64,000 nt of DNA. Origin: Phycisphaeraceae bacterium. Its GTDB lineage: Bacteria; Planctomycetota; Phycisphaerae; Phycisphaerales; UBA1924. Shown piece after piece: positions 1-64,000 of the stretch (positions within the stretch are counted from its first letter, which is position 1; every line of letters starts with the position of its first letter). Made by a program: the position numbers and the translations under genes. A model generated the notes under the pieces. It was not told the origin of the DNA and ran no database searches. It saw only the letters and a list, made by a program, of their open reading frames with translations. Where the stretch lies: assembly GCA_019636615.1 (NCBI GenBank), contig JAHBXF010000001.1, positions 372,001 to 436,000 of the forward strand. Reading direction: 5' to 3'.

Positions 1-400
1 AGTGCCAATGGATCGTGCCGGTCGGAACAAGCAGGCTGTCCCCGGCATGCAGCCTTACGGGCTCTTTCCCTTCTTCTTGAAAAACCGCCGTGCCTTCCAG
101 AATATGGAAGGTCACCGCGGCTGGATGGTAGTGCCGAGGATTGATCCCGCCCGGTGCATATTCGACGTGATAGACAGCGACCTCCTGGTTTTTCGTATCG
201 GGCACTGCCGTCTTCAACAGGGGCGTATGAGGAATCACGCCTTTTTTTTCCTGGCTGGCAACCGGTTGTGCCGCGGGGGCCGTGGCCGGCGGGGTCTGCT
301 GGGTGGCTTTTTTTTCTTGGCTGTCAGCTTGTCCCTGCACCATGAATAGCACTCCTACTGTCGTGAAGACGATCAGCCCGACGAGCGATGTTTTGACCAT
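1..400 (-). CDS. Exported cupin-domain protein, 3' end beyond the window
   Basis: A minus-strand frame opens with ATG at 400 and stays open to base 1, giving 133 codons. AGGAGA lies about 9 bases upstream of the ATG and fixes the start. The first ~24 residues are a hydrophobic export signal ending near VQGQADS. A Pro/Ala/Gln-rich linker follows, in which the tetrapeptide QEKK occurs twice, each time encoded with a long A run. A cupin barrel then begins: motif 1 has the HxH pair (PRHYH) but lacks the usual metal-ligand Glu, and motif 2 reads GDSLLVPTG followed by IHWH. Function is unknown; small exported cupins of this kind may bind metal or small ligands. The gene is visibly less GC-rich than the rest of the window, and this fits recent acquisition. 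Confidence 0.85.
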   Translation of the reverse strand, partial: MVKTSLVGLIVFTTVGVLFMVQGQADSQEKKATQQTPPATAPAAQPVASQEKKGVIPHTPLLKTAVPDTKNQEVAVYHVEYAPGGINPRHYHPAAVTFHILEGTAVFQEEGKEPVRLHAGDSLLVPTGTIHWH

Positions 401-450
401 GACATTTCTCCTAAGTAATGAGGGATCTGATCGCGGTGACTCTGAACTCG

Positions 451-479
451 ACTGTACCACGACGTCCAGAGAGAGTCAA
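451..479 (-). promoter_or_regulatory. Sigma-70 type promoter of the cupin gene
   Basis: Read on the minus strand, TTGACT (479-474) and TACAGT (456-451) are separated by exactly 17 bases. This predicts a transcript start near 444 and a leader of about 44 bases carrying the AGGAGA ribosome site. It is the only clear -35/-10 pair I found; most other genes here show only a -10-like hexamer next to the start codon. The rest of 401-574 holds nothing I recognise. Confidence 0.65.
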
Positions 480-574
480 GAACAAGAGGGCGAGTCGAGC
501 GAAATACTGGTGGCAGTTCGGAGAGAAGGCAACAGGTCTGCAGAGAGTCCTCGCAGCAGGGCAGCCCTATTTGG

Positions 575-3010
575 TTACAGCAAAGACGGCGATCCGCTGA
601 ACCACTCGGCGAGCTGCAGGTCTTCTCGCTCCTTGCCCGCTTGGCGACGACGAATGGTCAGCTCCGCATAGCCCGTGCCGACGCGAGGGAACTGCTCAGT
701 GATGCCCTCGGGCGCAAGGTGCGTGATGATGTCGACGAACGGGCGACCCGTGCCGATGGGCGGCAACTGGCGGGGATCGCCGATGAAGATCAAGCGATGC
801 ACGCCCTTGAGGGCCTGCAAGAGCGCGGCGAGCATCTCCTCCGTGAGCATCGACGCCTCGTCGATGATGACAGTTCGCGGGCAGTCCTGCGGCGGCTTGT
901 CGGAGAGTCGGTAGCGGCCCGTCGTTCCCTCGTATCGGTCCGGGCTGAGGAACTGGGCGATGGTGTAGCCCTTGAGCTTGAGGGACTTGGTTGACTGCTC
1001 CATGCGCACGCGAGCCTTGCCGGTCGGCGCCAAGAGCAGGATGTCTCCGGCAGCGACGTCGGGGTGGCCACACAGAACGGACAGCAGCGTCGTCTTGCCG
1101 GTTCCCGCGGGGCCGATCAGGACCGAGATTCGTGATTCTGCCAACTCCTTCAGCGCGGCAGTCTTCTCCTCGCGCGCCCGCTCTTCAAGTTCATCCGGCT
1201 TTCCCGCTCCTTTCGTCGCGAGGTGGGCGTCGAGGAGCTTGCGCCAATCCGCCACCACCTCTAGGCGTTTGCCCGCCGCACGCTTGGTGATGGATGAGCG
1301 GATAACGGCCCCCATCTCTGCGAGCCGCCCGAGCTGCAGGGCCGGCGCGCCGGTCGCCAGCGGAACCTCCGACACGGCATCGCCGAACGCTGTCTTGGCA
1401 ACCGCCATGAGGTCCGCATCGATCGAACAGGGGGGCTCGAGAGTCAGGTCACGTACACGGAGCACGACCTGGTCCTGAGGGAGCAGCGAGTTCCCGCTGC
1501 TGGCGGCCTCCTCCAGCACAGATACCGTCAAGGCGCGGACACGCCTCGCGTCGGTGCCCGCGTCGAGTGCAGAGGGTTCGGGCAATGGGTGTATGTTGCG
1601 CACGATCTCGTCGGGGAACACGCCGCGATCGACTGTCCAAATACTCATAGGGTCGTCGCTGAGTCTGGTCAGTTCGTAGAGCAGATAGGGGTTCGACAGG
1701 ATGTCGGTGTCGGTGCTAGTGATGCCCGCCTCCGCTCGTTCCTCTTGAACGTAGAGGAGCGTGGCCTGGTCGAGCGTGATCTCGAATCGGCTGATGAGGC
1801 ACAGCAGAGCGCGTCGCTCCGCCGGCAACTTGGCCCACTTCGCAGCCAACGTCTTGCCAATCTTCTCGGCGAGCGGCGCGGGCAGAAGCTTCTTGGGATC
1901 GGCGAACGCCCGATCGACCAGCGGCCACGGGTCAGCGTTGTCTCCAACCTTCTCGGCGATGGCCCGGGCGACGAAATTGCCCTGTTCGATGCCGAATGCC
2001 GAGAGCGCGGCGCCGAGGCCGGGACACGGCCCGCGAGCCTTCCACAGCTCGCCGAGCCGGTCATCGATCCACTGCAGGCACTGATCCCACTTGCCCGGCA
2101 GGTGCGCTTTCACCTTTCGCAGCGAGTCCGCACAGGCAAGAAGACCCGCGATCGCGGCGTCGTGGGTCACGAGCTGCGATGCATGGGAGAACTCCAAGAG
2201 TCGGTCCTCGGGCGAGAACGCCGCGATGGTTGCCGGGTCGAACTCGGGGTCGGCCGCTGCCTTTTCGAGGGCCGCGTGGTAAGGAAGGATGAATCCGTCC
2301 TTGAAGTCGGGCCGGATTGAGTGCTGGACCAACCGTTCCCAGAGTACGGACCTGAGCTTGCCGTTGAGGTCCTTCGTGTTGTATTCGTATTCGACGCAGG
2401 GCCCGACGTGAAGCACCCGACCGACGCCGATGATGATTCGGCGGCCCGCGGTATCCTCGACGAACGGCACGTGCTTGGCGTAGAAGAACACCAACGACTC
2501 ATTGGGCTTGATATGGGCGCAAAAGCAGTCTGACAGAGCCTTTTGGTTGTCACGGTGCTGCAGCCACTGAGTCTTGAACCCAAGGTCAGGCTCACGATCG
2601 GGCAAAACGTCGAGTGCATGCTCCGCCGCCAGTTGTTCCGCCGACTCGGCCAGCATCCACGAGAAGGGCACGGCCGGGGCTGAGTATGGCGGATGTCGGA
2701 GCGGGGTCGGCACGAAGTGCGAGTGTTTCCCGTCCTCTTTCCAGCTATACGGATGAACCTTCGACTGGACCAGTTCGAACGGGGCCATGAATGTCGCCCG
2801 CTCCCCGACGCAGCATGGCCAGTGCTCGCGAGGCAGAACGTTCAGCGACTTCGTCGCGACAGCTGCTTCCGCTTCGTCATTTCGTGATAACCCGATGCCC
2901 TTCAGTCGAAGGCACGCGCCGTTGAGCGCCGGCTTCGCGCACACACGTCCGTCCCATGCGGTGTCGTGCCAAGGAACGCGAATCGAGATGTGCCGAAGCG
3001 GGTAATCCAT
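575..3010 (-). CDS. RecD-like superfamily 1 DNA helicase, truncated at the C-terminus
   Basis: The 811-residue product has a long N-terminal region without recognisable motifs, then a superfamily 1 helicase core. Walker A GPAGTGKTT is at about residues 633-641, the motif II box DEAS at about 717-720, and motif III GDPRQLPP at about 744-751. The protein stops about 55 residues later, just after LAEWFSG, so the whole second RecA-like domain (motifs IV-VI) that helicases of this type need is missing. GGAGC precedes the ATG at 3010. The intact part has the GC content of the window, while sequence beyond the break (below about 590) does not, so the 3' half was probably lost in a recombination event or an assembly join. 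It is unlikely to work as a helicase alone. Confidence 0.75.
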   Translation of the reverse strand: MDYPLRHISIRVPWHDTAWDGRVCAKPALNGACLRLKGIGLSRNDEAEAAVATKSLNVLPREHWPCCVGERATFMAPFELVQSKVHPYSWKEDGKHSHFVPTPLRHPPYSAPAVPFSWMLAESAEQLAAEHALDVLPDREPDLGFKTQWLQHRDNQKALSDCFCAHIKPNESLVFFYAKHVPFVEDTAGRRIIIGVGRVLHVGPCVEYEYNTKDLNGKLRSVLWERLVQHSIRPDFKDGFILPYHAALEKAAADPEFDPATIAAFSPEDRLLEFSHASQLVTHDAAIAGLLACADSLRKVKAHLPGKWDQCLQWIDDRLGELWKARGPCPGLGAALSAFGIEQGNFVARAIAEKVGDNADPWPLVDRAFADPKKLLPAPLAEKIGKTLAAKWAKLPAERRALLCLISRFEITLDQATLLYVQEERAEAGITSTDTDILSNPYLLYELTRLSDDPMSIWTVDRGVFPDEIVRNIHPLPEPSALDAGTDARRVRALTVSVLEEAASSGNSLLPQDQVVLRVRDLTLEPPCSIDADLMAVAKTAFGDAVSEVPLATGAPALQLGRLAEMGAVIRSSITKRAAGKRLEVVADWRKLLDAHLATKGAGKPDELEERAREEKTAALKELAESRISVLIGPAGTGKTTLLSVLCGHPDVAAGDILLLAPTGKARVRMEQSTKSLKLKGYTIAQFLSPDRYEGTTGRYRLSDKPPQDCPRTVIIDEASMLTEEMLAALLQALKGVHRLIFIGDPRQLPPIGTGRPFVDIITHLAPEGITEQFPRVGTGYAELTIRRRQAGKEREDLQLAEWFSGSPSLL

Positions 3011-3183
3011 CGCGTGCTCCGCTCACGCAGCGGGTCGACCTGCCCGACCCGAATGTCCGCGTTTGCCAAACGGTTGACGCGATGATAACCTACGGGTCAG
3101 TGGGTTGCAACCCGGGCCCGGCAGAACTGTCGGTTCTGGCCCGTGGTGCGTCGGTCTCCACGATTTGCATGGAGGACAAGGTG

Positions 3184-3342
3184 ATGTCGAAGTCCAAGGG
3201 ATTCAAGATCGGGCGCGACGATGACACTGGCCGTCTGAAGTCGGTCGCCCAAGCAAAAGCCGATCCTAAGAACTCATCGGTCGAAATCATGCCGAAGAAG
3301 GGGCACGGAGATACCGGCCGCTACGACAACAAGAAGAAGTAG
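3184..3342 (+). CDS. Small basic hydrophilic protein of unknown function (52 aa)
   Basis: The frame is open further upstream, but GGAGG at 3171-3175 sits eight bases before the ATG at 3184 and selects a 52-residue product. It is rich in Lys, Asp and Gly, with no membrane segment, and ends in a lysine cluster (DNKKK). I do not recognise a family. It lies divergently from the truncated helicase and convergent with the HTH gene of the recombinase module, so it probably belongs to the same accessory region. A role in nucleic acid binding would be a guess from composition only. Confidence 0.55.
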   Translation: MSKSKGFKIGRDDDTGRLKSVAQAKADPKNSSVEIMPKKGHGDTGRYDNKKK

Positions 3343-3352
3343 CCCGGCGGCC

Positions 3353-3739
3353 TCATTGCACTTTGGCCCAATTCCGACGCTGCTCACGCCAACACGGCAA
3401 GCCGGCGATCGGCCTCAACATGCGCTCGTGGATGGGATCGCGGCCAGACTCGACGGGCGGTAGGAACAGGATCTGCTCCTGGATGTCCGGCGCGAGATGC
3501 AGCAGGTTCATGATCTGCGTCATCCGGGGCTGCGTGACCTGGCATAGATGGGCCAGTTCGGATTGGTCGGCCACAACTCCGCGCCGAAGGAGATCGTCGT
3601 ACCTGATCGCCAATGCCATCAAGCGGGCGACGCGGGGAACCCTGCTGGTCGGCTTGGGCAGTTCAGCCTCCGGGCCAACCACCAGGCGCTTGCGGCGGGA
3701 TTTCACGGCGAAGTGGATGGTTCTGACGACGGTTGTCAC
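3353..3739 (-). CDS. Small HTH (ParB/KorB-like) protein of the recombinase module
   Basis: A 128-residue protein starts at GTG 3739, overlapping the recombinase stop as GTGA; TGGAGGAA immediately upstream is a strong ribosome site. Residues about 50-95 form a helix-turn-helix region: DQSELAHLCQVTQPRMTQI resembles the ParB/KorB DNA-binding fold (ADLAR.TGVSQ.RVSQI type). Longer readings upstream on this frame are shadows of the recombinase gene. Translational coupling to the recombinase suggests it helps control or direct the recombinase, but that is inference from position. Confidence 0.7.
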   Translation of the reverse strand: MTTVVRTIHFAVKSRRKRLVVGPEAELPKPTSRVPRVARLMALAIRYDDLLRRGVVADQSELAHLCQVTQPRMTQIMNLLHLAPDIQEQILFLPPVESGRDPIHERMLRPIAGLPCWREQRRNWAKVQ

Positions 3740-5334
3740 GCGGCTTCCTCCAGATTCCGGCGGCACAGGGCGGCGATCCCGGTCGCCCGAAACGTGACGG
3801 CGACGCTCGCGTTCGCCGGGTCGTATTCGATCTTCGAGAGCAGCAGCTTCAGGACTCGCGCCTGCTCGCGCGGGGACAATTGACACCACACACCGTCGAA
3901 CTCGTTGAGTGCCTTGCGGGCGTCATCGCGGGTGATGGAAGTGCTTTTGATCGTGCTGAGCCTTGTCTCCACCGCGCCGAGTCGCGAACGGGCACCGGTG
4001 ATCTGCTCGTGCAGGTTGGCCAGGCGGGCGGTTGTTGTCGCACCGCCATCCTTGTCTGCGACGAGTTCCCGGAGCTCGCGGTCCATCCGGGCCAGCGCGT
4101 TCAGTATGGACCCTCGCTCGGCCTTCAGGGCCGATTGCTCCGCGTCCACATCGACCTTGGCCTCCGCAAGAATGCGATCCAACAGCCCGCGGTCGTCTCC
4201 CAACGCACGGATCTCGTCGATGACGAGATTCTCGATCTCCAGCCCGGGCAGCGTCGCCGCCGCGCAGGTGCGGGCACCGTTCTTGATCGCGTTCAGGCAC
4301 CGGTAGTAGCGGTAGTACCGTCCCTTCTTGCCGTAAAACGTGTGGATCATGGCGCAGTCGCAGTGCTTGCATCGAAGCAGTCCGCGGAGGAGCGCGCCGT
4401 ACTTGTTGCGGGCCTCGGCACCGCCGGTTCGGCCGTTCTCTGCCAACTGCTGGCGCACGCGCTCGAAGAGACCGGGATCGACAATCGCCTCATGCTCTCC
4501 GTCGTAGGTCTGGCCCTTGTGGACGATCTTGCCCGTGAGGATCGGGTTCGTCAGCAGGACGTGGAGGGTGCCGGTGTCGAACGGGCGACCGCCCCTCTTC
4601 TCGCCCTTGCGAGTCAGCCGTCGCTTGTTGGTCCACTCGCGGTGCCTCAGAACGGTCACAGCGCGCTGGAGCGATCCCGCGTCCAGGTAGATCTGGAAGA
4701 TCTCCCGGACCCGCGCTGCCTCCCTGGGGTTGACGACCAGGCGGGGGCTGCCGCCTGAGCGGTCGACGTCGTACCCGAGGACGGGCACGCCGCCCGCCCA
4801 CTTGCCACGCCGCTTCTGGGCCGCGATCTTGTCGCGGATGCGTTCCCCGATGATCTCACGCTCGAACTGAGCGAACGAGAGCAGGATGTTGAGCGTCAAC
4901 CTGCCCATCGAGCTGGTCGTGTTGAACTGCTGCGTTACGGAGACGAACGACACGCCCTTGCGATCGAACGCCTCCATGATCCGCGCGAAATCCATCAGAG
5001 ACCGGCTGAGCCGGTCGACCTTGTAGACCACGACGCAGTCGATTGTGCCCGCCTCGATGTCCCTGAGCAGGCGTTCCAGCGACGGTCGCTCCATGCTGCC
5101 GCCGGAGAATCCGCCGTCGTCGTACCGGTTTGGAAGGCAGACCCAGCCCTCGTTGCGCTGGCTGGCGATGTACGCCTCGCCGGCTTCCCTCTGTGCGTCG
5201 AGGGAGTTGAACTCCTGTTCCAGACCTTCCTCGCTGCTCTTTCGCGTATAGATGGCGCACCGAACGGGCGCGGCGATTCCGGTTCCTTGGGTTCGGTCGG
5301 CGGGTGTGCTGGATGACCGGGGGCGCTTGCTCAT
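3736..5334 (-). CDS. Large serine recombinase (resolvase/invertase family)
   Basis: The 532-residue protein has the N-terminal catalytic domain of serine recombinases. Catalytic Ser33 lies in YTRKS, followed by the arginine-containing YKVDRLSRS motif and a long FEREIIGERI helix. A recombinase domain follows at about 190-290 (VPVLGY start, TGTLHVLLTNPILTGK), then a zinc ribbon (CKHC and a distal Cys pair) and a C-terminal coiled coil. It breaks and rejoins DNA at specific sites to integrate or excise an element. It overlaps the upstream DUF2924 gene by ATGA and the downstream HTH gene by GTGA, so the three form one operon. No matching attachment sites could be identified in the window. Confidence 0.9.
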   Translation of the reverse strand: MSKRPRSSSTPADRTQGTGIAAPVRCAIYTRKSSEEGLEQEFNSLDAQREAGEAYIASQRNEGWVCLPNRYDDGGFSGGSMERPSLERLLRDIEAGTIDCVVVYKVDRLSRSLMDFARIMEAFDRKGVSFVSVTQQFNTTSSMGRLTLNILLSFAQFEREIIGERIRDKIAAQKRRGKWAGGVPVLGYDVDRSGGSPRLVVNPREAARVREIFQIYLDAGSLQRAVTVLRHREWTNKRRLTRKGEKRGGRPFDTGTLHVLLTNPILTGKIVHKGQTYDGEHEAIVDPGLFERVRQQLAENGRTGGAEARNKYGALLRGLLRCKHCDCAMIHTFYGKKGRYYRYYRCLNAIKNGARTCAAATLPGLEIENLVIDEIRALGDDRGLLDRILAEAKVDVDAEQSALKAERGSILNALARMDRELRELVADKDGGATTTARLANLHEQITGARSRLGAVETRLSTIKSTSITRDDARKALNEFDGVWCQLSPREQARVLKLLLSKIEYDPANASVAVTFRATGIAALCRRNLEEAA

Positions 5335-5837
5335 CGGCCACCCCGCAGTCCGAAGAAGCGGTACCCGTTGATGTGCTGGCCTGTCACCTTCTTGGCAACC
5401 ACCGACAGCGTGCGGTACCGCTCGCCCTCGAACTCGAATCCTTCACCGTCGGCAAGCACCGACACCCGGATGGTGCGACCCTTGTACTGGCGCACGATCG
5501 CAGAGCCGGGGGGCGGCAGCCGTGGGTCACGGCGGTCCTTTGGGTCAAGCGACCTGATCCGACTGCGGATCTCGCCTGGCTGGGGAGGCGTGACCAGCAT
5601 CCGTGGAGCCATCGTGCGAATCTCCGCGTCGTCGGCCAGTTCGGCGGCGCGACGCCTCGCTCGTTCAGTCAAGTCGCCCTCCGCTTTGGCCTGGATACGC
5701 CACGCGATCTTGCGGATCAGGTACGCCCGATGCCGCGTGCGGCAGGCGTGCCCGTGAAGTTCCTCGTAGCGGTCCACGAGGTCACCCGTGCTCATCCGCT
5801 GAAGCTCGTCGAGTTGTCGCTGTATCGCGTCGGACAT
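5331..5837 (-). CDS. DUF2924 family protein
   Basis: A 168-residue protein with GAGGAG a few bases upstream of ATG 5837. The N-terminal half is helical (DELQRMSTGDLVDRYEELHG, HRAYLIRKIAWRIQ). The C-terminal half contains GSAIVRQYKGRTIRV and SVVAKKVTGQHINGYRFFGL, the conserved core of DUF2924. Proteins of this family are regularly encoded directly upstream of a large serine recombinase, as here, and are presumed to assist it or to bind the element's ends; the molecular role is unknown. The stop overlaps the recombinase ATG. Confidence 0.85.
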   Translation of the reverse strand: MSDAIQRQLDELQRMSTGDLVDRYEELHGHACRTRHRAYLIRKIAWRIQAKAEGDLTERARRRAAELADDAEIRTMAPRMLVTPPQPGEIRSRIRSLDPKDRRDPRLPPPGSAIVRQYKGRTIRVSVLADGEGFEFEGERYRTLSVVAKKVTGQHINGYRFFGLRGGR

Positions 5838-5867
5838 GTGGACTCCTCATCGCATCGGCCCGGAGCC

Positions 5868-6077
5868 CTAACCCCGGGGCCGCGCGGAGACACTGAGGTC
5901 CGCATGCTGCGAGAGTTCAAGTCCACCGGCCGGAGATTCCGCCGGCTCGCTGATGTCCCGGGTGGAACGCGAACGATCCGCATGGACCGCTCGCACCAGC
6001 CCGCGGGCCAGAATGCTCGCCACTTCGGCGTCGCGCTCAGCAGGCGTCATCGTCTCGGGATCTTGGCTTCGCATCAT
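5868..6077 (-). CDS. Small protein heading the recombinase module (69 aa)
   Basis: The frame is open far upstream, but GGAG precedes the ATG pair at 6077/6074, giving 69 residues. The motif MTPAERDAEVASILARGLVR is the typical start of the short proteins encoded before DUF2924-recombinase pairs. The C-terminal half is polar and probably disordered. It ends 30 bases before the DUF2924 gene and is likely co-transcribed. Function unknown. Confidence 0.7.
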   Translation of the reverse strand: MMRSQDPETMTPAERDAEVASILARGLVRAVHADRSRSTRDISEPAESPAGGLELSQHADLSVSARPRG

Positions 6078-6414
6078 GCGGGCTCCCGCGTGGTGGCGCG
6101 TCGTGCGCCTCGGTAGGCGTTCCCTATGCGGCGGAGGCGCGACATGCCCGCGGCGTGAACACGCGGGGCTGATCCGAACACCGCTGCGCACGCATCGCAA
6201 GCATGGAAGCCAGCATCGCGCACGCCCACGCGAGCGCGAAGTCCCGTTAACCCCGGCACCGGTGGACGAGAGACGCGGAGAGACTTTGGGCCAAAATCGC
6301 GTCCGTGGGGCCAGGAGGGGGAGGGGCCGGTTATGGCCGTGGCTCGGGAGAGAGACCCGGCTTGCGTCTGCCGCCTCCGGCCAGACCTTCGGAACGTGGG
6401 CCAAAACGCGAAAA
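6078..6414. other. Gene-free stretch between the recombinase module and the tRNA-fMet terminators
   Basis: About 340 bases with no frame of convincing length or codon use. It must carry the promoter of the minus-strand recombinase operon, but I see no clear -35/-10 pair. No copy of the tRNA-fMet 3' end was found here or in the rest of 1-6485, so there is no visible attachment-site duplication. Confidence 0.5.
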
Positions 6415-6438
6415 CGCCGCCGAGGTCTCTCGGCGGCG
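6415..6438 (-). terminator. Rho-independent terminator, distal of two after tRNA-fMet
   Basis: CGCCGCCGAG and CTCGGCGGCG pair around a four-base loop. On the minus strand the hairpin is followed by TTTT and a second T run. It lies downstream of the first hairpin at 6455-6480, giving a tandem terminator for the tRNA transcript. Confidence 0.75.
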
Positions 6439-6454
6439 TTCCCTGAAAACCAAA

Positions 6455-6480
6455 GGGCCGGCTGCTTTCGCAACCGGCCC
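6455..6480 (-). terminator. Rho-independent terminator directly after tRNA-fMet
   Basis: GGGCCGGTTGC and GCAGCCGGCCC (minus strand) pair around a GAAA-type loop, followed by TTTGGTTTTC. It begins six bases after the tRNA 3' end. Confidence 0.7.
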
Positions 6481-6485
6481 GGCAA

Positions 6486-6559
<74 letters not shown>

Positions 6560-6596
6560 ATCAGGGCCAAAACGATAGGCTCTTCCCCGCGCGGCG

Positions 6597-7949
6597 TCAA
6601 GGCGGCGGGAACCCCCCCACCACCTCCACACCCTCGAATACCAGTTCTCCCTGCCACGCTTCCAACACCTCCACCCCCTTCTGGGCCGGTTCCGGGCTGC
6701 TCCGCAGCACGATGTCAACCACGCCGGGACGCATGCCGGGCACTTTGGAGTGAATCCCGTTCCAGAGCGAGCCCCCAAAGGCGCGGCCTGTCATCTCGCC
6801 GACGCGCCACTCCCGCACCGAACCATCCTCCTGCCCTTGCCTGGCGAAGATCTCGAACGAACACCCCATCGGCGCGTTCTCCAGCACGACCATGCCGTTG
6901 AGCCAGAGGTCGCCAGCAAAGACTTCCAGTTTCATGTCGCGCACACTCATTGCGCCGCGGATCGCCGGGGCGAGCGTTTCGTCGGGCCGCATCGCCACCG
7001 ACAGAACGCCGCGCGGCAGCACCCACACAACCGCCACCGCCCGGGCATCCACAAACCCAACCGCCTCTGCACTCGTTCCATCGTCGATCGAAAGTTTCAC
7101 CCGAGCGCGCAGCGTGACAGGGTGCGATCCTTCCTCGAACTCGACAGGAATCAGCACGGGCCACGCGCTCCTTGATACCGCGCCTACCCGCGAGATCAAC
7201 TTGCCCGAACTGCGCCACACCCGCCCATCATCCGCCACGGCCTGCACATCGTCAATGACAATGCGGATGCCGCGCGTTGAGCCCACCCGCAGCGGCCCCA
7301 TGGCGATATTCACCGGCAGCGGCTTCATCGCCTCGATCCGCGCTCGCCATTCGAGAGTTGGAGTCCCGGCGTTCTCAACATACCGCCGCGCCTGCTCGGG
7401 CGTGACCAGCCCTTGCGCGTCGATCATCTCGAAGAGGTCGCCCACCCCAGGCCGCCACGCAAAGCCGGGCGACGCCTGCAACCCAAGCACACGCTCCGCG
7501 GCCGCGCTCGCCGCGCTTCCGGACAGGTCCCCATCTTTCACACGCCGGGCAAGTTCCGGCGCGGCAAGGTCGGGCATGCTGCCCATCGCGGCGCGCAGTG
7601 CAAACCCGGGCCAGTACCTCGCCCCCGCGGGCGACACCACCCAGCCAGAGACAGCCACCACCGTGATGACCAAAGGCCCGATGAGCAGCAAGACACCCAT
7701 CACGAGCAGCACCCACCGCCGCGCTCTCTGCACGTGCCGCACGGCCCGGGGTGCCGTCAGCAGCGAGCCGCACTCGGGGCAGACCGCCTTGTCGCCGCTG
7801 AGGGGCCACAGCCCCGAAAGATCAAACGCGCACCTCGCGCACGCGGGCAGGTGTGAAACCCGGCGCCCGCGCACCCCCGCCCAGACCAACAGCATGCCCA
7901 CCAGCGTGAGCAACGCCACAAGCACGATGGCCGCGATGGGCACGCCCAT
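6597..7949 (-). CDS. Membrane protein with N-terminal zinc ribbon, unknown function
   Basis: A 450-residue protein. ATG 7949 is chosen because TATGAT ends eight bases before it; an in-frame GTG at 7955 is possible. A membrane helix (about 5-26) is followed by a zinc ribbon with Cys37, Cys40, Cys57 and Cys60 (CARCAFDLSGL ... CPEC), a form common in planctomycete membrane proteins. A second membrane segment lies at about 78-105. The remaining ~340 residues are a soluble, beta-rich region without recognised motifs, probably outside the cytoplasm. No partner gene is evident: it follows a terminator and precedes tRNA-fMet. Confidence 0.75.
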   Translation of the reverse strand: MGVPIAAIVLVALLTLVGMLLVWAGVRGRRVSHLPACARCAFDLSGLWPLSGDKAVCPECGSLLTAPRAVRHVQRARRWVLLVMGVLLLIGPLVITVVAVSGWVVSPAGARYWPGFALRAAMGSMPDLAAPELARRVKDGDLSGSAASAAAERVLGLQASPGFAWRPGVGDLFEMIDAQGLVTPEQARRYVENAGTPTLEWRARIEAMKPLPVNIAMGPLRVGSTRGIRIVIDDVQAVADDGRVWRSSGKLISRVGAVSRSAWPVLIPVEFEEGSHPVTLRARVKLSIDDGTSAEAVGFVDARAVAVVWVLPRGVLSVAMRPDETLAPAIRGAMSVRDMKLEVFAGDLWLNGMVVLENAPMGCSFEIFARQGQEDGSVREWRVGEMTGRAFGGSLWNGIHSKVPGMRPGVVDIVLRSSPEPAQKGVEVLEAWQGELVFEGVEVVGGFPPP

Positions 7950-7997
7950 GCGCACCCATCATACCCCGGGGCAACGAGTGCGACGCGACGAAACACA

Positions 7998-8022
7998 ACG
8001 ACCGGGCATCGGGCCCGGTCGT
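7998..8022 (-). terminator. Probable terminator after the ClpP-like gene
   Basis: ACGACCGGGC and GCCCGGTCGT form a perfect ten-base stem with a five-base loop. On the minus strand it is followed by TGTGTTTCG, a poor but usable U tract. It lies about 50 bases downstream of the stop at 8071. Confidence 0.6.
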
Positions 8023-8070
8023 GTGGGGTTCAAACATGATTGATCGATCGACCGGCCAGGGGCCGGCGGC

Positions 8071-9390
8071 TTACCGCATCAGGTCGCGAAGCCGCTTTTC
8101 TTCGGCCTCGAGCCACTCGCGGTATTCCTCTTCCGTCTCCATGTTGAGGTTGAAGAGGATGAAGTTAGGGTTGTTGCGCACCATGTTGCGGATTTTGTCC
8201 AGCGCCTGGCGGGCGCGGTTCACAAACTGGCCGCGCGCCTGGCGGGTCTGCTGCTGGGTGGCCGCCTGGATGTTGAGTTGGTACTGCGCGACATACTCGC
8301 GGAAGGAGTTTTCATCGCGGTTGACCTGCCGGCGGTAGGCGATGTTCCACTTCTCGGCCTTGCTCACGGGCCAGAGCACGCCGGGCACGCTCTCGCCGAC
8401 CCAGTCAAGTTCGGTATAGCCCATCAACCGCTGCAGTTCCTGGATGGTCGACGCCGTGCCGCGCGAGAAGCCGATGTCGAGCGCGGACTGCGCGTTGAGG
8501 GTGAGCACCTCGCGGTCGCGGTTCACGATGATGTCGCCGCTGGTGGTGTCGGCGAAGAAACTGAACTCGCCGTTGGGCTGCCGGGTGGCCGAGAGGGGCA
8601 CCTGAATCTGCATGGCGCGCATCAGCAGCGGGTGGTAGTTGCCCCGCGCCGAGATCTTCTCCATCATGAACAGCACTTCTTCGAGCCCGCGCCCAGAGAC
8701 CGCCGTGAGGTTGCCGAACCACCCCGTGCAGGCGCCGTAGTTGCCCTGTGGCGTGAAGTAGATCTCTTCGAGGCAGTGGGCGGTCATGGCCGCCGCGGAA
8801 ATCGCCGAGTCGATCCACGCCACCGTGCGGAACTTCTTCTTGTACTGCTCGTGGATGACGTCGCTCATCCGCTGGATCTCCAGCAGCGCGCCGCCGCCCG
8901 AACTGAACCTGAGCACCACCACGCCGGTGCCGTCGCTGCCGAGTTCTTCCTCCAGCATCGGCAGCATCTGTTCAAGGGCGTGCTTGGTCATGTACATGCC
9001 GACCATGTCGCCTTCTTTGTCGTCGCGCCCGTTGCCCATGGTGATCACCGCGGCGCGGGGCGTGCCGGGCCGCCACACCTTGGGCGCGCCCGCCGTGCCG
9101 GGGTTTGCGCCCGTGGCCGGGGCCGCGGGCGCCGCCGGGGCGGCCACGGTGTCACGCTCGAGTTTCGTGAACTCTTCGGGGGTGAACATCCGCGTCTGCT
9201 CGATGCCCGCCACCGTGTACTTGAACCACACAAACCCCTCCATCTCGCGCACCACGGTGCCCTCGAGCACCTTGCCGTCGCGCGTGTGGAGTTTGTCAAC
9301 GGCCACGGCCTGGCCGACGCTCAGCAGCATCGCCGCGCCGATGGCCAGCGCCCCCAGAATCATCTTTGCCCGCCGAAGAATGTGCTTCAT
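8071..9390 (-). CDS. Exported ClpP/crotonase-fold protease-like protein
   Basis: A 439-residue protein with AAGGA upstream of ATG 9390. A signal peptide spans residues 1-30 (MKHILRRAKM, hydrophobic core, AVA). A small beta domain follows with the signature TRDGKVLEGTVV, also present in the next gene. After an Ala/Pro linker, residues about 110-330 resemble the ClpP/SppA serine protease fold: VVVLRFSSGGG, then WIDSAISAAAMTAH, where the Ser is the expected nucleophile, then FTPQGNYGACTG. The C-terminus is a charged helix. It probably acts outside the cytoplasmic membrane. It lies downstream of its paralogue, about 110 bases away, and may be co-transcribed with it. Confidence 0.75.
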   Translation of the reverse strand: MKHILRRAKMILGALAIGAAMLLSVGQAVAVDKLHTRDGKVLEGTVVREMEGFVWFKYTVAGIEQTRMFTPEEFTKLERDTVAAPAAPAAPATGANPGTAGAPKVWRPGTPRAAVITMGNGRDDKEGDMVGMYMTKHALEQMLPMLEEELGSDGTGVVVLRFSSGGGALLEIQRMSDVIHEQYKKKFRTVAWIDSAISAAAMTAHCLEEIYFTPQGNYGACTGWFGNLTAVSGRGLEEVLFMMEKISARGNYHPLLMRAMQIQVPLSATRQPNGEFSFFADTTSGDIIVNRDREVLTLNAQSALDIGFSRGTASTIQELQRLMGYTELDWVGESVPGVLWPVSKAEKWNIAYRRQVNRDENSFREYVAQYQLNIQAATQQQTRQARGQFVNRARQALDKIRNMVRNNPNFILFNLNMETEEEYREWLEAEEKRLRDLMR

Positions 9391-9501
9391 GTCTCGTGTC
9401 CTTCTCGCCCGTGCGGCGCTCGTGCGTGCCGGGGCGCGTGCCCTCGTGTGTGGTCCCTGGTTCTTCCCGCCGCCGGTTTTCCCGCCGGGGGTCCGTGCGC
9501 C

Positions 9502-11028
9502 TTACTTGCGGTCCTGCATCTGCTGAATACGGATCTGCTCGAGCATGATGTTGATCTGCGCCTCGGGCGGGATCTCGTTCTGCGCCATCCAGCGCGGCGT
9601 GATCGCCTCGCCGAAACGGCCCCGCAGAATCCGCCGCATTTCTTCGAGAATCGCGCGCTGCTGCCCGCGGGCGCGCGAGCGTGCGTTGTAGTCGCCCGGG
9701 GCCTGCACCTGCACGTCGCCGAAGTCGTCGCGCAGTTTGCGCAGCCGGCGCTTCGAGTTGTCAAGCCCGTTCACCCAGTCACGCATCAACTGCGTCGAAC
9801 GCCCGGGGATGTGCACCCCCGTGCGCTCGATGCCCATGGCGTTGAGCAGTTCGTCCTTCGTGTTCACCGTCATGCGGCTCAGGCCGAGCACCTGCGCCAC
9901 CGACGCGTTGAGCGTCAGCACGTCGTTGCCCTGCCCTGACACACGCTGCTGCAGCGTGTCCGTGTTCGAGTCTTTGCCGTCGTCGGTCAGCAGGAACTCG
10001 TCCGCGTTGGCCGGGTACCCCTCGAACAACTCGGCCCGCCCGTCTCGCATGCGGTACGACAGCACATACTCAACACGCGCCATCGCACGCACCAGCCGGG
10101 GGTCATACCCGCCCGTGATGGCCCAGCCCTCAGCGTGCGCCAGCCGCAGCGAACGCTGCTTCTCGCGCACCACGTCGTCGCCCACACCCTCGAACATGAA
10201 CGACAGGTTGCCCAAGCCGCCCATGCGCGCGTCGGAACTGAAGTACAACTCCCGGCACACCATCGGCAGCAGCGCCGCGCCCGCCATCGCCTGCTTGATC
10301 CAGATCGCCACGCGGGGCTGCTTCTCCCAGTTCCGGGGAATGTCCTGCGTGAAGATCTCCGCCAGTTTCTCGGCGCGGAAGATCTCGTCAAAGTTCGCCG
10401 CGTCGTCGGGCAGCGGCGAGAAGGCGTCCCGCCGCCATTCGGCGTTGAGCATCAGAATCACGATGTCCGCGTTGTTGCGCCGGGCATCCTCAAAGGCGTC
10501 GCGCAGCGGCGTCTGCGAGATCTGCTCGCCGAAGGTGCCCTCGAGATCAACCCAGTAATACCCGAGTTTGCCCTCGCCGACCGCGGGAACCTCGACGCGG
10601 GGCGGCGTCGCTGTTACCGCCGCCGGACGCGCCGGCTCGCCCGTGTCGGCCGCGCCCTCGGCGCCTTCCACACGCTCGCCCTTCACAACCCGCAGAATGT
10701 CCTTCTTGTCATAGGCCGTCTCGAAGGCCATGCCGTAGAGCGTGCCCTTGAAGCGCACCTCGGTCGATGTCTCCGAGACCACCGTTCCCTTCACCGTGCG
10801 GCCGTCGCGGAAGATAATGGTGTCGGGCCCCTCGCCATCGCTCACCGTCGCCGCCAGCGCACCCGCCGGGGCCGCCGCCGGCCCGAACCCGGCCCCGCCA
10901 CCGAAGCACACCGCCATCGCGGCGGCAAGCCCGGCGATGCTCGCCAGGCGAGCCATGAGCGTCACCCGTGTACCCGCCTTGGGGGTCGTGTGCATCGGCC
11001 GTTCGTTCTGATGAAGTTGTGTGGTCAT
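9502..11028 (-). CDS. Exported ClpP-fold paralogue lacking the nucleophile Ser
   Basis: A 508-residue product from ATG 11028, preceded by GGAAGCGG; the longer reading upstream is not supported. A long N-region and signal segment (LASIAGLAAAMAVCF) is followed by the same small domain as the next gene (FRDGRTVKGTVV) and a ClpP-like region. Where the neighbour has DSAISAAAM, this protein reads KQAMAGAALL, so the serine is replaced by alanine and the protein may be inactive. The C-terminal ~110 residues are basic and helical, ending in a Gln/Arg-rich stretch. The pair probably arose by duplication and may form a mixed complex; that is inference. Confidence 0.7.
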   Translation of the reverse strand: MTTQLHQNERPMHTTPKAGTRVTLMARLASIAGLAAAMAVCFGGGAGFGPAAAPAGALAATVSDGEGPDTIIFRDGRTVKGTVVSETSTEVRFKGTLYGMAFETAYDKKDILRVVKGERVEGAEGAADTGEPARPAAVTATPPRVEVPAVGEGKLGYYWVDLEGTFGEQISQTPLRDAFEDARRNNADIVILMLNAEWRRDAFSPLPDDAANFDEIFRAEKLAEIFTQDIPRNWEKQPRVAIWIKQAMAGAALLPMVCRELYFSSDARMGGLGNLSFMFEGVGDDVVREKQRSLRLAHAEGWAITGGYDPRLVRAMARVEYVLSYRMRDGRAELFEGYPANADEFLLTDDGKDSNTDTLQQRVSGQGNDVLTLNASVAQVLGLSRMTVNTKDELLNAMGIERTGVHIPGRSTQLMRDWVNGLDNSKRRLRKLRDDFGDVQVQAPGDYNARSRARGQQRAILEEMRRILRGRFGEAITPRWMAQNEIPPEAQINIMLEQIRIQQMQDRK

Positions 11029-11310
11029 GGTTCCGCTTCCAGTTTGTTCGTTCGTGCCTTGAGAGTGCCGCGCCCGAGCGAGATTCACCCGTACGCCAGT
11101 GTGCCGCGTGCCCCGCGAAAGAACCGCGGCCGACACCATTCCTTCCCAACCAACGCCCGCTCTGCTCGTCAACCTTGCCACGGGCGCTTTGCCCTCGCTC
11201 GGTTCCGCTCAGGCAGAGATGGCGATCCGCCGCAGGGTAGGGTGTAAATCGCGGCATGTCCGCGTGCGCGGCCTGCCCGCCCACCCTGGGCGCACCCCTT
11301 CTCTCCTCCT

Positions 11311-12624
11311 CTAGACGCCCCGAACCCGCGCAAGTTCCATCCCTTCGGCCTGATTCCTCACCCGACCCTCCAACTGCGCGTCATACACCTCGTCCAAAAG
11401 CCGCTTGAACCCGGGCCCGGGCACAAACCCCGCCCGGATCAGGTCGTCACCCGTCACCATCGGCGGCGGTGCCAAACCCCCATGAACCGCCGACAGTTCT
11501 CGGACCTCTTTCGTCACCGTGTCCGCCTCCGACGCCCGGCGAATCGCCATCAGGCTCAGCGCCGCCCCAAACCACGCCCCGGAGGCAAGCCGCTTCTTCT
11601 GCGCGACCGATAACCGAGGCCATTCGTGCTCCAGCCGTGCCAACGAGTCGAGCGTTGCGTAGAGCGCGGCCCCTTCCTCATTGCTCAGGCACAACGGCCG
11701 ACGCAGCCTTGCCACCGCCGCGCGCCCGTCGGCGGGCAGCCCTGCATCCAGCAGCCACGCCGCCAGTGGTGTGGGCCAGGGGCACTCGGCCGGCAACCCC
11801 GCCAGGTGCATCAGGCCCCCACCGCTCCCGGGCACTGTTTCGAGGATCACACTCGCCAGACCCATCTCGCCCAGCAGCGTGGCGGCGCGGGCGCGGCTGG
11901 GGTGATCAAGCATCCGCCGCACTTCTTCGCCGATGCGTTCCCGGCTCACCCCGCCCAGTTCGGCGGCGTGCGCTTTGACCGCGCCCGCGGTGGCGGGGTC
12001 AACTTCAAAGCCCAGTTTCGCCGCGAGCCTCGCCGCGCGGAGCGCCCGCAGGTGGTCTTCTGCCAGTCGTGCATCGGGGTTGCCCACGGCGCGCAGCACG
12101 CGCCGGTGCATGTCCTCAACGCCGCCGACATAGTCAATCACCAGGCCGCCATCAACGCGGTGCTCGCGGGGCGGATCGTGCACCACGCCCGCGGGCGCTG
12201 CGCCGCGCTCGGGTTGGCGCACCGGCCCCGCCACCTCGGGCGATGGGTCGAGAAAGAGCGCGTTCACCGTGAAGTCGCGCCGGGCCGCGTCTTCGCGGGC
12301 GGTGCTGAACCGCACCGAATCGGGCCGGCGCCGATCTGTGTACGGGCCGTCGGTGCGGAAGGTGGCCACCTCGATCACGGCCCCGTCCATCTTCACGATC
12401 ACCACGCCGAAGTGCGCCCCCACCTCAAGCGCGGACTTGAAAATGTCACGCACGGCGTTGGGCGTCGCGTCGGTGGCGATGTCATAGTCGTCGGGCCTTC
12501 GCCCCAGCAGTTCATCCCGAACACACCCCCCCGCGAAATAGGCCGTGAACCCGTGGGCGCGCAGCCTCAGCACGATGCGCTGCGCCGCGGCACGGTCGGG
12601 GGAGTTGTGTGCTTCGGTACTCAT
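11311..12624 (-). CDS. CCA-adding enzyme / poly(A) polymerase family nucleotidyltransferase
   Basis: A 437-residue class II nucleotidyltransferase that adds CCA to tRNA 3' ends or poly(A) to RNA. The nucleotidyl transfer site is at about residues 25-50: GGCVRDELLG followed by DDYDIAT with the two metal-binding Asp. Further family motifs are FRTDGPYTD and RRDFTVNALF. RALRAARLAAKLGF marks the RNA/head domain. The C-terminal half is the helical body. Since the three tRNA genes in this window do not encode CCA, a CCA-adding function is needed somewhere in the genome, and this gene is a good candidate. ATG 12624 is chosen because homology begins there; no clear ribosome site precedes it, but TACGCT lies 19 bases upstream. 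Confidence 0.85.
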   Translation of the reverse strand: MSTEAHNSPDRAAAQRIVLRLRAHGFTAYFAGGCVRDELLGRRPDDYDIATDATPNAVRDIFKSALEVGAHFGVVIVKMDGAVIEVATFRTDGPYTDRRRPDSVRFSTAREDAARRDFTVNALFLDPSPEVAGPVRQPERGAAPAGVVHDPPREHRVDGGLVIDYVGGVEDMHRRVLRAVGNPDARLAEDHLRALRAARLAAKLGFEVDPATAGAVKAHAAELGGVSRERIGEEVRRMLDHPSRARAATLLGEMGLASVILETVPGSGGGLMHLAGLPAECPWPTPLAAWLLDAGLPADGRAAVARLRRPLCLSNEEGAALYATLDSLARLEHEWPRLSVAQKKRLASGAWFGAALSLMAIRRASEADTVTKEVRELSAVHGGLAPPPMVTGDDLIRAGFVPGPGFKRLLDEVYDAQLEGRVRNQAEGMELARVRGV

Positions 12625-12834
12625 GCGTTGTGAGCGAGGTTGAGCGTAGGGATGGGGTGTCGGCCGCACGCCGACGCGCCACATGAGTGCCAGCCCGGAT
12701 GATCTCACCCCAGGCACCCGGCCGCCATCTCTGAGTTGTCACACCCGTTCTCGGGGGCACATTCGATGCCATCCCGGCGATGCGCCGCCCCCATCCCGGC
12801 GAACACCGCGGCACCGGCTCGCGTACGCCTGCCC

Positions 12835-12840
12835 TACAGT
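12835..12840 (+). promoter_or_regulatory. -10 element of tRNA-Ala
   Basis: TACAGT ends ten bases before the tRNA 5' end. No convincing -35 box is visible. Confidence 0.5.
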
Positions 12841-12850
12841 TCCGTTGTTC

Positions 12851-12923
12851 GGGGCGGTAGCTCAATTGGTCGAGCACTACCTTTGCAAGGTAGGGGTTGG
12901 GAGTTCGAGTCTCCTCCGCTCCA
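12851..12923 (+). tRNA. tRNA-Ala (TGC)
   Basis: A 73-base tRNA with acceptor stem GGGGCGG/CCGCTCC, in which position 3-70 is the G-U pair that specifies alanine. The anticodon UGC lies in CTTTGCAAG. The TTCGA T-loop is present, and CCA is not encoded. Confidence 0.97.
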
Positions 12924-13034
12924 CTTCTTCGCGCCCCCGGCCGCGCCGGGGCACTGCATGAACCCCCTTCAGACATCCACCCCGCCGCACGCGCCGCACC
13001 CATGCCGCGCGCCGGCATCGACCGGGACCGCCGC

Positions 13035-14066
13035 ATGACCGCGACCGCGCCGGCCGACACCTCGCCCTCTTCGGGCGTGGCCCTTGGCATCTTCACCATC
13101 GTGATGACCCTGCTGGGCTGGACGAGCATCCCCCTCTTCCTCAAGTTCTTCTCGGCCGATATCGACCCCTACACCGCCAACGGCTGGCGCTACACCTTCT
13201 CCGCCCTGATCTGGATGCCCGCCCTCGTCTGGGCGTGGCGGCGCGGGCGCCTGCCCAAGGGGGTGTGGCTCGCCGCGCTGGTGCCGGCCCTTTTCAACAC
13301 CCTCGGGCAGCACTGGTTCGGCATCGCCCCCTACAAGATCGATCCGGGCCTGATGACCTTCGCGCTCCGCGTGCACGTGGTCTTTGTCACGGTCGGGGCG
13401 GCGCTTCTCTTCGCCGCCGAACGCCGAGTCATCAAAACCCCCGCCTACCTCGCCGGCCTGGCCATGGTCATGGGCGGAACCACACTCACGCTGCTGCTCA
13501 AGCCCGGCGAGTTCGGCCAGGCCACCCGCGAGGGGGTGCTGCTCTCGATCGGCGCGGGCGCCTCGTACGCGGCCTACGCCCTCTCGGTGCGAAAACTCAT
13601 GGTGGGCATGAACCCGCTGCTGGCCTTCGCCGCCGTCAGCCAATACACCGCCGTCGCGCTGCTCATTGTGATGTTCATCCTGGGCAAAGACCACGGCGCG
13701 ATGGCCATGCACCTGCCCGGATGGAAGTTCGGCCTTCTCGTGCTCTCTTCCATCATCGGCATCGGCATGGGCCACACCTTCTACTTCCTGGCCATACAGC
13801 GGCTGGGCCTGGCCGTGGCCAACGGCGTTGTGCAGTTGCAGCCCGTGACCGTCTCCATTGCTTCGCTCTTTCTCTTTGACGAACGGCTCAGCGGCGGGCA
13901 GTGGGCCGCGGGGCTCATGGCCGTGGCCGGCGCCGGTGTCATTCTCTGGGCGCAAAGCCGCCTTTCGGCCGCCGACGCACGCCAGGCCCGCGCGGCACGC
14001 CAAGCCGGCGACGCGCCCCCGCCGGTGATCGCGCAGGCCAGCCCGCCACCGGGCCTGCGTTCATAA
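13035..14066 (+). CDS. EamA/DMT-superfamily transporter
   Basis: A 343-residue protein with ten predicted membrane segments arranged as two EamA repeats (about 10-145 and 155-295). Family features include the first helix ending in LGWTSIPLFLKFF and the second-repeat start ASYAAYALSVRK. The last helix (LMAVAGAGVILWAQ) is followed by a polar 40-residue tail. Drug/metabolite transporters of this family usually export amino acids or small metabolites. It lies 39 bases before the SDR gene of the kynurenine-type cluster, so a tryptophan catabolite or amino acid is a reasonable but unproven substrate. ATG 13035 is chosen over an in-frame ATG 33 bases upstream because the first helix begins soon after it. 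Confidence 0.8.
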   Translation: MTATAPADTSPSSGVALGIFTIVMTLLGWTSIPLFLKFFSADIDPYTANGWRYTFSALIWMPALVWAWRRGRLPKGVWLAALVPALFNTLGQHWFGIAPYKIDPGLMTFALRVHVVFVTVGAALLFAAERRVIKTPAYLAGLAMVMGGTTLTLLLKPGEFGQATREGVLLSIGAGASYAAYALSVRKLMVGMNPLLAFAAVSQYTAVALLIVMFILGKDHGAMAMHLPGWKFGLLVLSSIIGIGMGHTFYFLAIQRLGLAVANGVVQLQPVTVSIASLFLFDERLSGGQWAAGLMAVAGAGVILWAQSRLSAADARQARAARQAGDAPPPVIAQASPPPGLRS

Positions 14067-14104
14067 GGGGCCCACGCGCGCGGCGGCGTGTACCATGCCG
14101 CTCC

Positions 14105-14896
14105 ATGACAACGCCGCTCAAAGGAAAGTACGCCATCGTCTGCGGGGCCTCCGCGGGAATCGGCCGGGCCTGCGCCCGCGCGCTCGCCGAGTTGGGCGCG
14201 TCCGTCTCGCTCGTCGCCCGCCGTCGAGATGTGCTTGAGGCCGTGGCCGCCGACCTGCCCACGCACGGCGGGCTGGCCGCGCACCGCGCGATCGTCGCCG
14301 ACCTGAGCAACCCGGCGGCCTCGCGCGAGGCCATCGCCGCCGCGATGCCCGCCGGCGGGGTCTTTCACATCTTGGTGAACAACACGGGCGGCCCACCCGC
14401 CGGCGCGATGCTTGATGCCACGCCCGACGCGCTGCGTACCGCCTTTGAATCGCTGCTTGTCACGCCGCACGTGCTGGCGCAGTTGCTCGTGCCCGGCATG
14501 CAGCGCGCGGGCTACGGACGCATCATCAACATCCAGAGCACGAGCGTGAAGCAGCCCATCCCCAACCTGGGCCTTTCCAACGCCGTGCGCGCCGCCGTGG
14601 CCAACTGGGCCAAGTCTCTCTCGATGGAACTTGGCCCCGCCGGCATCACCGTCAACAACGTGCTGCCCGGGTATACCGACACCGAACGCCTGGGCGAACT
14701 CTTCAGCAACCGCGCCGCCAAAACCGGCCGCGCCATCGACGACATCCGGCGTGACGTTGTCGCCACGATCCCCGCCGGGCGCCTGGGCGCACCCGAAGAG
14801 ATCGCCGCCGCGGTGGCCTTCCTCGCTTCGCCCGCCGCGGCCTATGTCAACGGCATCAATCTGCCTGTCGATGGCGGCCGCCTGAGCACGCTCTGA
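14105..14896 (+). CDS. Atypical short-chain dehydrogenase/reductase
   Basis: A 263-residue SDR. The nucleotide-binding turn CGASAGIG and NNTGG (canonical NNAG) are clear, and the C-terminal AAYVNGINLPVDGG is typical of FabG-like SDRs. The catalytic Tyr-x3-Lys is missing: the expected region reads QPIPNLGLSNAVRAAV. This pattern belongs to a known FabG-like subgroup that has lost the canonical tetrad, so activity as a normal reductase is doubtful. TACCAT lies eight bases before the ATG and no Shine-Dalgarno is present. The stop overlaps the aldehyde dehydrogenase start (TGATG), so the two are translated together. Confidence 0.85.
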   Translation: MTTPLKGKYAIVCGASAGIGRACARALAELGASVSLVARRRDVLEAVAADLPTHGGLAAHRAIVADLSNPAASREAIAAAMPAGGVFHILVNNTGGPPAGAMLDATPDALRTAFESLLVTPHVLAQLLVPGMQRAGYGRIINIQSTSVKQPIPNLGLSNAVRAAVANWAKSLSMELGPAGITVNNVLPGYTDTERLGELFSNRAAKTGRAIDDIRRDVVATIPAGRLGAPEEIAAAVAFLASPAAAYVNGINLPVDGGRLSTL

Positions 14897-16395
14897 TGCC
14901 CCCTTCTCACGCCAACCCCGCGCACCTCACCCTGCTCAACTACATCGGCGGGCGGTTTGTGCCCGCCGCCTCGGGGCAGACCCTGCCCGTTGAAGAACCC
15001 GCGACCGCGCGGGTCTACGCCACCACGCCCGACAGCGGGCCCGAAGACATCAACGCCGCCGCCGACGCCGCGCTCGGCGCATTCCCAGCGTGGCGCGCCC
15101 TGCCGTCGTGCGAGCGCGCGGCCTACCTCCTGCGCCTCGCAGACCTCATCGATGAAACGAGCGAGCGCCTGGCGCACGCCGAGAGCCGCGACACCGGCAA
15201 GCCCATCTCGCTCGCGCGGCGCGTAGATATCCCGCGCGCCGCCGCCAACCTGCGCTATTTCGCCAACGCCGTTCAGCACGCCTCCGGCGAGTTCCACGAC
15301 TTCGACGGCGGCGGCATCCCCGGCGGGAGGCCGGCCATCAACTACACCCTCCGCCGCCCGCGCGGCGTTGCGGGCTGCATCTCTCCCTGGAACCTGCCCC
15401 TCTACCTGCTCACCTGGAAGATCGCCCCCGCCCTGGCCACCGGCAACACCGTCGTCGCCAAACCTTCAGAAGTGACACCCGCCACGGCCTCGCTCCTGTG
15501 CGAACTCGCCGCGCAGGCCGGCCTTCCGCCCGGCGTGCTCAACATCGTCCACGGCGGCGGGCCCACCGCGGGCGCGGCGCTCGTGCAGCACCCGCGCGTG
15601 CCCACCATCACGTTCACCGGCTCAACCGGCGTGGGCCGATGGATCGCCGGCGCCGCCGGAACCATGCTCAAGCGTGTGAGCCTCGAACTGGGCGGCAAAA
15701 ACCCGTTCATCATCTTCGACGACGCCCCGATCGAAGACGCGCTCGACACCGCCGCGCGCGCCGCCTTCACCAACCAGGGGCAGATCTGCCTCTGCGGCTC
15801 ACGCGTGCTGGTGCACGAATCTCGCTTTGAAGAAGCCGTGCGCGGCCTCGCGCGGCGTGCCCGCGCGCTGCGCGTGGGCGACCCCGCCGACGACGCCACG
15901 CAGTTCGGCGCGCTCACCAGCGCGCCACACCTGGCCAAGGTCGCCAAGTATGTCGAACGCGCCGCGGCCCAGGGGGGCGTGCTTCACTGCGGCGGCGCAC
16001 GCACACCCGCGGCCGACCTTCCCGCGCGCTGCGCCGACGGCTGGTTCTATCAGCCCACGGTCATCTCGGGGCTCAGCCCCGCCTGCGATGTCGAACAGGA
16101 AGAGATCTTCGGCCCTGTGGTCACCCTCCAGCCCTTCCGCGACGAGGCGCAGGCACTGCGCCTGGCCAACGGCACGCCCTACGGACTGGCCGCCACCATT
16201 TTCACGCAAGACCTCTCGCGCGCTCACCGCGTGGCCGAGGCCCTGCACGCCGGGATCGTCTGGATCAACTGCTGGATGGTGCGCGACCTGCGCACCCCCT
16301 TCGGCGGCATGAAAGAAAGCGGCGTGGGCCGCGAGGGGGGCGCCGAAGCCCTGCGTTTCTTCACCGAACCAAAGAACGTCTGCGTGGGCCTGTAA
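14896..16395 (+). CDS. 2-aminomuconic semialdehyde dehydrogenase-like aldehyde dehydrogenase
   Basis: A 499-residue NAD-dependent aldehyde dehydrogenase. It has the ALDH8 / hydroxymuconic-semialdehyde pattern LNYIGGRFV at the start and YTLRRPRGVAGCISPWNLPL. The NAD-binding FTGSTGVG, the Glu motif LELGGKNPF and the catalytic Cys298 in GQICLCGSR are all present. In the kynurenine branch this enzyme oxidises 2-aminomuconate semialdehyde to 2-aminomuconate. The next gene is a RidA-type deaminase and the next but one a kynurenine monooxygenase fusion, which supports that assignment. Other semialdehydes of aromatic ring cleavage remain possible substrates. Confidence 0.85.
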   Translation: MPPSHANPAHLTLLNYIGGRFVPAASGQTLPVEEPATARVYATTPDSGPEDINAAADAALGAFPAWRALPSCERAAYLLRLADLIDETSERLAHAESRDTGKPISLARRVDIPRAAANLRYFANAVQHASGEFHDFDGGGIPGGRPAINYTLRRPRGVAGCISPWNLPLYLLTWKIAPALATGNTVVAKPSEVTPATASLLCELAAQAGLPPGVLNIVHGGGPTAGAALVQHPRVPTITFTGSTGVGRWIAGAAGTMLKRVSLELGGKNPFIIFDDAPIEDALDTAARAAFTNQGQICLCGSRVLVHESRFEEAVRGLARRARALRVGDPADDATQFGALTSAPHLAKVAKYVERAAAQGGVLHCGGARTPAADLPARCADGWFYQPTVISGLSPACDVEQEEIFGPVVTLQPFRDEAQALRLANGTPYGLAATIFTQDLSRAHRVAEALHAGIVWINCWMVRDLRTPFGGMKESGVGREGGAEALRFFTEPKNVCVGL

Positions 16396-16440
16396 CCACT
16401 CCCCGCGCTGCACACACCACCCAACGACCGAGGCACACCC

Positions 16441-16860
16441 ATGAGCGACATCATCAACTCAACCCGCGCCGCCGAGCCCGTCGGCCCTTACCCGCACGCC
16501 CGGCGCGTGGGCAACCTGCTCTTTCTCTCCGGCGTGGGCCCACGAACGCGCGGCGGCGGGCAGATCCCCGGTGTCACGCTCGACGCCGCCGGCAACATCG
16601 TCGCCTACGACATCGAAACCCAGATCCGCTCATGCATGGAAAACGTGCGCATCATCCTCGAAGACGCGGGCTCTTCGTGGGACAAAATCGTGGATGTCAC
16701 CAGTTTCCTCACCAACATGAAGCGAGACTTCGCCGAGTACAACCGCGTCTACCGCGAATACTTCCCGCCGGGGCCCAACCAGCCCACGCGCACCACGGTC
16801 GAGGTGGGCGCGCTGCCCACGCCCATCGCCTACGAGATCAAAGTCATCGCGCTGGCCTGA
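16441..16860 (+). CDS. RidA-family protein, probable 2-aminomuconate deaminase
   Basis: A 139-residue YjgF/YER057c/UK114 (RidA) protein. It starts SDIINSTRAAEPVGPYPHARRV and has LFLSGVGPR and the C-terminal RTTVEVGALPTPIAYEIKV. Most RidA proteins hydrolyse enamines and imines. The insertion GGGQIPGV and the neighbouring ALDH8-type gene match the subgroup that deaminates 2-aminomuconate. It starts 45 bases after the dehydrogenase stop and ends ten bases before the convergent kynurenine monooxygenase fusion. Confidence 0.85.
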   Translation: MSDIINSTRAAEPVGPYPHARRVGNLLFLSGVGPRTRGGGQIPGVTLDAAGNIVAYDIETQIRSCMENVRIILEDAGSSWDKIVDVTSFLTNMKRDFAEYNRVYREYFPPGPNQPTRTTVEVGALPTPIAYEIKVIALA

Positions 16861-16870
16861 CGACCCGCCT

Positions 16871-18898
16871 TCACGACAGCGGCCTCAGCACCGCCCGCAC
16901 CGGGCTCGCGTCAAACCCCTCCAGCCGTAGCGGCGGCGCGATCAGTTCATACTCTCCCGGCGCGACGCCACCGAGCACCAGGCCCTCAAGAATGGCCATG
17001 TCCGCGGCCAGAATCGCCTTGTGCGCGGGCAGGTCTTTCGAGTCCATCAGGTCCACGCTGGGCGTATCCACCCCGACCGTGATCACGCCGCGCGACGCGA
17101 GCATCTCGATCAACGCCACGCTGAGCCCGGCAAAGTCGTTGTTCCACGCCGTGGCATCCGGGAAGGTGCCCGTGCGGATGAGCACCCGCGCCGTGCGGAT
17201 CTGCTCGGGCCTCACGCCCAGGCCTTCGGGCGTCACGCGTTCACCGCGCCCCACCCTGGCGTGCACCACCGTGCACGGCCCGATGTAATGCCGCAGCGAA
17301 CGCTCTGAAATTCCCGGGGCGGGGTGCCCGTAGTGGTTCGGCCCGTCGGCGTGCGCCCCCAGGTGCACCGTCGACCGCAGCGTGCTCAGCGTGATGTTCG
17401 CCCCCGCGCCCATGTCGCACAGCACCTCGCGCGAGAGCGGGGTATCGCCGGGCCACACGCCGGTGCGGGCCGAGAGCACGGGTGAAATGTCGATCACCGC
17501 CGGCCCCTCGTCCGCGCGCGCGCCGCACGCCCCTTCGCGCAGCACACACTCGGCGGCCCGCGCGATCTCCGCCAGCCAATCCTCGCGCGATCGTCCCTCC
17601 TCTCGCTCGCGGGGCACCCGCGCGATCACGCGCTCATAGATGGCGTCCAACTCCTGCCCTCTCGCCAGCGCGTCGGCGTATGGCACCGTCGAAAAACTCA
17701 CCAGGTTGTACTGGGGCACCATCGTCCCAGGGTGCAACTGGTGAATCGCCTGCTCCACTCGCTTCTTATAGAGAAACGCCGGGTTGCCGACCTTGTCGCG
17801 CATCTCGACAAAGTTGTCCAGCGCCATGCGCGCGATCGCGTCCGCGTTGGGCTTGCGCTGCGCTTCAAAGTCGGCCAGCGCACGCTCCTGGTGCCCCATC
17901 GCGCCGTCAAGGCAGCGCGCCAGCGCCAGGCAGTCTTCGAACGCGCAGTTCATCCCCTGCCCGTAGAACGGCACGATCGCGTGCGCCGCATCGCCCAGAA
18001 TGCACACCTTCCCCTGGTATTGCCACGGCCACGACCGAACCGTCACCAGCGACCCCACCGGGTTCGCCGCATAATCCGCCTCGAGCGTTGGCATCAGCGG
18101 CACCGCGTCCGGGTATTCCCGCTCGAAGAACGACCTCACGTCCCCCTTCGCCCCGCGCTCACCGAACGAGTGCTCCCCCTCGTACGGCCAGAAGAGCGTG
18201 CACGTGAACGAGCCGTCGCGGTTGGGCAGCGCGATCATCATCGAGCCGCCCCGCGGCCAGATGTGCAGCGCGCTCGGCTCCATCGCGTACCCGCCCTCGC
18301 GCCCCGCCACCGGCGGTATGTGCAACTCTTTATACCCGTGCTTCAGGTACGTCTGCTCATACTCGAAGCGGTCTGTCTTCATCAGCCGGTTGCGCACCGC
18401 CGAGAAGGCCCCGTCCACGCCCAGCACCAGGTCGGCCTCTTCACGCACCACCCCGCCCCCGGGCCGCTCAAAGACAGCCGCGGGCCGGTCGATGTCCACG
18501 TCGATGCAGGCGTGCTCGAAGTACAACCGCACCGAGTCGAGCCTCGCGGCCTCGTTGAGCAGCGTCAGGTTCAGGCCGCCGCGCGACACACTGTTGATCG
18601 CGTCGGCAGGGTTGCTGCTGTAGGGCTGATAGGCCGTCGCGCCGTCGCGCCCGTGCATCATCCGCCCCCGCATGGCGATGGCGTCGCGCTCCATCACCAC
18701 GCCGTCGAGCCCCACGCCGGCCAGCCCCGCCAGCCCGCGCGTCGAGAGCGCGAGATTGATCGAACGCCCGCCGGCATACCCCTTGCCGCGCGGGTCGGGC
18801 CTTCGCTCATAGACATCCACGCGGTACCCCCGGCGCGCGAGATAGCATGCCAGCAGTGTCCCGCCGAGTCCGGCGCCGATGATGATCGCGCGTGCCAT
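16871..18898 (-). CDS. Kynurenine 3-monooxygenase fused to kynurenine formamidase
   Basis: A 675-residue protein made of two enzymes. Residues 1-~450 are an FAD monooxygenase of the kynurenine 3-monooxygenase type: IIGAGLGG dinucleotide-binding turn, YAGGRSINLALSTRG, and the FAD motif GDAAHAIVPFYGQGMN at about 302-317. Residues 468-675 are a complete KynB-type cyclase: IDISPVL start, metal site HLGAHADGPNHYG at about 512-524, then GVDTPSVD and LPAHKAILAADMAILEGL. KynB converts N-formylkynurenine to kynurenine, the substrate of the monooxygenase, so consecutive pathway steps are joined. ATG 18898 is chosen because the dinucleotide fold starts there and TACGCT ends eight bases upstream. Confidence 0.9.
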   Translation of the reverse strand: MARAIIIGAGLGGTLLACYLARRGYRVDVYERRPDPRGKGYAGGRSINLALSTRGLAGLAGVGLDGVVMERDAIAMRGRMMHGRDGATAYQPYSSNPADAINSVSRGGLNLTLLNEAARLDSVRLYFEHACIDVDIDRPAAVFERPGGGVVREEADLVLGVDGAFSAVRNRLMKTDRFEYEQTYLKHGYKELHIPPVAGREGGYAMEPSALHIWPRGGSMMIALPNRDGSFTCTLFWPYEGEHSFGERGAKGDVRSFFEREYPDAVPLMPTLEADYAANPVGSLVTVRSWPWQYQGKVCILGDAAHAIVPFYGQGMNCAFEDCLALARCLDGAMGHQERALADFEAQRKPNADAIARMALDNFVEMRDKVGNPAFLYKKRVEQAIHQLHPGTMVPQYNLVSFSTVPYADALARGQELDAIYERVIARVPREREEGRSREDWLAEIARAAECVLREGACGARADEGPAVIDISPVLSARTGVWPGDTPLSREVLCDMGAGANITLSTLRSTVHLGAHADGPNHYGHPAPGISERSLRHYIGPCTVVHARVGRGERVTPEGLGVRPEQIRTARVLIRTGTFPDATAWNNDFAGLSVALIEMLASRGVITVGVDTPSVDLMDSKDLPAHKAILAADMAILEGLVLGGVAPGEYELIAPPLRLEGFDASPVRAVLRPLS

Positions 18899-19010
18899 GA
18901 ACCCGGAGCGTACGGCGGCCCAACCGCGTGCCGAGACACGCGGCCCGGCGCGTGCCCCGGGGGCGTGCGTCGGGGTGGCCCCGGGCAGGGTGCCCCCCAG
19001 AGAACGCATG

Positions 19011-19040
19011 AAAAAAGCGCGCCCCGTCGATGGGGCGCGC
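19011..19040 (-). terminator. Strong rho-independent terminator of gmd
   Basis: On the minus strand, GCGCGCCCC and GGGGCGCGC form a nine-base stem with a six-base loop, followed at once by TTTTTT. It lies 33 bases downstream of the gmd stop. Confidence 0.9.
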
Positions 19041-19072
19041 CTTCATTCAACGCCGTTGCCGTCGGCCGGCGA

Positions 19073-20131
19073 TTACTGGTCGTGCCCGGCCTGGTCGGGC
19101 ATGTCGTGCCCCGCGTCGCGCAGCGTCTTCTCGCGCTTGGCCAGTTCCAGGTCGTGCTCCACCATCATTTTCGCCAGTTCTTCCACGCTCGTCTGCGGCT
19201 CCCAGCCGAGTTTCTGCTTGGCCTTGGTCGGGTCGCCCAGCAGCAGGTCAACCTCCGCCGGGCGCAGGTACCGCTGGTCGAACGAGACAAAGTCCTTGAA
19301 ATCAAGCCCCACGCAGGCGAAGGCCATCTCGGCGAACTCGCGCACCGTGATCGTCCGCCCCGTCGCGATCACATAGTCATCGGGCTTGTCCTGCTGCAGC
19401 ATCATCCACATCATCTTCACATAGTCGCCCGCGAAGCCCCAGTCACGCTTCGAGTCAAGGTTTCCCAGGAAGACCTTGTCCTGCAGCCCCATCTTGATGC
19501 GGCCCACCGCCCGCGTGATCTTGCGCGTGACGAACGTCTCGCCGCGGCGCGGCGATTCGTGGTTGAACAGAATGCCGCACGAGGCGTGCAGGTCGTACGA
19601 CTCGCGGTAGTTCACCGTCGCCCAGTGCGCCATCAGTTTCGCGCAGGCGTAGGGCGACCGCGGGTAGAAGGGGGTGGTCTCGCGCTGGGGCGTCTCCATC
19701 ACCTTGCCATACTGCTCAGACGACGACGCCTGGTAATAGCGCACCTGCCTGCCCGACTGCTCCTGATAGTCGCGCACCGCCTCGAGCAGCCGCAGAGCGC
19801 CCATCGCCACCGTGTCGGCCGTGTAGATCGGCATGTCGAACGACACCCGCACGTGGCTCTGCGCGCCCAGGTTGTACACCTCGTGCGGCTCCACCTGCCG
19901 CATCAGTTTGCTCAGGTTGTTCGCGTCGCACAGGTCGCCGTAGTGCAGCCGAAGGCGGCCCGCCTTCACGTGCGGATCAAGATAGATGTGGTCGATGCGC
20001 CCCGTGTTGAAGGACGAAGACCGGCGGATGATGCCGTGGACCTCGTACCCCTTCTCGATGAGGAACTCGGCGAGGTACGAACCGTCCTGGCCGGTGATGC
20101 CGGTGATAAGAGCGCGTCGGTTGGTTGTCAT
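19073..20131 (-). CDS. gmd: GDP-mannose 4,6-dehydratase
   Basis: A 352-residue NAD(P)-dependent SDR of the extended type. It converts GDP-mannose to GDP-4-keto-6-deoxymannose, the precursor of fucose, rhamnose and perosamine sugars for surface polysaccharide. Visible signatures are [19 protein letters not shown], the [11 protein letters not shown] binding loop, and the catalytic YACAK, plus [14 protein letters not shown]. Length is normal for the family. The usual partner (fucose synthase) is not adjacent, and the gene stands alone before its own terminator. A CATATT hexamer 12 bases before the ATG may be its -10 element. Confidence 0.95.
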
Positions 20132-20510
20132 GGCGTCGTGTGGAATATGGGGGCTCTGGGGAAAGTGGGAAGAACTGCGCCGAACCTACTCTCGGCAAAA
20201 ACGAAGGTTTCAGACCTCGGAACGTTGCCCGCAGGGCCGCGCCCTTGCGTTCTCGGGCCTGAGCACAAGAACCACAGGGTACGGTAGATCTCTGTCGGCA
20301 TGACGGGGCCGGGGCGTGAGCCACGCCGCGAATCCTCTTTCAGGCCCAACCAAAGACTCAACATTTCCGCTCGTCATCCCCCGCGCCGGCCTCCCCTGTT
20401 TCGCCGCGGCCCTCCCCCCAACACCCCCCCACCCCTCGCCCGCCCCAGGCCCAGCGGAATTCACCTTCCCCCTCCCGCCCCCGCCGGGTGGCCAAATAGA
20501 ATCGCCCCCT
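20132..20510. other. Divergent promoter region between gmd and dnaX
   Basis: About 380 bases without a credible gene. It contains the probable -10 elements of gmd (near its ATG) and dnaX (TAGAAT, 20497-20502, eight bases before the ATG) and a C-rich stretch. Frames open here continue the dnaX frames without a start signal. Nothing else recognised. Confidence 0.5.
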
Positions 20511-21632
20511 ATGGCCTACACGGTTCTCGCGCGTCGCTACCGCTCTCAGACCTTCGACGAAGTCGTCGGACAGGAACCCATCGCGCGCACACTCCGCAAC
20601 GCCATCGAGGCCGGACGCGTCGCACACGCCTACCTCTTCGTCGGCACGCGCGGCGTGGGCAAAACCACCACCGCGCGCCTCTTCGCCAAGGCCCTCTCGG
20701 GAGGCTCCCCCGAGACCGACGCCCTCATCATGCAGGGCAAAGACACCGACGTCATCGAGATCGACGCCGCCAGCAACACCAGCGTCGACGACGCCCGCGA
20801 ACTCATCGCCAACAGCGTCTACATGCCCCTGCGCGGCAAGTACAAAATCTACATCATCGACGAGGTCCACATGCTCTCCACGCAGGCCTTCAACGCCCTG
20901 CTCAAGACCATGGAAGAGCCCCCCGAGCACGTCAAGTTCATCCTCTGCACCACCGACCCCCACAAAGTCCCCCCCACCATCCAGAGCCGCTGCCAGCGCT
21001 TCGACTTCCGCAACATCCCCGCCTCCCGAATCGCCGAACACCTGGGAAACGTGGTCACTCAGGAAGGTTGCACCGCCGACCCCGAACTCCTCCACGCCGT
21101 CGCACGCCTGGGCAACGGCTCGATGCGCGACGCCCTGAGCCTGCTCGACAGGGTCATGGCCACCGGCGAAAAGCACCTCACCCACTCACTCCTCGAAGAA
21201 CTCCTGGGAATCCCGGACCGCACGCTCCTCGCCTCCCTGCTCGACGCCGTCTCGCAGGCAAACCCCGCCGGTGCGCTCGAGAGCGCGGCCCAGTTGCTGG
21301 CGCGAGGCGTCTCCATCGATCAGGTCATCGAGGCCCTTCTCGCTCGCCTGCGCGACCTGCTCGTTCTCTGCACCTGCGGCCCGCAGACCACCCTGGTCGA
21401 TATCTCCGATCAGGCCCGCGCCGAAGAAGCCCAGCGCGCCACGCAGTTCGACCCCGCCGGCATCGTTCACATGATCGCCCTCTGCGAGAACGTCCAGCGT
21501 TCCGCCAAGAACAGCGCGGTGCCGCGGGCCCTCTTCGATGCCCTCATGGTGCGCCTGGCGCTCACCGACAAACTCGCCGACGCCGCCGCCTTCATCAGCA
21601 CCGGGGGGCAGATCCCCGCAAAAAAACGCTGA
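20511..21632 (+). CDS. dnaX: DNA polymerase III clamp-loader subunit, gamma form
   Basis: The zero-frame product is 373 residues and contains the AAA+ clamp-loader ATPase. Motifs are the N-terminal RYRSQTFDEVVGQ, Walker A GTRGVGKTTTA, the DEVHML box and the SRC motif IQSRCQRFDF, followed by the helical collar domain. The zinc module with four cysteines, normally between Walker A and EIDAASN, is absent. The frame stops soon after the collar, on a run of seven A, which matches the truncated gamma product of E. coli. The tau extension lies in the -1 frame (next entries). TAGAAT eight bases before the ATG and no Shine-Dalgarno suggest a leaderless mRNA. YbaB follows, as is usual. Confidence 0.95.
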   Translation: MAYTVLARRYRSQTFDEVVGQEPIARTLRNAIEAGRVAHAYLFVGTRGVGKTTTARLFAKALSGGSPETDALIMQGKDTDVIEIDAASNTSVDDARELIANSVYMPLRGKYKIYIIDEVHMLSTQAFNALLKTMEEPPEHVKFILCTTDPHKVPPTIQSRCQRFDFRNIPASRIAEHLGNVVTQEGCTADPELLHAVARLGNGSMRDALSLLDRVMATGEKHLTHSLLEELLGIPDRTLLASLLDAVSQANPAGALESAAQLLARGVSIDQVIEALLARLRDLLVLCTCGPQTTLVDISDQARAEEAQRATQFDPAGIVHMIALCENVQRSAKNSAVPRALFDALMVRLALTDKLADAAAFISTGGQIPAKKR

Positions 21633-21661
21633 CGGCGGGCCCGAACTCCACGCGTCCGCCG
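21620..21661 (+). promoter_or_regulatory. Programmed -1 frameshift signal in dnaX
   Basis: The slippery heptamer A AAA AAA occupies 21620-21626 in the correct register (zero-frame codons AAA AAA). After a six-base spacer that includes the zero-frame stop, CGGCGGGC (21633-21640) pairs with GCGT-CCGCCG-type bases at 21654-21661 to give an eight-base stem (six Watson-Crick G-C pairs, one G-U, one G-C) with a 13-base loop. A G6 run 11 bases upstream (21603-21608) may act as the internal Shine-Dalgarno stimulator known from E. coli dnaX. Slippage by polymerase on the A run would give the same product. Confidence 0.8.
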
Positions 21662-21979
21662 ATCAACACCCAACGACCGCCCCTTGTTCACCCCGGCCAC
21701 GCGCCCCACCCGGCGCCAGAGGCCCATACCCCGCCGCCCCCGCGCCCCGCGCTCGCCCCCGCGGCCGCGCCGGCACCACCCGTTCTCACAGCGGCCGCGC
21801 CGCACACCCACGCAGAGCAACCCTCCGCCGCGCGCGATCCATCGCCCGCTTCATCGCCGCCAGCGCCGTCAGCACCCGCCGCCGATATCTCACAGCACCC
21901 GCTCATCCAGCAGACGATCGAACTCTTCGGCGCGCGCCTCGTGAGTGTGCAGCCGCGCCCGCGCCGCGAGAAGCAGTAA
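21626..21979 (+). CDS. dnaX: Tau-specific C-terminal extension of DnaX, read after -1 frameshift
   Basis: After slipping one base back on the A7 run, translation continues at ACG 21626 for 117 residues to TAA 21979, giving a tau form of about 489 residues. The first ~85 residues are a Pro/Ala linker. The last ~30 contain HPLIQQTIELFGARLVSVQP, the conserved terminal block found in many bacterial DnaX proteins, so this frame is under selection for protein sequence although it has no start of its own. Tau is the form that organises the replisome; whether this short extension binds polymerase or helicase as in E. coli is unknown. Confidence 0.8.
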   Translation, partial: TLTAGPNSTRPPINTQRPPLVHPGHAPHPAPEAHTPPPPRPALAPAAAPAPPVLTAAAPHTHAEQPSAARDPSPASSPPAPSAPAADISQHPLIQQTIELFGARLVSVQPRPRREKQ

Positions 21980-22033
21980 CGCCCCCCTGATTCACCCGCA
22001 ACCCGATTCACCCGCACCCGGATTCATCCCGCC

Positions 22034-22402
22034 ATGTTCGACAACCTCAAAGCCATGGGCGCCCTGGCCGGCCTCATGAAAAACAAGGACAAACTCCGCG
22101 AGGCCGGCGACCGCGTGCGCGCTCGCCTCGAGGCCGCGCGCTTCACCGGCGAGGCCGGCTCGGGCGCGGCACGCGCCGTGGTGAGCGGCTCGATGAAGGT
22201 CATCGAGGTGCAACTCGCCCCGGCCCTGGTCACCGGCATGGCCGCCGACGAACGCACCCGCGAACTGGCCGGGCAACTCATCGCCGACGCCGTGAACGAC
22301 GGCCTGCGCCGGGCCCAGCACGCCATGAAGGAAACCGTGGACGAAGAAGCACGCGCCATGGGCCTCGACGGCCTCCCCGGGCTTGATGCCCTCATGCGCT
22401 GA
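22034..22402 (+). CDS. YbaB/EbfC family nucleoid-associated protein
   Basis: A 122-residue protein with the YbaB layout: N-terminal MFDNLKAMGALAGLMKN, a charged helix, then the core VSGSMKVIEVQLAP and a C-terminal helix with DAVNDGLRRAQHAMKE. Family members bind DNA as small dimers. It starts 54 bases after the tau stop, matching the widespread dnaX-ybaB gene order. recR, the usual third gene, is not here; a Nudix-like gene takes its place. Confidence 0.9.
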   Translation: MFDNLKAMGALAGLMKNKDKLREAGDRVRARLEAARFTGEAGSGAARAVVSGSMKVIEVQLAPALVTGMAADERTRELAGQLIADAVNDGLRRAQHAMKETVDEEARAMGLDGLPGLDALMR

Positions 22403-22429
22403 ACGCACGCCCGCCACCATGCACACGCC

Positions 22430-23167
22430 GTGACACCGCACCTGACCATCCCCGGCATCGAAGCGTGGGAGATCGACCCCGCGGGCGCAGAGATTCACGC
22501 GATCATCTCGCGCGACCGCCCCCCGCCGCCGACGCGCGCCGTCGAAGAAGAGTGGGCAAAGCGCACCGCCGCCAACCCGCGCCTCTACGACGGCCCCCTG
22601 CTGGCCGTGCAGCAGTATGACCACGAACTGGCCCGCATCACCTGCCGGAGGGACGGCTTCATGCGGCTGGCCGTGCAGCCCGCCGTGCCCACCGGCGTGC
22701 GGTTGCTCGCCGTCACCGCGCTGCTCAGCGCACGCGACGACGGCGGGCGCGAGCACGTGCTGCTGGGCCGGCGCAGCCCTCAAACCCGCATCTTCGGCGG
22801 CATGTGGGAGATCGGCCCTTCCGGGGGCGTCTCGCCCCCGCCCGCCGCCATCGAACACATGGACCTCGCCTGTCTCAGCGCGCGCCTGAGCGAAGAGATC
22901 AGCGAAGAGATCGGCCTGGATGTTGTCTGCACCGGCACGCCCGTCGCGTATGTGCGCGACCTGGTCGCCAGCAGCGACGACCTGGTGCTGCGCTTCTCGC
23001 TGGGACGACTGGCAGACGCCGCGCACCTGGCCCGCCCCGCCAACTGGGAATACACCGAGACCATCTGGATGCCGACCGACACCGCCGGCCAGTGGGACGA
23101 CCCCGCGCAGACCATCGCCGCGACGCGTGCGATCTACCGCGTGATGGGATGGATCGACCCAACCTGA
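22430..23167 (+). CDS. Nudix-like hydrolase domain protein
   Basis: A 245-residue protein from GTG 22430, 27 bases after ybaB. Residues about 80-230 have the Nudix fold pattern: VLLGRRSPQTRIFGGMWEI, then a box whose second half EISEEIGL fits the EUxEExGU core. The arginine of the REUxEE core is replaced and extra residues (SPPPAAIEHMDLACL) separate the glycine part, so the catalytic box is degenerate. The N-terminal ~75 residues are of a type seen in planctomycete homologues but have no assigned role. Substrate unknown; a nucleotide pyrophosphatase role is only a family-level guess. Confidence 0.7.
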   Translation: MTPHLTIPGIEAWEIDPAGAEIHAIISRDRPPPPTRAVEEEWAKRTAANPRLYDGPLLAVQQYDHELARITCRRDGFMRLAVQPAVPTGVRLLAVTALLSARDDGGREHVLLGRRSPQTRIFGGMWEIGPSGGVSPPPAAIEHMDLACLSARLSEEISEEIGLDVVCTGTPVAYVRDLVASSDDLVLRFSLGRLADAAHLARPANWEYTETIWMPTDTAGQWDDPAQTIAATRAIYRVMGWIDPT

Positions 23168-23180
23168 ACCCCGCGCGGCC

Positions 23181-23828
23181 TCACTCCGTGCCGCGCGCCT
23201 GGTCGCGCACCAGCGCCTGCACCCGTGTGCGCTCGTTCTGCATCATGAACAGGAACTTGGGGTCACGCTCGATGAGAATGGCCCGCTCGATGCGCTCCAG
23301 CGCCATCGGCGAGCCCGATCGCAGGTACCGCGTCGCGATGATCGCCCCGCGCAGCGACGGCAGCCAGTTCGGGTCTCGCTCCAGCGACACCGAATAAAAC
23401 TCCAGCGCGCGCTCGGCGTGGCCCCGGTTGAGGTACAGCGTCCCCAGGTTCTCGTACGGCGTCGGGTCAGAGGGGATCAGGTCCCCCGCGCGGATGAACG
23501 CATCGCGCGCGGGCAGCATGTCGCCGATCTCCATCAGGCACACGCCGTAGTTCACCCACACCGCGCCGATGTCGTTCTTGAGTTCCAGCGACTGCCGGTA
23601 CAACTCGGCCGCCTGGGCGTGCTGCCCACGCTTGCGCAGGCCGTCGGCGCGCATCGCAAGGTCGAGCGCCCGCCTGAAGCCCTCGGGGTCTTGCGCGGTG
23701 CCCAGGTCGAACACCGGCGGCTTCTTCTGCGACGAACACCCCGCCTGCGGCAGCGCCGCGCCGGACAGCAGCACGAGCCAGGCAAGGCCGCCCGCCGTCA
23801 GGCGCCCGCGTGTGTGATTCTTGATCAT
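23181..23828 (-). CDS. TPR protein, probable lipoprotein, last gene of the secretion operon
   Basis: A 215-residue protein whose ATG overlaps the upstream stop (ATGA). The N-terminus has a signal peptide ending in QAGCSS; the Cys is placed as in lipoproteins, although position -3 is Gln rather than Leu. Residues about 45-180 contain three or four TPR helix pairs (GLRKRGQHAQAAELYRQSLE, NLGTLYLNRGHAERALEFYS). Position at the end of a pseudopilin operon suggests a scaffolding or pilotin-like role in the envelope; that is inferred from position. Confidence 0.75.
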   Translation of the reverse strand: MIKNHTRGRLTAGGLAWLVLLSGAALPQAGCSSQKKPPVFDLGTAQDPEGFRRALDLAMRADGLRKRGQHAQAAELYRQSLELKNDIGAVWVNYGVCLMEIGDMLPARDAFIRAGDLIPSDPTPYENLGTLYLNRGHAERALEFYSVSLERDPNWLPSLRGAIIATRYLRSGSPMALERIERAILIERDPKFLFMMQNERTRVQALVRDQARGTE

Positions 23829-24406
23829 TCGGCCTTCTCCCATCGCGAGAACGTGATCCGCAGCCGCCAGCGCTGCGGCTCGGGCCGCAGCACCACCCGG
23901 TAGACCTCCAGCCCAGGAACCTCCGCCAGCGACCGCTCGACCCACGCCAGCAGGTTGGTCAGCGATTCATCCGCCACGTCATACTCCAGCCGCCGCAGCC
24001 TCGCGCCGTCGCGCGTCGGCGCGTCTGTTCGGTTTGTCGGCAGCCGCACGGGGTCTTTCAGCCCCACCGCCACGCCCGCCGACGTAATCCGCGGCAGCAA
24101 CTGCGTCATCGGCTCGTTGAGCCCGGCCACACCCTCGTTGCTCGCCGCCGTCTCGCGCAGTTGCTTGAGCCGCGCCACTTCCACGGCGATCGACCCGGCC
24201 CGCGTCCGCTGAAACTCAAGCGAGCGCTGCGCTTTGCTATACCCGCTCCACGACACCAGCAGCGAGATGAGCGCCACCCCAAGCAGCACGCCGGCGATCA
24301 CCGGCAGGTGCAGCGGCCGGTTGCGCCGTTCCAGCGCGCTCGCCTGCGCCGCGGCCAGCGCCCGCGCTTCTTCCTTTTCCGCCGTGGTCGGGCCCAGCGC
24401 TGTCAT
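23825..24406 (-). CDS. GspM/PilO-like inner membrane platform protein
   Basis: A 193-residue protein with a cytoplasmic head, one membrane helix at about 33-53 (LPVIAGVLLGVALISLLVSW), a coiled-coil stretch and a small C-terminal ferredoxin-like region ending VLRPEPQRWRLRITFSRW. This is the layout of GspM/PilO proteins that pair with GspL/PilN. Sequence identity to characterised members is not obvious; the call rests on topology, length and position between the GspL-like gene and the TPR gene, with ATGA-type overlaps on both sides. Confidence 0.65.
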   Translation of the reverse strand: MTALGPTTAEKEEARALAAAQASALERRNRPLHLPVIAGVLLGVALISLLVSWSGYSKAQRSLEFQRTRAGSIAVEVARLKQLRETAASNEGVAGLNEPMTQLLPRITSAGVAVGLKDPVRLPTNRTDAPTRDGARLRRLEYDVADESLTNLLAWVERSLAEVPGLEVYRVVLRPEPQRWRLRITFSRWEKAE

Positions 24407-26031
24407 GGGGTCCCCCCGCGCTCATCGCCCGTCGCGGGCCGAACAGGCCAGCGCGCCGAATAAATCGTCCGCACCTGGTCCTGCGGGATGCTCCGCGAAT
24501 CGCTCGTCCATGGCCCCAGCACAGACCCGCTCACCGCCGAGAGCGCCTCCTGCATGTCCACCGCGTCCTGGATGTTCTTCGCGATGATCGTCAGTGTCGC
24601 CCGCACGTTGTCGATGTCGATCTCTTCGACCGAATACCCCGAGTTGCCCACCACCAGCGAGATCGCCTCCAACTCGTCGAGGATCGGCCTGGCCGGCTCG
24701 CCCCCCTGCGCAGGCCGAACCAGCCGTTCCAGCCGATCAATCTCTCTCACCAGTTCGTCCCTGGGATCAAAGACCATGCCCGGCGTGGGGCGTGCCAGGT
24801 CGGGCGCGTGCTCGGTGAGCAGCGCGGTCCATTGGGCCCGCAGGTCGTTGCTCGCCGTGCGGGTCGCTTCCGCGGCCCGCGAGGTGCGCCAGGCCGCAAG
24901 CCCAACCAGCAGCGCGGCGCCCGCGACCGCCGCCGCCGACCACACATACAGCCCGCGGTGCGCACGCCCCGGCCGAGACGTAAGCCCCACCAGCGCGCCG
25001 GTGGCCCCGGCGGGCTCGCCGCCCACGGGTGTCTGTTCCAGCCGTTCCGCCACGCGGCGCAGCGTCGCGCCCACGGGGTCGGCGTGCGTCGCCGCGTCGA
25101 CCGTCGCCTCTGGCCAGGCCCGCGCCAGTTCGCCGCCAAACTCCGCCGCGCCCGCGGTGTCCGTGTCGGAAAGCACGCACACAACCCGGCGCGGCGCCTG
25201 CGACAACTGCGCCGACCACGACAGCCATTCGGCCGTCAGCCGCGCTACGTGCTCTTTGCCCAGCGGCGGCAGGGGTTGGTCGGGCTCGTGGCCGATGGGC
25301 GCAAGCCTCATCGACCCCATGCACAGCAGCCCGCCCCGGCGCGACCAGCACCAGAAGAGCCGGCCCGCGGGATCGACCACCACCACCGCCGTCAACTCGG
25401 CCACCTGCTCGCCCGCGATCATCCCTTCGCCAACCTCGCGCGCCGGCGCGGGGCTCCACCCCACATCCCACGCCATCGCCATCGCGTGCCAGAATGACGC
25501 CACACGCTCGACCGGTACCGACGCTTCATCGAGCGCGTCGATCAACAGCCGCGCCGGCGTATCGATCGCCGTCATCACCGCCAGCCGCCCGATGCCGGCG
25601 TCGGCCGCCGATCCCGCGCGGGGGCGCCGGCCCTTCGTGCGCGGCATCACATCCGCCATCGCCTCGATCGACGACTCCATCGGGTTGCCCGCGTAGTAAT
25701 CCGCCGCCGCCAGCCCGCGTGCGCCGTCCGCCTCCAGCCCGGGCCCGCCAGACCTCGCCAGCGCCGCCACCACCACGGGGTCGGCCGTTGGCGATGAAAG
25801 CCAGGAGCACGCCGCCCCCTCGCCGTCCAGGCACAAGAGCGTCAAAGACGCCCCGGCCCGCGTGTTGGCCAACTGCTGACGCACCCAGCCCGCCGCGCTC
25901 TGTGGCGATGGCGCGTGCGCGCCGTCACCGGCCGCGGGCCACGCCTGATCGGTCGTGAGGCCCACGAGGCGCAGCGCCCGCAGGGTCGCCCCGCGATCGG
26001 CACGTTGAAGGTAGAGAACCCGAACGCTCAC
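24403..26031 (-). CDS. GspL-like assembly platform protein (PilM/PilN-type fusion)
   Basis: A 542-residue protein. The first ~340 residues form an actin-like ATPase-type fold as in GspL/PilM (LTAVVVVDPAGRLFWCWSRRGG is typical of the central strands). A membrane helix follows at about 360-380 (YVWSAAAVAGAALLVGLAAW), then a coiled coil and a PilN-like periplasmic domain (YSVEEIDIDNVRATLTIIAK). GspL recruits the secretion ATPase and contacts GspM. The gene overlaps its neighbours on both sides by four bases, which argues for a fixed stoichiometry. Confidence 0.7.
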   Translation of the reverse strand: MSVRVLYLQRADRGATLRALRLVGLTTDQAWPAAGDGAHAPSPQSAAGWVRQQLANTRAGASLTLLCLDGEGAACSWLSSPTADPVVVAALARSGGPGLEADGARGLAAADYYAGNPMESSIEAMADVMPRTKGRRPRAGSAADAGIGRLAVMTAIDTPARLLIDALDEASVPVERVASFWHAMAMAWDVGWSPAPAREVGEGMIAGEQVAELTAVVVVDPAGRLFWCWSRRGGLLCMGSMRLAPIGHEPDQPLPPLGKEHVARLTAEWLSWSAQLSQAPRRVVCVLSDTDTAGAAEFGGELARAWPEATVDAATHADPVGATLRRVAERLEQTPVGGEPAGATGALVGLTSRPGRAHRGLYVWSAAAVAGAALLVGLAAWRTSRAAEATRTASNDLRAQWTALLTEHAPDLARPTPGMVFDPRDELVREIDRLERLVRPAQGGEPARPILDELEAISLVVGNSGYSVEEIDIDNVRATLTIIAKNIQDAVDMQEALSAVSGSVLGPWTSDSRSIPQDQVRTIYSARWPVRPATGDERGGTP

Positions 26032-26909
26032 TTCACGCCCTTCGGATTCGCCCCGGGGATCAACCCCTCGACATACTCCTGCTCGGTCAACTTGATCGCC
26101 GCTTCGTTGACCTCCTGCTCGGTCGAATATTCGCCCGAGGACATCAGTTTCTCGCGGAACTGCTGATACCGCTGGCTGCGCGCAGGATCGGGAAACGGCG
26201 AACTCATCGTCACCGGCGTCGCCTGGCTCACCGCCGGACGGGGCGCGCTGTTGCGCTGCGCCAGAATCTGCGCCGCCGTCGGACGTGCCTGGCTGCCCTG
26301 CCGCGCGGCGTTCCCCGGCTGGTTCACCCTTCCCCCCGCGCCCGCGCTCGCGCCGGAGGCCTTCGTCACCACCTGCTCACCCTTGGGCGAGAGCGTGACG
26401 ATCTTCTCTTTGCCGCCGAGTGTCAGCCGCACCCACTCTGTCTCGATCACGTCGAGCGTGTGTTCGCCGATCTTCCCCCCCACCGCCACAAAACTCTGCC
26501 GGTCTTCGAGGGTGAGCAGCGCCAGCCGGCGCACGCCGAGCGACACCGCGCCCAGATACTTGATGTTGGCCTCGGTCGCCGGCGGCACATCGACCACCGG
26601 CACGTCTTCGTTCCCCGTCTCGACAACCGGCGGCTCGACCACCGGCACACGCGGACGGTTGCTCACCATCTCAAGCCGGCTCGCCAACGCCGCGCCGTTC
26701 AGACGCCTTTTCTCCTGCCCGCCCGCCGCGTCCTTCGCCCCCTCGTGCGAGAGGTCCGGCAGTTCGATCGCCCTGATCGGCGGGGGCGCCGAGACCCCCG
26801 GCAGGCCCACCGCCGCCACGGCCAACGCGCCCGCCACGCACACCACACCGACCACCTGGGCCAGACGTGTGCCTTTCATGGCCTCGGTTCTTGTCAATCG
26901 CTTGCTCAT
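26028..26909 (-). CDS. GspC-like periplasmic-linker protein
   Basis: A 293-residue protein. ATG 26909 is preferred because TACCCT ends ten bases upstream; an in-frame ATG at 26879 is possible. A single N-terminal membrane helix (about 15-36, VVGVVCVAGALAVAAVGLPG) is followed by a Pro-rich linker. A GspC-type homology region follows: IKYLGAVSLGVRRLALLTLE, FVAVGGKIGEHTLDVIETEW and VRLTLGGKEKIVTLS. GspC connects the inner membrane platform to the outer membrane secretin. Behind it the C-terminus is polar, Gln/Ala-rich. It begins 92 bases after GspK ends and overlaps GspL. Confidence 0.65.
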   Translation of the reverse strand: MSKRLTRTEAMKGTRLAQVVGVVCVAGALAVAAVGLPGVSAPPPIRAIELPDLSHEGAKDAAGGQEKRRLNGAALASRLEMVSNRPRVPVVEPPVVETGNEDVPVVDVPPATEANIKYLGAVSLGVRRLALLTLEDRQSFVAVGGKIGEHTLDVIETEWVRLTLGGKEKIVTLSPKGEQVVTKASGASAGAGGRVNQPGNAARQGSQARPTAAQILAQRNSAPRPAVSQATPVTMSSPFPDPARSQRYQQFREKLMSSGEYSTEQEVNEAAIKLTEQEYVEGLIPGANPKGVK

Positions 26910-27001
26910 GCCGTGGCCTAGGGTAGATACGTGGAACACCGGCGGCTTGAACGCCCCCCGCCGCCGCCGGGCAACGCGCCCGGCCCGGAGAGTTCTTCAC
27001 C

Positions 27002-27862
27002 TCACGGGGGCATCTGCTCGGTGCAGTCTACCCACGAGACCACGAGCGAACTCCGCTGCAGCGATGTCTCGCGGTCTCGAACCGCCCCGCCCGGTGCCGT
27101 CAGCACCACCAACCCGCAGAACCGCCGGCTCACCCCCCTGGGGTACACCCCCCGTGGGGGATCGATCTGCGCGATCACGCGCCACAGCGAGGTCTGCGCC
27201 GTCAGCACTGTCGAAAGCCGCGAACGCGTCTCGGGCGTCAGTGTCGTCCGGGAGTAGATGTCGTTCAAGATCGCCGCGGTCAGTTGCCCTTGCGACCGCT
27301 GATGGATGATCTCGTCCACGATCTCCTGCGTGCTCTCCCCTTCCGTGATCGCGTTGACCACCGCGAAGAGCACCTCAGGGCGCGCCGCGTTCACACTCAC
27401 CGCCAGGGGGCCATCGCGCCGCACAAACTCACGCGCCCTGGCCCCTTCGCGCACGGTCAGTTCCTGCAGGATCGCGCGCGCTGTCTCCTGCGCATCCACC
27501 GTCAGCCCCGCCATCTCGATCAGCGCGTTGTCCTGCCCGTCAAAGAACGACACCCGCACCGTCTCGCCCGTCTGGAACTCAAGATCAAACGCGTGCCCGC
27601 CCTCGCCCAGCGAATCCTGCAACGACCGCGATGCCCCCGACGAACGGATCCACGCCTCGATCGCCTCCTGCGCCCCCTTCGCGGCGTGATGAAACTGGTA
27701 CTGCTCCAACTGCCGCCGAACCGTCATCGCCTGCGCGACCTGACGCTCCATCATCACCGCCACCGCCACCCCCGCCACCAGCACCAGCAGCATCACCATC
27801 GGCAGCGTGAACCCTCGCGCCGCGCCCACCCGCCTTGCCGCTTGACGCCGCGCGATCATCAT
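27002..27862 (-). CDS. GspK-like minor pseudopilin
   Basis: A 286-residue protein. ATG 27862 overlaps the GspJ-like stop and follows GGGGGAC. The prepilin peptidase site is AARG/FTLPM, followed by a hydrophobic helix. Position +5 is Met, not Glu; lack of Glu5 is the hallmark of GspK, the tip pseudopilin. The following region has the GspK-type alpha domain with FDGQDNALIEMAGL, DEIIHQRSQGQ and LSTVLTAQTSLWRVIAQ. Length is close to that of known GspK proteins. Confidence 0.8.
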   Translation of the reverse strand: MMIARRQAARRVGAARGFTLPMVMLLVLVAGVAVAVMMERQVAQAMTVRRQLEQYQFHHAAKGAQEAIEAWIRSSGASRSLQDSLGEGGHAFDLEFQTGETVRVSFFDGQDNALIEMAGLTVDAQETARAILQELTVREGARAREFVRRDGPLAVSVNAARPEVLFAVVNAITEGESTQEIVDEIIHQRSQGQLTAAILNDIYSRTTLTPETRSRLSTVLTAQTSLWRVIAQIDPPRGVYPRGVSRRFCGLVVLTAPGGAVRDRETSLQRSSLVVSWVDCTEQMPP

Positions 27863-29046
27863 TTGTCCCCCGCTGGCGCCTGAGGGCGCGGCCTCGAAAC
27901 CGGCTGTGAAGGCCTGGGCGCAGGACGACGCACCGGCGCGCCACCCTGCGGCGCGCCACCCTGCGGCGTGTCGCCACCCGCCTCGTTCACAGGCCTGGCC
28001 TGCGTCGGCCCCGCCGGCACCGCAGGGCGGGGCGGCACCTCGGGCCCGCGGCTCCAGTCCAGTTCGAACATCCAGTTGGCCGTCAGCCCCGCCGTTGTTT
28101 CTACTGCCAACTCGATATACGCCGGCATCTGCCCGTGCCATGTCGCGCTGTGCGCCTGCTTGCGCTGCCGCTCGTGAAACACCGTCCACTTCACATACCG
28201 AAGGTTCGACGCCACCCGGTACGGCTCCCCGGCGCTCGCCACCTCATCAAAGGTCGGCGGGGGCGAGTTCGCCGATTCGCGCGGCGGCAGCGGCACCCAC
28301 CACATCTCCCACGCCACGGGCGCATCCTCCCCCTGGTCCGCGATCCGCCGACGCTCTTTCGCGTCCAGCGCCTGCGGCCGCAACTCCAGCGCGCCGCGCA
28401 CCGCCCGCACCGGCGCCTGCGTCACGTCGTCCTCCGCCGGCGTCTGCGCCGCGTTGTCGGTGCGCCGAACTCCACGCTCGTTTGTTTCGCCCCGGTCGCT
28501 GAACTTGCTCTCGCCCTCGCCCGAAAACTTGCTCCCCTCCTGAAACCGCGACGAAGCCCGCGTGCTCTGCCTCGCACGCCCGACGCCGCCGCCCACGCCC
28601 GCGCGCGAGAACAGATCCCACGCTTCCGAGGGCACCGGCGGGTCAGAGAGCACCACCTCATAGCGTTGCACCCGCGCCTGGTCTGGCCGCCACTGCCCGC
28701 CCCCGCTGCTCGTCATGCTGTAGCGCCCCATGAGCGGGTCTCGGTCGATGATCAACCGCGGCGCGGGCTGCGACGCATCGGTGTTCGTCACCTCCAGCCC
28801 GCGCGCGCCGGCGCGCACCCCGTCGGTCTGCGTGACCTGCGGCGCGTTCGACATCACCAGCGTTGAGGTCGCCCGCTGCACCACCAGACGCAGGCGCTGA
28901 AGGTCGGCCGCCTGTTCGGCGCGCCGAGCCAGCAGGCCGTCGGTGCGGTCGATGGTGAAAAACACGGCCACGCACGCGAGCACCAGGATCGAACCCAGCG
29001 ACGCCGCCATCGCGACCTCGAGCATGGTGAAGCCGCGCCGGTTCAC
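27859..29046 (-). CDS. GspJ-like minor pseudopilin with long proline-rich tail
   Basis: A 395-residue protein with prepilin motif NRRG/FTMLEVAMAAS, Glu at +5, and a membrane helix. Typical GspJ proteins are about 200 residues; this one has a charged central insertion and a C-terminal ~45-residue Pro/Arg/Gln-rich tail. The core strands include WEMWWVPLP and YIELAVETTAGLTANWMFELDW. It overlaps GspI upstream and GspK downstream by four bases each, so I, J and K are translated as a unit, in line with their joint role in initiating the pseudopilus. Confidence 0.75.
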   Translation of the reverse strand: MNRRGFTMLEVAMAASLGSILVLACVAVFFTIDRTDGLLARRAEQAADLQRLRLVVQRATSTLVMSNAPQVTQTDGVRAGARGLEVTNTDASQPAPRLIIDRDPLMGRYSMTSSGGGQWRPDQARVQRYEVVLSDPPVPSEAWDLFSRAGVGGGVGRARQSTRASSRFQEGSKFSGEGESKFSDRGETNERGVRRTDNAAQTPAEDDVTQAPVRAVRGALELRPQALDAKERRRIADQGEDAPVAWEMWWVPLPPRESANSPPPTFDEVASAGEPYRVASNLRYVKWTVFHERQRKQAHSATWHGQMPAYIELAVETTAGLTANWMFELDWSRGPEVPPRPAVPAGPTQARPVNEAGGDTPQGGAPQGGAPVRRPAPRPSQPVSRPRPQAPAGDK

Positions 29047-29705
29047 TTGCCACCCCCCTGCGGCGCGGGCTGTGGCGTGCGCGACGGCGTCGGGCGCGCG
29101 GGCGTGGGGCGCGCGGGCGTCACCGGCACCGAGCCGCCGCCAGACATCCCCGTGATCGCCTCCATGAACTGGCGGCGCAGACGCTCATTGGTCAGAATGT
29201 GGTTCGCGGTGTCGGGGTTGCGCAGTTGTCCAAACACCGGGTCAACCACCCTGCTCAGGGTGAACGAGGGCGTGATCCCGTCGTTCAGGTACGTCCCCCC
29301 GCTCTCCTCCGAGAGCCACACCGCGATGGTGATCCGCCGCAGGCGGTTCAGGTTCACGTTGGGGTTGCCGCGAGACGCCACCTCGGCACGCCCGTGCGTC
29401 AGGCTCACGGGCTCCTCGACCAGTTCCCACCGGTAGAGATCGCGCCCGTAGGCCACCGGCAGCCCGCGCTGGGGCATCGATTCCTTGTCATCGATGTACT
29501 GCAGCATCAGCCTGTTCGAGAGTTCCGCCGCGCCCAGGCGGTGCATCTGCCGCGTCTGCTGGTACACAACCCCGTTGATCGCGCTGAGCACCGCGCCCGT
29601 CACCATCGACAGCAGCACCACCGACAGCACAACCTCAAGAAACGTCACACCCCGCCTCGTCGAGAAGCGGGCGCCGTGTGTCGTGCTGTGTCGGCGGGCG
29701 TGCAT
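29043..29705 (-). CDS. GspI-like minor pseudopilin
   Basis: A 220-residue protein with a 17-residue basic leader and prepilin site TRRG/VTFLEVVLSVVLLSM, Glu at +5. The mature part begins with the usual helix ending GVVYQQTRQ and carries a small beta domain (RITIAVWLSEESGGTYLND). The C-terminal ~35 residues repeat Thr-Pro-Ala-Arg. It starts 37 bases after the GspG-like stop and overlaps the GspJ-like gene. No ribosome site is visible before ATG 29705, so the start is less certain than the identity. Confidence 0.75.
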   Translation of the reverse strand: MHARRHSTTHGARFSTRRGVTFLEVVLSVVLLSMVTGAVLSAINGVVYQQTRQMHRLGAAELSNRLMLQYIDDKESMPQRGLPVAYGRDLYRWELVEEPVSLTHGRAEVASRGNPNVNLNRLRRITIAVWLSEESGGTYLNDGITPSFTLSRVVDPVFGQLRNPDTANHILTNERLRRQFMEAITGMSGGGSVPVTPARPTPARPTPSRTPQPAPQGGGK

Positions 29706-29742
29706 GGGCTGTGGTCCGCAGCGCGCCGGCGAACGGTCGCCG

Positions 29743-30183
29743 TCAGCGGTTCATCGTCCAGATATCAATGTCGTCCTCGGTGCCCCCCTGGCCGTCTTCA
29801 CCCACCGAGGCCAGCGTGTACGGCTGTTCGCGCCCGCGCCCGCGGGGGTCGTAGTAAAACTCGCGGTCCCACCCGTCCCGCAACTTCTTGTCTTCAAGAA
29901 ACTTCGTCGTGATCAGCGTCTGCAGCGTCGGCGGGTACGCGCTGTGCTCAAGGTTGTACTGCGACAGCGCCGAGCGGATCGTCTCCATGCTCGCCTTGGT
30001 CACGCGCACCTTCGCACGCGCCCCGGCCCCGGCCACGCTGTACGCCGCCGCCCCGATCAGCAGCCCGATGATCACCAGCACCAGCGTCAGTTCGAGCAGC
30101 GAAAAGCCCGACCGCCGGCGCGATCCGCCACGGCGCACCACGCCCTTGCCCGCTTCACACTTCCCGGCGATCAACGTCAACAT
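29743..30183 (-). CDS. GspG-like major pseudopilin
   Basis: A 146-residue protein starting at ATG 30183, eight bases after AGGAG. The prepilin site is RRSG/FSLLELTLVLVIIGLL with Glu at +5. The mature domain shows the GspG signature: LSQYNLEHSAYPPTLQTL, DGWDREFYY, and the calcium-site C-terminus GEDGQGGTEDDIDIW. This subunit polymerises into the pseudopilus that pushes substrates through the secretin. It lies 260 bases downstream of GspF. Confidence 0.9.
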   Translation of the reverse strand: MLTLIAGKCEAGKGVVRRGGSRRRSGFSLLELTLVLVIIGLLIGAAAYSVAGAGARAKVRVTKASMETIRSALSQYNLEHSAYPPTLQTLITTKFLEDKKLRDGWDREFYYDPRGRGREQPYTLASVGEDGQGGTEDDIDIWTMNR

Positions 30184-30444
30184 CCGCGTGCTCCTGTGCC
30201 TTTGACTGCCCTGACGGGCCCCCGCACTGGGTGTGCCCTCCGGGGTGCGTGTCAGCATCGGGCAGGGCCACGCCCGTAGTTTAGTCGCCCGGCCTTGTGT
30301 CGCAAGTTCCTCTCGCCGCCCCATCCCCGCTCTCGGGCAGCCTTGCACAGGTATTCCCGCCCGCGACCCTCGCGCTCGCCACAAACCGCGCCATCAACCC
30401 AGCCCCTCCCCCACGCCCCCATGCCCCCCAGCCCCCCCACCCCC

Positions 30445-31704
30445 TCACTGCACGCCCTGCGTCGTCGCCTTGATCAGCGGGATCATGATCGACAGCACCA
30501 GCGACCCGATCATCAGGAACATGATCACGATCAGCACCGGCTCCATCGCCGCCAGCAGCCGCTCGCTGCGTCGCTCCAGTTCCTCGGTCGTGTCCTGCGC
30601 CAGCGTGTCGAACGCGCTCTCAAGATCGCCCGCCCGCTCGGCCGCCATCAGCAGCCGGCGCGTGGGCAGCGGGAATGACTCCACCGAATCGATCAGCGAA
30701 CGCAGCACACCGCCCTCGATCAGCCGCGTCCGCAGCGTCGTCAGTTGCTTGCGTAGCCCCGGGTGGCTGATCACCCCGACCGCCACGCCCAGCGCGTCGG
30801 CGAGCGTCACGCCGTTGCGCGTCATCGCCGCCATCACCGTGAAAAACCGCGCCGATTCCTGCGTCAGCACCACGTCCCGCAGAATCGGCACCCGGCGCGA
30901 CACATACCCAACCCCCTGCATCAGCAGCCGGCGCGCAAAGACCGCCGCCGTCACAGCCAGCAGCGCGCCGAGCCCCACCCACAGCGCGTTGTCTCTGATG
31001 AACACCCCCGTCGCCATCATCCCCTCGGTAAACGCCGGCAGTTCTGTTCCAAGGTCTTTGATCGAAGCCCCGATCTTGGGAAGCACAAAGCAGATCATCG
31101 CCAGCGTCACCACCAGGCTGATCGAGAGCACGATCGCCGGGTAGATCATCAGCGTCCCCGCCTTCCCCGATATCCGCAGTTGCCGGCGCGAGGTCATCGC
31201 CAGTTGCTTCGCCGCACCGCCAAGGTCTCCCGTCCGCTCCGCCGCGCGGTACACCGCCGTGGTCACTGGGTCAAAGATCCCCACCGCCCCCGCCGCATCA
31301 GAAAAAGACGAGCCGGAAGCCACCAGTTCGCGCATCCGCTCCACGCGCGGCGACGCCCCGGGCGCCACCGTCTGCGAGGTCGCTTCCAGCGCCTCCACCA
31401 GCGGCACGCCACGCGTGAGCAACTGCGCCAGTTGGGTGTGCAGTTCCGCCTGATCCTTCAGCGACACCTCGGACGACACCCCCGCCCATTCCGGCAGCGT
31501 CCAGGTCCGCAGGGCCACCATCCGCTCGCGACGCAATACCTCCGACAGGTGCCTCAGGTCGCGGGCCCGGCGCACGCACACCGTCCGCCCGCCCGTCGGT
31601 TTCACCGCCAGCGCCACATAACTCCGCGTCGCGCCCGCCGCGACCAACTGGCGCGTCACCCCCGCGCCGTTCATCCCCGGAGATGTGCCCGTCATACGCG
31701 ACAT
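30445..31704 (-). CDS. GspF-like inner membrane platform protein
   Basis: A 419-residue protein with two T2SF domains, each ending in membrane helices: LHTQLAQLLTRGVPLVEALE opens the first and ARFFTVMAAMTRNGVTLADAL the second. Helices lie at about 200-225, 255-275 and 385-412 (LIVIMFLMIGSLVLSIMIP). GspF is the multi-pass core that couples ATP hydrolysis to pseudopilus growth. It is the first gene of the operon; TACTCT ends six bases before the ATG and no Shine-Dalgarno is present. The ATPase GspE and secretin GspD are not encoded in the window. Confidence 0.9.
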   Translation of the reverse strand: MSRMTGTSPGMNGAGVTRQLVAAGATRSYVALAVKPTGGRTVCVRRARDLRHLSEVLRRERMVALRTWTLPEWAGVSSEVSLKDQAELHTQLAQLLTRGVPLVEALEATSQTVAPGASPRVERMRELVASGSSFSDAAGAVGIFDPVTTAVYRAAERTGDLGGAAKQLAMTSRRQLRISGKAGTLMIYPAIVLSISLVVTLAMICFVLPKIGASIKDLGTELPAFTEGMMATGVFIRDNALWVGLGALLAVTAAVFARRLLMQGVGYVSRRVPILRDVVLTQESARFFTVMAAMTRNGVTLADALGVAVGVISHPGLRKQLTTLRTRLIEGGVLRSLIDSVESFPLPTRRLLMAAERAGDLESAFDTLAQDTTEELERRSERLLAAMEPVLIVIMFLMIGSLVLSIMIPLIKATTQGVQ

Positions 31705-31886
31705 AGCGACAGAGTATCAGCCCAAGGCCCCCGCACACACACCCACGCGCGCGGCACACCGGCCCCGGCACGCCTTCACGCCACGCCCGATGCCCCGCGA
31801 TTGACACCCTCCCCGGCAGCGCCGAGCCCGCTCAGGTGGTTCACCCGCACGCCCCGCGCGTTCGGCGGCCTTTCTCACAGCCCCGA

Positions 31887-34760
<2,874 letters not shown>

Positions 34761-34913
34761 GGTCGGGGCTCCTTCGGGCGGTGGGTCTTCGTGTCGTGGC
34801 GCGTCGTCACGCCAGGCACAGCGTTACTCGCAGGGTAGTGCGATCCACTCCCCTCCGCGCGCTCCGACACCCTCACACGCCCCCACTTGCCCCTCTTTTT
34901 CGCCCTTCACCCC

Positions 34914-35333
34914 TCACCCGCCCGCGCTCTGGCCCCCATCAGCCCATTCATGATGTTTCCAAATGGGCACATCTCGCTTCAACAGCGCCACAAACTCGCC
35001 CATCGCCGCCAGCGATTCGGCCCTGTGCCCGCTCCACACCACCACCCGCAGCGACACACACCCCACCGGCACCCGCCCCACACTGTGCCACACCCTCAGC
35101 CCCGCCAGCCCATGCCGCGCCGCCACCTCCTGCGCCAGCGCCTCCAGTTGCGTGAGCGCCATCGGCATGTACGCCTCATACCGCAGCGCGCTCAGCCTTC
35201 TCCCCCCCTCCAGCCCGCGCACCACCCCCTCAAACACCAGCACCGATCCAACCTCGCCACCGGCGCACACGCCCGCCTGCTCCGCCCAGGGCGAGGGCAA
35301 GGCACCTTCCAAGATCATCGCGTGCGTCATCAT
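34914..35333 (-). CDS. moaE: Molybdopterin synthase catalytic subunit
   Basis: A 139-residue MoaE. Conserved blocks are GVVRGLEGGRRLSALRYEAY, the VWHSVGRVPVG strand, VVWSGHRAESLAAM and the active-site Lys region LLKRDVPIWKHHEW. It takes sulphur from the MoaD thiocarboxylate to turn precursor Z (cPMP) into molybdopterin. The ATG overlaps the moaD stop (ATGA), coupling the two subunits. Confidence 0.95.
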   Translation of the reverse strand: MMTHAMILEGALPSPWAEQAGVCAGGEVGSVLVFEGVVRGLEGGRRLSALRYEAYMPMALTQLEALAQEVAARHGLAGLRVWHSVGRVPVGCVSLRVVVWSGHRAESLAAMGEFVALLKRDVPIWKHHEWADGGQSAGG

Positions 35334-35581
35334 CCCCCCGAGACCATCCCGATCAGGGCAACCTCGTCCCCTTCCTTCAGCACGTGCGCATCGGCCACAA
35401 ACGCGTGATTCACCGCGAACCGCGCCGCCGGCAGCATCGCCGCCAGCCCGGGCCCTGCGCCCGCCATCATCTCGCGCCGAAGATCAGCGCACGTGCCCCC
35501 GTCGCGCGGCAACTCGACGCGCACTTCTCCCACGCCCGCCGCAGCACGCTCTGGCCCGAAAAGTAGCACCCGCACCCGCAT
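35330..35581 (-). CDS. moaD: Molybdopterin synthase sulphur carrier subunit
   Basis: An 83-residue ubiquitin-like protein ending in GMVSGG; the terminal Gly-Gly is the site of thiocarboxylation. The start RVRVLLFGPERAAAG and DEVALI strand are typical. ATG 35581 is set by TACACT five bases upstream and by the family N-terminus. Confidence 0.92.
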   Translation of the reverse strand: MRVRVLLFGPERAAAGVGEVRVELPRDGGTCADLRREMMAGAGPGLAAMLPAARFAVNHAFVADAHVLKEGDEVALIGMVSGG

Positions 35582-35618
35582 CCCCCAGTGTACGGGCCGC
35601 CCGCCGTACGCTTGCGCC
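35582..35618. promoter_or_regulatory. Minimal divergent promoter region moaDE / moaC-mogA
   Basis: Only 37 bases separate the two start codons. On the minus strand TACACT (35592-35587) ends five bases before the moaD ATG; on the plus strand TACGCT (35607-35612) ends six bases before the moaC GTG. Neither gene has a Shine-Dalgarno sequence. Both transcripts would start at or next to the start codon, and the two polymerases would compete for the same stretch. Confidence 0.6.
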
Positions 35619-36149
35619 GTGAGCACCAACCCGCCCGACCTGCCGGCCCTCTCTCACATCGACCCCGCGGGGAAAGCCTCGATGGTCGATGTCGGCGGCA
35701 AAGAAACCTCCCGCCGCGCCGCCGTCGCCGAAGCCTGGGTCCGTGTCTCTCCCCACCTCGCTTCCCTCATCCGCCAGAACGCGCTGGCCAAGGGCGACCT
35801 CCTCGCTGTCGCACGCCTCGCCGGCATCACCGCCGCCAAACGCACCGACGAACTCATCCCGCTCTGCCACTCCCTCCCCCTCGACCACGCCGACGTCCGC
35901 GCCACCCTCCTCCCCGACCACCGCATCCGCATCCTTGCCGTCGCCTCCACCACCGCCCGCACCGGCGTCGAAATGGAAGCACTCACCGCGGCATCCATCG
36001 CCGCGCTCACCATCATCGACATGGGCAAAGCCGCCGACAAAGCCATCGTCATCGAGCAGATCCGCCTTCTCCACAAGCGCGGCGGGCGCTCCGGCGACTT
36101 CACCGCCCCCGGTGTTTCTCCCCAAGACTTCTCCGAGGTTCTCCCGTGA
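35619..36149 (+). CDS. moaC: Cyclic pyranopterin monophosphate synthase
   Basis: A 176-residue MoaC from GTG 35619. Signatures are MVDVGGKETSRRAAVAEA, KGDLLAVARLAGI, the active-site LIPLCHSLPL, and GVEMEALTAASIAALTI followed by DMGKAADK. It converts the MoaA product into cPMP, the first stable molybdenum cofactor intermediate. The stop overlaps the mogA-like GTG (GTGA). moaA is not in the window. Confidence 0.95.
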   Translation: MSTNPPDLPALSHIDPAGKASMVDVGGKETSRRAAVAEAWVRVSPHLASLIRQNALAKGDLLAVARLAGITAAKRTDELIPLCHSLPLDHADVRATLLPDHRIRILAVASTTARTGVEMEALTAASIAALTIIDMGKAADKAIVIEQIRLLHKRGGRSGDFTAPGVSPQDFSEVLP

Positions 36150-36643
36150 ACCCGCCCCTGGCCGGCGTGCTCACCGTCTCTGACCGCTGCGCCCGCGCCC
36201 AGGCCGCCGACACCGCCGGCCCCGCCGTCGCACGCCTGCTCGAAGAACACGCCGGCTGCCGTATCGCCGCCCGTCACTGCGTGCCCGATGATGCCGACGA
36301 CATCGCCCGAACCCTGCAGCAGTGGGTCAACGACGGCCTCGACATCATCGCCACTACCGGCGGCACCGGCCTCTCTCCCAGAGATGTCACGCCCGAAGCC
36401 GCCGCGCGCCTCATCCAGCGCCCCTGGCCGGGCCTCATGGAACTCGCCCGCGCCCGCACCGGCGCCACCTTCCCCCGCGCTTACCTCTCGCGCGGCATCG
36501 CCGGCATCGCCCACCGCTCCATCATCTTCACCCTCCCGGGCTCCGAAAAAGCCGCACGCCAGCAACTCGAAGCATTCATCGATCTCCTGCCGCACGCGGT
36601 CCACATCCTCCGCGGCGGCGATCATCCTCCCGCAAGTGCATAA
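36146..36643 (+). CDS. Molybdopterin adenylyltransferase (MogA/MoaB family)
   Basis: A 165-residue protein from GTG 36146, with GAGG upstream. The hallmark TTGGTGLSPRDVTPEA and LTVSDRCARA are present, and the C-terminal GSEKAARQQLEAFIDLLPH is typical. MogA adenylates molybdopterin before metal insertion; MoaB homologues have a similar fold, and I cannot separate the two by eye. It is translationally coupled to moaC. Confidence 0.9.
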   Translation: MNPPLAGVLTVSDRCARAQAADTAGPAVARLLEEHAGCRIAARHCVPDDADDIARTLQQWVNDGLDIIATTGGTGLSPRDVTPEAAARLIQRPWPGLMELARARTGATFPRAYLSRGIAGIAHRSIIFTLPGSEKAARQQLEAFIDLLPHAVHILRGGDHPPASA

Positions 36644-36676
36644 CCAGCCCCCCAGCCACCTACCTTCAGTCCGCAC

Positions 36677-38164
36677 ATGCCCGAATCCTCCCCTCGCCCG
36701 TGGCGCCCCTGGCCTGTGATCGTCGCCGTTGTGGCCTCGGTCCTCGCGTGGTGGTTCCTCCCCGCCGAGGGGCTCTCCACAGAGGGCCGGCTTGTTGCCT
36801 CGGTCGCCGTGCTCATGGGCGTCCTCTGGATGACGGAGGCCATGCCCATCGAGGTCACCGGTCTGGTTCCACTTGTCGCTTTCCCGCTCCTGGGCGCGCG
36901 CACCATGAGCGAAGCCTCTGCGCCCTACTCCGACCGCATCATCTTCTTCTTTCTCGGCGGCATGCTCCTGGGTGCCGCCATGGAACGCTGGGGCCTGCAC
37001 CGGCGCTTCGCCCTGGCGGCCATCGGACTGCTCGGCTCGCGCCCCTCGCGCCTCGTCGGCGCGTTCCTCTTCGCCACCGCCGCCGTGAGCATGGTCGTGA
37101 GCAACACCGCCGCCACGGTCATGATGCTCCCCATCGGCGCCAGCGTGGTGGGCTGGGTGCTCGCCGAACTCGAGGGCGACACCAGCCGCCCCGCCGACCT
37201 CTGCCGCGCGCGTCTGGGCCCCGCGGTCGTGCTCGCCATCGCCTACGGCGCGAGCATCGGCGGCACCGGCACCGTCATCGGCACGCCCCCCATCGCACAG
37301 TTCGCGGGCTTCATGCAGCGGCAGGGCGCCGAGGTCAGTTTCTTCGACTGGCTCAAGATGGGCGTGCCCACGCTCCTGGTGGTCCTGCCCATCACCTGGC
37401 TCGTGCTCACGCAGGTCGTCTTCCGCATCCCGCTCAAAGACGTCGCCGGCGTGCGTGAGCACATCCACCAGCAGCGCACCGCCATCGGCCGCATCACACG
37501 GCCCGAACTCGCGGTGCTCATCGTCTTCACCGCCGCCGCCTGCCTCTGGATCTCCAGCCGCTGGCTCAACCTCGACGACGCCACCATCGCCGTCGCCGCC
37601 GCCATCGCGCTCTTCATCATCCCCGTGCGCGACGCTGGCGCGACACCGGGCCACGACGCGCCGGCGCGCCGAACCATCCTCACCTGGAACGAGGGCCGAA
37701 AAGTCCCGTGGGGCATCCTCCTGCTCTTCGGCGGCGGCCTCTCACTGGCAGACGCCATACAGGCCACCGGCGTGGATGCCTACATCGCCTCCGCCGCCGA
37801 CGGCCTCGCGGGCATGAACCTCTTGTTCATCCTGTGGATCATCGCCTTCACCACCATCTTCCTCACCGAGTTCACCAGCAACACCGCGCTCGTGGCCGCG
37901 GGCCTGCCCGTGGCCCTCGCCGTCGCCGGCCGCCTCGACGCGCCCCCCTCGGCCATCCTTGTCACCATGACCCTCTCCGCCTGTCTGGCCTTCATGCTGC
38001 CGGCGGGCACAGCGCCCAACGCGCTGGTCTTCGCCAGCGGGCGCGTCTCCATGAGAAACATGATGGCCGCGGGCATCTGGCTCAACATCGCCTGCGCCCT
38101 GGCCATCCCGCTGCTTGTGATCCTCGCCATGCACGCCGGCTTCCTCCCCGGCACGCCGCGCTGA
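36677..38164 (+). CDS. SLC13/DASS family sodium:anion symporter
   Basis: A 495-residue membrane protein with about 11 helices. Both SNT signatures of the family are present: VSNTAATVMMLP near residue 140 and EFTSNTALVAAGLP near residue 400, each at a re-entrant hairpin. WMTEAMPIEVTGL and AYGASIGGTGTVIGTPP are also characteristic. Members carry di- and tricarboxylates or sulphate with sodium. Nearness to the molybdenum cofactor genes does not settle the substrate. TACCTT ends ten bases before the ATG. Confidence 0.9.
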   Translation: MPESSPRPWRPWPVIVAVVASVLAWWFLPAEGLSTEGRLVASVAVLMGVLWMTEAMPIEVTGLVPLVAFPLLGARTMSEASAPYSDRIIFFFLGGMLLGAAMERWGLHRRFALAAIGLLGSRPSRLVGAFLFATAAVSMVVSNTAATVMMLPIGASVVGWVLAELEGDTSRPADLCRARLGPAVVLAIAYGASIGGTGTVIGTPPIAQFAGFMQRQGAEVSFFDWLKMGVPTLLVVLPITWLVLTQVVFRIPLKDVAGVREHIHQQRTAIGRITRPELAVLIVFTAAACLWISSRWLNLDDATIAVAAAIALFIIPVRDAGATPGHDAPARRTILTWNEGRKVPWGILLLFGGGLSLADAIQATGVDAYIASAADGLAGMNLLFILWIIAFTTIFLTEFTSNTALVAAGLPVALAVAGRLDAPPSAILVTMTLSACLAFMLPAGTAPNALVFASGRVSMRNMMAAGIWLNIACALAIPLLVILAMHAGFLPGTPR

Positions 38165-38172
38165 AACCCGCC

Positions 38173-39102
38173 TCACACGCTCAGCCGCTTCACAAGCGCC
38201 AGCGCCTCGTGAGCGCGGGGCGGCCTCTCAAGATCGATCGGCAGGTACACCCCCCGCGCGTGGTCGCTGTTGAGCACCACCGCGTTGGGCTCGACCACCA
38301 TCGCGCCCTCGTCCACTTTCTCGTGCCCCAGGATGAACAGATTGATCCCCCACCGCTCCACCAGGTCCTCCAGCAGGTCCGCGTCATACCCGCGCCCCCA
38401 CACCATGATGTACGCGCTCCCCGTGCGGGGCTGGTAGTCATCCTCCGTCAGGTCACGCGTCAGAATCGTCGGATCAAACCGCGACATCGTCGCCGCGCTG
38501 GGCAGGCTGTGCGCGCACAGCACATCCCCGGCCCGTGAGCGGCACCGCAGCGCCAGCGGCATCGACCGCACAAAATCCCCGATCGCCGACAGCACTACGT
38601 CCGTCCCCTCGCCGAACACATACTCCACGCCCTTGTTGAACGCCTCCACCACGCGCACCCCGTCCTTCACGATCCCTGCGCCCGCGATCTGGCTCAGTTC
38701 GTGGTTCGCCAGCAGCACGTGAACGTGCTCGGGGTACGCCGCCTTGAGCAGCGCGGCCCGCACCAGCACCCGGTACGACATGTCCAAGCCGTTCATCAGC
38801 CGGTCGCCGTGAATCAGTTCGTGCAGCACCAGGTGCGCCGGCGGCCTCGCCGCGTCACTCCCGGGAGCAATCTCCAGATTCGCCGCCTCGACCACGCGCC
38901 CGAAGTGGATCGGGTTGTCGTGCAGGTCGCCCGTCGCGATCAGCCGCCCGCGTCCCTCCACCACGTCGATCGACCCGCGCCGGCACGCCGCCCCGCGGTT
39001 CGCCGCGGCGCCCTCGCGCAGCGCGTCCGCCACTGCGTCCGCGTCGGTCAGGTTGATCGGCGTTGGGTATGACACTGCGGGCACCGGGTGCGTGCCCGAC
39101 AC
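38173..39102 (-). CDS. Calcineurin-like metallophosphoesterase
   Basis: A phosphoesterase of about 309 residues. Metal-site motifs in order are ATGDLHDNPIHF (GD-H), LLANHELSQ (GNHE-type) and the distal GHEKVDEGAM. This order fits calcineurin-like protein or nucleotide phosphatases. The frame is open far upstream into the kinase gene; GTG 39102 is my choice, but a GTG about 25 bases later is equally possible. It lies 47 bases downstream of a Ser/Thr kinase gene on the same strand, so the two may form a kinase/phosphatase pair. Confidence 0.75.
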   Translation of the reverse strand: MSGTHPVPAVSYPTPINLTDADAVADALREGAAANRGAACRRGSIDVVEGRGRLIATGDLHDNPIHFGRVVEAANLEIAPGSDAARPPAHLVLHELIHGDRLMNGLDMSYRVLVRAALLKAAYPEHVHVLLANHELSQIAGAGIVKDGVRVVEAFNKGVEYVFGEGTDVVLSAIGDFVRSMPLALRCRSRAGDVLCAHSLPSAATMSRFDPTILTRDLTEDDYQPRTGSAYIMVWGRGYDADLLEDLVERWGINLFILGHEKVDEGAMVVEPNAVVLNSDHARGVYLPIDLERPPRAHEALALVKRLSV

Positions 39103-39149
39103 GCCACCAGCGATGCGTCGCGCCGGGGCGGCGGGCGTAGATACAGGGG

Positions 39150-40049
39150 TTACTTCGCCAGGCTCGACCGCTCGCCGGATGATTCGTTGTTCTTGGCACG
39201 AAGTACGCCAAGGATCAACTCCAGCCGATCGATGATGTACTGCATCGACGGCGGCCGCTTCGCCGCGTCGATCTCCACGCACTCCATGATCAGTTCGTTG
39301 AGTTTCGCCGGAATCCGCGGGTTCAACTCGATCGCAGGGCGCGGCTTCTCCATCAGCGAATCGTCGATGCGGCTCATCAGGCTGTCGCTGTTGCGCGGCA
39401 TCGCCGTGGGGATGTTCCGCATCGTCATCGTCCAGTACATCGTCGCGCCCAGGTTGTAGATGTCCGTCTTCTCGGTGATCGGCCGCCGGTGCACCTGCTC
39501 GGGCGCGATGTAGTCGGGCGTTCCCTGGATCCGCTGCTTCACCGTCCCCAGCGGGCACGACTGCCCCAGATCGATGATCTTCGACTGCGGCCCAGGGCAC
39601 ACCAGGATGTTGTTGGGCTTCATGTCCGCGTGCGCATACCCGCGCTGGTGCATGTGCGCCATCGCGCTGGCCGTCTGCAGGAAGATCGTCGCCGCGTCCT
39701 CGAATGTCTTGGGCGGCCGGACGTCCAGCGCACGCCCGTCGAGCAGTTCCATCACCAGGAACACGTCCGTCAGCCGGATCAGTTTCTCTTTGCGTTTGAT
39801 GATCTTGGGGATCTTGCGGATCGCGGGATGGTCAAACTTCGCCGCCACCTCATACTCAAAGATCGCCTGGTCGAGAAACCGCGTGTCCTTCGCGTCCCCG
39901 CGGTGAACGTGCTTGAGCGCCCACACCTCTTTGGTGCGAGGGTCGTTGACAAGGTACACCACAGAGGCCGCGCCCTGCCCGAGTTCCGCCATCACGCGGT
40001 ATCCCTCGACCTCGTCCCCTTCCTTGTACATGGCCAGTCCCGAACTCAT
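39150..40049 (-). CDS. Hanks-type serine/threonine protein kinase
   Basis: A 299-residue soluble kinase domain with no membrane segment. The glycine loop ELGQGAASVVYLV, the Lys of VWALKHVHRG, the catalytic loop HADMKPNNILV (HRD changed to HAD), the metal motif DLG (for DFG) and the APEQ motif are all present. The loss of the HRD arginine suggests activation-loop phosphorylation is not needed. ATG 40049 is preferred to an earlier GTG because AAGGG precedes it. It lies directly upstream of the metallophosphoesterase gene. Confidence 0.85.
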   Translation of the reverse strand: MSSGLAMYKEGDEVEGYRVMAELGQGAASVVYLVNDPRTKEVWALKHVHRGDAKDTRFLDQAIFEYEVAAKFDHPAIRKIPKIIKRKEKLIRLTDVFLVMELLDGRALDVRPPKTFEDAATIFLQTASAMAHMHQRGYAHADMKPNNILVCPGPQSKIIDLGQSCPLGTVKQRIQGTPDYIAPEQVHRRPITEKTDIYNLGATMYWTMTMRNIPTAMPRNSDSLMSRIDDSLMEKPRPAIELNPRIPAKLNELIMECVEIDAAKRPPSMQYIIDRLELILGVLRAKNNESSGERSSLAK

Positions 40050-40519
40050 GTCGCCCTTTGTTGTTGCCCCAGTCAGCACGCAACTCTTCCACTACCTGTC
40101 AACCCGCCAACGTGTGCAGGGAGTATCGAACCCGAGTGCGGAGTGTTTCCATCCCGCCACCCCTTCATGACTACACACGCCGACACACAGTCTCAAACAA
40201 AAACCAACCGCCGCCGGAACCGGCGTGGCCCCCTCCCAGATAGACGCCCGGAGGGTACGGCGACACCCGCCAACCGAGAATCCTTCCCCAAGATTCATTT
40301 TCGGCGGTTTCTCTCCCCGGTTTCGTCTTCGTCGGTTACTCCCCGAAGCCCACGAAGCGACTGGCGCGATCACGCCGAACGCTTCGATGCCCACCGATCC
40401 CGCGCCCCCATGCGGACGCGCAGACAATCACCCGTCCGTGGGGGTGTGAGTGACGTGAGTGTTGTGGAGGGGAGCGTGGGGGGTCGTCAGGTCGCGCGGC
40501 CCGGCCAAGCCCAACCACC
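40050..40519. other. Gene-free region upstream of the kinase
   Basis: About 470 bases between the kinase start and the amidase stop. A plus-strand frame is open through it, but its codon use and overlap with the amidase make it unlikely to be real. The minus strand contains TTGACA near 40097 with no matching -10 at proper distance. No hairpin or repeat of note. Confidence 0.5.
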
Positions 40520-41224
40520 TCAGCGGCGGATGGCCAACTGCGCCCTGAGGGCAGAATCCGGGAAGAGCGCGCCCGGGCTGTTCACCGGCGCGATCTGGCT
40601 GTGCAGATAGACATTCCCCGCGGGGATGCCCAGTTCCTTGCTCAACGCATCCACCACCTGCACCAGGCGGTCGATCTGGGCACGGGTGAACTTCTGCCGG
40701 CTGCCGTTGCCGATCAGGCAGATGCCCACGCTGGCACGGTTGAACTCATCGGCCCGCGGGCCGCTCGCGTGCGCACCGTTGCTCTGCTGAATCCAGCGGT
40801 TGGTCACGTGCAACTCGCCATCGCCAAGGCCGTTGCCGTTGCCGATGACGAAGTGATACCCCACTCCCTTCAGGCCCATGCCACGGGCCTGAGCGTCCAG
40901 GCTCGCAGGCGAGCCCACCGGCGAACCGCTGTCGTGGATCACGATCGACAGCCACTTGTCCCGGTTCAGCGGCGCCCGAGTGTTGAAAATCGTTTCGAGC
41001 GACTCGGGCCCCGCGATCGCCATCAGCGGCGGCAGCGTGCGACCCTCAACGCCAGGCGACGGCTTGCGGTCGAGCATGAACAGCACGCCGCACACCAGCG
41101 TCATCGAGAAGACCAGCATCAGCCACACCGTCTGTGAACGGCTTGGCTTGGCCCGGCGCGATGTACCGCGCGGCGTCGCTTGACGCTTCGTTCCTGCGCG
41201 GCGGTTGTTCGTTGTGTGTGCCAT
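40520..41224 (-). CDS. N-acetylmuramoyl-L-alanine amidase (PGRP/amidase_2 type), membrane anchored
   Basis: A 234-residue protein with a basic cytoplasmic tail, one membrane helix at about 33-51 (TVWLMLVFSMTLVCGVLFML) and a periplasmic amidase_2 domain. Zinc ligands are the His of IVIHDSGS and the late HSQIAPVNSPGALFP; GVGYHFVIGNGNG is the central motif. It would cut the bond between muramic acid and the peptide stem in peptidoglycan. TATCAT (41248-41243) is a good -10 element with a short leader. Confidence 0.85.
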   Translation of the reverse strand: MAHTTNNRRAGTKRQATPRGTSRRAKPSRSQTVWLMLVFSMTLVCGVLFMLDRKPSPGVEGRTLPPLMAIAGPESLETIFNTRAPLNRDKWLSIVIHDSGSPVGSPASLDAQARGMGLKGVGYHFVIGNGNGLGDGELHVTNRWIQQSNGAHASGPRADEFNRASVGICLIGNGSRQKFTRAQIDRLVQVVDALSKELGIPAGNVYLHSQIAPVNSPGALFPDSALRAQLAIRR

Positions 41225-41577
41225 GCCTGCGTCCGTGCGAGCATGATAAGCCGCTTGCCCTGGCCACAGGGGCGGATGAACGATTCACCCGCGTGTGGTG
41301 CATCGACATCATCCAGAATGCGCATTCACTTTGCAAGCAAAAAACTGCAACTTCCTGAAAAGTCGCACGCCCCGAGTTCAACCCTGAATTTCAGCCTTTT
41401 TTTCACCGTTCTGTATCTGGTCGTGCCCAGCCACACACCCCCGCGCCGCGCCGCCCTGCCCCTTGGGTCCGGATCTCGTTCGGCCACGACATATGGCCGA
41501 CGCGCCTTCCCTCTTCCTCACGCCTCTCACAGAACCCGATCAACCTCACCCGCCTTCCCGCGCTCCCCCTCCAAAAC
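41225..41577. other. Gene-free region between the amidase and signal peptidase genes
   Basis: About 350 bases. It holds the amidase promoter at its left edge, then a relatively AT-rich patch with short A and T runs near 41338-41402, and no supported gene. No clear terminator for the signal peptidase gene was found. Confidence 0.5.
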
Positions 41578-43257
41578 TTACCGGATCGCACGCATCCGCC
41601 CAAAGTCCGGTACCGGCACGCGACCGCTCCGCTGCGGCGCCGGGAAATACACAAAGAACGCCTTGCCGATCAGCAAGTCCTTGTGCACCACCCCGGGGCG
41701 GGGCTCGATCCGCGCGATCCACGGGTGCGGCACATCCCACAGCCTGCTGTCCAGGCTCTCGGGGCTGTTGTCCCCGCACACGAAGAACTGCTCGGCCCCC
41801 AGCGTCAGCGGGCTCGCCGGGTGCGTCGCCAGCGCGGGCCGGCCCGCGCGCGTGTGCATCCCGTCGTGCTCGTTGCGCGGGCGGTAGTACGTCGCCTGGT
41901 AGTGAATGTCCCGCGAGAGGGCCACGCGACGCAGCGCCACCACCCCGTCCACGTCGATCGATACCTCCGGCCTGCGATACACCTCGCCGCGCATCAGCAG
42001 CCGCTGATCCTGCATCGCCTCGTCGAGCGTCGCCCGCAGCGCGTGCCCCAGCCGCTCTTCGATATTCCACTCATACTCAAACCGGCACACCTCGCGCCCA
42101 TCCACCCGCGCCGTCAGCGCCTGATCGGCGTGCCAGAGTTCCAGCCGAACCCCGCGCCCCGCCCGCGCCCCCTCCGCCGACATGGCGACCGTCGCCCACG
42201 CCTCCTCCTCGCCCGCGCGGCGCACCCACAGCGTCGTGCCACCGCCCGTAAACACCGCGCGGTATTCGTGCCCTCGCGCCCCGAGCGTCACCTCCACGCG
42301 ACCGCCCTCTTCCACCCGCGCCAGAATGCTCACGCAGATATCCGAAACCGGGAACTGCCCCACCGCGCTGCCGCGCGGCGTCTGGTTATACGCATACGAG
42401 TCATCGATGCTCCGCTGGTGCCAATCCCACCGCAGCCCGGCCGCGCCCGCCGCGTGATACTCACCCCGCGGCGCAGGCCCCCACGCCCCGCTGGGCACCC
42501 ACGGCGACAGATACGTTGTCTCCTGCGTTCCACTCGCCCGCGGCTCATACCCGCTGTCAAAGACATCCTGCCACAAGGTCTTCTGCACCGCCTCGGGCTT
42601 GCGCCGGATCGTCCACCCGGGCAGCCCCCACTGGTTCACGCCCGCCGGGTCGTCCGCACGCGGGCGGCGCACAAACAGATCACCATCCACCAGCGCGATC
42701 TGCTCGCCCGGCAAGCCCAGCAGCCGCTTGATGTAGTTCACGTTCGGATCGCGCGGATTGCGGAACACCACCACGTCAAACCGCGACGGATCGAAGATCG
42801 AGTAGAGATACTTGAGCACGAAGATTCGGTCCCCCCAGCGCGCCGGCACGTTCACCGCGTTGATCTGCCGGCCGCTCATCGGGTCGTTCACCGAGATCGG
42901 CCGCGCCAGCGGCGAGCCGTCCGCGTCCGCCGCCCCCTGAACAGGCAGCGGCGTGATGTTGTCGCTGCGCAGGTCCCACGGCCCCACCGCCCACGAATAC
43001 CCCGTGTCCGGCCCGGTAAACTGCATGTGCGCCCCGCGCAGCGTGGGCGCCATCGATCCCGTGGGAATCAAAAACGCCTCCACCACAAAGCCCCTGAACA
43101 CAAAGGCCATGGCGAACGCGATCAGAATCGACGTCAACGTTTCTTTGACAACATACAGCGTCTGCGACACGCCCTCTCGGGCCGGCGCGGGCGGCGCCGC
43201 GCCCCGGGGCTCACGGCCAGAAGCAGGCTCGGATTGTGGCGTAGGGCTGTGCGACAC
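41578..43257 (-). CDS. lepB: Signal peptidase I with a large inserted domain
   Basis: A 559-residue protein, nearly twice the usual length. One membrane helix (about 42-62) leads into the catalytic box PTGSMAPTL with nucleophile Ser68; the general base Lys177 lies in NYIKRLLGLPGE. The C-terminal box FFVCGDNSPESLDSRLW is near residue 510. Between the Lys box and the C-terminal box, about 290 residues are inserted; part of them (VEVTLGARGHEYRAVF, VRLELWHADQALTARVDG) resembles a LamG-like jelly roll. It removes signal peptides of exported proteins, of which this window encodes many. The start is GTG 43257; no ribosome site is clear. Confidence 0.9.
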   Translation of the reverse strand: MSHSPTPQSEPASGREPRGAAPPAPAREGVSQTLYVVKETLTSILIAFAMAFVFRGFVVEAFLIPTGSMAPTLRGAHMQFTGPDTGYSWAVGPWDLRSDNITPLPVQGAADADGSPLARPISVNDPMSGRQINAVNVPARWGDRIFVLKYLYSIFDPSRFDVVVFRNPRDPNVNYIKRLLGLPGEQIALVDGDLFVRRPRADDPAGVNQWGLPGWTIRRKPEAVQKTLWQDVFDSGYEPRASGTQETTYLSPWVPSGAWGPAPRGEYHAAGAAGLRWDWHQRSIDDSYAYNQTPRGSAVGQFPVSDICVSILARVEEGGRVEVTLGARGHEYRAVFTGGGTTLWVRRAGEEEAWATVAMSAEGARAGRGVRLELWHADQALTARVDGREVCRFEYEWNIEERLGHALRATLDEAMQDQRLLMRGEVYRRPEVSIDVDGVVALRRVALSRDIHYQATYYRPRNEHDGMHTRAGRPALATHPASPLTLGAEQFFVCGDNSPESLDSRLWDVPHPWIARIEPRPGVVHKDLLIGKAFFVYFPAPQRSGRVPVPDFGRMRAIR

Positions 43258-43331
43258 CTGAGATGCTGTCTATCGACCGAGATTCCCCCGCGCGCCAACT
43301 CATCGCCTCACAACTCGCCCCGCCGCGCGAC

Positions 43332-44882
43332 TCAATCCCCCGATGGCCCCCCATCCGATCCGCCACCGCCCTCTGGCCCCCCACCGCCACCGGGCCGCCG
43401 GCGACGGCGACGCCGGCCCCGCCGACGCTTGTCCCCCTCCCCCTCTGGCCCCGGCGCGCTCTGTTCCCCCCGCGGCGCATCGGGCCGCTCGGCCCTGGGC
43501 GGACGCGCCCCGGGCGCCGGCGGCTGACGTTCGCCAGCCCCTTCGCCCTGCGGCCTTGGCCCACGACGCGACCGCTGACCCGCGCCCGGCACCTCGCCCG
43601 ACTGCTGCGGACGGCGCGGCGGCCCATCTCCCCGCGGCGCGTTGCCTTCAGGCCTTGGCCCGCGTGCCGGGCGTGCGTCCGCGCGGCGTTCAGATCCCTG
43701 CCGCTCGCCTTGCGGCTGGCGCGGCTCACTTGCATCGGCGGGCGTTGCCCCTTCGACGCGCTCGCCCGCGGCCTCGCCCCCCGCGCTGGCCGGGGGCTCG
43801 CGCCGTGGCCGGTCGCGTGCCGGGCCCGCCGGTCTTCCTGTTCCGCCGCCGCGCCCCGGCCGCGGGCCATCGCCCCCGAACTGACGGGGCGGCGCGGGCG
43901 GCAGCGCCACCGCCGACACCGGCGGCGTGAGGTCTTCGATCGGCACGGCGACCTCGACAAACTTGCCCGTGGCGTCCGGCTGATCCAGCCGAACCAGCGC
44001 CAGTTGCGTGAGAATCTGCGTATCCATCACCACGCCGTCGCCGTCGGGCGTGCCCACGCGCGACTTGCGCCGCGGCAGTTTCTGCCGCAGTTCTTCGTAC
44101 GTCTGGTCTTCATACCGCAGGCAGCACATCAGCCGCCCGCACCGGCCGCTGATCTTCAGCGGGTCCAGCGTCGCCTTCTGCACCTTGGCAGACTTGATCG
44201 ACACCGGCTTGAGCACCTTCAGAAAGTTCTTGCAGCAGCAATACTGCCCGCACCGCTCATAGTCGGCCGTCAGGCGGGCCTCGTCGCGTGCGCCCACGTG
44301 CCTGAGTTCAACATGCCCGCCGAACTCCTGCGACAGTTCGCCCAGCACGTCGCGCAGTTCGATGCGCTCCTCGGAGAGATAGTAAAACGTCAGCGTTTCA
44401 CCGCCAAGGATCGGCTCGGCCTCCACGATCTTGATCGCCGTGCCCGCCCGCTCGGCCGCCGCCCTGGCACGCATGCGCAGATCGTGCCGCGACTGATCGA
44501 TCTGCGACTGCCTGTCCATGTCGTCGCGGTCGGCGATCCGCAGCGCCTTGCCCTCGGTGTAGAAGGGGTAATCCCGCCCGCCCGAGTTCTGGATGTACTG
44601 CAGCATCTCCTTGCGAGACACGCTCTTGGAGCACCCCGAGTTCGGGCACGTGCTCGTGAGCATCTCGCCGATCTCGGTGCCCCTGAAGGTGCGAACCACG
44701 ATCTTGCTGCCGCACCCGGGCTTCTCCCGTCCGCTGTATGGAAACTCGCCCACGTACTTCATCGAGCCGAAGCGAACCACCACCGTGCGAGGGGCCTTGA
44801 GCGCTTCATACGCCAGGCGGTCCTCCTCGTTGAGTTGTGCTTTCAGGTCGGCTTCAAACTGTGGCAGCGGATAGATGGGCAT
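43332..44882 (-). CDS. PSP1-domain protein (RicT/YaaT-like) with long basic tail
   Basis: A 516-residue protein. Residues about 35-290 match the RicT/YaaT family: VRFGSMKYVGEF, GETLTFYYLSEERIELRDV, the Cys-rich block YERCGQYCCCKNFLKVLKP and SGRCGRLMCCLRYEDQTYEE. In Bacillus the RicT complex with iron-sulphur clusters acts on RNA maturation with RNase Y and on sporulation control. The last ~180 residues are a low-complexity Arg/Gly/Pro/Glu tail, ending GGGGSDGGPSGD, probably disordered and RNA-binding. The N-terminal ~30 residues carry an acidic helix. Confidence 0.85.
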   Translation of the reverse strand: MPIYPLPQFEADLKAQLNEEDRLAYEALKAPRTVVVRFGSMKYVGEFPYSGREKPGCGSKIVVRTFRGTEIGEMLTSTCPNSGCSKSVSRKEMLQYIQNSGGRDYPFYTEGKALRIADRDDMDRQSQIDQSRHDLRMRARAAAERAGTAIKIVEAEPILGGETLTFYYLSEERIELRDVLGELSQEFGGHVELRHVGARDEARLTADYERCGQYCCCKNFLKVLKPVSIKSAKVQKATLDPLKISGRCGRLMCCLRYEDQTYEELRQKLPRRKSRVGTPDGDGVVMDTQILTQLALVRLDQPDATGKFVEVAVPIEDLTPPVSAVALPPAPPRQFGGDGPRPGRGGGTGRPAGPARDRPRREPPASAGGEAAGERVEGATPADASEPRQPQGERQGSERRADARPARGPRPEGNAPRGDGPPRRPQQSGEVPGAGQRSRRGPRPQGEGAGERQPPAPGARPPRAERPDAPRGEQSAPGPEGEGDKRRRGRRRRRRRPGGGGGPEGGGGSDGGPSGD

Positions 44883-44894
44883 GGCGGGTACGTC

Positions 44895-45263
44895 TTATCT
44901 GCCCACCGCCCGCGAGCGGGCGTCGGAAAAGACCTGAGGAAGGTTCAGCCGCTGGAAGAGTTGCATCCCTCCCTGCGTCGTCGTGCGGTACACCAGCAGT
45001 TCTTCTGATCGCGAATCGATGATCATCAGCAGGTTCTCATTCCCGGCGTCCGCGGCCATGATCGTGTGCCCGCCCGCCTGCGACACCATGCCCTGCGCCC
45101 GAGTGCTCGATACCCGCACCGGCTGGGCGCTCACGAGCAGTTGAACACCCAGCAGCCCCGCGAGCATCGCCGCCGACACTCGCAGCGATGCGCCCCCCCG
45201 CGCCGCCGGCACAGCCACCGGGCATTCGTTCAACACGGCTTTGTCTGGGTTGGTCGTGGTCAT
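44895..45263 (-). CDS. Small exported protein, paralogue of the next gene (122 aa)
   Basis: ATG 45263 follows GGAG by eight bases. A hydrophobic segment at about 28-46 (VSAAMLAGLLGVQLLVSA) is a signal anchor or signal peptide. The mature part has the pattern GGHTIMAADAGNENLLMIID followed by ELLVYR, which resembles one blade of a beta-propeller. The same pattern recurs in the gene just upstream. Function unknown; the closeness to ricT (12 bases before its stop) is not informative. Confidence 0.65.
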   Translation of the reverse strand: MTTTNPDKAVLNECPVAVPAARGGASLRVSAAMLAGLLGVQLLVSAQPVRVSSTRAQGMVSQAGGHTIMAADAGNENLLMIIDSRSEELLVYRTTTQGGMQLFQRLNLPQVFSDARSRAVGR

Positions 45264-45280
45264 GGCTGCTTCTCCACCCC

Positions 45281-45592
45281 TCAGCGGCCCGGGGCCATCA
45301 CCGCGTCGGCCGAGAGATCTCGGTGCCCAACCCCGTTGAATCGCTTGCGGCTGCTGTCCCACCGCAGCGCGACAACCTGCTGGTTCGAGGAATCAAGCAC
45401 ATACACCAACTCGCCAGTGCCCGTCCCCATCTTGCCCGACACCATCGTGTAGTCCCCTCGCGCCCGCGACACCCGCGAGCCCGAGTTCTGCGCCCACGCA
45501 TCAGGCACGCTCACCGCCCACACCAGCGCGAGCAGCAGCACCACATTGAGCGCCAGCCACACAGGACGCGATGTTCGTATGCCGTGGTTCAT
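45281..45592 (-). CDS. Small exported protein, paralogue of its neighbour (103 aa)
   Basis: ATG 45592 follows AGGAG by eight bases. A hydrophobic signal segment spans about 10-30 (VWLALNVVLLLALVWAV) and ends in DAWAQ, a likely signal peptidase I site. The mature part reads GDYTMVSGKMGTGTGELVYV, then LDSSNQQVVALRWD, which aligns with GHTIMAA...LLMIIDSRSEELLVYR of the next gene. Both probably act in the periplasm. They lie 17 bases apart on the same strand and are likely co-transcribed. Confidence 0.65.
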   Translation of the reverse strand: MNHGIRTSRPVWLALNVVLLLALVWAVSVPDAWAQNSGSRVSRARGDYTMVSGKMGTGTGELVYVLDSSNQQVVALRWDSSRKRFNGVGHRDLSADAVMAPGR

Positions 45593-45689
45593 CGTGCCGC
45601 TCCTCAACTCCCGCCGCGGCCGCCGACGCCCCGCAGGCACGCACGCCGCCGCCCCATCATGCCTCGATCACGCCCGCATCAGCCCCGGA

Positions 45690-45992
45690 TCAGTCCTGGT
45701 GCCCGCGCTTGCTCGGGATGAGGTTCGCCCCCACCACCACCGCGATGATCACCACCATGATCAGATAGTTCATGATCAGCATCGGCTGATCAGGCTTGCC
45801 CGGCACCGGCGGACGCAGCGGCTCCGTCGCCTCTTCCCCAAAGCCCGGCGGCTGGGCCGCGGCACCATACGCCAGCACTCCCACCACCAGAAGCGCGGCG
45901 ACAACCAACGGCGAACGCCCCAGGAACGATCCCGCGGCCAGAAGATGCCGGATCCCGGCGTGCAGACCCCGATGATGGCTGGACTTGAGCAT
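45690..45992 (-). CDS. Small membrane protein with two helices (100 aa)
   Basis: ATG 45992 is chosen because TAGACT ends five bases upstream; the open frame further upstream runs into the heptamer repeats. The protein has helices at about 27-45 ([20 protein letters not shown]) and 76-92 ([19 protein letters not shown]) joined by a Pro-rich loop. The C-terminus is PSKRGHQD. Length and layout resemble small accessory proteins near exported-protein operons in this group; no family recognised. Confidence 0.6.
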
Positions 45993-46131
45993 GGCCAAGT
46001 CTAGGGCCCCGCCAAGCGCAGGCACACCCGACCAACTACCCCCCCCACACGCCCTCTCCCCTCGCCCCACGCTCGCCCTCTCCCCCCACCCCGCCCAATG
46101 CCGCGCCTTCACGCCCCACCCCGCCGAATCA

Positions 46132-46376
46132 CGAATGCCGAATGCCGAATGCCCAATGCCTTCTGCCTTCTGCCTTCTGCCTTCTGCCTTCTGCCGAATG
46201 CCCAATGCCTAATGCCTACTGCCCAATGCCTTCTGCCTTCTGCCTTCTGCCTTCTGCCGAATGCCCAATGCCTAATGCCTAATGCCTAATGCCCAATGCC
46301 TTCTGCCTTCTGCCTTCTGCCGAATTCCCAATGCCTAATGCCTTCTGCCCAATGCCTTCTGCCTTCTGCCTTCTGC
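46132..46376. repeat. Heptanucleotide tandem repeat tract 1 (35 units)
   Basis: Thirty-five contiguous seven-base units in unbroken register. Variants are CGAATGC, CCAATGC, CTAATGC and CTTCTGC, plus single substitutions (CTACTGC, CGAATTC). They are ordered in blocks of nine, nine, nine and eight units, each block beginning with CGAATGC CCAATGC (or the three CGAATGC at the start) and ending in a run of CTTCTGC, so there is a higher-order period of about 63 bases. Length 245 bases. It is non-coding on any reasonable reading and has no spacers. A second tract of the same family lies at 50514-50807. Confidence 0.95.
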
Positions 46377-46392
46377 CTTTCCCCTCTCCTCG

Positions 46393-46864
46393 CACCGAAG
46401 GTGCGAAGGGCTGTAGCCACGCGGTGAAGCGCGGGGTCGCCGGCAGGCGACCCAAGCGCAACCCGTGGTCAGCATCACACTGAACCAGACCGCCCCGGCC
46501 GGGGCGGAGGAACGCCACTCCAGCGCACTCAACTTCCACACCTCACGCGCCTTCTCTCAATACGCCGCCACGCCTCCCTCTGAAATCTCAGATCTCAGGT
46601 CGAATCCTCTGCCCTCTTCCGGCCACGGCGAAGCCGTGGAGGTCAACTGCCGGGGGTAGCCGCCAGAGCGGCACCCCCGGATGCGCACCCACAAAACTCT
46701 CCCAGCGCCGCGAAGCGGCGCGGCCAATCTCCTCGCCCACGCCCTCACCCTCGCAACCAACCACACCAGAGCCCGCTTCAGCGGGCTTAGCGATGTCGGG
46801 CCGCCGCTTCAGCGGCGGTAACACGCCGCCCATCGATCAATCTCCCCAGCCCCTTTCAACGGGC
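46393..46864. repeat. Array of small hairpins, many with a GAA or TTC(A) loop
   Basis: Between tract 1 and the KAP gene lie at least eight perfect or near-perfect palindromes. Stems around GAA are at 46391-46405, 46623-46639 (CCACGGC/GCCGTGG) and 46705-46721 (GCGCCGC/GCGGCGC). Stems around TTCA are at 46771-46786 and 46801-46818; a decayed one is at about 46848-46864. Others are at 46434-46453 (GGGTCGCC/GGCGACCC), 46490-46507 (18-base palindrome) and 46650-46680 (one mismatch). Stem sequences differ but the layout repeats, as in REP-like elements. No gene is supported in this stretch. Confidence 0.75.
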
Positions 46865-46903
46865 TTGTTCACACCCGCTCCCACCCCCCGCTATCCTCCT
46901 CGC

Positions 46904-49900
46904 GTGCCTACGAACGAAGAACTCCGCCCACTCTTTCTACTCAGCGATGAACCGCTGATCGGCGACGAACCCGACGACCTGCAACGAGAACAGGATGCGC
47001 GGCTGATCGCCGAGGTCGTCCTAGGCAATCGTGGCCCGTTCGCGATTGGGGTGTACGGGGAATGGGGCTCGGGAAAGACAACACTGCTCCACCGGGTGCG
47101 GCGATTGCTGAGCGCAGAGAAGCCTGGCAATAACGCCGAACCACTCTTTCCATATATCGTGCCGGTCTATTTCAATGCGTGGCAGTATGGGCGAGATAAA
47201 GAGCCCATCGCCTTTTTGGCCGCCGAGATCCGCGACGCAATCGCCCTGCACTTGAAGTCGCTGCAAACACCCACCGACAAGGCGGGAGAAATGGCACTCT
47301 CGTGGCTGCGTTCCGCGATGGACGTGGCACGGGCGGGCATCTACGGAGTCAGTGCTGGAATCCAAGACCTAGTGAGTGGCGTCAATTTGACGATCAGCCC
47401 TAAGGACATGATCGACCGCTACGATGCCTTTCAGAACGAGCGACAAGACCCCAACAGCCGCGTATGGAAAGAGCACGTAGACAAATCCGTTGTCGCTGCT
47501 TCGCTGCGTTCGATGCGGGCTGATGATCACGCCTTGGGTGAACTTCGCCCGGGTGAAGAACGGCGGATCCCCCGCGTCGTGGTCTTCATCGATGACCTCG
47601 ACCGCTGCACCGCTGAAGAAGCAGTGACCATCCTCAGAGGCATCAAACTCGCCCTCTCTCAGCCGGGCTTCATCTTTGTGTTGACACTCAACCCCAAAGC
47701 CCTCTTGCCGTATGTAAACACCCTCAGCGTGTCACGCGGGCACACGCCGGCAGGAACATACGAGGCCGGTGCAGTGGCCGGACAGACCATCTACCTCGAC
47801 AAACTCATCCAGTTGCCATACGCCCTGCGCCTGCGCCGCGACCGCTTCGGAGCCTTTTGCACAACCACGATTAAAGAACGGCTCAAAGATCATGTGCCCA
47901 GCGAGATGCACGCAACGTTAATCACCCTCCGCCCAGCGCTGCGCGACAGCAGCCTGAACAACCCCCGCACATTCAAACGGTTGCTCAACGAGGTCTTGAT
48001 CGCCGCCCAACGAGCGTCCGGCGATCTTCTCGCAGAACTCGATCCGTCTCCCGACAAAGCCCGCGCGCTCTTGGCTGGGCTGCACCTGCTCCAAGACATC
48101 CCCAGACGGTTCAACCAGCCCGATGTGCTGCGGGAACTCTCTGCCAAGCAGGATCTATGCGATGCCATCTCGGCCCACACGCTGGAAATACTCGCCCGCG
48201 CCGTTCATCAGTGCGATGATGAACGCCTGCACGAGTCGATCCGCCGCCCGCTGGGTGCAGTGGACGCATCAGCAGACTTAGACATCACCCGCGCGGCAAC
48301 GACTCACAAGCAGTTGATCACCGCACTCGACGCGGTAACGCCCCTCAACGGTCTCTTCAAATCCGACTTTGGCACGCGCTGGCTGAAAGAGCCGCTCGTT
48401 CGGCAACACTTAGAGATAGAATGGTCGCTGTCACCCCCGCTTCTAGATTTCGAGCCAGAAGGCTCGACACCCACCACCATGAACCAGAGCGTTGCGACTT
48501 CCACGCAGGAAGCGACACCTGCTTCATCGCAGCCATCCACACCCGCACGCAAAGCCCCGCGTTTCACCGAACAGGTAGACCGCGGGCTTGCCGCCGAGAT
48601 CGCATTGATCGAGCGGGCAGCACGAAAAAATCTCAATTTAGATGAGTCGCAGGATCTCACGCCTGAACAGTGGGCACAGGTGACCCAACTCCATTTTCCC
48701 GGACCATCTATCACCGACCGCGGGATTGCATGGCTGGTCCGTGCCGATTCTGGCCTCAGCAGCCTTGCCTCACTAAGACTCAGAGGGGAAGAGGTGTCTA
48801 ATGAAGTGGTGAAGCAACTTGCACGCGCTGATACTGGCCTTAAAGCCCTGAAATCGCTAACCATTGAGTTTGCGAGCATTAATGCAGATGGGGCGAAAGA
48901 ACTCGCACGCACAGATACTGGCCTCAAGACCTTGGAGTCACTAAATATTGGTTATACGGATATAACTGACGCTGGAATGAAAGATCTTGCACGCGAGAAC
49001 ACTGGACTCAAGGCCCTCACCTCACTGAGCCTCGTAGGCAACACAGTAAAAAATAGCTGGGCAACAGAACTCGCACGCTCAGATACCGGGCTTAGTACCT
49101 TGACCTCACTGTCCCTCGATCGTACAGACATGACAGACGACGGGGTGAAAATACTGGCAGACGCGAACACTGGGCTCAAAAATCTGACTACACTATACCT
49201 GAGTGGCAATGAGTTGACAGCCGCAGCGGCGAGAGGACTCTCTCGCCCAGACAGCGGCCTCAAGGCCCTGACCGCATTGTTCCTCACGGGCTACAACGTG
49301 ACAGATGAATGGATTTTAGAGATATCGCGTTCGCAGACCAGTCTCAAGGCCCTCTCCGAACTGGGCCTTTGGTACACACATGTGACGGAAGCTGGCATCA
49401 AGGATCTCTCACGCGCCGATACTGGACTCGGCGCCTTAACATCATTGAGCATCACTGGCCCGAATGTAACGGATACCATAGTTCAAGAACTGGCACGCTC
49501 GGATACCAAACTCAAAGCCCTGATTGCGCTGAACCTCTGGAACTCGCAGATCTCTGATGCGGGGGTAAAGATACTCGCGCGGCCAGATACCGGCCTTATG
49601 TCCCTAACTACGCTAAACCTCGGCTGTACGCGGGTGACGGATAAGGGCATAAATGAACTGGCCCGGGCCAGCTCCGGCCTCAAGACCCTGACCACGTTGA
49701 TCCTCTCACATACGCAGGTTACAGATGCAGGGGTGGAAGATCTCACCCGTGCCGACACCGGACTCAAGGATCTGGCCGTGCTCGACCTCTCTCATACACC
49801 GGTGACGGATGCGGGGGTGACAGAACTCACCCGTACCGACACGGGCCTCAAGGCTCTAGCCGTGCTCGACCTCTCGCATACGTCGGTGACGGATGCGGGC

Positions 49901-50062
49901 GTGATGGAACTCGTCCGCCAAGATACTGGCCTCAGCAATTTGGCAACATTGGTAATACGTTACACAAACGTGACCGCTGCGGCAATGCGATCAATCAAAG
50001 AGCAGCCGTCAAGGCTAAAGGTCATTTACAGTCCCCCAGTGACACTATTGAGTACGACTTAA
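46904..50062 (+). CDS. KAP-family P-loop NTPase with 16 C-terminal leucine-rich repeats
   Basis: A 1,052-residue protein from GTG 46904. TATCCT ends six bases before the GTG; no Shine-Dalgarno. The KAP NTPase comprises Walker A GEWGSGKTT (52-60), the KAP signature FNAWQYG (90-96), Walker B VVVFIDDLDRC (225-235) and NNPRTFKRLLN (352-362). A helical region follows to about 510, then a Ser/Thr/Pro linker (515-555). Residues about 593-1040 form sixteen repeats of exactly 28 residues, consensus xLxLxxTxVTDAGVxxLARxDTGLKALT, a ribonuclease inhibitor/GALA-like horseshoe. No clear membrane helices. NTPase plus repeat sensor is the layout of NLR-type immune proteins; KAP proteins include PifA, which blocks phage T7 growth. 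Stands alone, between heptamer repeat tracts. Confidence 0.9.
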   Translation: MPTNEELRPLFLLSDEPLIGDEPDDLQREQDARLIAEVVLGNRGPFAIGVYGEWGSGKTTLLHRVRRLLSAEKPGNNAEPLFPYIVPVYFNAWQYGRDKEPIAFLAAEIRDAIALHLKSLQTPTDKAGEMALSWLRSAMDVARAGIYGVSAGIQDLVSGVNLTISPKDMIDRYDAFQNERQDPNSRVWKEHVDKSVVAASLRSMRADDHALGELRPGEERRIPRVVVFIDDLDRCTAEEAVTILRGIKLALSQPGFIFVLTLNPKALLPYVNTLSVSRGHTPAGTYEAGAVAGQTIYLDKLIQLPYALRLRRDRFGAFCTTTIKERLKDHVPSEMHATLITLRPALRDSSLNNPRTFKRLLNEVLIAAQRASGDLLAELDPSPDKARALLAGLHLLQDIPRRFNQPDVLRELSAKQDLCDAISAHTLEILARAVHQCDDERLHESIRRPLGAVDASADLDITRAATTHKQLITALDAVTPLNGLFKSDFGTRWLKEPLVRQHLEIEWSLSPPLLDFEPEGSTPTTMNQSVATSTQEATPASSQPSTPARKAPRFTEQVDRGLAAEIALIERAARKNLNLDESQDLTPEQWAQVTQLHFPGPSITDRGIAWLVRADSGLSSLASLRLRGEEVSNEVVKQLARADTGLKALKSLTIEFASINADGAKELARTDTGLKTLESLNIGYTDITDAGMKDLARENTGLKALTSLSLVGNTVKNSWATELARSDTGLSTLTSLSLDRTDMTDDGVKILADANTGLKNLTTLYLSGNELTAAAARGLSRPDSGLKALTALFLTGYNVTDEWILEISRSQTSLKALSELGLWYTHVTEAGIKDLSRADTGLGALTSLSITGPNVTDTIVQELARSDTKLKALIALNLWNSQISDAGVKILARPDTGLMSLTTLNLGCTRVTDKGINELARASSGLKTLTTLILSHTQVTDAGVEDLTRADTGLKDLAVLDLSHTPVTDAGVTELTRTDTGLKALAVLDLSHTSVTDAGVMELVRQDTGLSNLATLVIRYTNVTAAAMRSIKEQPSRLKVIYSPPVTLLSTT

Positions 50063-50513
50063 AAAAGCCATGTATGGCATTTAATCGTCCCCGGCAGGTG
50101 GCATCGGTCTCGACGAAGGGCTAATCCGTGCCACCGCATCGCCGGTTCCTCCGGCGATCGGTGCGTTGGCCCCGGAGGGTGTACCAACACCCCCGTATCC
50201 GTCCACACCTCTTCGTGCCATCGAGGCGGCCGGCTCGGCGGCCTCCTCGGTGTCTTCGTGGCTTGACACATCTCCCAGGGACGGCGCGCCCACAACTGCG
50301 ATCTCACTCGCCGTCCCCTCCTGCACGGTGTTCTTCTGCTTCGTCCCGGTGGCACAGGCGTCATGCCTGTGCTCTTCACTTCTCTGCCGGGTGCAGCGGT
50401 ATGGCGTCTTCGCCATGCCGCGCGAGAGTCCTCATTGCGCAACAGATCTACGACCGGCACGCCTCCCCTGCATGCGCGGCCCTCCATCCCGCCCCGCCTC
50501 ACCCCGCGCCCGC
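50063..50513. other. Hairpin-rich gene-free region after the KAP gene
   Basis: About 450 bases. AAAGCCAT/ATGGCATTT at 50064-50082 lies directly after the stop and, read on the minus strand, is followed by six T. ATCGCCGG/CCGGCGAT around TTCCT lies at 50138-50158. GCACAGGC/GCCTGTGC lies at 50352-50372, a type of palindrome common between planctomycete genes. Open frames on both strands have no ribosome site or family resemblance and I do not accept them. Confidence 0.6.
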
Positions 50514-50807
50514 CTTCTGCCTTCTGCCGAATGCCTAATGCCTAATGCCTAATGCCCTCTGCCGAATGCCCAATGCCTAATGCCCAATGCCTAATGCCTA
50601 ATGCCTTCTGCCTATTGCCTTCTGCCGAATGCCCTCTGCCTTCTGCCGAATGCCCAATGCCCAATGCCCAATGCCTAATGCCTAATGCCTAATGCCCAAT
50701 GCCCAATGCCTAGTGCCTTCTGCCTTCTGCCGAATGCCCAATGCCTAATGCCTAATGCCTAATGCCTAATGCCTAACGCCTAATGCCCTCTGCCTTCTGC
50801 CGAATGC
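50514..50807. repeat. Heptanucleotide tandem repeat tract 2 (42 units)
   Basis: Forty-two contiguous seven-base units in unbroken register, from the same set as tract 1 (CGAATGC, CCAATGC, CTAATGC, CTTCTGC, plus CCTCTGC, CTATTGC, CTAGTGC, CTAACGC). Same orientation as tract 1. The blocks are less regular, with more CTAATGC and fewer CTTCTGC runs. Total 294 bases. The two tracts bracket the hairpin array, the KAP gene and its flanks. Confidence 0.95.
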
Positions 50808-51036
50808 CGTGCCCCTCCGCCTCCCCCCTCGTCCAAAAGCGGCGCGCCCTTTTCCCGCTTCTCATTTTCCAAAAATTATTTTCGCCCTGTTTTTACAGCC
50901 CCATCTCGCGCGGCCCTTCCGCGCGCGCCGCTTCTGTCAACAAAAACCCGGCGCGCGCAAGGCCCGTTACTTGTATATACGGGGGGCCACATTTTTTGTG
51001 CCCCCCCTCTACAACGCCCCCCCCGGAGCCCGCGCC
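50808..51036 (+). promoter_or_regulatory. AT-rich leader with hairpin before the 51037 gene
   Basis: About 230 bases, richer in A/T than any other intergenic stretch here. TATATAC (50974-50980) could be a -10 element. It is followed at once by a hairpin, GGGGGG-C-CACA / TGTG-CCCCCC around a T loop (50981-51006, one bulged C). GGAG lies eight bases before the ATG at 51037. The hairpin would sit at the very 5' end of the mRNA and could control stability or translation. Confidence 0.5.
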
Positions 51037-51826
51037 ATGAGCCAGACCCACAACCCCACGCCAAACCACGCCGCCACCGCAGCTTGCGCCGGTACGACCT
51101 CCGCGCCCAGGCCAGCCGCCGCATCCGCCCCCGCCTCTTCCCCGACCTCCGGCCCGGCTGCGGGCACTACCGCCGCTTCTTCTCCCTCTTCACCAGCCGC
51201 AGCCCGCGTCCCCATCCCCGACGACATCCTCAACGCCTTCCTCGACCCCACCGTCTTCATCGACCAGACCATGCACGAGACCAAGGTCTCCCTGGTCGCA
51301 GTTGCCGCGACACTCGCAACACCCCACGGCCGCGACCTCCTCGCCGCGCTCCGCGACCTCACCACAACCCGCTCGCTCCTCTCCTCGCAGTTCTGGATGC
51401 ACGCCGCGCTCGAGCACCTCTACACCATCACCAAATCACTCGACCCCGGCGAAACCACTCGGCGCGCTGCGCAGGGCATCCTCAACTTCATCACTTCCCA
51501 TTCGCGCGGCACCAACCCCAACCCTCCCAGCGACCAGCCCCCGGGCACGCCACCTTCACCCCCACCCGACTTCAAGAGGCCGCCCCGCGCACCCAATGGT
51601 CCATCGCAGCCATCTTCGCCTTCACCAACTCCACATTCCTCTTCTTCAGATTCGCCAACCCCGCTCCCATCTACACCTTCATCTACTCCGCCTCCACCTT
51701 CTTCACCCGCACCAACTACTCCGCCTCCTCCTTCACACGCGCCCTCCCCCATGCCACCGAGGTCGGATGCTTCGCGACGATCTCGGTGTGCCCCTTGCCG
51801 GGTGCGACGCCTCAGCCAATGCCTAG
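51037..51826 (+). pseudogene. Unrecognised gene, probably frameshifted in its 3' half
   Basis: ATG 51037 follows GGAG. About 160 codons have good GC-rich codon use: an Ala/Ser/Pro-rich start, then PIPDDILNAFLDPTVFIDQT, LATPHGRDLLAALRDL and SQFWMHAALEHLYTITKSL. I do not recognise the family. From about 51540 this frame turns into Pro/Ser repeats while the neighbouring frame gains C-ending codons (WSIAAIFAFTNSTFLFFRF). The original frame has no stop until it has run through the RES gene antisense, which is not credible. A single-base frameshift near 51530-51590, or a low-complexity tail, would explain it. The end at 51826 (TAG in the third frame) is provisional. Confidence 0.4.
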
Positions 51827-51879
51827 GCTCAAGTTCTGCCCGTGCTCGACTTCGCCCTGCTCTCTCTCGCACCCGCGGC

Positions 51880-52476
51880 TCAGGGCATCCCCTTCACCCG
51901 CTGCGCGGCGAGCGAACTCGTCTCGCCCAGCCGCTCGGGAAAGATCACCGCGTTGCTCCCCGTCGCCGCCGCGCTGGGCACGAGCAATGCCTCAAGCCCC
52001 GCGTCGTGCGCGGCACGCCCCAGCGCCTGCGTGAGCGCTTCCTGCCCTTGCCCCTGCGCCACGCGCCAATCGCACTGCACCATGCGCTCCAGCGAAAGAC
52101 GGATGCGCTGGCGTTCGCCGCCGTCGCGCAGGTCGAGCACCCTGGCCAGGCGCGCCCGCACCGCCACGAACACCCTGGGCAGCGCATCCTCCGGCATCAG
52201 CCCCCAGTAGCGGCACGAGGCGAGCGTCTCGGCCATCGCCGTTTCGGGCTCCATGCTCGCATACACCGCGGCAAAGAGCCCCGGCGCGTTGAACCGCCCG
52301 CCCGCTTCATACGCGCCGCGCCCCGACAGAATGTGCCGCCCGCTCGAATACGCCGGCGACACCGATCGGTAGAGCGTCCCCGCCCAGGGCCCCGCCCGCG
52401 CGGCCGCCGCCCGCAGCGCCTCGCGCAGTCGCGGGTATTCAGGATGCTCGGCCCATTCGTTCACCGCCGCCAGCAT
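51880..52476 (-). CDS. RES-domain protein (NAD-consuming toxin family), no antitoxin visible
   Basis: A 198-residue protein from ATG 52476. The RES fold signatures are LYRSVSPAYSSGR, GRGAYEAGGRFNAPG, the Tyr of AAVYASMEPETAMAETL with the catalytic Glu, and a late GSNAVIFPE. RES toxins deplete NAD+ by glycohydrolysis or phosphorolysis and are normally paired with an Xre/MbcA-type antitoxin encoded just upstream. Here the upstream neighbour is divergent (lipoprotein gene, 43 bases away) and the downstream stretch holds no such gene, so it is an orphan or has another control. Confidence 0.8.
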   Translation of the reverse strand: MLAAVNEWAEHPEYPRLREALRAAAARAGPWAGTLYRSVSPAYSSGRHILSGRGAYEAGGRFNAPGLFAAVYASMEPETAMAETLASCRYWGLMPEDALPRVFVAVRARLARVLDLRDGGERQRIRLSLERMVQCDWRVAQGQGQEALTQALGRAAHDAGLEALLVPSAAATGSNAVIFPERLGETSSLAAQRVKGMP

Positions 52477-52519
52477 AGCCGCGGCGCCCACCCGCGCGGC
52501 GGGCTTACACTGCGCCCGA

Positions 52520-52990
52520 ATGAGAACCGCCGCCTGTCTCATCCTGGCTTGGGCCGCCGCCGGGTGCGCCGCACCCCGTGCCGTCACCAGCCAGGCCCCG
52601 CCCCCAGACTTCGCGCTCAGCCTCACCATCAACACGCCCGCCGGCGCAGACGCCACCCTCTCGCCCGCGTGGTTCATCGTTGATTGCGACGGCTCCCTGC
52701 GCGCCGCCCTGGGCGCACGCACCGCCCAGAGCCCTGTCCCCGCGCGCGTCCGCAGGCTCTCGCCCACCGAGATGCAGCACCTCTGGAACCTCACCCGCAG
52801 CGCCGGCGTGCTTGTTCCACCGCCGCGCGGCGAAGCCCGCCCAGACGGCGCGGCCCCCGCGCCCGGCCTGCTCGCCTATGTCACCGCCGACGGCCGCCGC
52901 TGGGGCAAGGCCGCCGACCCCAACGACGCCGCGATGCGCGACCTCATCGAAACCATCCGCCGCCTGGCGTGGATCGAGGAGGGCGCATGA
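52520..52990 (+). CDS. Predicted lipoprotein of unknown function
   Basis: A 156-residue protein. The N-terminal MRTAACLILAWAAAGCAAP is a lipoprotein signal peptide with the lipobox AAGC. The mature part contains SPAWFIVDCDGSLRAALG and a C-terminal helix ALRDLIETIRRLAWIEEG-like; no family recognised. TACACT ends eight bases before the ATG and no Shine-Dalgarno is present. The stop overlaps the pyrB ATG (ATGA), so the two are translated together, though no functional link is apparent. Confidence 0.75.
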   Translation: MRTAACLILAWAAAGCAAPRAVTSQAPPPDFALSLTINTPAGADATLSPAWFIVDCDGSLRAALGARTAQSPVPARVRRLSPTEMQHLWNLTRSAGVLVPPPRGEARPDGAAPAPGLLAYVTADGRRWGKAADPNDAAMRDLIETIRRLAWIEEGA

Positions 52991-54009
52991 CCGCCGCGCT
53001 CTCGCACACGGCCCCGCCCGCCCCGGCGCGCAGCGCGCCGCCGATGCCCATCGGCCCGCACCTGCTGGGCCTGCAGGGCATGAGCGCGGCGCACATCCGC
53101 GAATACGTGCGAGAAACGGCGCGCATCGCCGGGGCCACCGGCGACGCTTTGGCGACCATCGAGCGCCGCCTGCGCGGGCGCATCATCGCCAACCTTTTCT
53201 TTGAAGACTCAACCCGCACGCGCACCTCGTTCGGCATCGCCGCGCGCCGCCTGGGGGCCGATGTCGCCGACCTGCTGGGCGGCGCCTCGAGTGTGAACAA
53301 GGGCGAAACACTCATCGACACCGCGCTCAACGTTGAGGCCATGGGCGTCGCCGCCATCGTCGTGCGCGCCCGTCAGGCCGGCGCGGCGGCCCTCATCGCC
53401 TCGCGCGTGCGCTGCCCCGTCATCAACGCCGGCGACGGCCGGCACGAACACCCCACGCAGGGGCTTCTTGATCTCTACACCCTCTGCGACCGCCTGGGCC
53501 GGCGCGACCCGTTTGATCTTTCCGGCGTGCGCGTCGCGATCGTGGGCGATGTCGCCGGCTCGCGCGTGGCGCGCTCGGCCATCGCCGGTGTCGGCGCGCT
53601 GGGCGGCGAGGTCATCTGCGTCGGCCCGCCCGCCCTGGCCCCCGAGTCTCTCTCGCGCCTGGGCTGCCGCGTCCACCGTTCGCTCGACGACATCCTCCCC
53701 ATCGCCGACGCGGTGATGATGCTGCGCATCCAGTTCGAGCGGGCCGAGAGCGCGCCGGGCGCGCCCGCCGCCAGGCCACCCGTCATCGCCTCGGTGCGCG
53801 AATACCGCGCGGGCTACGCCCTCACCGCGCAGCGCGCAACGATGATGAAGCCCGGCGCGATCGTCATGCACCCGGGCCCGATCAACCGCGGCATCGAACT
53901 CGACGCCGACGTGGCCGACGGCCCGCGCAGCGTGATACTCGACCAGGTGCGCGCCGGCGTGTGGACGCGCATGGCCGCGCTCTCGCTGCTGATCGCGCCG
54001 CGCGCCTGA
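52987..54009 (+). CDS. pyrB: Aspartate carbamoyltransferase catalytic subunit
   Basis: A 340-residue transcarbamoylase. It has a 20-residue Ala/Pro extension, then HLLGLQGMSAAHIREYV, the carbamoyl phosphate loop FFEDSTRTRTSF, the GGASSVNKGETL loop, HPTQGLLD and the aspartate-binding VMMLRIQFER. The C-terminus MHPGPINRGIEL is typical of PyrB. It makes carbamoyl-aspartate in pyrimidine synthesis. pyrC, which often follows, is absent; trpS is convergent 20 bases away. Confidence 0.95.
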   Translation: MTAALSHTAPPAPARSAPPMPIGPHLLGLQGMSAAHIREYVRETARIAGATGDALATIERRLRGRIIANLFFEDSTRTRTSFGIAARRLGADVADLLGGASSVNKGETLIDTALNVEAMGVAAIVVRARQAGAAALIASRVRCPVINAGDGRHEHPTQGLLDLYTLCDRLGRRDPFDLSGVRVAIVGDVAGSRVARSAIAGVGALGGEVICVGPPALAPESLSRLGCRVHRSLDDILPIADAVMMLRIQFERAESAPGAPAARPPVIASVREYRAGYALTAQRATMMKPGAIVMHPGPINRGIELDADVADGPRSVILDQVRAGVWTRMAALSLLIAPRA

Positions 54010-54028
54010 CACGCGCCCGGCACGCGGC

Positions 54029-55099
54029 TCAACCCAGCGTGCGCCGGCCGAAGTCCATCTTCATCGCCTGCTTGGCCATGTACAGCGTTTCTTCGGCCAC
54101 GAGGTTGGCGCGGCGTGTGCCCTGGCGGATGATGTCGATGATGTGGTCGTCGCCGCCGGGCTTTTCAAACTCGGCGCGCCTGGCGCGCATCGGTTCGAGC
54201 AGGTCATTGATGGCCGCGGCCAGTTCCTGCTTCACGTGGCCGTCGCCGATGTTGTCCCCGCGCGCGTAGCGGTCTTTGAGTTCCGCGGTGCGCGCCGCGT
54301 CGGGAATGAACGCCTCGACAAACTTGAAGAGAATGTTGCCCGTGTCGCCCGGCTCGGTGGGCGACTGCCTGCCCGTGGTGATCTTGTTGATCTTCTTCTG
54401 CACGTCCTTGGGCGAGTCGGAGAGATAAATCGCGTTGTTGAGGCTCTTGGACATCTTCTGTGTGCCGTCGCCCACGCCCGGCAGCCGAGCGACGCGCCCG
54501 ATGAGCGCCCGCGGGATCGGGAAGACCCCGCCGGCCTTGGCATACCCGTCGTCGGGCGTGCGGTCCGAGACGCCGCAGTAGATCTGGTTGAACTTGCGCG
54601 CCGCCTTGCGGCACATCTCGATGTGCGGCTCCTGGTCTTCGCCCACGGGCACAAACGTCGGCCGGAAGGCCAGGATGTCGGCGCACTGGCCCACCGTGTA
54701 CATCGGGAAGCCGAAGGAGTACGAATCGGCCAGGTTCTTGGTCTTGAGTTCGTGAACCAGCGTGGGGTTGCCCATGACGTCGTTGAACGTCAGCAGCATC
54801 GCGAAATACCACGTGAGTTCGGCGATCGCCGGGACCTCGGTCTGCAGCACGATCGTCGCCTTGTCGGGGTCGATGCCCGCCGCCAGCCAGTCTTTGACGA
54901 TCTCGATGGTGTCGCGCCTGATCTCCTCCGTCTTGTCGAAGCGCGTGGTGTAGGCGTGCATGTTGGCCAGCAGGAAGTAGCAGTCATACTCCCCCTGCAT
55001 CTCGACGCGCTTCTCGACGCTGCCCACCCAGTGGCCAAGGTGCAGCCGACCCGTGGGGGTGTCGCCGGTGAGAACGCGTGCTCTGGGGGTGGTGTTCAT
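54029..55099 (-). CDS. trpS: Tryptophanyl-tRNA synthetase
   Basis: A 356-residue class I synthetase. The HIGH-type motif is PTGRLHLGHWVGS and the KMSKS motif is intact (QKMSKSLNNAIYLSD). FPMYTVGQCADILAF and GEDQEPHIEMCRKAARKFN are family blocks. Length is a little above the 330 usual for bacteria. TACACT lies 11 bases before the ATG. It is the only aminoacyl-tRNA synthetase in the window. Confidence 0.96.
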   Translation of the reverse strand: MNTTPRARVLTGDTPTGRLHLGHWVGSVEKRVEMQGEYDCYFLLANMHAYTTRFDKTEEIRRDTIEIVKDWLAAGIDPDKATIVLQTEVPAIAELTWYFAMLLTFNDVMGNPTLVHELKTKNLADSYSFGFPMYTVGQCADILAFRPTFVPVGEDQEPHIEMCRKAARKFNQIYCGVSDRTPDDGYAKAGGVFPIPRALIGRVARLPGVGDGTQKMSKSLNNAIYLSDSPKDVQKKINKITTGRQSPTEPGDTGNILFKFVEAFIPDAARTAELKDRYARGDNIGDGHVKQELAAAINDLLEPMRARRAEFEKPGGDDHIIDIIRQGTRRANLVAEETLYMAKQAMKMDFGRRTLG

Positions 55100-55142
55100 A
55101 AGGGGCTGAGAGTGTAGTTGAGTCTGGCCCGGCGCGCACCGG

Positions 55143-56600
55143 TCAGATGGTGGCCGCCGCGGCGCGCTTGGCCAGCCCGGCCACGGTGTCCCACGCGGCG
55201 CCGGGCACTCGGGTGGTGTCTTCGAGCACGTCGGCCATCGCCGCGATGAACCAGTCGATGTCTTCGCGCGAGATGGTCAGCGGCGGCAGGAACTTGATGA
55301 CCTCGGTGTGATACCCCGCGACCTGCGTGAGGATGCGGTGCTTGTGCAGCAGCGGGATGATGACCATCTGCCCGAAGACGCCGAAGTTCAGCCGGTGCAG
55401 CGTGTCCCACGCCAGTTTGAGTTTCAGCGACTCTCTGGGGCGTGCGAAGTCGATGCCGAACATCAGCCCCTTGCCGCGCACGCACGACACAAACGGGCAC
55501 GACGCGCCGACCTCGCGCAGCCGCCGCATGGCGTACTCGCCCATGTCGGCCGCGCGGGCGCACAGGTTTTCGCCCTCGATCACGTCGATGCTGGCCAGCG
55601 CGGCGGCCATGGCCATGTCGTTCTGGCCGAAGGTGCTGCTGTGCACCACGCACCGCTCCATGTTGTTGAAGACCGCGCCCATGATGCGGTCGCGCGTGAT
55701 CACCGCGCCCACGGGCACAAAGCCGCCCGAAAGCGCCTTGGCCACGCAGACGATGTCCGGCTCGACGTTGGGCCAGTGCTGATAGCAGAACCACGCGCCG
55801 GTGCGCCCCAGCCCGCACTGAATCTCGTCGCACACCAGCAGCGTGCCGTATCTGCGGCACAGACGCTGGGCTTCTTCGAGATATCCGTCCGCGACCACCT
55901 CGCACGTCTTGCCCTGCACGGGCTCGACGACAAACGCCGCGATATCGCGCGACGAGAGCGCCCGCTCGAGCGCGCCCAGATCGTTGAAGGGCACGGCCCG
56001 CGCGCCGGCGAGCATCTGCCCGAAGCGCTCCTTGAAGAAGGCCGCGCCGTTGATCGAGAGCGAGCCCATCGTGAGCCCGTGGAACGCGTTGTCGCAATGC
56101 ACCACGCCGTCGCGCGAGGTCGCGCAGCGCGCAAACTTGATCGCCGCCTCCACCGCCTCGGTGCCGCTGTTGGTGAAGAAAACCCGCGAGAGCCCGCGGC
56201 CCGCGATGCCCGTCAGCCGCTGCGCCACCGCCCCGCTCAACGGCGAGCAACTCATCCGTACCAGGTTCGGCAAGTCGCGGTCGAGCACGTCGCGCAGCGC
56301 GGCCTTGATCTTCGGGTGGTTTCGCCCCAGCGCGAACACGCCCCACCCCGTCAGCAGGTCGAGGTACTTGTTGCCCTGTTCATCCCACAGGTAGCACCCC
56401 TCCCCGCGCACGTACGTCTTGTCGAAGCCGATGGTGCGCAGCATCTTCACGAACGACGCGTTCACGCCCGCCTCGTGCAGCCCGAAGGCCTCGGACCAGT
56501 CGCGCGAGAGCGCCGCCGCCACGGGCCCGGGCGGGTCGCCGCCGCCCCCGCCCGCGGGCCTGGGTGCCTCTTCGATCATCGCTGTTGGCGTGGTTGTCAC
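55143..56600 (-). CDS. Class III PLP aminotransferase, ornithine/acetylornithine type
   Basis: A 485-residue aminotransferase from GTG 56600. TACACT ends five bases before the GTG. Features are YLDLLTGWGVFALGRNHP, FTNSGTEAVEAAIKFAR, the CDEIQCGLGRTG strand with the PLP-binding Asp, and the Schiff-base Lys in CVAKALSGGFVPVGA. It transfers an amino group to or from an omega-amino substrate. It stands divergently from squalene-hopene cyclase; hopanoid clusters often encode such an enzyme (HpnO) for aminobacteriohopanetriol, so that role is likely but not proven. Confidence 0.8.
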   Translation of the reverse strand: MTTTPTAMIEEAPRPAGGGGGDPPGPVAAALSRDWSEAFGLHEAGVNASFVKMLRTIGFDKTYVRGEGCYLWDEQGNKYLDLLTGWGVFALGRNHPKIKAALRDVLDRDLPNLVRMSCSPLSGAVAQRLTGIAGRGLSRVFFTNSGTEAVEAAIKFARCATSRDGVVHCDNAFHGLTMGSLSINGAAFFKERFGQMLAGARAVPFNDLGALERALSSRDIAAFVVEPVQGKTCEVVADGYLEEAQRLCRRYGTLLVCDEIQCGLGRTGAWFCYQHWPNVEPDIVCVAKALSGGFVPVGAVITRDRIMGAVFNNMERCVVHSSTFGQNDMAMAAALASIDVIEGENLCARAADMGEYAMRRLREVGASCPFVSCVRGKGLMFGIDFARPRESLKLKLAWDTLHRLNFGVFGQMVIIPLLHKHRILTQVAGYHTEVIKFLPPLTISREDIDWFIAAMADVLEDTTRVPGAAWDTVAGLAKRAAAATI

Positions 56601-56746
56601 GCGGGAGTGTAGCGATTCTCGGCAGCCTCCCTACCCTCCGCCACGGCGTGGCGCGTGCCGGAGGCTTCCCCGGTTGCCGCCCCCGCCGCGATCCGCCGCC
56701 GGCCCGGCGCGACCGCCGCGGACGCGTCACTTTTTTCGGAGTTCGT

Positions 56747-58720
56747 ATGACCACGTTGGAACGTGCCCGCCAGCCCGGCCATGCCCCGCACACGCACCGT
56801 CGCGCCCCCGGCTCGCCAGACCCCGGCGCGCCAGTTCTTGGCTCGCCAGACCTTGCCGCCGCTGTCGCTCGCGCCAAAGACGCGCTGCTCGCCATGCAAA
56901 GCGAGGGGGGCTACTGGGTCGGCGAGTTGCAGGGCGACAGCATCCTTGAATCCGAGACCATCCTGCTGCGGTTCATCCTCGGCCACGACACCGACCCCGA
57001 CCTGCCGCTGATGGCCAACTACCTGCGCTCGATCCAGAATGAGCGCGGCGGCTGGAGCCTCTTCCCCGGCGGGCCTTCTGACATCTCGGGCACGGTCAAG
57101 GCGTATTTCGCGCTGAAACTGCTGGGCGACAGCGTGGATGCGCCGCACATGCGCGCCGCGCGTGAGGAAGCGTTGCGGCTGGGGGGCGCGGGCGCGGTCA
57201 ACAGTTTCTCCAAGTTCTACCTCGCCGCGCTGGGGCAGGTGAGTTTCGATCAGTGCCCGAGCATCCCGCCCGAGATCGTCTACCTGCCGCGCTGGGCCTA
57301 TTTCAACCTGCACGCGGTCTCGGCGTGGACGCGGACGATGATCCTGCCCCTCTCGTTCGTGGTGACGCACCGCCCGGTGCGCACGCTGCCTTCGCACCTG
57401 CACATCGACGAGTTGTTCCTGCCCGGCACGCGCGAGCAGACGCTGGCCTCGCAGATGCGATTCCCGCCGCGCGGCTGGAAAGACATCTTTCTGCTGGCCG
57501 ACGCGCTGCTCAAGCGGTATGACTCCTGCGCCGCCGAGCCGCTGCGCGACGCCGCCTTCGAACGCGCCAAGGCGTGGCTGATCGAACGCATGGACGATTC
57601 GGAGGGGCTGGGCGCGATCTACCCGCCCATGGTCTACATGCTCATCGTCATGCGCCTCTGGGGCTACGCCGATGATCACCCGCGCGTGGTCAAGGCCCAC
57701 AAGGAACTCCGCGATTTTTACATCTATGAGGGCGACACCCTGCGCGTGCAGCCGTGCCTCTCGCCCGTGTGGGATACCGGCATCGCCATGCACGCGCTCG
57801 CCGAGGCCGGCCTCACCGCGAGCGACCCGCCCGCCCAGATCGCCGCCGCCTGGCTGCGCTCGAAAGAGTGCCGTCGCGCCGCCGATTGGCAGGCCAACTG
57901 CCCGGGCGTCGAGCCCAGCGGGTGGTTCTTCGAGTTCTCCAACCCGCACTACCCGGACACCGACGATACCGCCATGGCCATTCTCTCGCTCAAACGCCTG
58001 GGCGGCGACGGCGCGGCCCCGGCGATCGCGCGCGGCATCAACTGGCTGCTGGCCATGCAGAACGACGACGGCGGCTGGGCCGCCTTTGATCGAACCCGCG
58101 ACCGGCCCATCCTCGAAAAAATCCCCTTCGCCGACCACAACGCCATGCAAGACCCCAGTTGCCCCGACATCACCGGGCGCGTGCTCGAGTCGCTGGGGCA
58201 CAACGGTTTCACGCTCGCGCACCCGGCCGTGCGCCGCGCCGTCGCGTTCATCCGTTCGCGGCAGGAAGTCGATGGGTGCTGGTTTGGCCGCTGGGGTGTG
58301 AACTACATCTATGGAACCTGGCAGGTGCTCGCCGGCCTCGCCGCCGTTCGCGAAGAGATGTCGCTGCCCTATGTCCAGCGTGCGGCGCAGTGGTTGTGCC
58401 GCGTGCAGCAGGCCGACGGCAGTTGGGGTGAATCGTGCGCCACCTACGACGACCCTTCGCTCAAAGGGCAGGGCGAGAGCACGCCGTCTCAGACCGCGTG
58501 GGGCGTCATGGGCCTCATCGCCGCGCGCGGCCCCAACGACCCCAACGCCCAGCGCGGCGCGGCGTGGCTTGTGCACCACCAGCGTGCCGACGGCACCTGG
58601 CACGAACCGCAGTTCACCGGCACAGGCTTTCCCAAAGTCTTTTACCTGCGGTACCACTTGTATCGACAATACTTCCCGCTCATGGCCCTGGGACGCATGC
58701 ACCGCCTGGGAAGGGGCTGA
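56747..58720 (+). CDS. shc: Squalene-hopene cyclase
   Basis: A 657-residue cyclase. The catalytic acid motif DTDD is at residues 404-407 (YPDTDDTAM). Several QW repeats are visible, such as QNERGGWSLFPGG, QNDDGGWAAFD, QEVDGCWFGRWGVNYIYG and QADGSWGESC. It folds squalene to hopene, the base of hopanoid lipids that stiffen membranes. CGGAG precedes ATG 56747 by six bases, giving a normal leadered start. A long N-terminal Pro/Ala/His-rich extension of about 35 residues precedes the barrel. The aminotransferase is divergent; no other hopanoid gene is in the window. Confidence 0.97.
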   Translation: MTTLERARQPGHAPHTHRRAPGSPDPGAPVLGSPDLAAAVARAKDALLAMQSEGGYWVGELQGDSILESETILLRFILGHDTDPDLPLMANYLRSIQNERGGWSLFPGGPSDISGTVKAYFALKLLGDSVDAPHMRAAREEALRLGGAGAVNSFSKFYLAALGQVSFDQCPSIPPEIVYLPRWAYFNLHAVSAWTRTMILPLSFVVTHRPVRTLPSHLHIDELFLPGTREQTLASQMRFPPRGWKDIFLLADALLKRYDSCAAEPLRDAAFERAKAWLIERMDDSEGLGAIYPPMVYMLIVMRLWGYADDHPRVVKAHKELRDFYIYEGDTLRVQPCLSPVWDTGIAMHALAEAGLTASDPPAQIAAAWLRSKECRRAADWQANCPGVEPSGWFFEFSNPHYPDTDDTAMAILSLKRLGGDGAAPAIARGINWLLAMQNDDGGWAAFDRTRDRPILEKIPFADHNAMQDPSCPDITGRVLESLGHNGFTLAHPAVRRAVAFIRSRQEVDGCWFGRWGVNYIYGTWQVLAGLAAVREEMSLPYVQRAAQWLCRVQQADGSWGESCATYDDPSLKGQGESTPSQTAWGVMGLIAARGPNDPNAQRGAAWLVHHQRADGTWHEPQFTGTGFPKVFYLRYHLYRQYFPLMALGRMHRLGRG

Positions 58721-58740
58721 AGCGCGGCCCTTGTTGCTTG

Positions 58741-60309
58741 TTAGGGCTGTGGATCGGGCAGTTCGAGCGTGCGTTCGAGCAGCCAGTCGATGCCGATGGC
58801 GAGTGTGTTGCCCACCATCAGCGTGTGCCCTTCCTCCGCAAAGAGGCGTGCCTCGACGGGCAGCCCCTGCTCGCGGGCGGCGCGTGCCATCGACATCAGG
58901 CGCGCCCCGGGGATGAGCGGATCAAGGCCCGCGGCCAGGATGAGTGTCGGCGCGTGCGCGGCCTGCTGCCCGCCCCCGGCGCGAGGGGTGATGTTGCCCC
59001 CCGCGAAGCACACCACGCCGGCGAGGCGCTGGGCGCGGGTGGCCGCGAGGCGTGACGCGGCGGCGGCGCCCATGGAATGGCCGATGACATAGACACGGGC
59101 GGGGTCGATGTCGTACCAGCGCGAAGCCTGCGCGACCAGGGCATCAAAGGCACCGTCGCGGCTCATGATCGCGCCGGTGAGCGGGGAGAGCACCACAAAG
59201 CCGCGCTCCCGGGCCAGTCGCAGCAGTTCGCCCGCGCCGTAGCCGTCGATGAACATGCGTTCGTCGCCGCCCGCGCCGTGCAGGGCGATGACGAGCGGCG
59301 CGGGGCCGGTGCGCGACGGGGGCGCGTAGGCGATGCACGGGATGGTGGTGCGGCCGCTGCGCAGCGAGAACCACCACACGCCCGGGCGCGGGTAGGGGTC
59401 TGCGCCGAGTGAGAGCGAGTGCAGTTCGTGGGCGAGTTGGGCGGGCAGGGTGGTGTAGTCTGCCAGAAACTCGGCGGAGCGCGTGTCGCTGGGGGTGTCG
59501 GTGAGCAGTTCGACACGGCGCGCCAGAATGCCCGCGGCCTCGCGGAGTTCCGGCGGGGGCTCCAGGGCCTCGATACGGCGCGTGAGTTGCTCGCGCCGGG
59601 CCGTGAGCGATTCGGGCACGATGTCCAGCACGGCATCGCCGATGATCGCCCAGGGGCCATCGCCGGCGCGGCACTCGGCGACAACGTGCACCCTGCCCGG
59701 GGTCTGCGGCGAGATCAAGGGCGCGAGATCGATCACCTCGCGGAAGTGTTCGCCGGGCTGAAAGATCGCCGCGCGCTGGGCCGAGACCGGCGGCGATGCC
59801 TCGCGCGAGATGGTGAAACGGAGTACGCCCTCGGTGACGGCGCGCGGGGTGCCGGGCACGGGGCCGATGGTTTCGACCTGGGCGAGGATTCCATGCTGCT
59901 CGCCCCGCGGCTGCGCGGCGATGAGCACGCGGTGAGAGAGGGAGAAGATGAGCACGGGCGCATCGGTCGCGGCGGGTTGGCCTTCGAGGCTTGCCGCGAG
60001 GGCGCGCAGGGAGCCGATGGCGTCTGCCCAGGCCAGACGGAAGAAGGCGAGGGTGGCTTTGTCGAAACGTTCGTTGACTTCGCGCAGGCGTGCGTGATCG
60101 CGCTCGCGACGCGCGTGCCAGGCGTGATCGACGCGGAGGTATTCGCGGGCGAGCAGGGCGCGCGAGATCGGCCCGGCGGCGGGGGGCTGGGGGGGCTGGG
60201 CGCCGGCGGCGGCAACGGCGTACGCGAGGGCCGCGAGCAGCGCCACGGGGGCGGCGAGTAAGCGGCCATGCGTGCGTCGGCGGGGCGATTGGTGCGAGAA
60301 GAGGGGCAT
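58741..60309 (-). CDS. Exported alpha/beta hydrolase (esterase/PHB depolymerase-like)
   Basis: A 522-residue protein. The signal peptide spans about 1-40 (LLAAPVALLAALAYAVAAAGA). A ~270-residue N-terminal region of helices follows, including FRLAWADAIGSLRALAASLE. The hydrolase domain begins near residue 330: ALHGAGGDERMFIDGYG, SPLTGAIMSRDGAFDALV, the nucleophile elbow VIGHSMGAAAASRLA, GLDPLIPG with the acid Asp, and the His of FAEEGHTLMVGN. Probably a secreted esterase or lipase acting on extracellular polymers. TACGCT ends five bases before the ATG. Substrate unknown. Confidence 0.8.
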   Translation of the reverse strand: MPLFSHQSPRRRTHGRLLAAPVALLAALAYAVAAAGAQPPQPPAAGPISRALLAREYLRVDHAWHARRERDHARLREVNERFDKATLAFFRLAWADAIGSLRALAASLEGQPAATDAPVLIFSLSHRVLIAAQPRGEQHGILAQVETIGPVPGTPRAVTEGVLRFTISREASPPVSAQRAAIFQPGEHFREVIDLAPLISPQTPGRVHVVAECRAGDGPWAIIGDAVLDIVPESLTARREQLTRRIEALEPPPELREAAGILARRVELLTDTPSDTRSAEFLADYTTLPAQLAHELHSLSLGADPYPRPGVWWFSLRSGRTTIPCIAYAPPSRTGPAPLVIALHGAGGDERMFIDGYGAGELLRLARERGFVVLSPLTGAIMSRDGAFDALVAQASRWYDIDPARVYVIGHSMGAAAASRLAATRAQRLAGVVCFAGGNITPRAGGGQQAAHAPTLILAAGLDPLIPGARLMSMARAAREQGLPVEARLFAEEGHTLMVGNTLAIGIDWLLERTLELPDPQP

Positions 60310-60367
60310 GGGCGAGCGTACGCGGGGGCGAAAGGGCGAACGCCCGGCGTGGGTGCGGGGTTCTCGA

Positions 60368-60373
60368 TATAAT
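60368..60373 (+). promoter_or_regulatory. -10 element of tRNA-Ser
   Basis: A perfect TATAAT, 31 bases before the tRNA 5' end. No convincing -35 box. Confidence 0.55.
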
Positions 60374-60404
60374 GGATGCTCACGCCGGGGAGAATCCCGG
60401 CACG

Positions 60405-60492
60405 GGTGCGATGGCCGAGCGGCTGAAGGCGTTCGACTTGAAATCGAATAGGCTCGATAAGGGCCTCGGGGGTTCGAATCCCTCTCGCACCG
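60405..60492 (+). tRNA. tRNA-Ser (TGA)
   Basis: An 88-base class II tRNA with acceptor stem GGTGCGA/TCGCACC and discriminator G, anticodon UGA in CTTGAAA, and the long variable arm of serine tRNAs. The T-arm is GGGGGTTCGAATCCCTC. CCA is not encoded. Confidence 0.96.
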
Positions 60493-60603
60493 TTTGCAAA
60501 CACAGCCGCGCGGCGGATGGCGGATGGAGAGCGTGGCTCGCAGAGCGGGAGTCGCTGGGCCTGCGAAGGAAGGTCACGCCGCGACGGGTGCGTACGGTTG
60601 GGC

Positions 60604-61641
60604 ATGAAATACCGGCCTGTGGGCACAAGCGGGGTGAAGGTATCGGAGATCGGCTTTGGGTGCTGGACGATGGGCGGGCCGAACTGGTCTGCCCTGACGG
60701 GAGCGCCGATCGGCTGGGCCGACGTGAACGACGCGGACATTCTGGCGGGGATCAAGGCCGGGCTTGACGCGGGCGTGAACCACTGGGACAACGCGGATAT
60801 CTACGGCAACGGGCGTGCCGAGCGCACGCTGGCGCAGTCGCTGGGCACGCTGGGGGTGTCTCGGCAGACGCAGGTGATCGCGACGAAGGTCGGGCACTTC
60901 AGGGGGACCGCGCCGTACGGCTATGAACCCGCGCACATCCGCAACCAGTGCGAGCAGAGTCTGCGCAACCTGCGGACGGACTACATCGATATTTACTATT
61001 TTCACCACGGCACGTACGTGGGGCCGGGGTATGACGGCCAGGCCCACGACTATCTGCACGAGGCCGCCGGGGTGATGCACGACCTGGTGAAAGAGGGGAA
61101 GGTGCGCGCGGTGGGCCAGTCGGCGTACAGCATCGAGGACTTTGAGCGGGCGGTGCCGGTGCTCAGGCCGCACGTGCTGCAGAACAAGGCGAACCTGCGG
61201 TATGACGAGTTCATCGCGCCCGGCTCGCCGCTGCGGCGGCTGATGCGCGAGCACGGGTGCACGTTCGTGGCCTTCGGGCCGCTGGACCAGGGCATCCTGC
61301 TCGATAAGTTTGACCCCGACAACCCGCCGGCGTTCTTGGAGGGGGACTACCGGGGCAACCGCAAAGACTTCACGCCCGAGATTCTGCGCACCGTGCGGGG
61401 GCTGCTGGCCAAGGCACGCGAGCGCCTGGGCAGCGCGGCCACGCCCGGCACGCCCGAGGACACGGCTTTTCTGTCGTCGATGGCCAGCCGGTGGGTGCTG
61501 GCGCACGAGAATGTCTGCTCGGTGATCCCGGGCTTTCGCAACGAGCGGCAGGCGCGGTGCAACGTGCGTGCGGCGGTTGATGCGCCGATGTCTGAGGCCG
61601 ACCGCGCCTGGCTGGGTGGGCTCTTCGGGGGCGTGCGCTGA
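60604..61641 (+). CDS. Aldo/keto reductase
   Basis: A 345-residue protein of the AKR superfamily. Start motif MKYRPVGTSGVKVSEIGFGC is typical. The catalytic tetrad can be placed: Asp and Tyr in NHWDNADIYGNGRAE, Lys in VIATKVGHF, and the His in IDIYYFHHG. Downstream SRWVLAHENVCSVIPGF is the NADPH-binding end. TACGGT ends five bases before the ATG. Substrate unknown; other aldo/keto reductases of this subgroup act on sugars or xenobiotic carbonyls. Its gene follows tRNA-Ser and no operon partner is evident. Confidence 0.9.
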   Translation: MKYRPVGTSGVKVSEIGFGCWTMGGPNWSALTGAPIGWADVNDADILAGIKAGLDAGVNHWDNADIYGNGRAERTLAQSLGTLGVSRQTQVIATKVGHFRGTAPYGYEPAHIRNQCEQSLRNLRTDYIDIYYFHHGTYVGPGYDGQAHDYLHEAAGVMHDLVKEGKVRAVGQSAYSIEDFERAVPVLRPHVLQNKANLRYDEFIAPGSPLRRLMREHGCTFVAFGPLDQGILLDKFDPDNPPAFLEGDYRGNRKDFTPEILRTVRGLLAKARERLGSAATPGTPEDTAFLSSMASRWVLAHENVCSVIPGFRNERQARCNVRAAVDAPMSEADRAWLGGLFGGVR

Positions 61642-61680
61642 GGTCGCCCGCCTTGACGGGGCGTGCGCAAAGGGGGCGGT

Positions 61681-63558
61681 TTATTTGTTGCCGGCGAGTT
61701 TGCGCACCGTCATGTCGAACGTGCGGACCATGCTCGACAGGATCGAGTAGCAGACGACCGAGTAGACCCCCATGGCGATGACCGCGCCGCCCGCGGCGGT
61801 GAGCCGCGACGCGGGCAGGCCCAGTTCGGAGAGGGTGTCGCTCATCTGGTCGGCGGGCATCACCATCATGGAGATGAACGAGGTGGGGCTGAGCGACGCG
61901 ATGATGGGCCCCAGGCCCACCAGGCCCGAGGAGACATTCCAGCCGCAGAGGCCCACGACGCCGGCGATGGCCCCCACCACCGCGACAGACCCCACAACCG
62001 AAGTGAGAATGCCCTTGCTGCGCAGTGACCAGTGCAGGCCGACCATCACGCAGAAGGCGATGAAGGGGACGACCACGATCGGGGTGAGCAGCGCGGCCTC
62101 TGGGAGCAGGGCGGGAAAGGTGAACGGTCGCTGGGCGACGGTTGCTTGCTGGGTGGCCGTGGCGGGGTCGAGCCCCGGTGAGCCGAGGAGTGCGTAGAGC
62201 GATGCGATGGCCAGGGTTCCCAGCGGCACCGAGAGGAGGGGGAGGAGGTAGGCGATGAGGCCGCGCAGTTTGCCCAGGAGGTAGGCGCGGGCGGTGATGG
62301 GCGTGGTGAGGAGAAGATCGAGCGTTCCGTCTTCGCGTTCTTTGCTGATGGCGGAGGCGGCGGTGATGATGCCCACGAGGGCGACGACGGCGAGTTCGGT
62401 CCAGACGACGGCGAGGAGGATGAACCTGTAACTGTCGAGGGTCATCGAGCCTCTGGCGAAGGCGAAGACGACCCCGGCGCCGGCGAGCAGGCCCAGGGCG
62501 ATGAAGGTCCATCGCGCGAGGATTTTGGAGGGCTGGCTGTTTCGGGAGGCGGCCTCACGCCAGGCGATGGGGTTGTGCCAGACATGGCGCGGGGCGCGGT
62601 GGCGGCCGTCGCCGCCGTCTTCGGCGGATCGGGCGCGGGCGCCGAGCATGCGGTCGAACCAACTGAGGCCGGATTCGTTTTCGCCCAGGGAGCGCAGGCC
62701 GCCGCTGCGGACGGTGAGCGTGGAAAGGAAGACAAAGAGCAGGCTGAGGGACGCGCTGCCCACGCACCAGGTGGTCACGGGCCGTTCGAGGAACCAGCGG
62801 GCCAGGCCGGCCTGTGAGCCTTCAAGAGCGCGCGGGTAGGTGGCCGGGTTGAGGAGGGCGTGCACGGCGAGGAAGGGGTTGAGGGCGGTCATCCAGGTGA
62901 CGCCCTGGCCGCCGCCGGCCCCCAGCCCCTGCTGACGCAGGAGCATGTCGATCGCGACGGTCGCGCCGATGTATGTGACCACGGCGATGTAGAAAGCAAA
63001 GAAGGCGCGTTTGCCCACCAGGCGGCTGACCGAGAGCGCGATGGCCAGGGCCCCCACCAGGATGGCGGCGCAGGCGGCGATGAGATAACTGGCGAAGATC
63101 GATTGCCCCGGCACGCCGCCGAAGAACTGGGTGAGGGCGAAGAGGGGGAGGCTGGCGAAGAGGAGCCCGAGGACGAAGAAGAGCCGCCCCAGGAGGTTGC
63201 CGAGCACAATCTCGGAAGCGGTGAGGGGTGTGGTGAGGAGGATGTCCCACGTGCGCGGGTTGGCCTCCTGGGCGATGGCGCCGCCCATGAAGACGGGCGC
63301 GAGGACGCAGATGAGGCCGATCTGGAGGTAGGTGATGACGATGAAGGCCCCGGCGCCGGCCTGGGCGAGTTGCTGGTAGTCGAGTGCGCCGGCGCGGGTG
63401 GTGAGCAGCAGGGCCCAGAGCAGGACGATGATGAGCACCGCGAGGTAGGCGGCGCGGATGTAGAGGTGCTTGACACGCCGGGAGGCGTTGTGCACGAGTC
63501 GCGCTGCGATGGGGTTGGCCGGCCCCTGTCGAAGCAGCCAGCGGAGGATGACAGGCAT
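61681..63558 (-). CDS. ABC-2 type permease, internally duplicated
   Basis: A 625-residue membrane protein with about 12 helices. The same motif occurs twice: TWDILLTTPLTASEIVLGNL near residue 95 and LDLLLTTPITARAYLLGKLR near residue 425, each at the start of an ABC-2 membrane half. The halves are joined by an Arg-rich cytoplasmic region (about 260-340). ABC-2 permeases export polysaccharides, lipids or drugs together with a separate ATPase, which is not in this window. TACCAT ends nine bases before ATG 63558; an upstream ATG in the open frame has no support. Confidence 0.8.
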   Translation of the reverse strand: MPVILRWLLRQGPANPIAARLVHNASRRVKHLYIRAAYLAVLIIVLLWALLLTTRAGALDYQQLAQAGAGAFIVITYLQIGLICVLAPVFMGGAIAQEANPRTWDILLTTPLTASEIVLGNLLGRLFFVLGLLFASLPLFALTQFFGGVPGQSIFASYLIAACAAILVGALAIALSVSRLVGKRAFFAFYIAVVTYIGATVAIDMLLRQQGLGAGGGQGVTWMTALNPFLAVHALLNPATYPRALEGSQAGLARWFLERPVTTWCVGSASLSLLFVFLSTLTVRSGGLRSLGENESGLSWFDRMLGARARSAEDGGDGRHRAPRHVWHNPIAWREAASRNSQPSKILARWTFIALGLLAGAGVVFAFARGSMTLDSYRFILLAVVWTELAVVALVGIITAASAISKEREDGTLDLLLTTPITARAYLLGKLRGLIAYLLPLLSVPLGTLAIASLYALLGSPGLDPATATQQATVAQRPFTFPALLPEAALLTPIVVVPFIAFCVMVGLHWSLRSKGILTSVVGSVAVVGAIAGVVGLCGWNVSSGLVGLGPIIASLSPTSFISMMVMPADQMSDTLSELGLPASRLTAAGGAVIAMGVYSVVCYSILSSMVRTFDMTVRKLAGNK

Positions 63559-63673
63559 ACGGAGCGGATGGTACCGGCCCGCGGCGGCCGGGGCACGTGT
63601 ATTTTCCCTCAACAAGGGTTCCAGGGCAAAACCAACTCACGGCGCGCGGCGGGGGAATCCGATACCCTGTGCG

Positions 63674-64000
63674 ATGTTGGACCTCGCCACGACTGTGCCT
63701 CTGCCGCAATCACCCACCCTCGCACCCACGAGCCCCGATGCCGGCGATTGTGCCGCGCCCAGCACCGTGCCCAAGCCCCAAGCCCAAACCGGAGTTCATG
63801 GCTCGCTCGATGTGGCGAAGAAGCATGTGTACATGGTGGGTATCGGCGGGGCGGGGATGTCTGGCCTGGCGCAGTTGCTGCGCACCCGCGGGGCGATGGT
63901 GAGCGGGTCAGACACCGAATCGTCGGAGGCGACGGTGGCCCTGGCGGCGGAGGGGATCGCGGTGGGGTTTTCACAGCGAGCGGAGGACCTGCCCCCCGAG
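63674..64000 (+). CDS. murC: UDP-N-acetylmuramate-alanine ligase, N-terminal part
   Basis: Open from ATG 63674 to the window end (109 codons). After a Pro/Ala-rich extension of about 50 residues comes HVYMVGIGGAGMSGLAQLL, the UDP-binding glycine loop of MurC, followed by GAMVSGSDTESSEATVAL and GFSQRAEDLP. MurC adds L-alanine to UDP-MurNAc in peptidoglycan synthesis, consistent with the amidase in this window. TACCCT ends five bases before the ATG; a later start (GTG just before YMVGIGG) is possible. Confidence 0.85.
   Translation, partial: MLDLATTVPLPQSPTLAPTSPDAGDCAAPSTVPKPQAQTGVHGSLDVAKKHVYMVGIGGAGMSGLAQLLRTRGAMVSGSDTESSEATVALAAEGIAVGFSQRAEDLPPE

Follow-up and report, generated by a model that had tools for sequence, protein, structure and literature searches.

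A KAP NTPase joined to a leucine-rich repeat array in a Phycisphaeraceae bacterium: a candidate NLR-like sensor-switch

A single open reading frame in the window (the whole 64,000-nucleotide stretch of DNA that was analysed) joins a KAP NTPase to a C-terminal array of leucine-rich repeats (LRRs), the switch-plus-sensor layout that the original prediction had described and that both Pfam and AlphaFold bear out. In our estimate the chances are about even that its product is an NLR-like intracellular sensor-switch with an immune purpose, in which KAP takes the place of the STAND NTPase (NACHT or NB-ARC). The fusion was thought to be undescribed, and indeed no description of it was found in the literature searched on KAP defence proteins, bacterial NACHT-LRR proteins and sensors of diversity-generating retroelements (DGRs), where an early mention is possible.

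Architecture of the gene and its product

The gene and its parts are listed below in positions of the window.

46904..50062, + strand: KAP-LRR gene, 1,052 residues, GTG start, intact open frame
46937..48076, + strand: KAP NTPase domain (residues 12-391), AlphaFold pLDDT mostly 75-95 except in the inserted helices
47057..47083, + strand: Walker A motif GEWGSGKTT (residues 52-60, including Lys58)
47204..47536, + strand: soluble insert of four helices that separates the Walker A strand from the Walker B strand (residues 101-211)
47588..47608, + strand: Walker B motif IDDLDRC (residues 229-235)
48101..48427, + strand: helical region separating KAP from the linker (residues about 400-508), low AlphaFold confidence
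48428..48577, + strand: Ser/Thr/Pro-rich flexible linker (residues about 509-558), pLDDT under 50
48578..48679, + strand: helical cap at the N-terminal end of the LRRs (IERAARKNLNL..LTPEQWAQ), a motif shared with several homologues
48680..50023, + strand: sixteen 28-residue LRR units of the ribonuclease-inhibitor type (residues 593-1040)
49688..49939, + strand: LRR units 13-15, the most alike of the array

An alternative in-frame ATG at position 46793 would add 37 residues to the N-terminus. The GTG start is favoured because the N-terminus of the nearest homologue, L104 (MSDRLDPLLLLSDEP), aligns with that of the window protein begun at the GTG (VPTNEELRPLFLLSDEP). The Pfam model KAP_NTPase (PF07693) matches the protein with an E value of 2.2e-30 (106.3 bits against a cut-off of 20), several LRR models are matched as well, and AlphaFold predicts the NTPase part well when 50 aligned KAPs are used. 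Lys58, which the original prediction had singled out in Walker A, is present and, together with G52, G55 and G57, invariant across eight KAP-LRR proteins. Many KAP P-loop NTPases, though not all, typically carry transmembrane helices within the NTPase domain; KAPs such as Tmn have membrane segments at the place of the soluble helical insert of the window protein, in which no transmembrane segment was found (Kyte-Doolittle hydropathy maximum 1.31). Nor does it have an N-terminal effector domain, Walker A beginning at residue 52. A flexible linker had been proposed to join the NTPase to the repeats; the disordered stretch at 509-558 is there, but the helical region of residues 400-508 or so precedes it. 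The N-cap motif that follows the linker recurs in L021, L110, L030, L025 and other homologues.

The claim of exactly sixteen units of equal length holds to the residue, and a 12-residue C-terminal tail follows the last of them. Column agreement within the array is 262, against a mean of 104 and a maximum of 118 in 1,000 shuffles, which rules out a chance repeat as its origin. Between residues 595 and 1015 the AlphaFold model has strands spaced 28 residues apart, and in both sequence and fold the solenoid matches that of ribonuclease inhibitor and of NLRP, NOD2 and NLRC4. Units 13-15, in contrast to their earlier description as nearly identical products of a recent expansion, are merely the most alike: protein identity is 71% for 13/14, 79% for 14/15 and 64% for 13/15, DNA identity is 76%, 77% and 63%, respectively, with 7-11 synonymous differences per 28 codons, and they are not freshly duplicated.

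Genomic setting and distribution

The gene lies between a block encoding signal peptidase and PSP1 and an aspartate/ornithine carbamoyltransferase gene, with a transporter and a Trp/Tyr-class tRNA synthetase also among its neighbours. A defence-type location had been expected; no defence island was found when the window and 20 further loci of KAP-LRR genes were searched for one. Among the 93 neighbour genes of those 20 loci no family recurs, and the only defence genes are stray PADLOC matches. A consistent housekeeping operon, which had been named as a finding that would speak against a defence gene, is likewise missing: the neighbours are housekeeping genes, yet never of the same operon. KAP-LRR genes are solitary at all loci, the exception to the pattern being L022, where a KAP without LRR stands beside a NACHT-LRR gene. 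The G+C content of the window gene is 57% against 68% in its flanks, and at 14 of 17 loci the gene is below its flanks, by a difference that is small in several. These results support the view that the window gene is accessory, patchy in its occurrence and compositionally foreign.

Repeats had been reported to border the region, and heptamer arrays are indeed present on both sides:

46132..46379, no strand assigned: upstream heptamer tandem array, AATGCCT / TTCTGCC variants with a 63-base higher order
50525..50787, no strand assigned: downstream heptamer tandem array, in the same orientation as the upstream array

All 37 matches to the 18-mers of these arrays fall on one strand. Outside the two arrays the genome has no copy of the TTCTGCC-type 18-mer, and the AATGCCT type is found elsewhere only at C1:681 kb and C2:159 kb. 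Since no heptamer arrays accompany the other KAP-LRR loci, we treat them as a local feature and reject them as a component of the system. No empty insertion site could be defined, because the congener homologues of pyrB and the tRNA synthetase are located in different surroundings. The PSP1/signal-peptidase block is conserved in a second genome (L161 6943-17458, G510), where a KAP-LRR gene of the other of the two lineages described below lies near it. This gene lies on the opposite side of the block from the window arrangement, so that there is no common insertion site, and the proximity may be a coincidence.

Within its own genome the window protein is the sole match of its kind; the second KAP gene there (L070 6073-9834, C1:842908) encodes 1,253 residues with predicted membrane segments and without LRR. 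KAP genes occur in 34 of the 163 genomes of the family, and KAP-LRR fusions were found in the relatives L021, L025, L030, L101, L102, L104 and L110. A first contig scan queried with the window protein alone gave no match. The wider set came from a profile search, which recovered the fusion in other Planctomycetota, Verrucomicrobiota, Deltaproteobacteria/Desulfobacterales (Thermodesulfobacteriota), Alphaproteobacteria (Pseudomonadota) and Caenarcanales (Melainabacteria). The search for homologues that the original prediction had called for thus shows the layout recurring across several phyla, in a total of more than 20 proteins. It was not found in any plasmid or phage record. The matches in viral contigs are KAPs without LRR, and an LRR suggested by the tree label of one viral sequence (L141) was rejected, as no LRR pattern is present.

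In phylogenetic trees a single clade with good support holds nearly all KAP-LRR proteins. The window protein and L104, its nearest homologue (KAP identity 49-50%), form a second, smaller clade joined by the LRR-less L106. A single KAP-LRR clade is rejected (AU p 0.009), and the fusion therefore appears to have arisen at least twice, or to have been lost repeatedly.

Evolution of the sensor

Repeat number, whose comparison had also been proposed, is not uniform: the window protein has 16 LRR units and L104 about 5. Unit length also differs, as in L164, L165 and L168, whose KAP domains are 75-78% identical and whose LRR units are 24, 22 and 24 residues long, respectively. The KAP domains of L164, L165, L166 and L168 evolve with a dN/dS of 0.12-0.21. 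Because KAPs this similar bear either 22- or 24-residue arrays, the alignments indicate that the LRR sensor has been replaced while the KAP switch stayed under purifying selection.

Change also occurs within arrays, and in the youngest of them the amino-acid replacements fall mainly in the codons of exposed strand residues. Ten units of L021 have nearly the same DNA sequence, silent sites included, except at codons 5, 7, 8 and 10, which specify the exposed positions in the LxxLxLxxTxV strand. In the nine internal units these codons hold 70% of the nonsynonymous changes; pN at exposed positions is 0.48, compared with a pS of 0.10 in the framework, and synonymous change is likewise raised in the same four codons. 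The corresponding ratios for the arrays of L165 and L172 are 3.1 and 4.0. In the window array the exposed strand codons are among the most variable positions (permutation p 1e-4), which can be claimed as variability and not as selection, because its synonymous sites are saturated. The same variability of exposed codons is present in a kinase-LRR protein (L024) and a secreted one (L031) and absent from the NACHT-LRR protein of L022. The pattern therefore argues for a binding surface, not for immunity as such, and the variable exposed positions of the LRR are supported as a candidate ligand-contacting face. The kinase-LRR protein (L024 8976-12068, G052) is serine/threonine-kinase-like, with LRRs of the same 28-residue type as those of the window and strongly variable exposed codons.

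A further group of KAPs carries FGE/C-type-lectin domains instead of LRR. One locus encodes two tandem KAP-FGE (lectin-type) fusions (L116 8918-13574, G455:C12). Another (L115 6240-13586, G396:C153) contains a KAP gene with an adjacent lectin-type (FGE) reading frame, a reverse transcriptase and a phosphoesterase-NACHT-lectin gene. Its template and variable repeats differ by 20 mismatches, 20/20 of them at template adenines, the signature of a DGR. KAP switches have been named among DGR-diversified antigen sensors (PMC10907252). Given this mention and the KAP beside a DGR-diversified lectin-type sensor, KAP is a chassis for diversified sensors, the LRR being one among them. The lectin-KAPs group with the window clade in one tree (SH-aLRT 83) and not in another, and the AU test does not reject a constraint that keeps them together with it (p 0.205). 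A DGR was rejected as the means by which the window gene diversifies, as no match to a reverse transcriptase (RVT_1) was found in its genome. The results as a whole show a conserved ATPase coupled to a sensor and a modular exchange of the latter.

Proposed mechanism, alternatives and relation to known systems

Of the immune-receptor (NLR-like) layout that the original prediction had assigned, the switch-plus-sensor part stands; the protein has no N-terminal effector, and its NTPase is KAP rather than STAND. We infer an immune role and propose the following model. A ligand, most likely a phage product or that of another mobile element, would be bound by the LRR horseshoe on its variable, concave side, and binding would lift an autoinhibition relayed via the helical region and linker. 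The KAP domains would then assemble into an ATP-dependent ring, by homology to RdrA and to QatA, for which the evidence is by mass, and the ring would halt the cell or the invader, alone or through a partner encoded elsewhere. Because no effector domain is visible, the output must come from the ring or from a partner not linked to the gene. Counting against an immune reading are the lack of a defence island, of an effector domain and of any plasmid or phage record with the fusion.

The protein could instead be a non-immune intracellular regulator or scaffold whose LRR reads an endogenous protein of the cell cycle, stress response or envelope, with array turnover reflecting loose constraint. 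This would fit the housekeeping neighbours, the missing effector domain and the similarly variable exposed positions of secreted and kinase LRR arrays. We nevertheless consider it rather unlikely, as the very patchy occurrence with two origins and no conserved partner gene, the complete exchange of one LRR class for another between KAPs that are 75-78% identical, and the foreign base composition in several genomes are not what an unchanging ligand of the cell itself would favour. A determinant of kin discrimination, or of self and non-self between related cells, would account for a variable sensor on an NTPase switch encoded by a solitary accessory gene, and this alternative has been raised for related STAND/DGR sensors of multicellular bacteria (PMC10907252). 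Neither a means of delivery nor a cognate polymorphic partner is seen beside the gene, however, which makes such a role, as opposed to an anti-phage one, decidedly improbable. If the LRR is a mere docking arm recruiting a nucleic-acid-handling KAP ATPase to a complex, with the ATPase as output, it is left unexplained why the LRR surface is so rapidly replaced and diversified. The binding of QatA to both ssDNA and dsDNA (PMC13279940) and the nearness of the predicted KAP fold to ORC/Cdc6 and clamp loaders speak in favour of this idea, to which we give very little weight.

Returning to the immune sensor-switch, a wider and more tentative proposal, which we put forward as a possibility that is more doubtful than not, is that KAP-LRR proteins are bacterial immune receptors of a class that evolved separately, with at least two origins, and in which an RdrA-like KAP ring ATPase replaces STAND. 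Their LRR repertoire would be renewed as units multiply, as entire arrays are exchanged and through changes restricted to the ligand face, in parallel with the LRR receptors of plants and jawless vertebrates. If this is true, an NLR-style architecture has been built in bacteria more than once from another NTPase family, and KAP is a second chassis for exchanged recognition modules (DGR lectins and LRRs of three lengths). L164, L165 and L168, with nearly identical KAP switches and different LRR arrays, would then provide a natural domain-swap series.

Among known receptors, animal NLRs (NLRP, NOD2), plant NB-LRR proteins and bacterial NACHT-LRR proteins place an NTPase before a C-terminal LRR as the window protein does, and NLRP, NOD2 and NLRC4 share its 28-residue ribonuclease-inhibitor-type horseshoe. 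Their NTPase is of the STAND class (NACHT or NB-ARC), whereas that of the window is KAP: the NACHT model reaches 17.2 bits against a cut-off of 26.7, and the best model is KAP. The tripartite NLR also has an N-terminal effector, unlike the window protein. In the genus of the window, the KAP gene without LRR noted above is followed 12 bases later by the NACHT-LRR gene (L022 8127-12812, G001), and the third-position G+C of both is far below that of their neighbours.

The proposed kinship with defence KAP proteins is borne out by matches to the PDC-S20, QatA and PifA models. The RdrA rings of RADAR are the only Foldseek matches below 0.001 to the KAP model; in VIA-align RdrA scores a Z of 15.2 (rmsd 5.0 over 292 residues) against 13.9 for Cdc6/ORC, a modest gap, and a profile search gave a weak match to the RdrA chain 8fnu, which is labelled KAP NTPase (E 0.15). 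RdrA is described as forming heptamers and as having four inserted helices that follow strands 2 and 3 (PMC9994260), at a place equivalent to the insert of residues 101-211, and ring formation by KAP-LRR proteins may be expected by analogy. RdrA differs in having a helical C-terminal lobe where the window protein has an LRR array, and in working with the deaminase RdrB, which was not found among the window neighbours tested. QatA shares the KAP domain (NCBIfam E 1e-20, 73.9 bits against a cut-off of 600; PADLOC 1.6e-16) and is a heptamer or octamer by mass (PMC13279940); the window gene has no qatBCD neighbours and an LRR C-terminus. The PifA model matches with an E value of 7e-16, and Tmn is a KAP protein for which single-gene defence has been reported (PMC11846954). 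Tmn has two transmembrane segments, while the window protein is soluble and has none. PifA and Tmn use a KAP NTPase like that of the window, and no LRR is described for either. In eukaryotes, Kidins220/ARMS is a KAP membrane protein and neuronal scaffold that joins KAP to a repeat solenoid as the window protein does, but of ankyrin rather than leucine-rich repeats. In the DGR-diversified KAP/NACHT sensors a KAP switch is followed by an exchangeable C-type-lectin (FGE-like) sensor in the place that an LRR occupies in the window protein (PMC10907252); those sensors diversify via reverse transcriptase, whereas diversification of the window type would proceed by repeat turnover.
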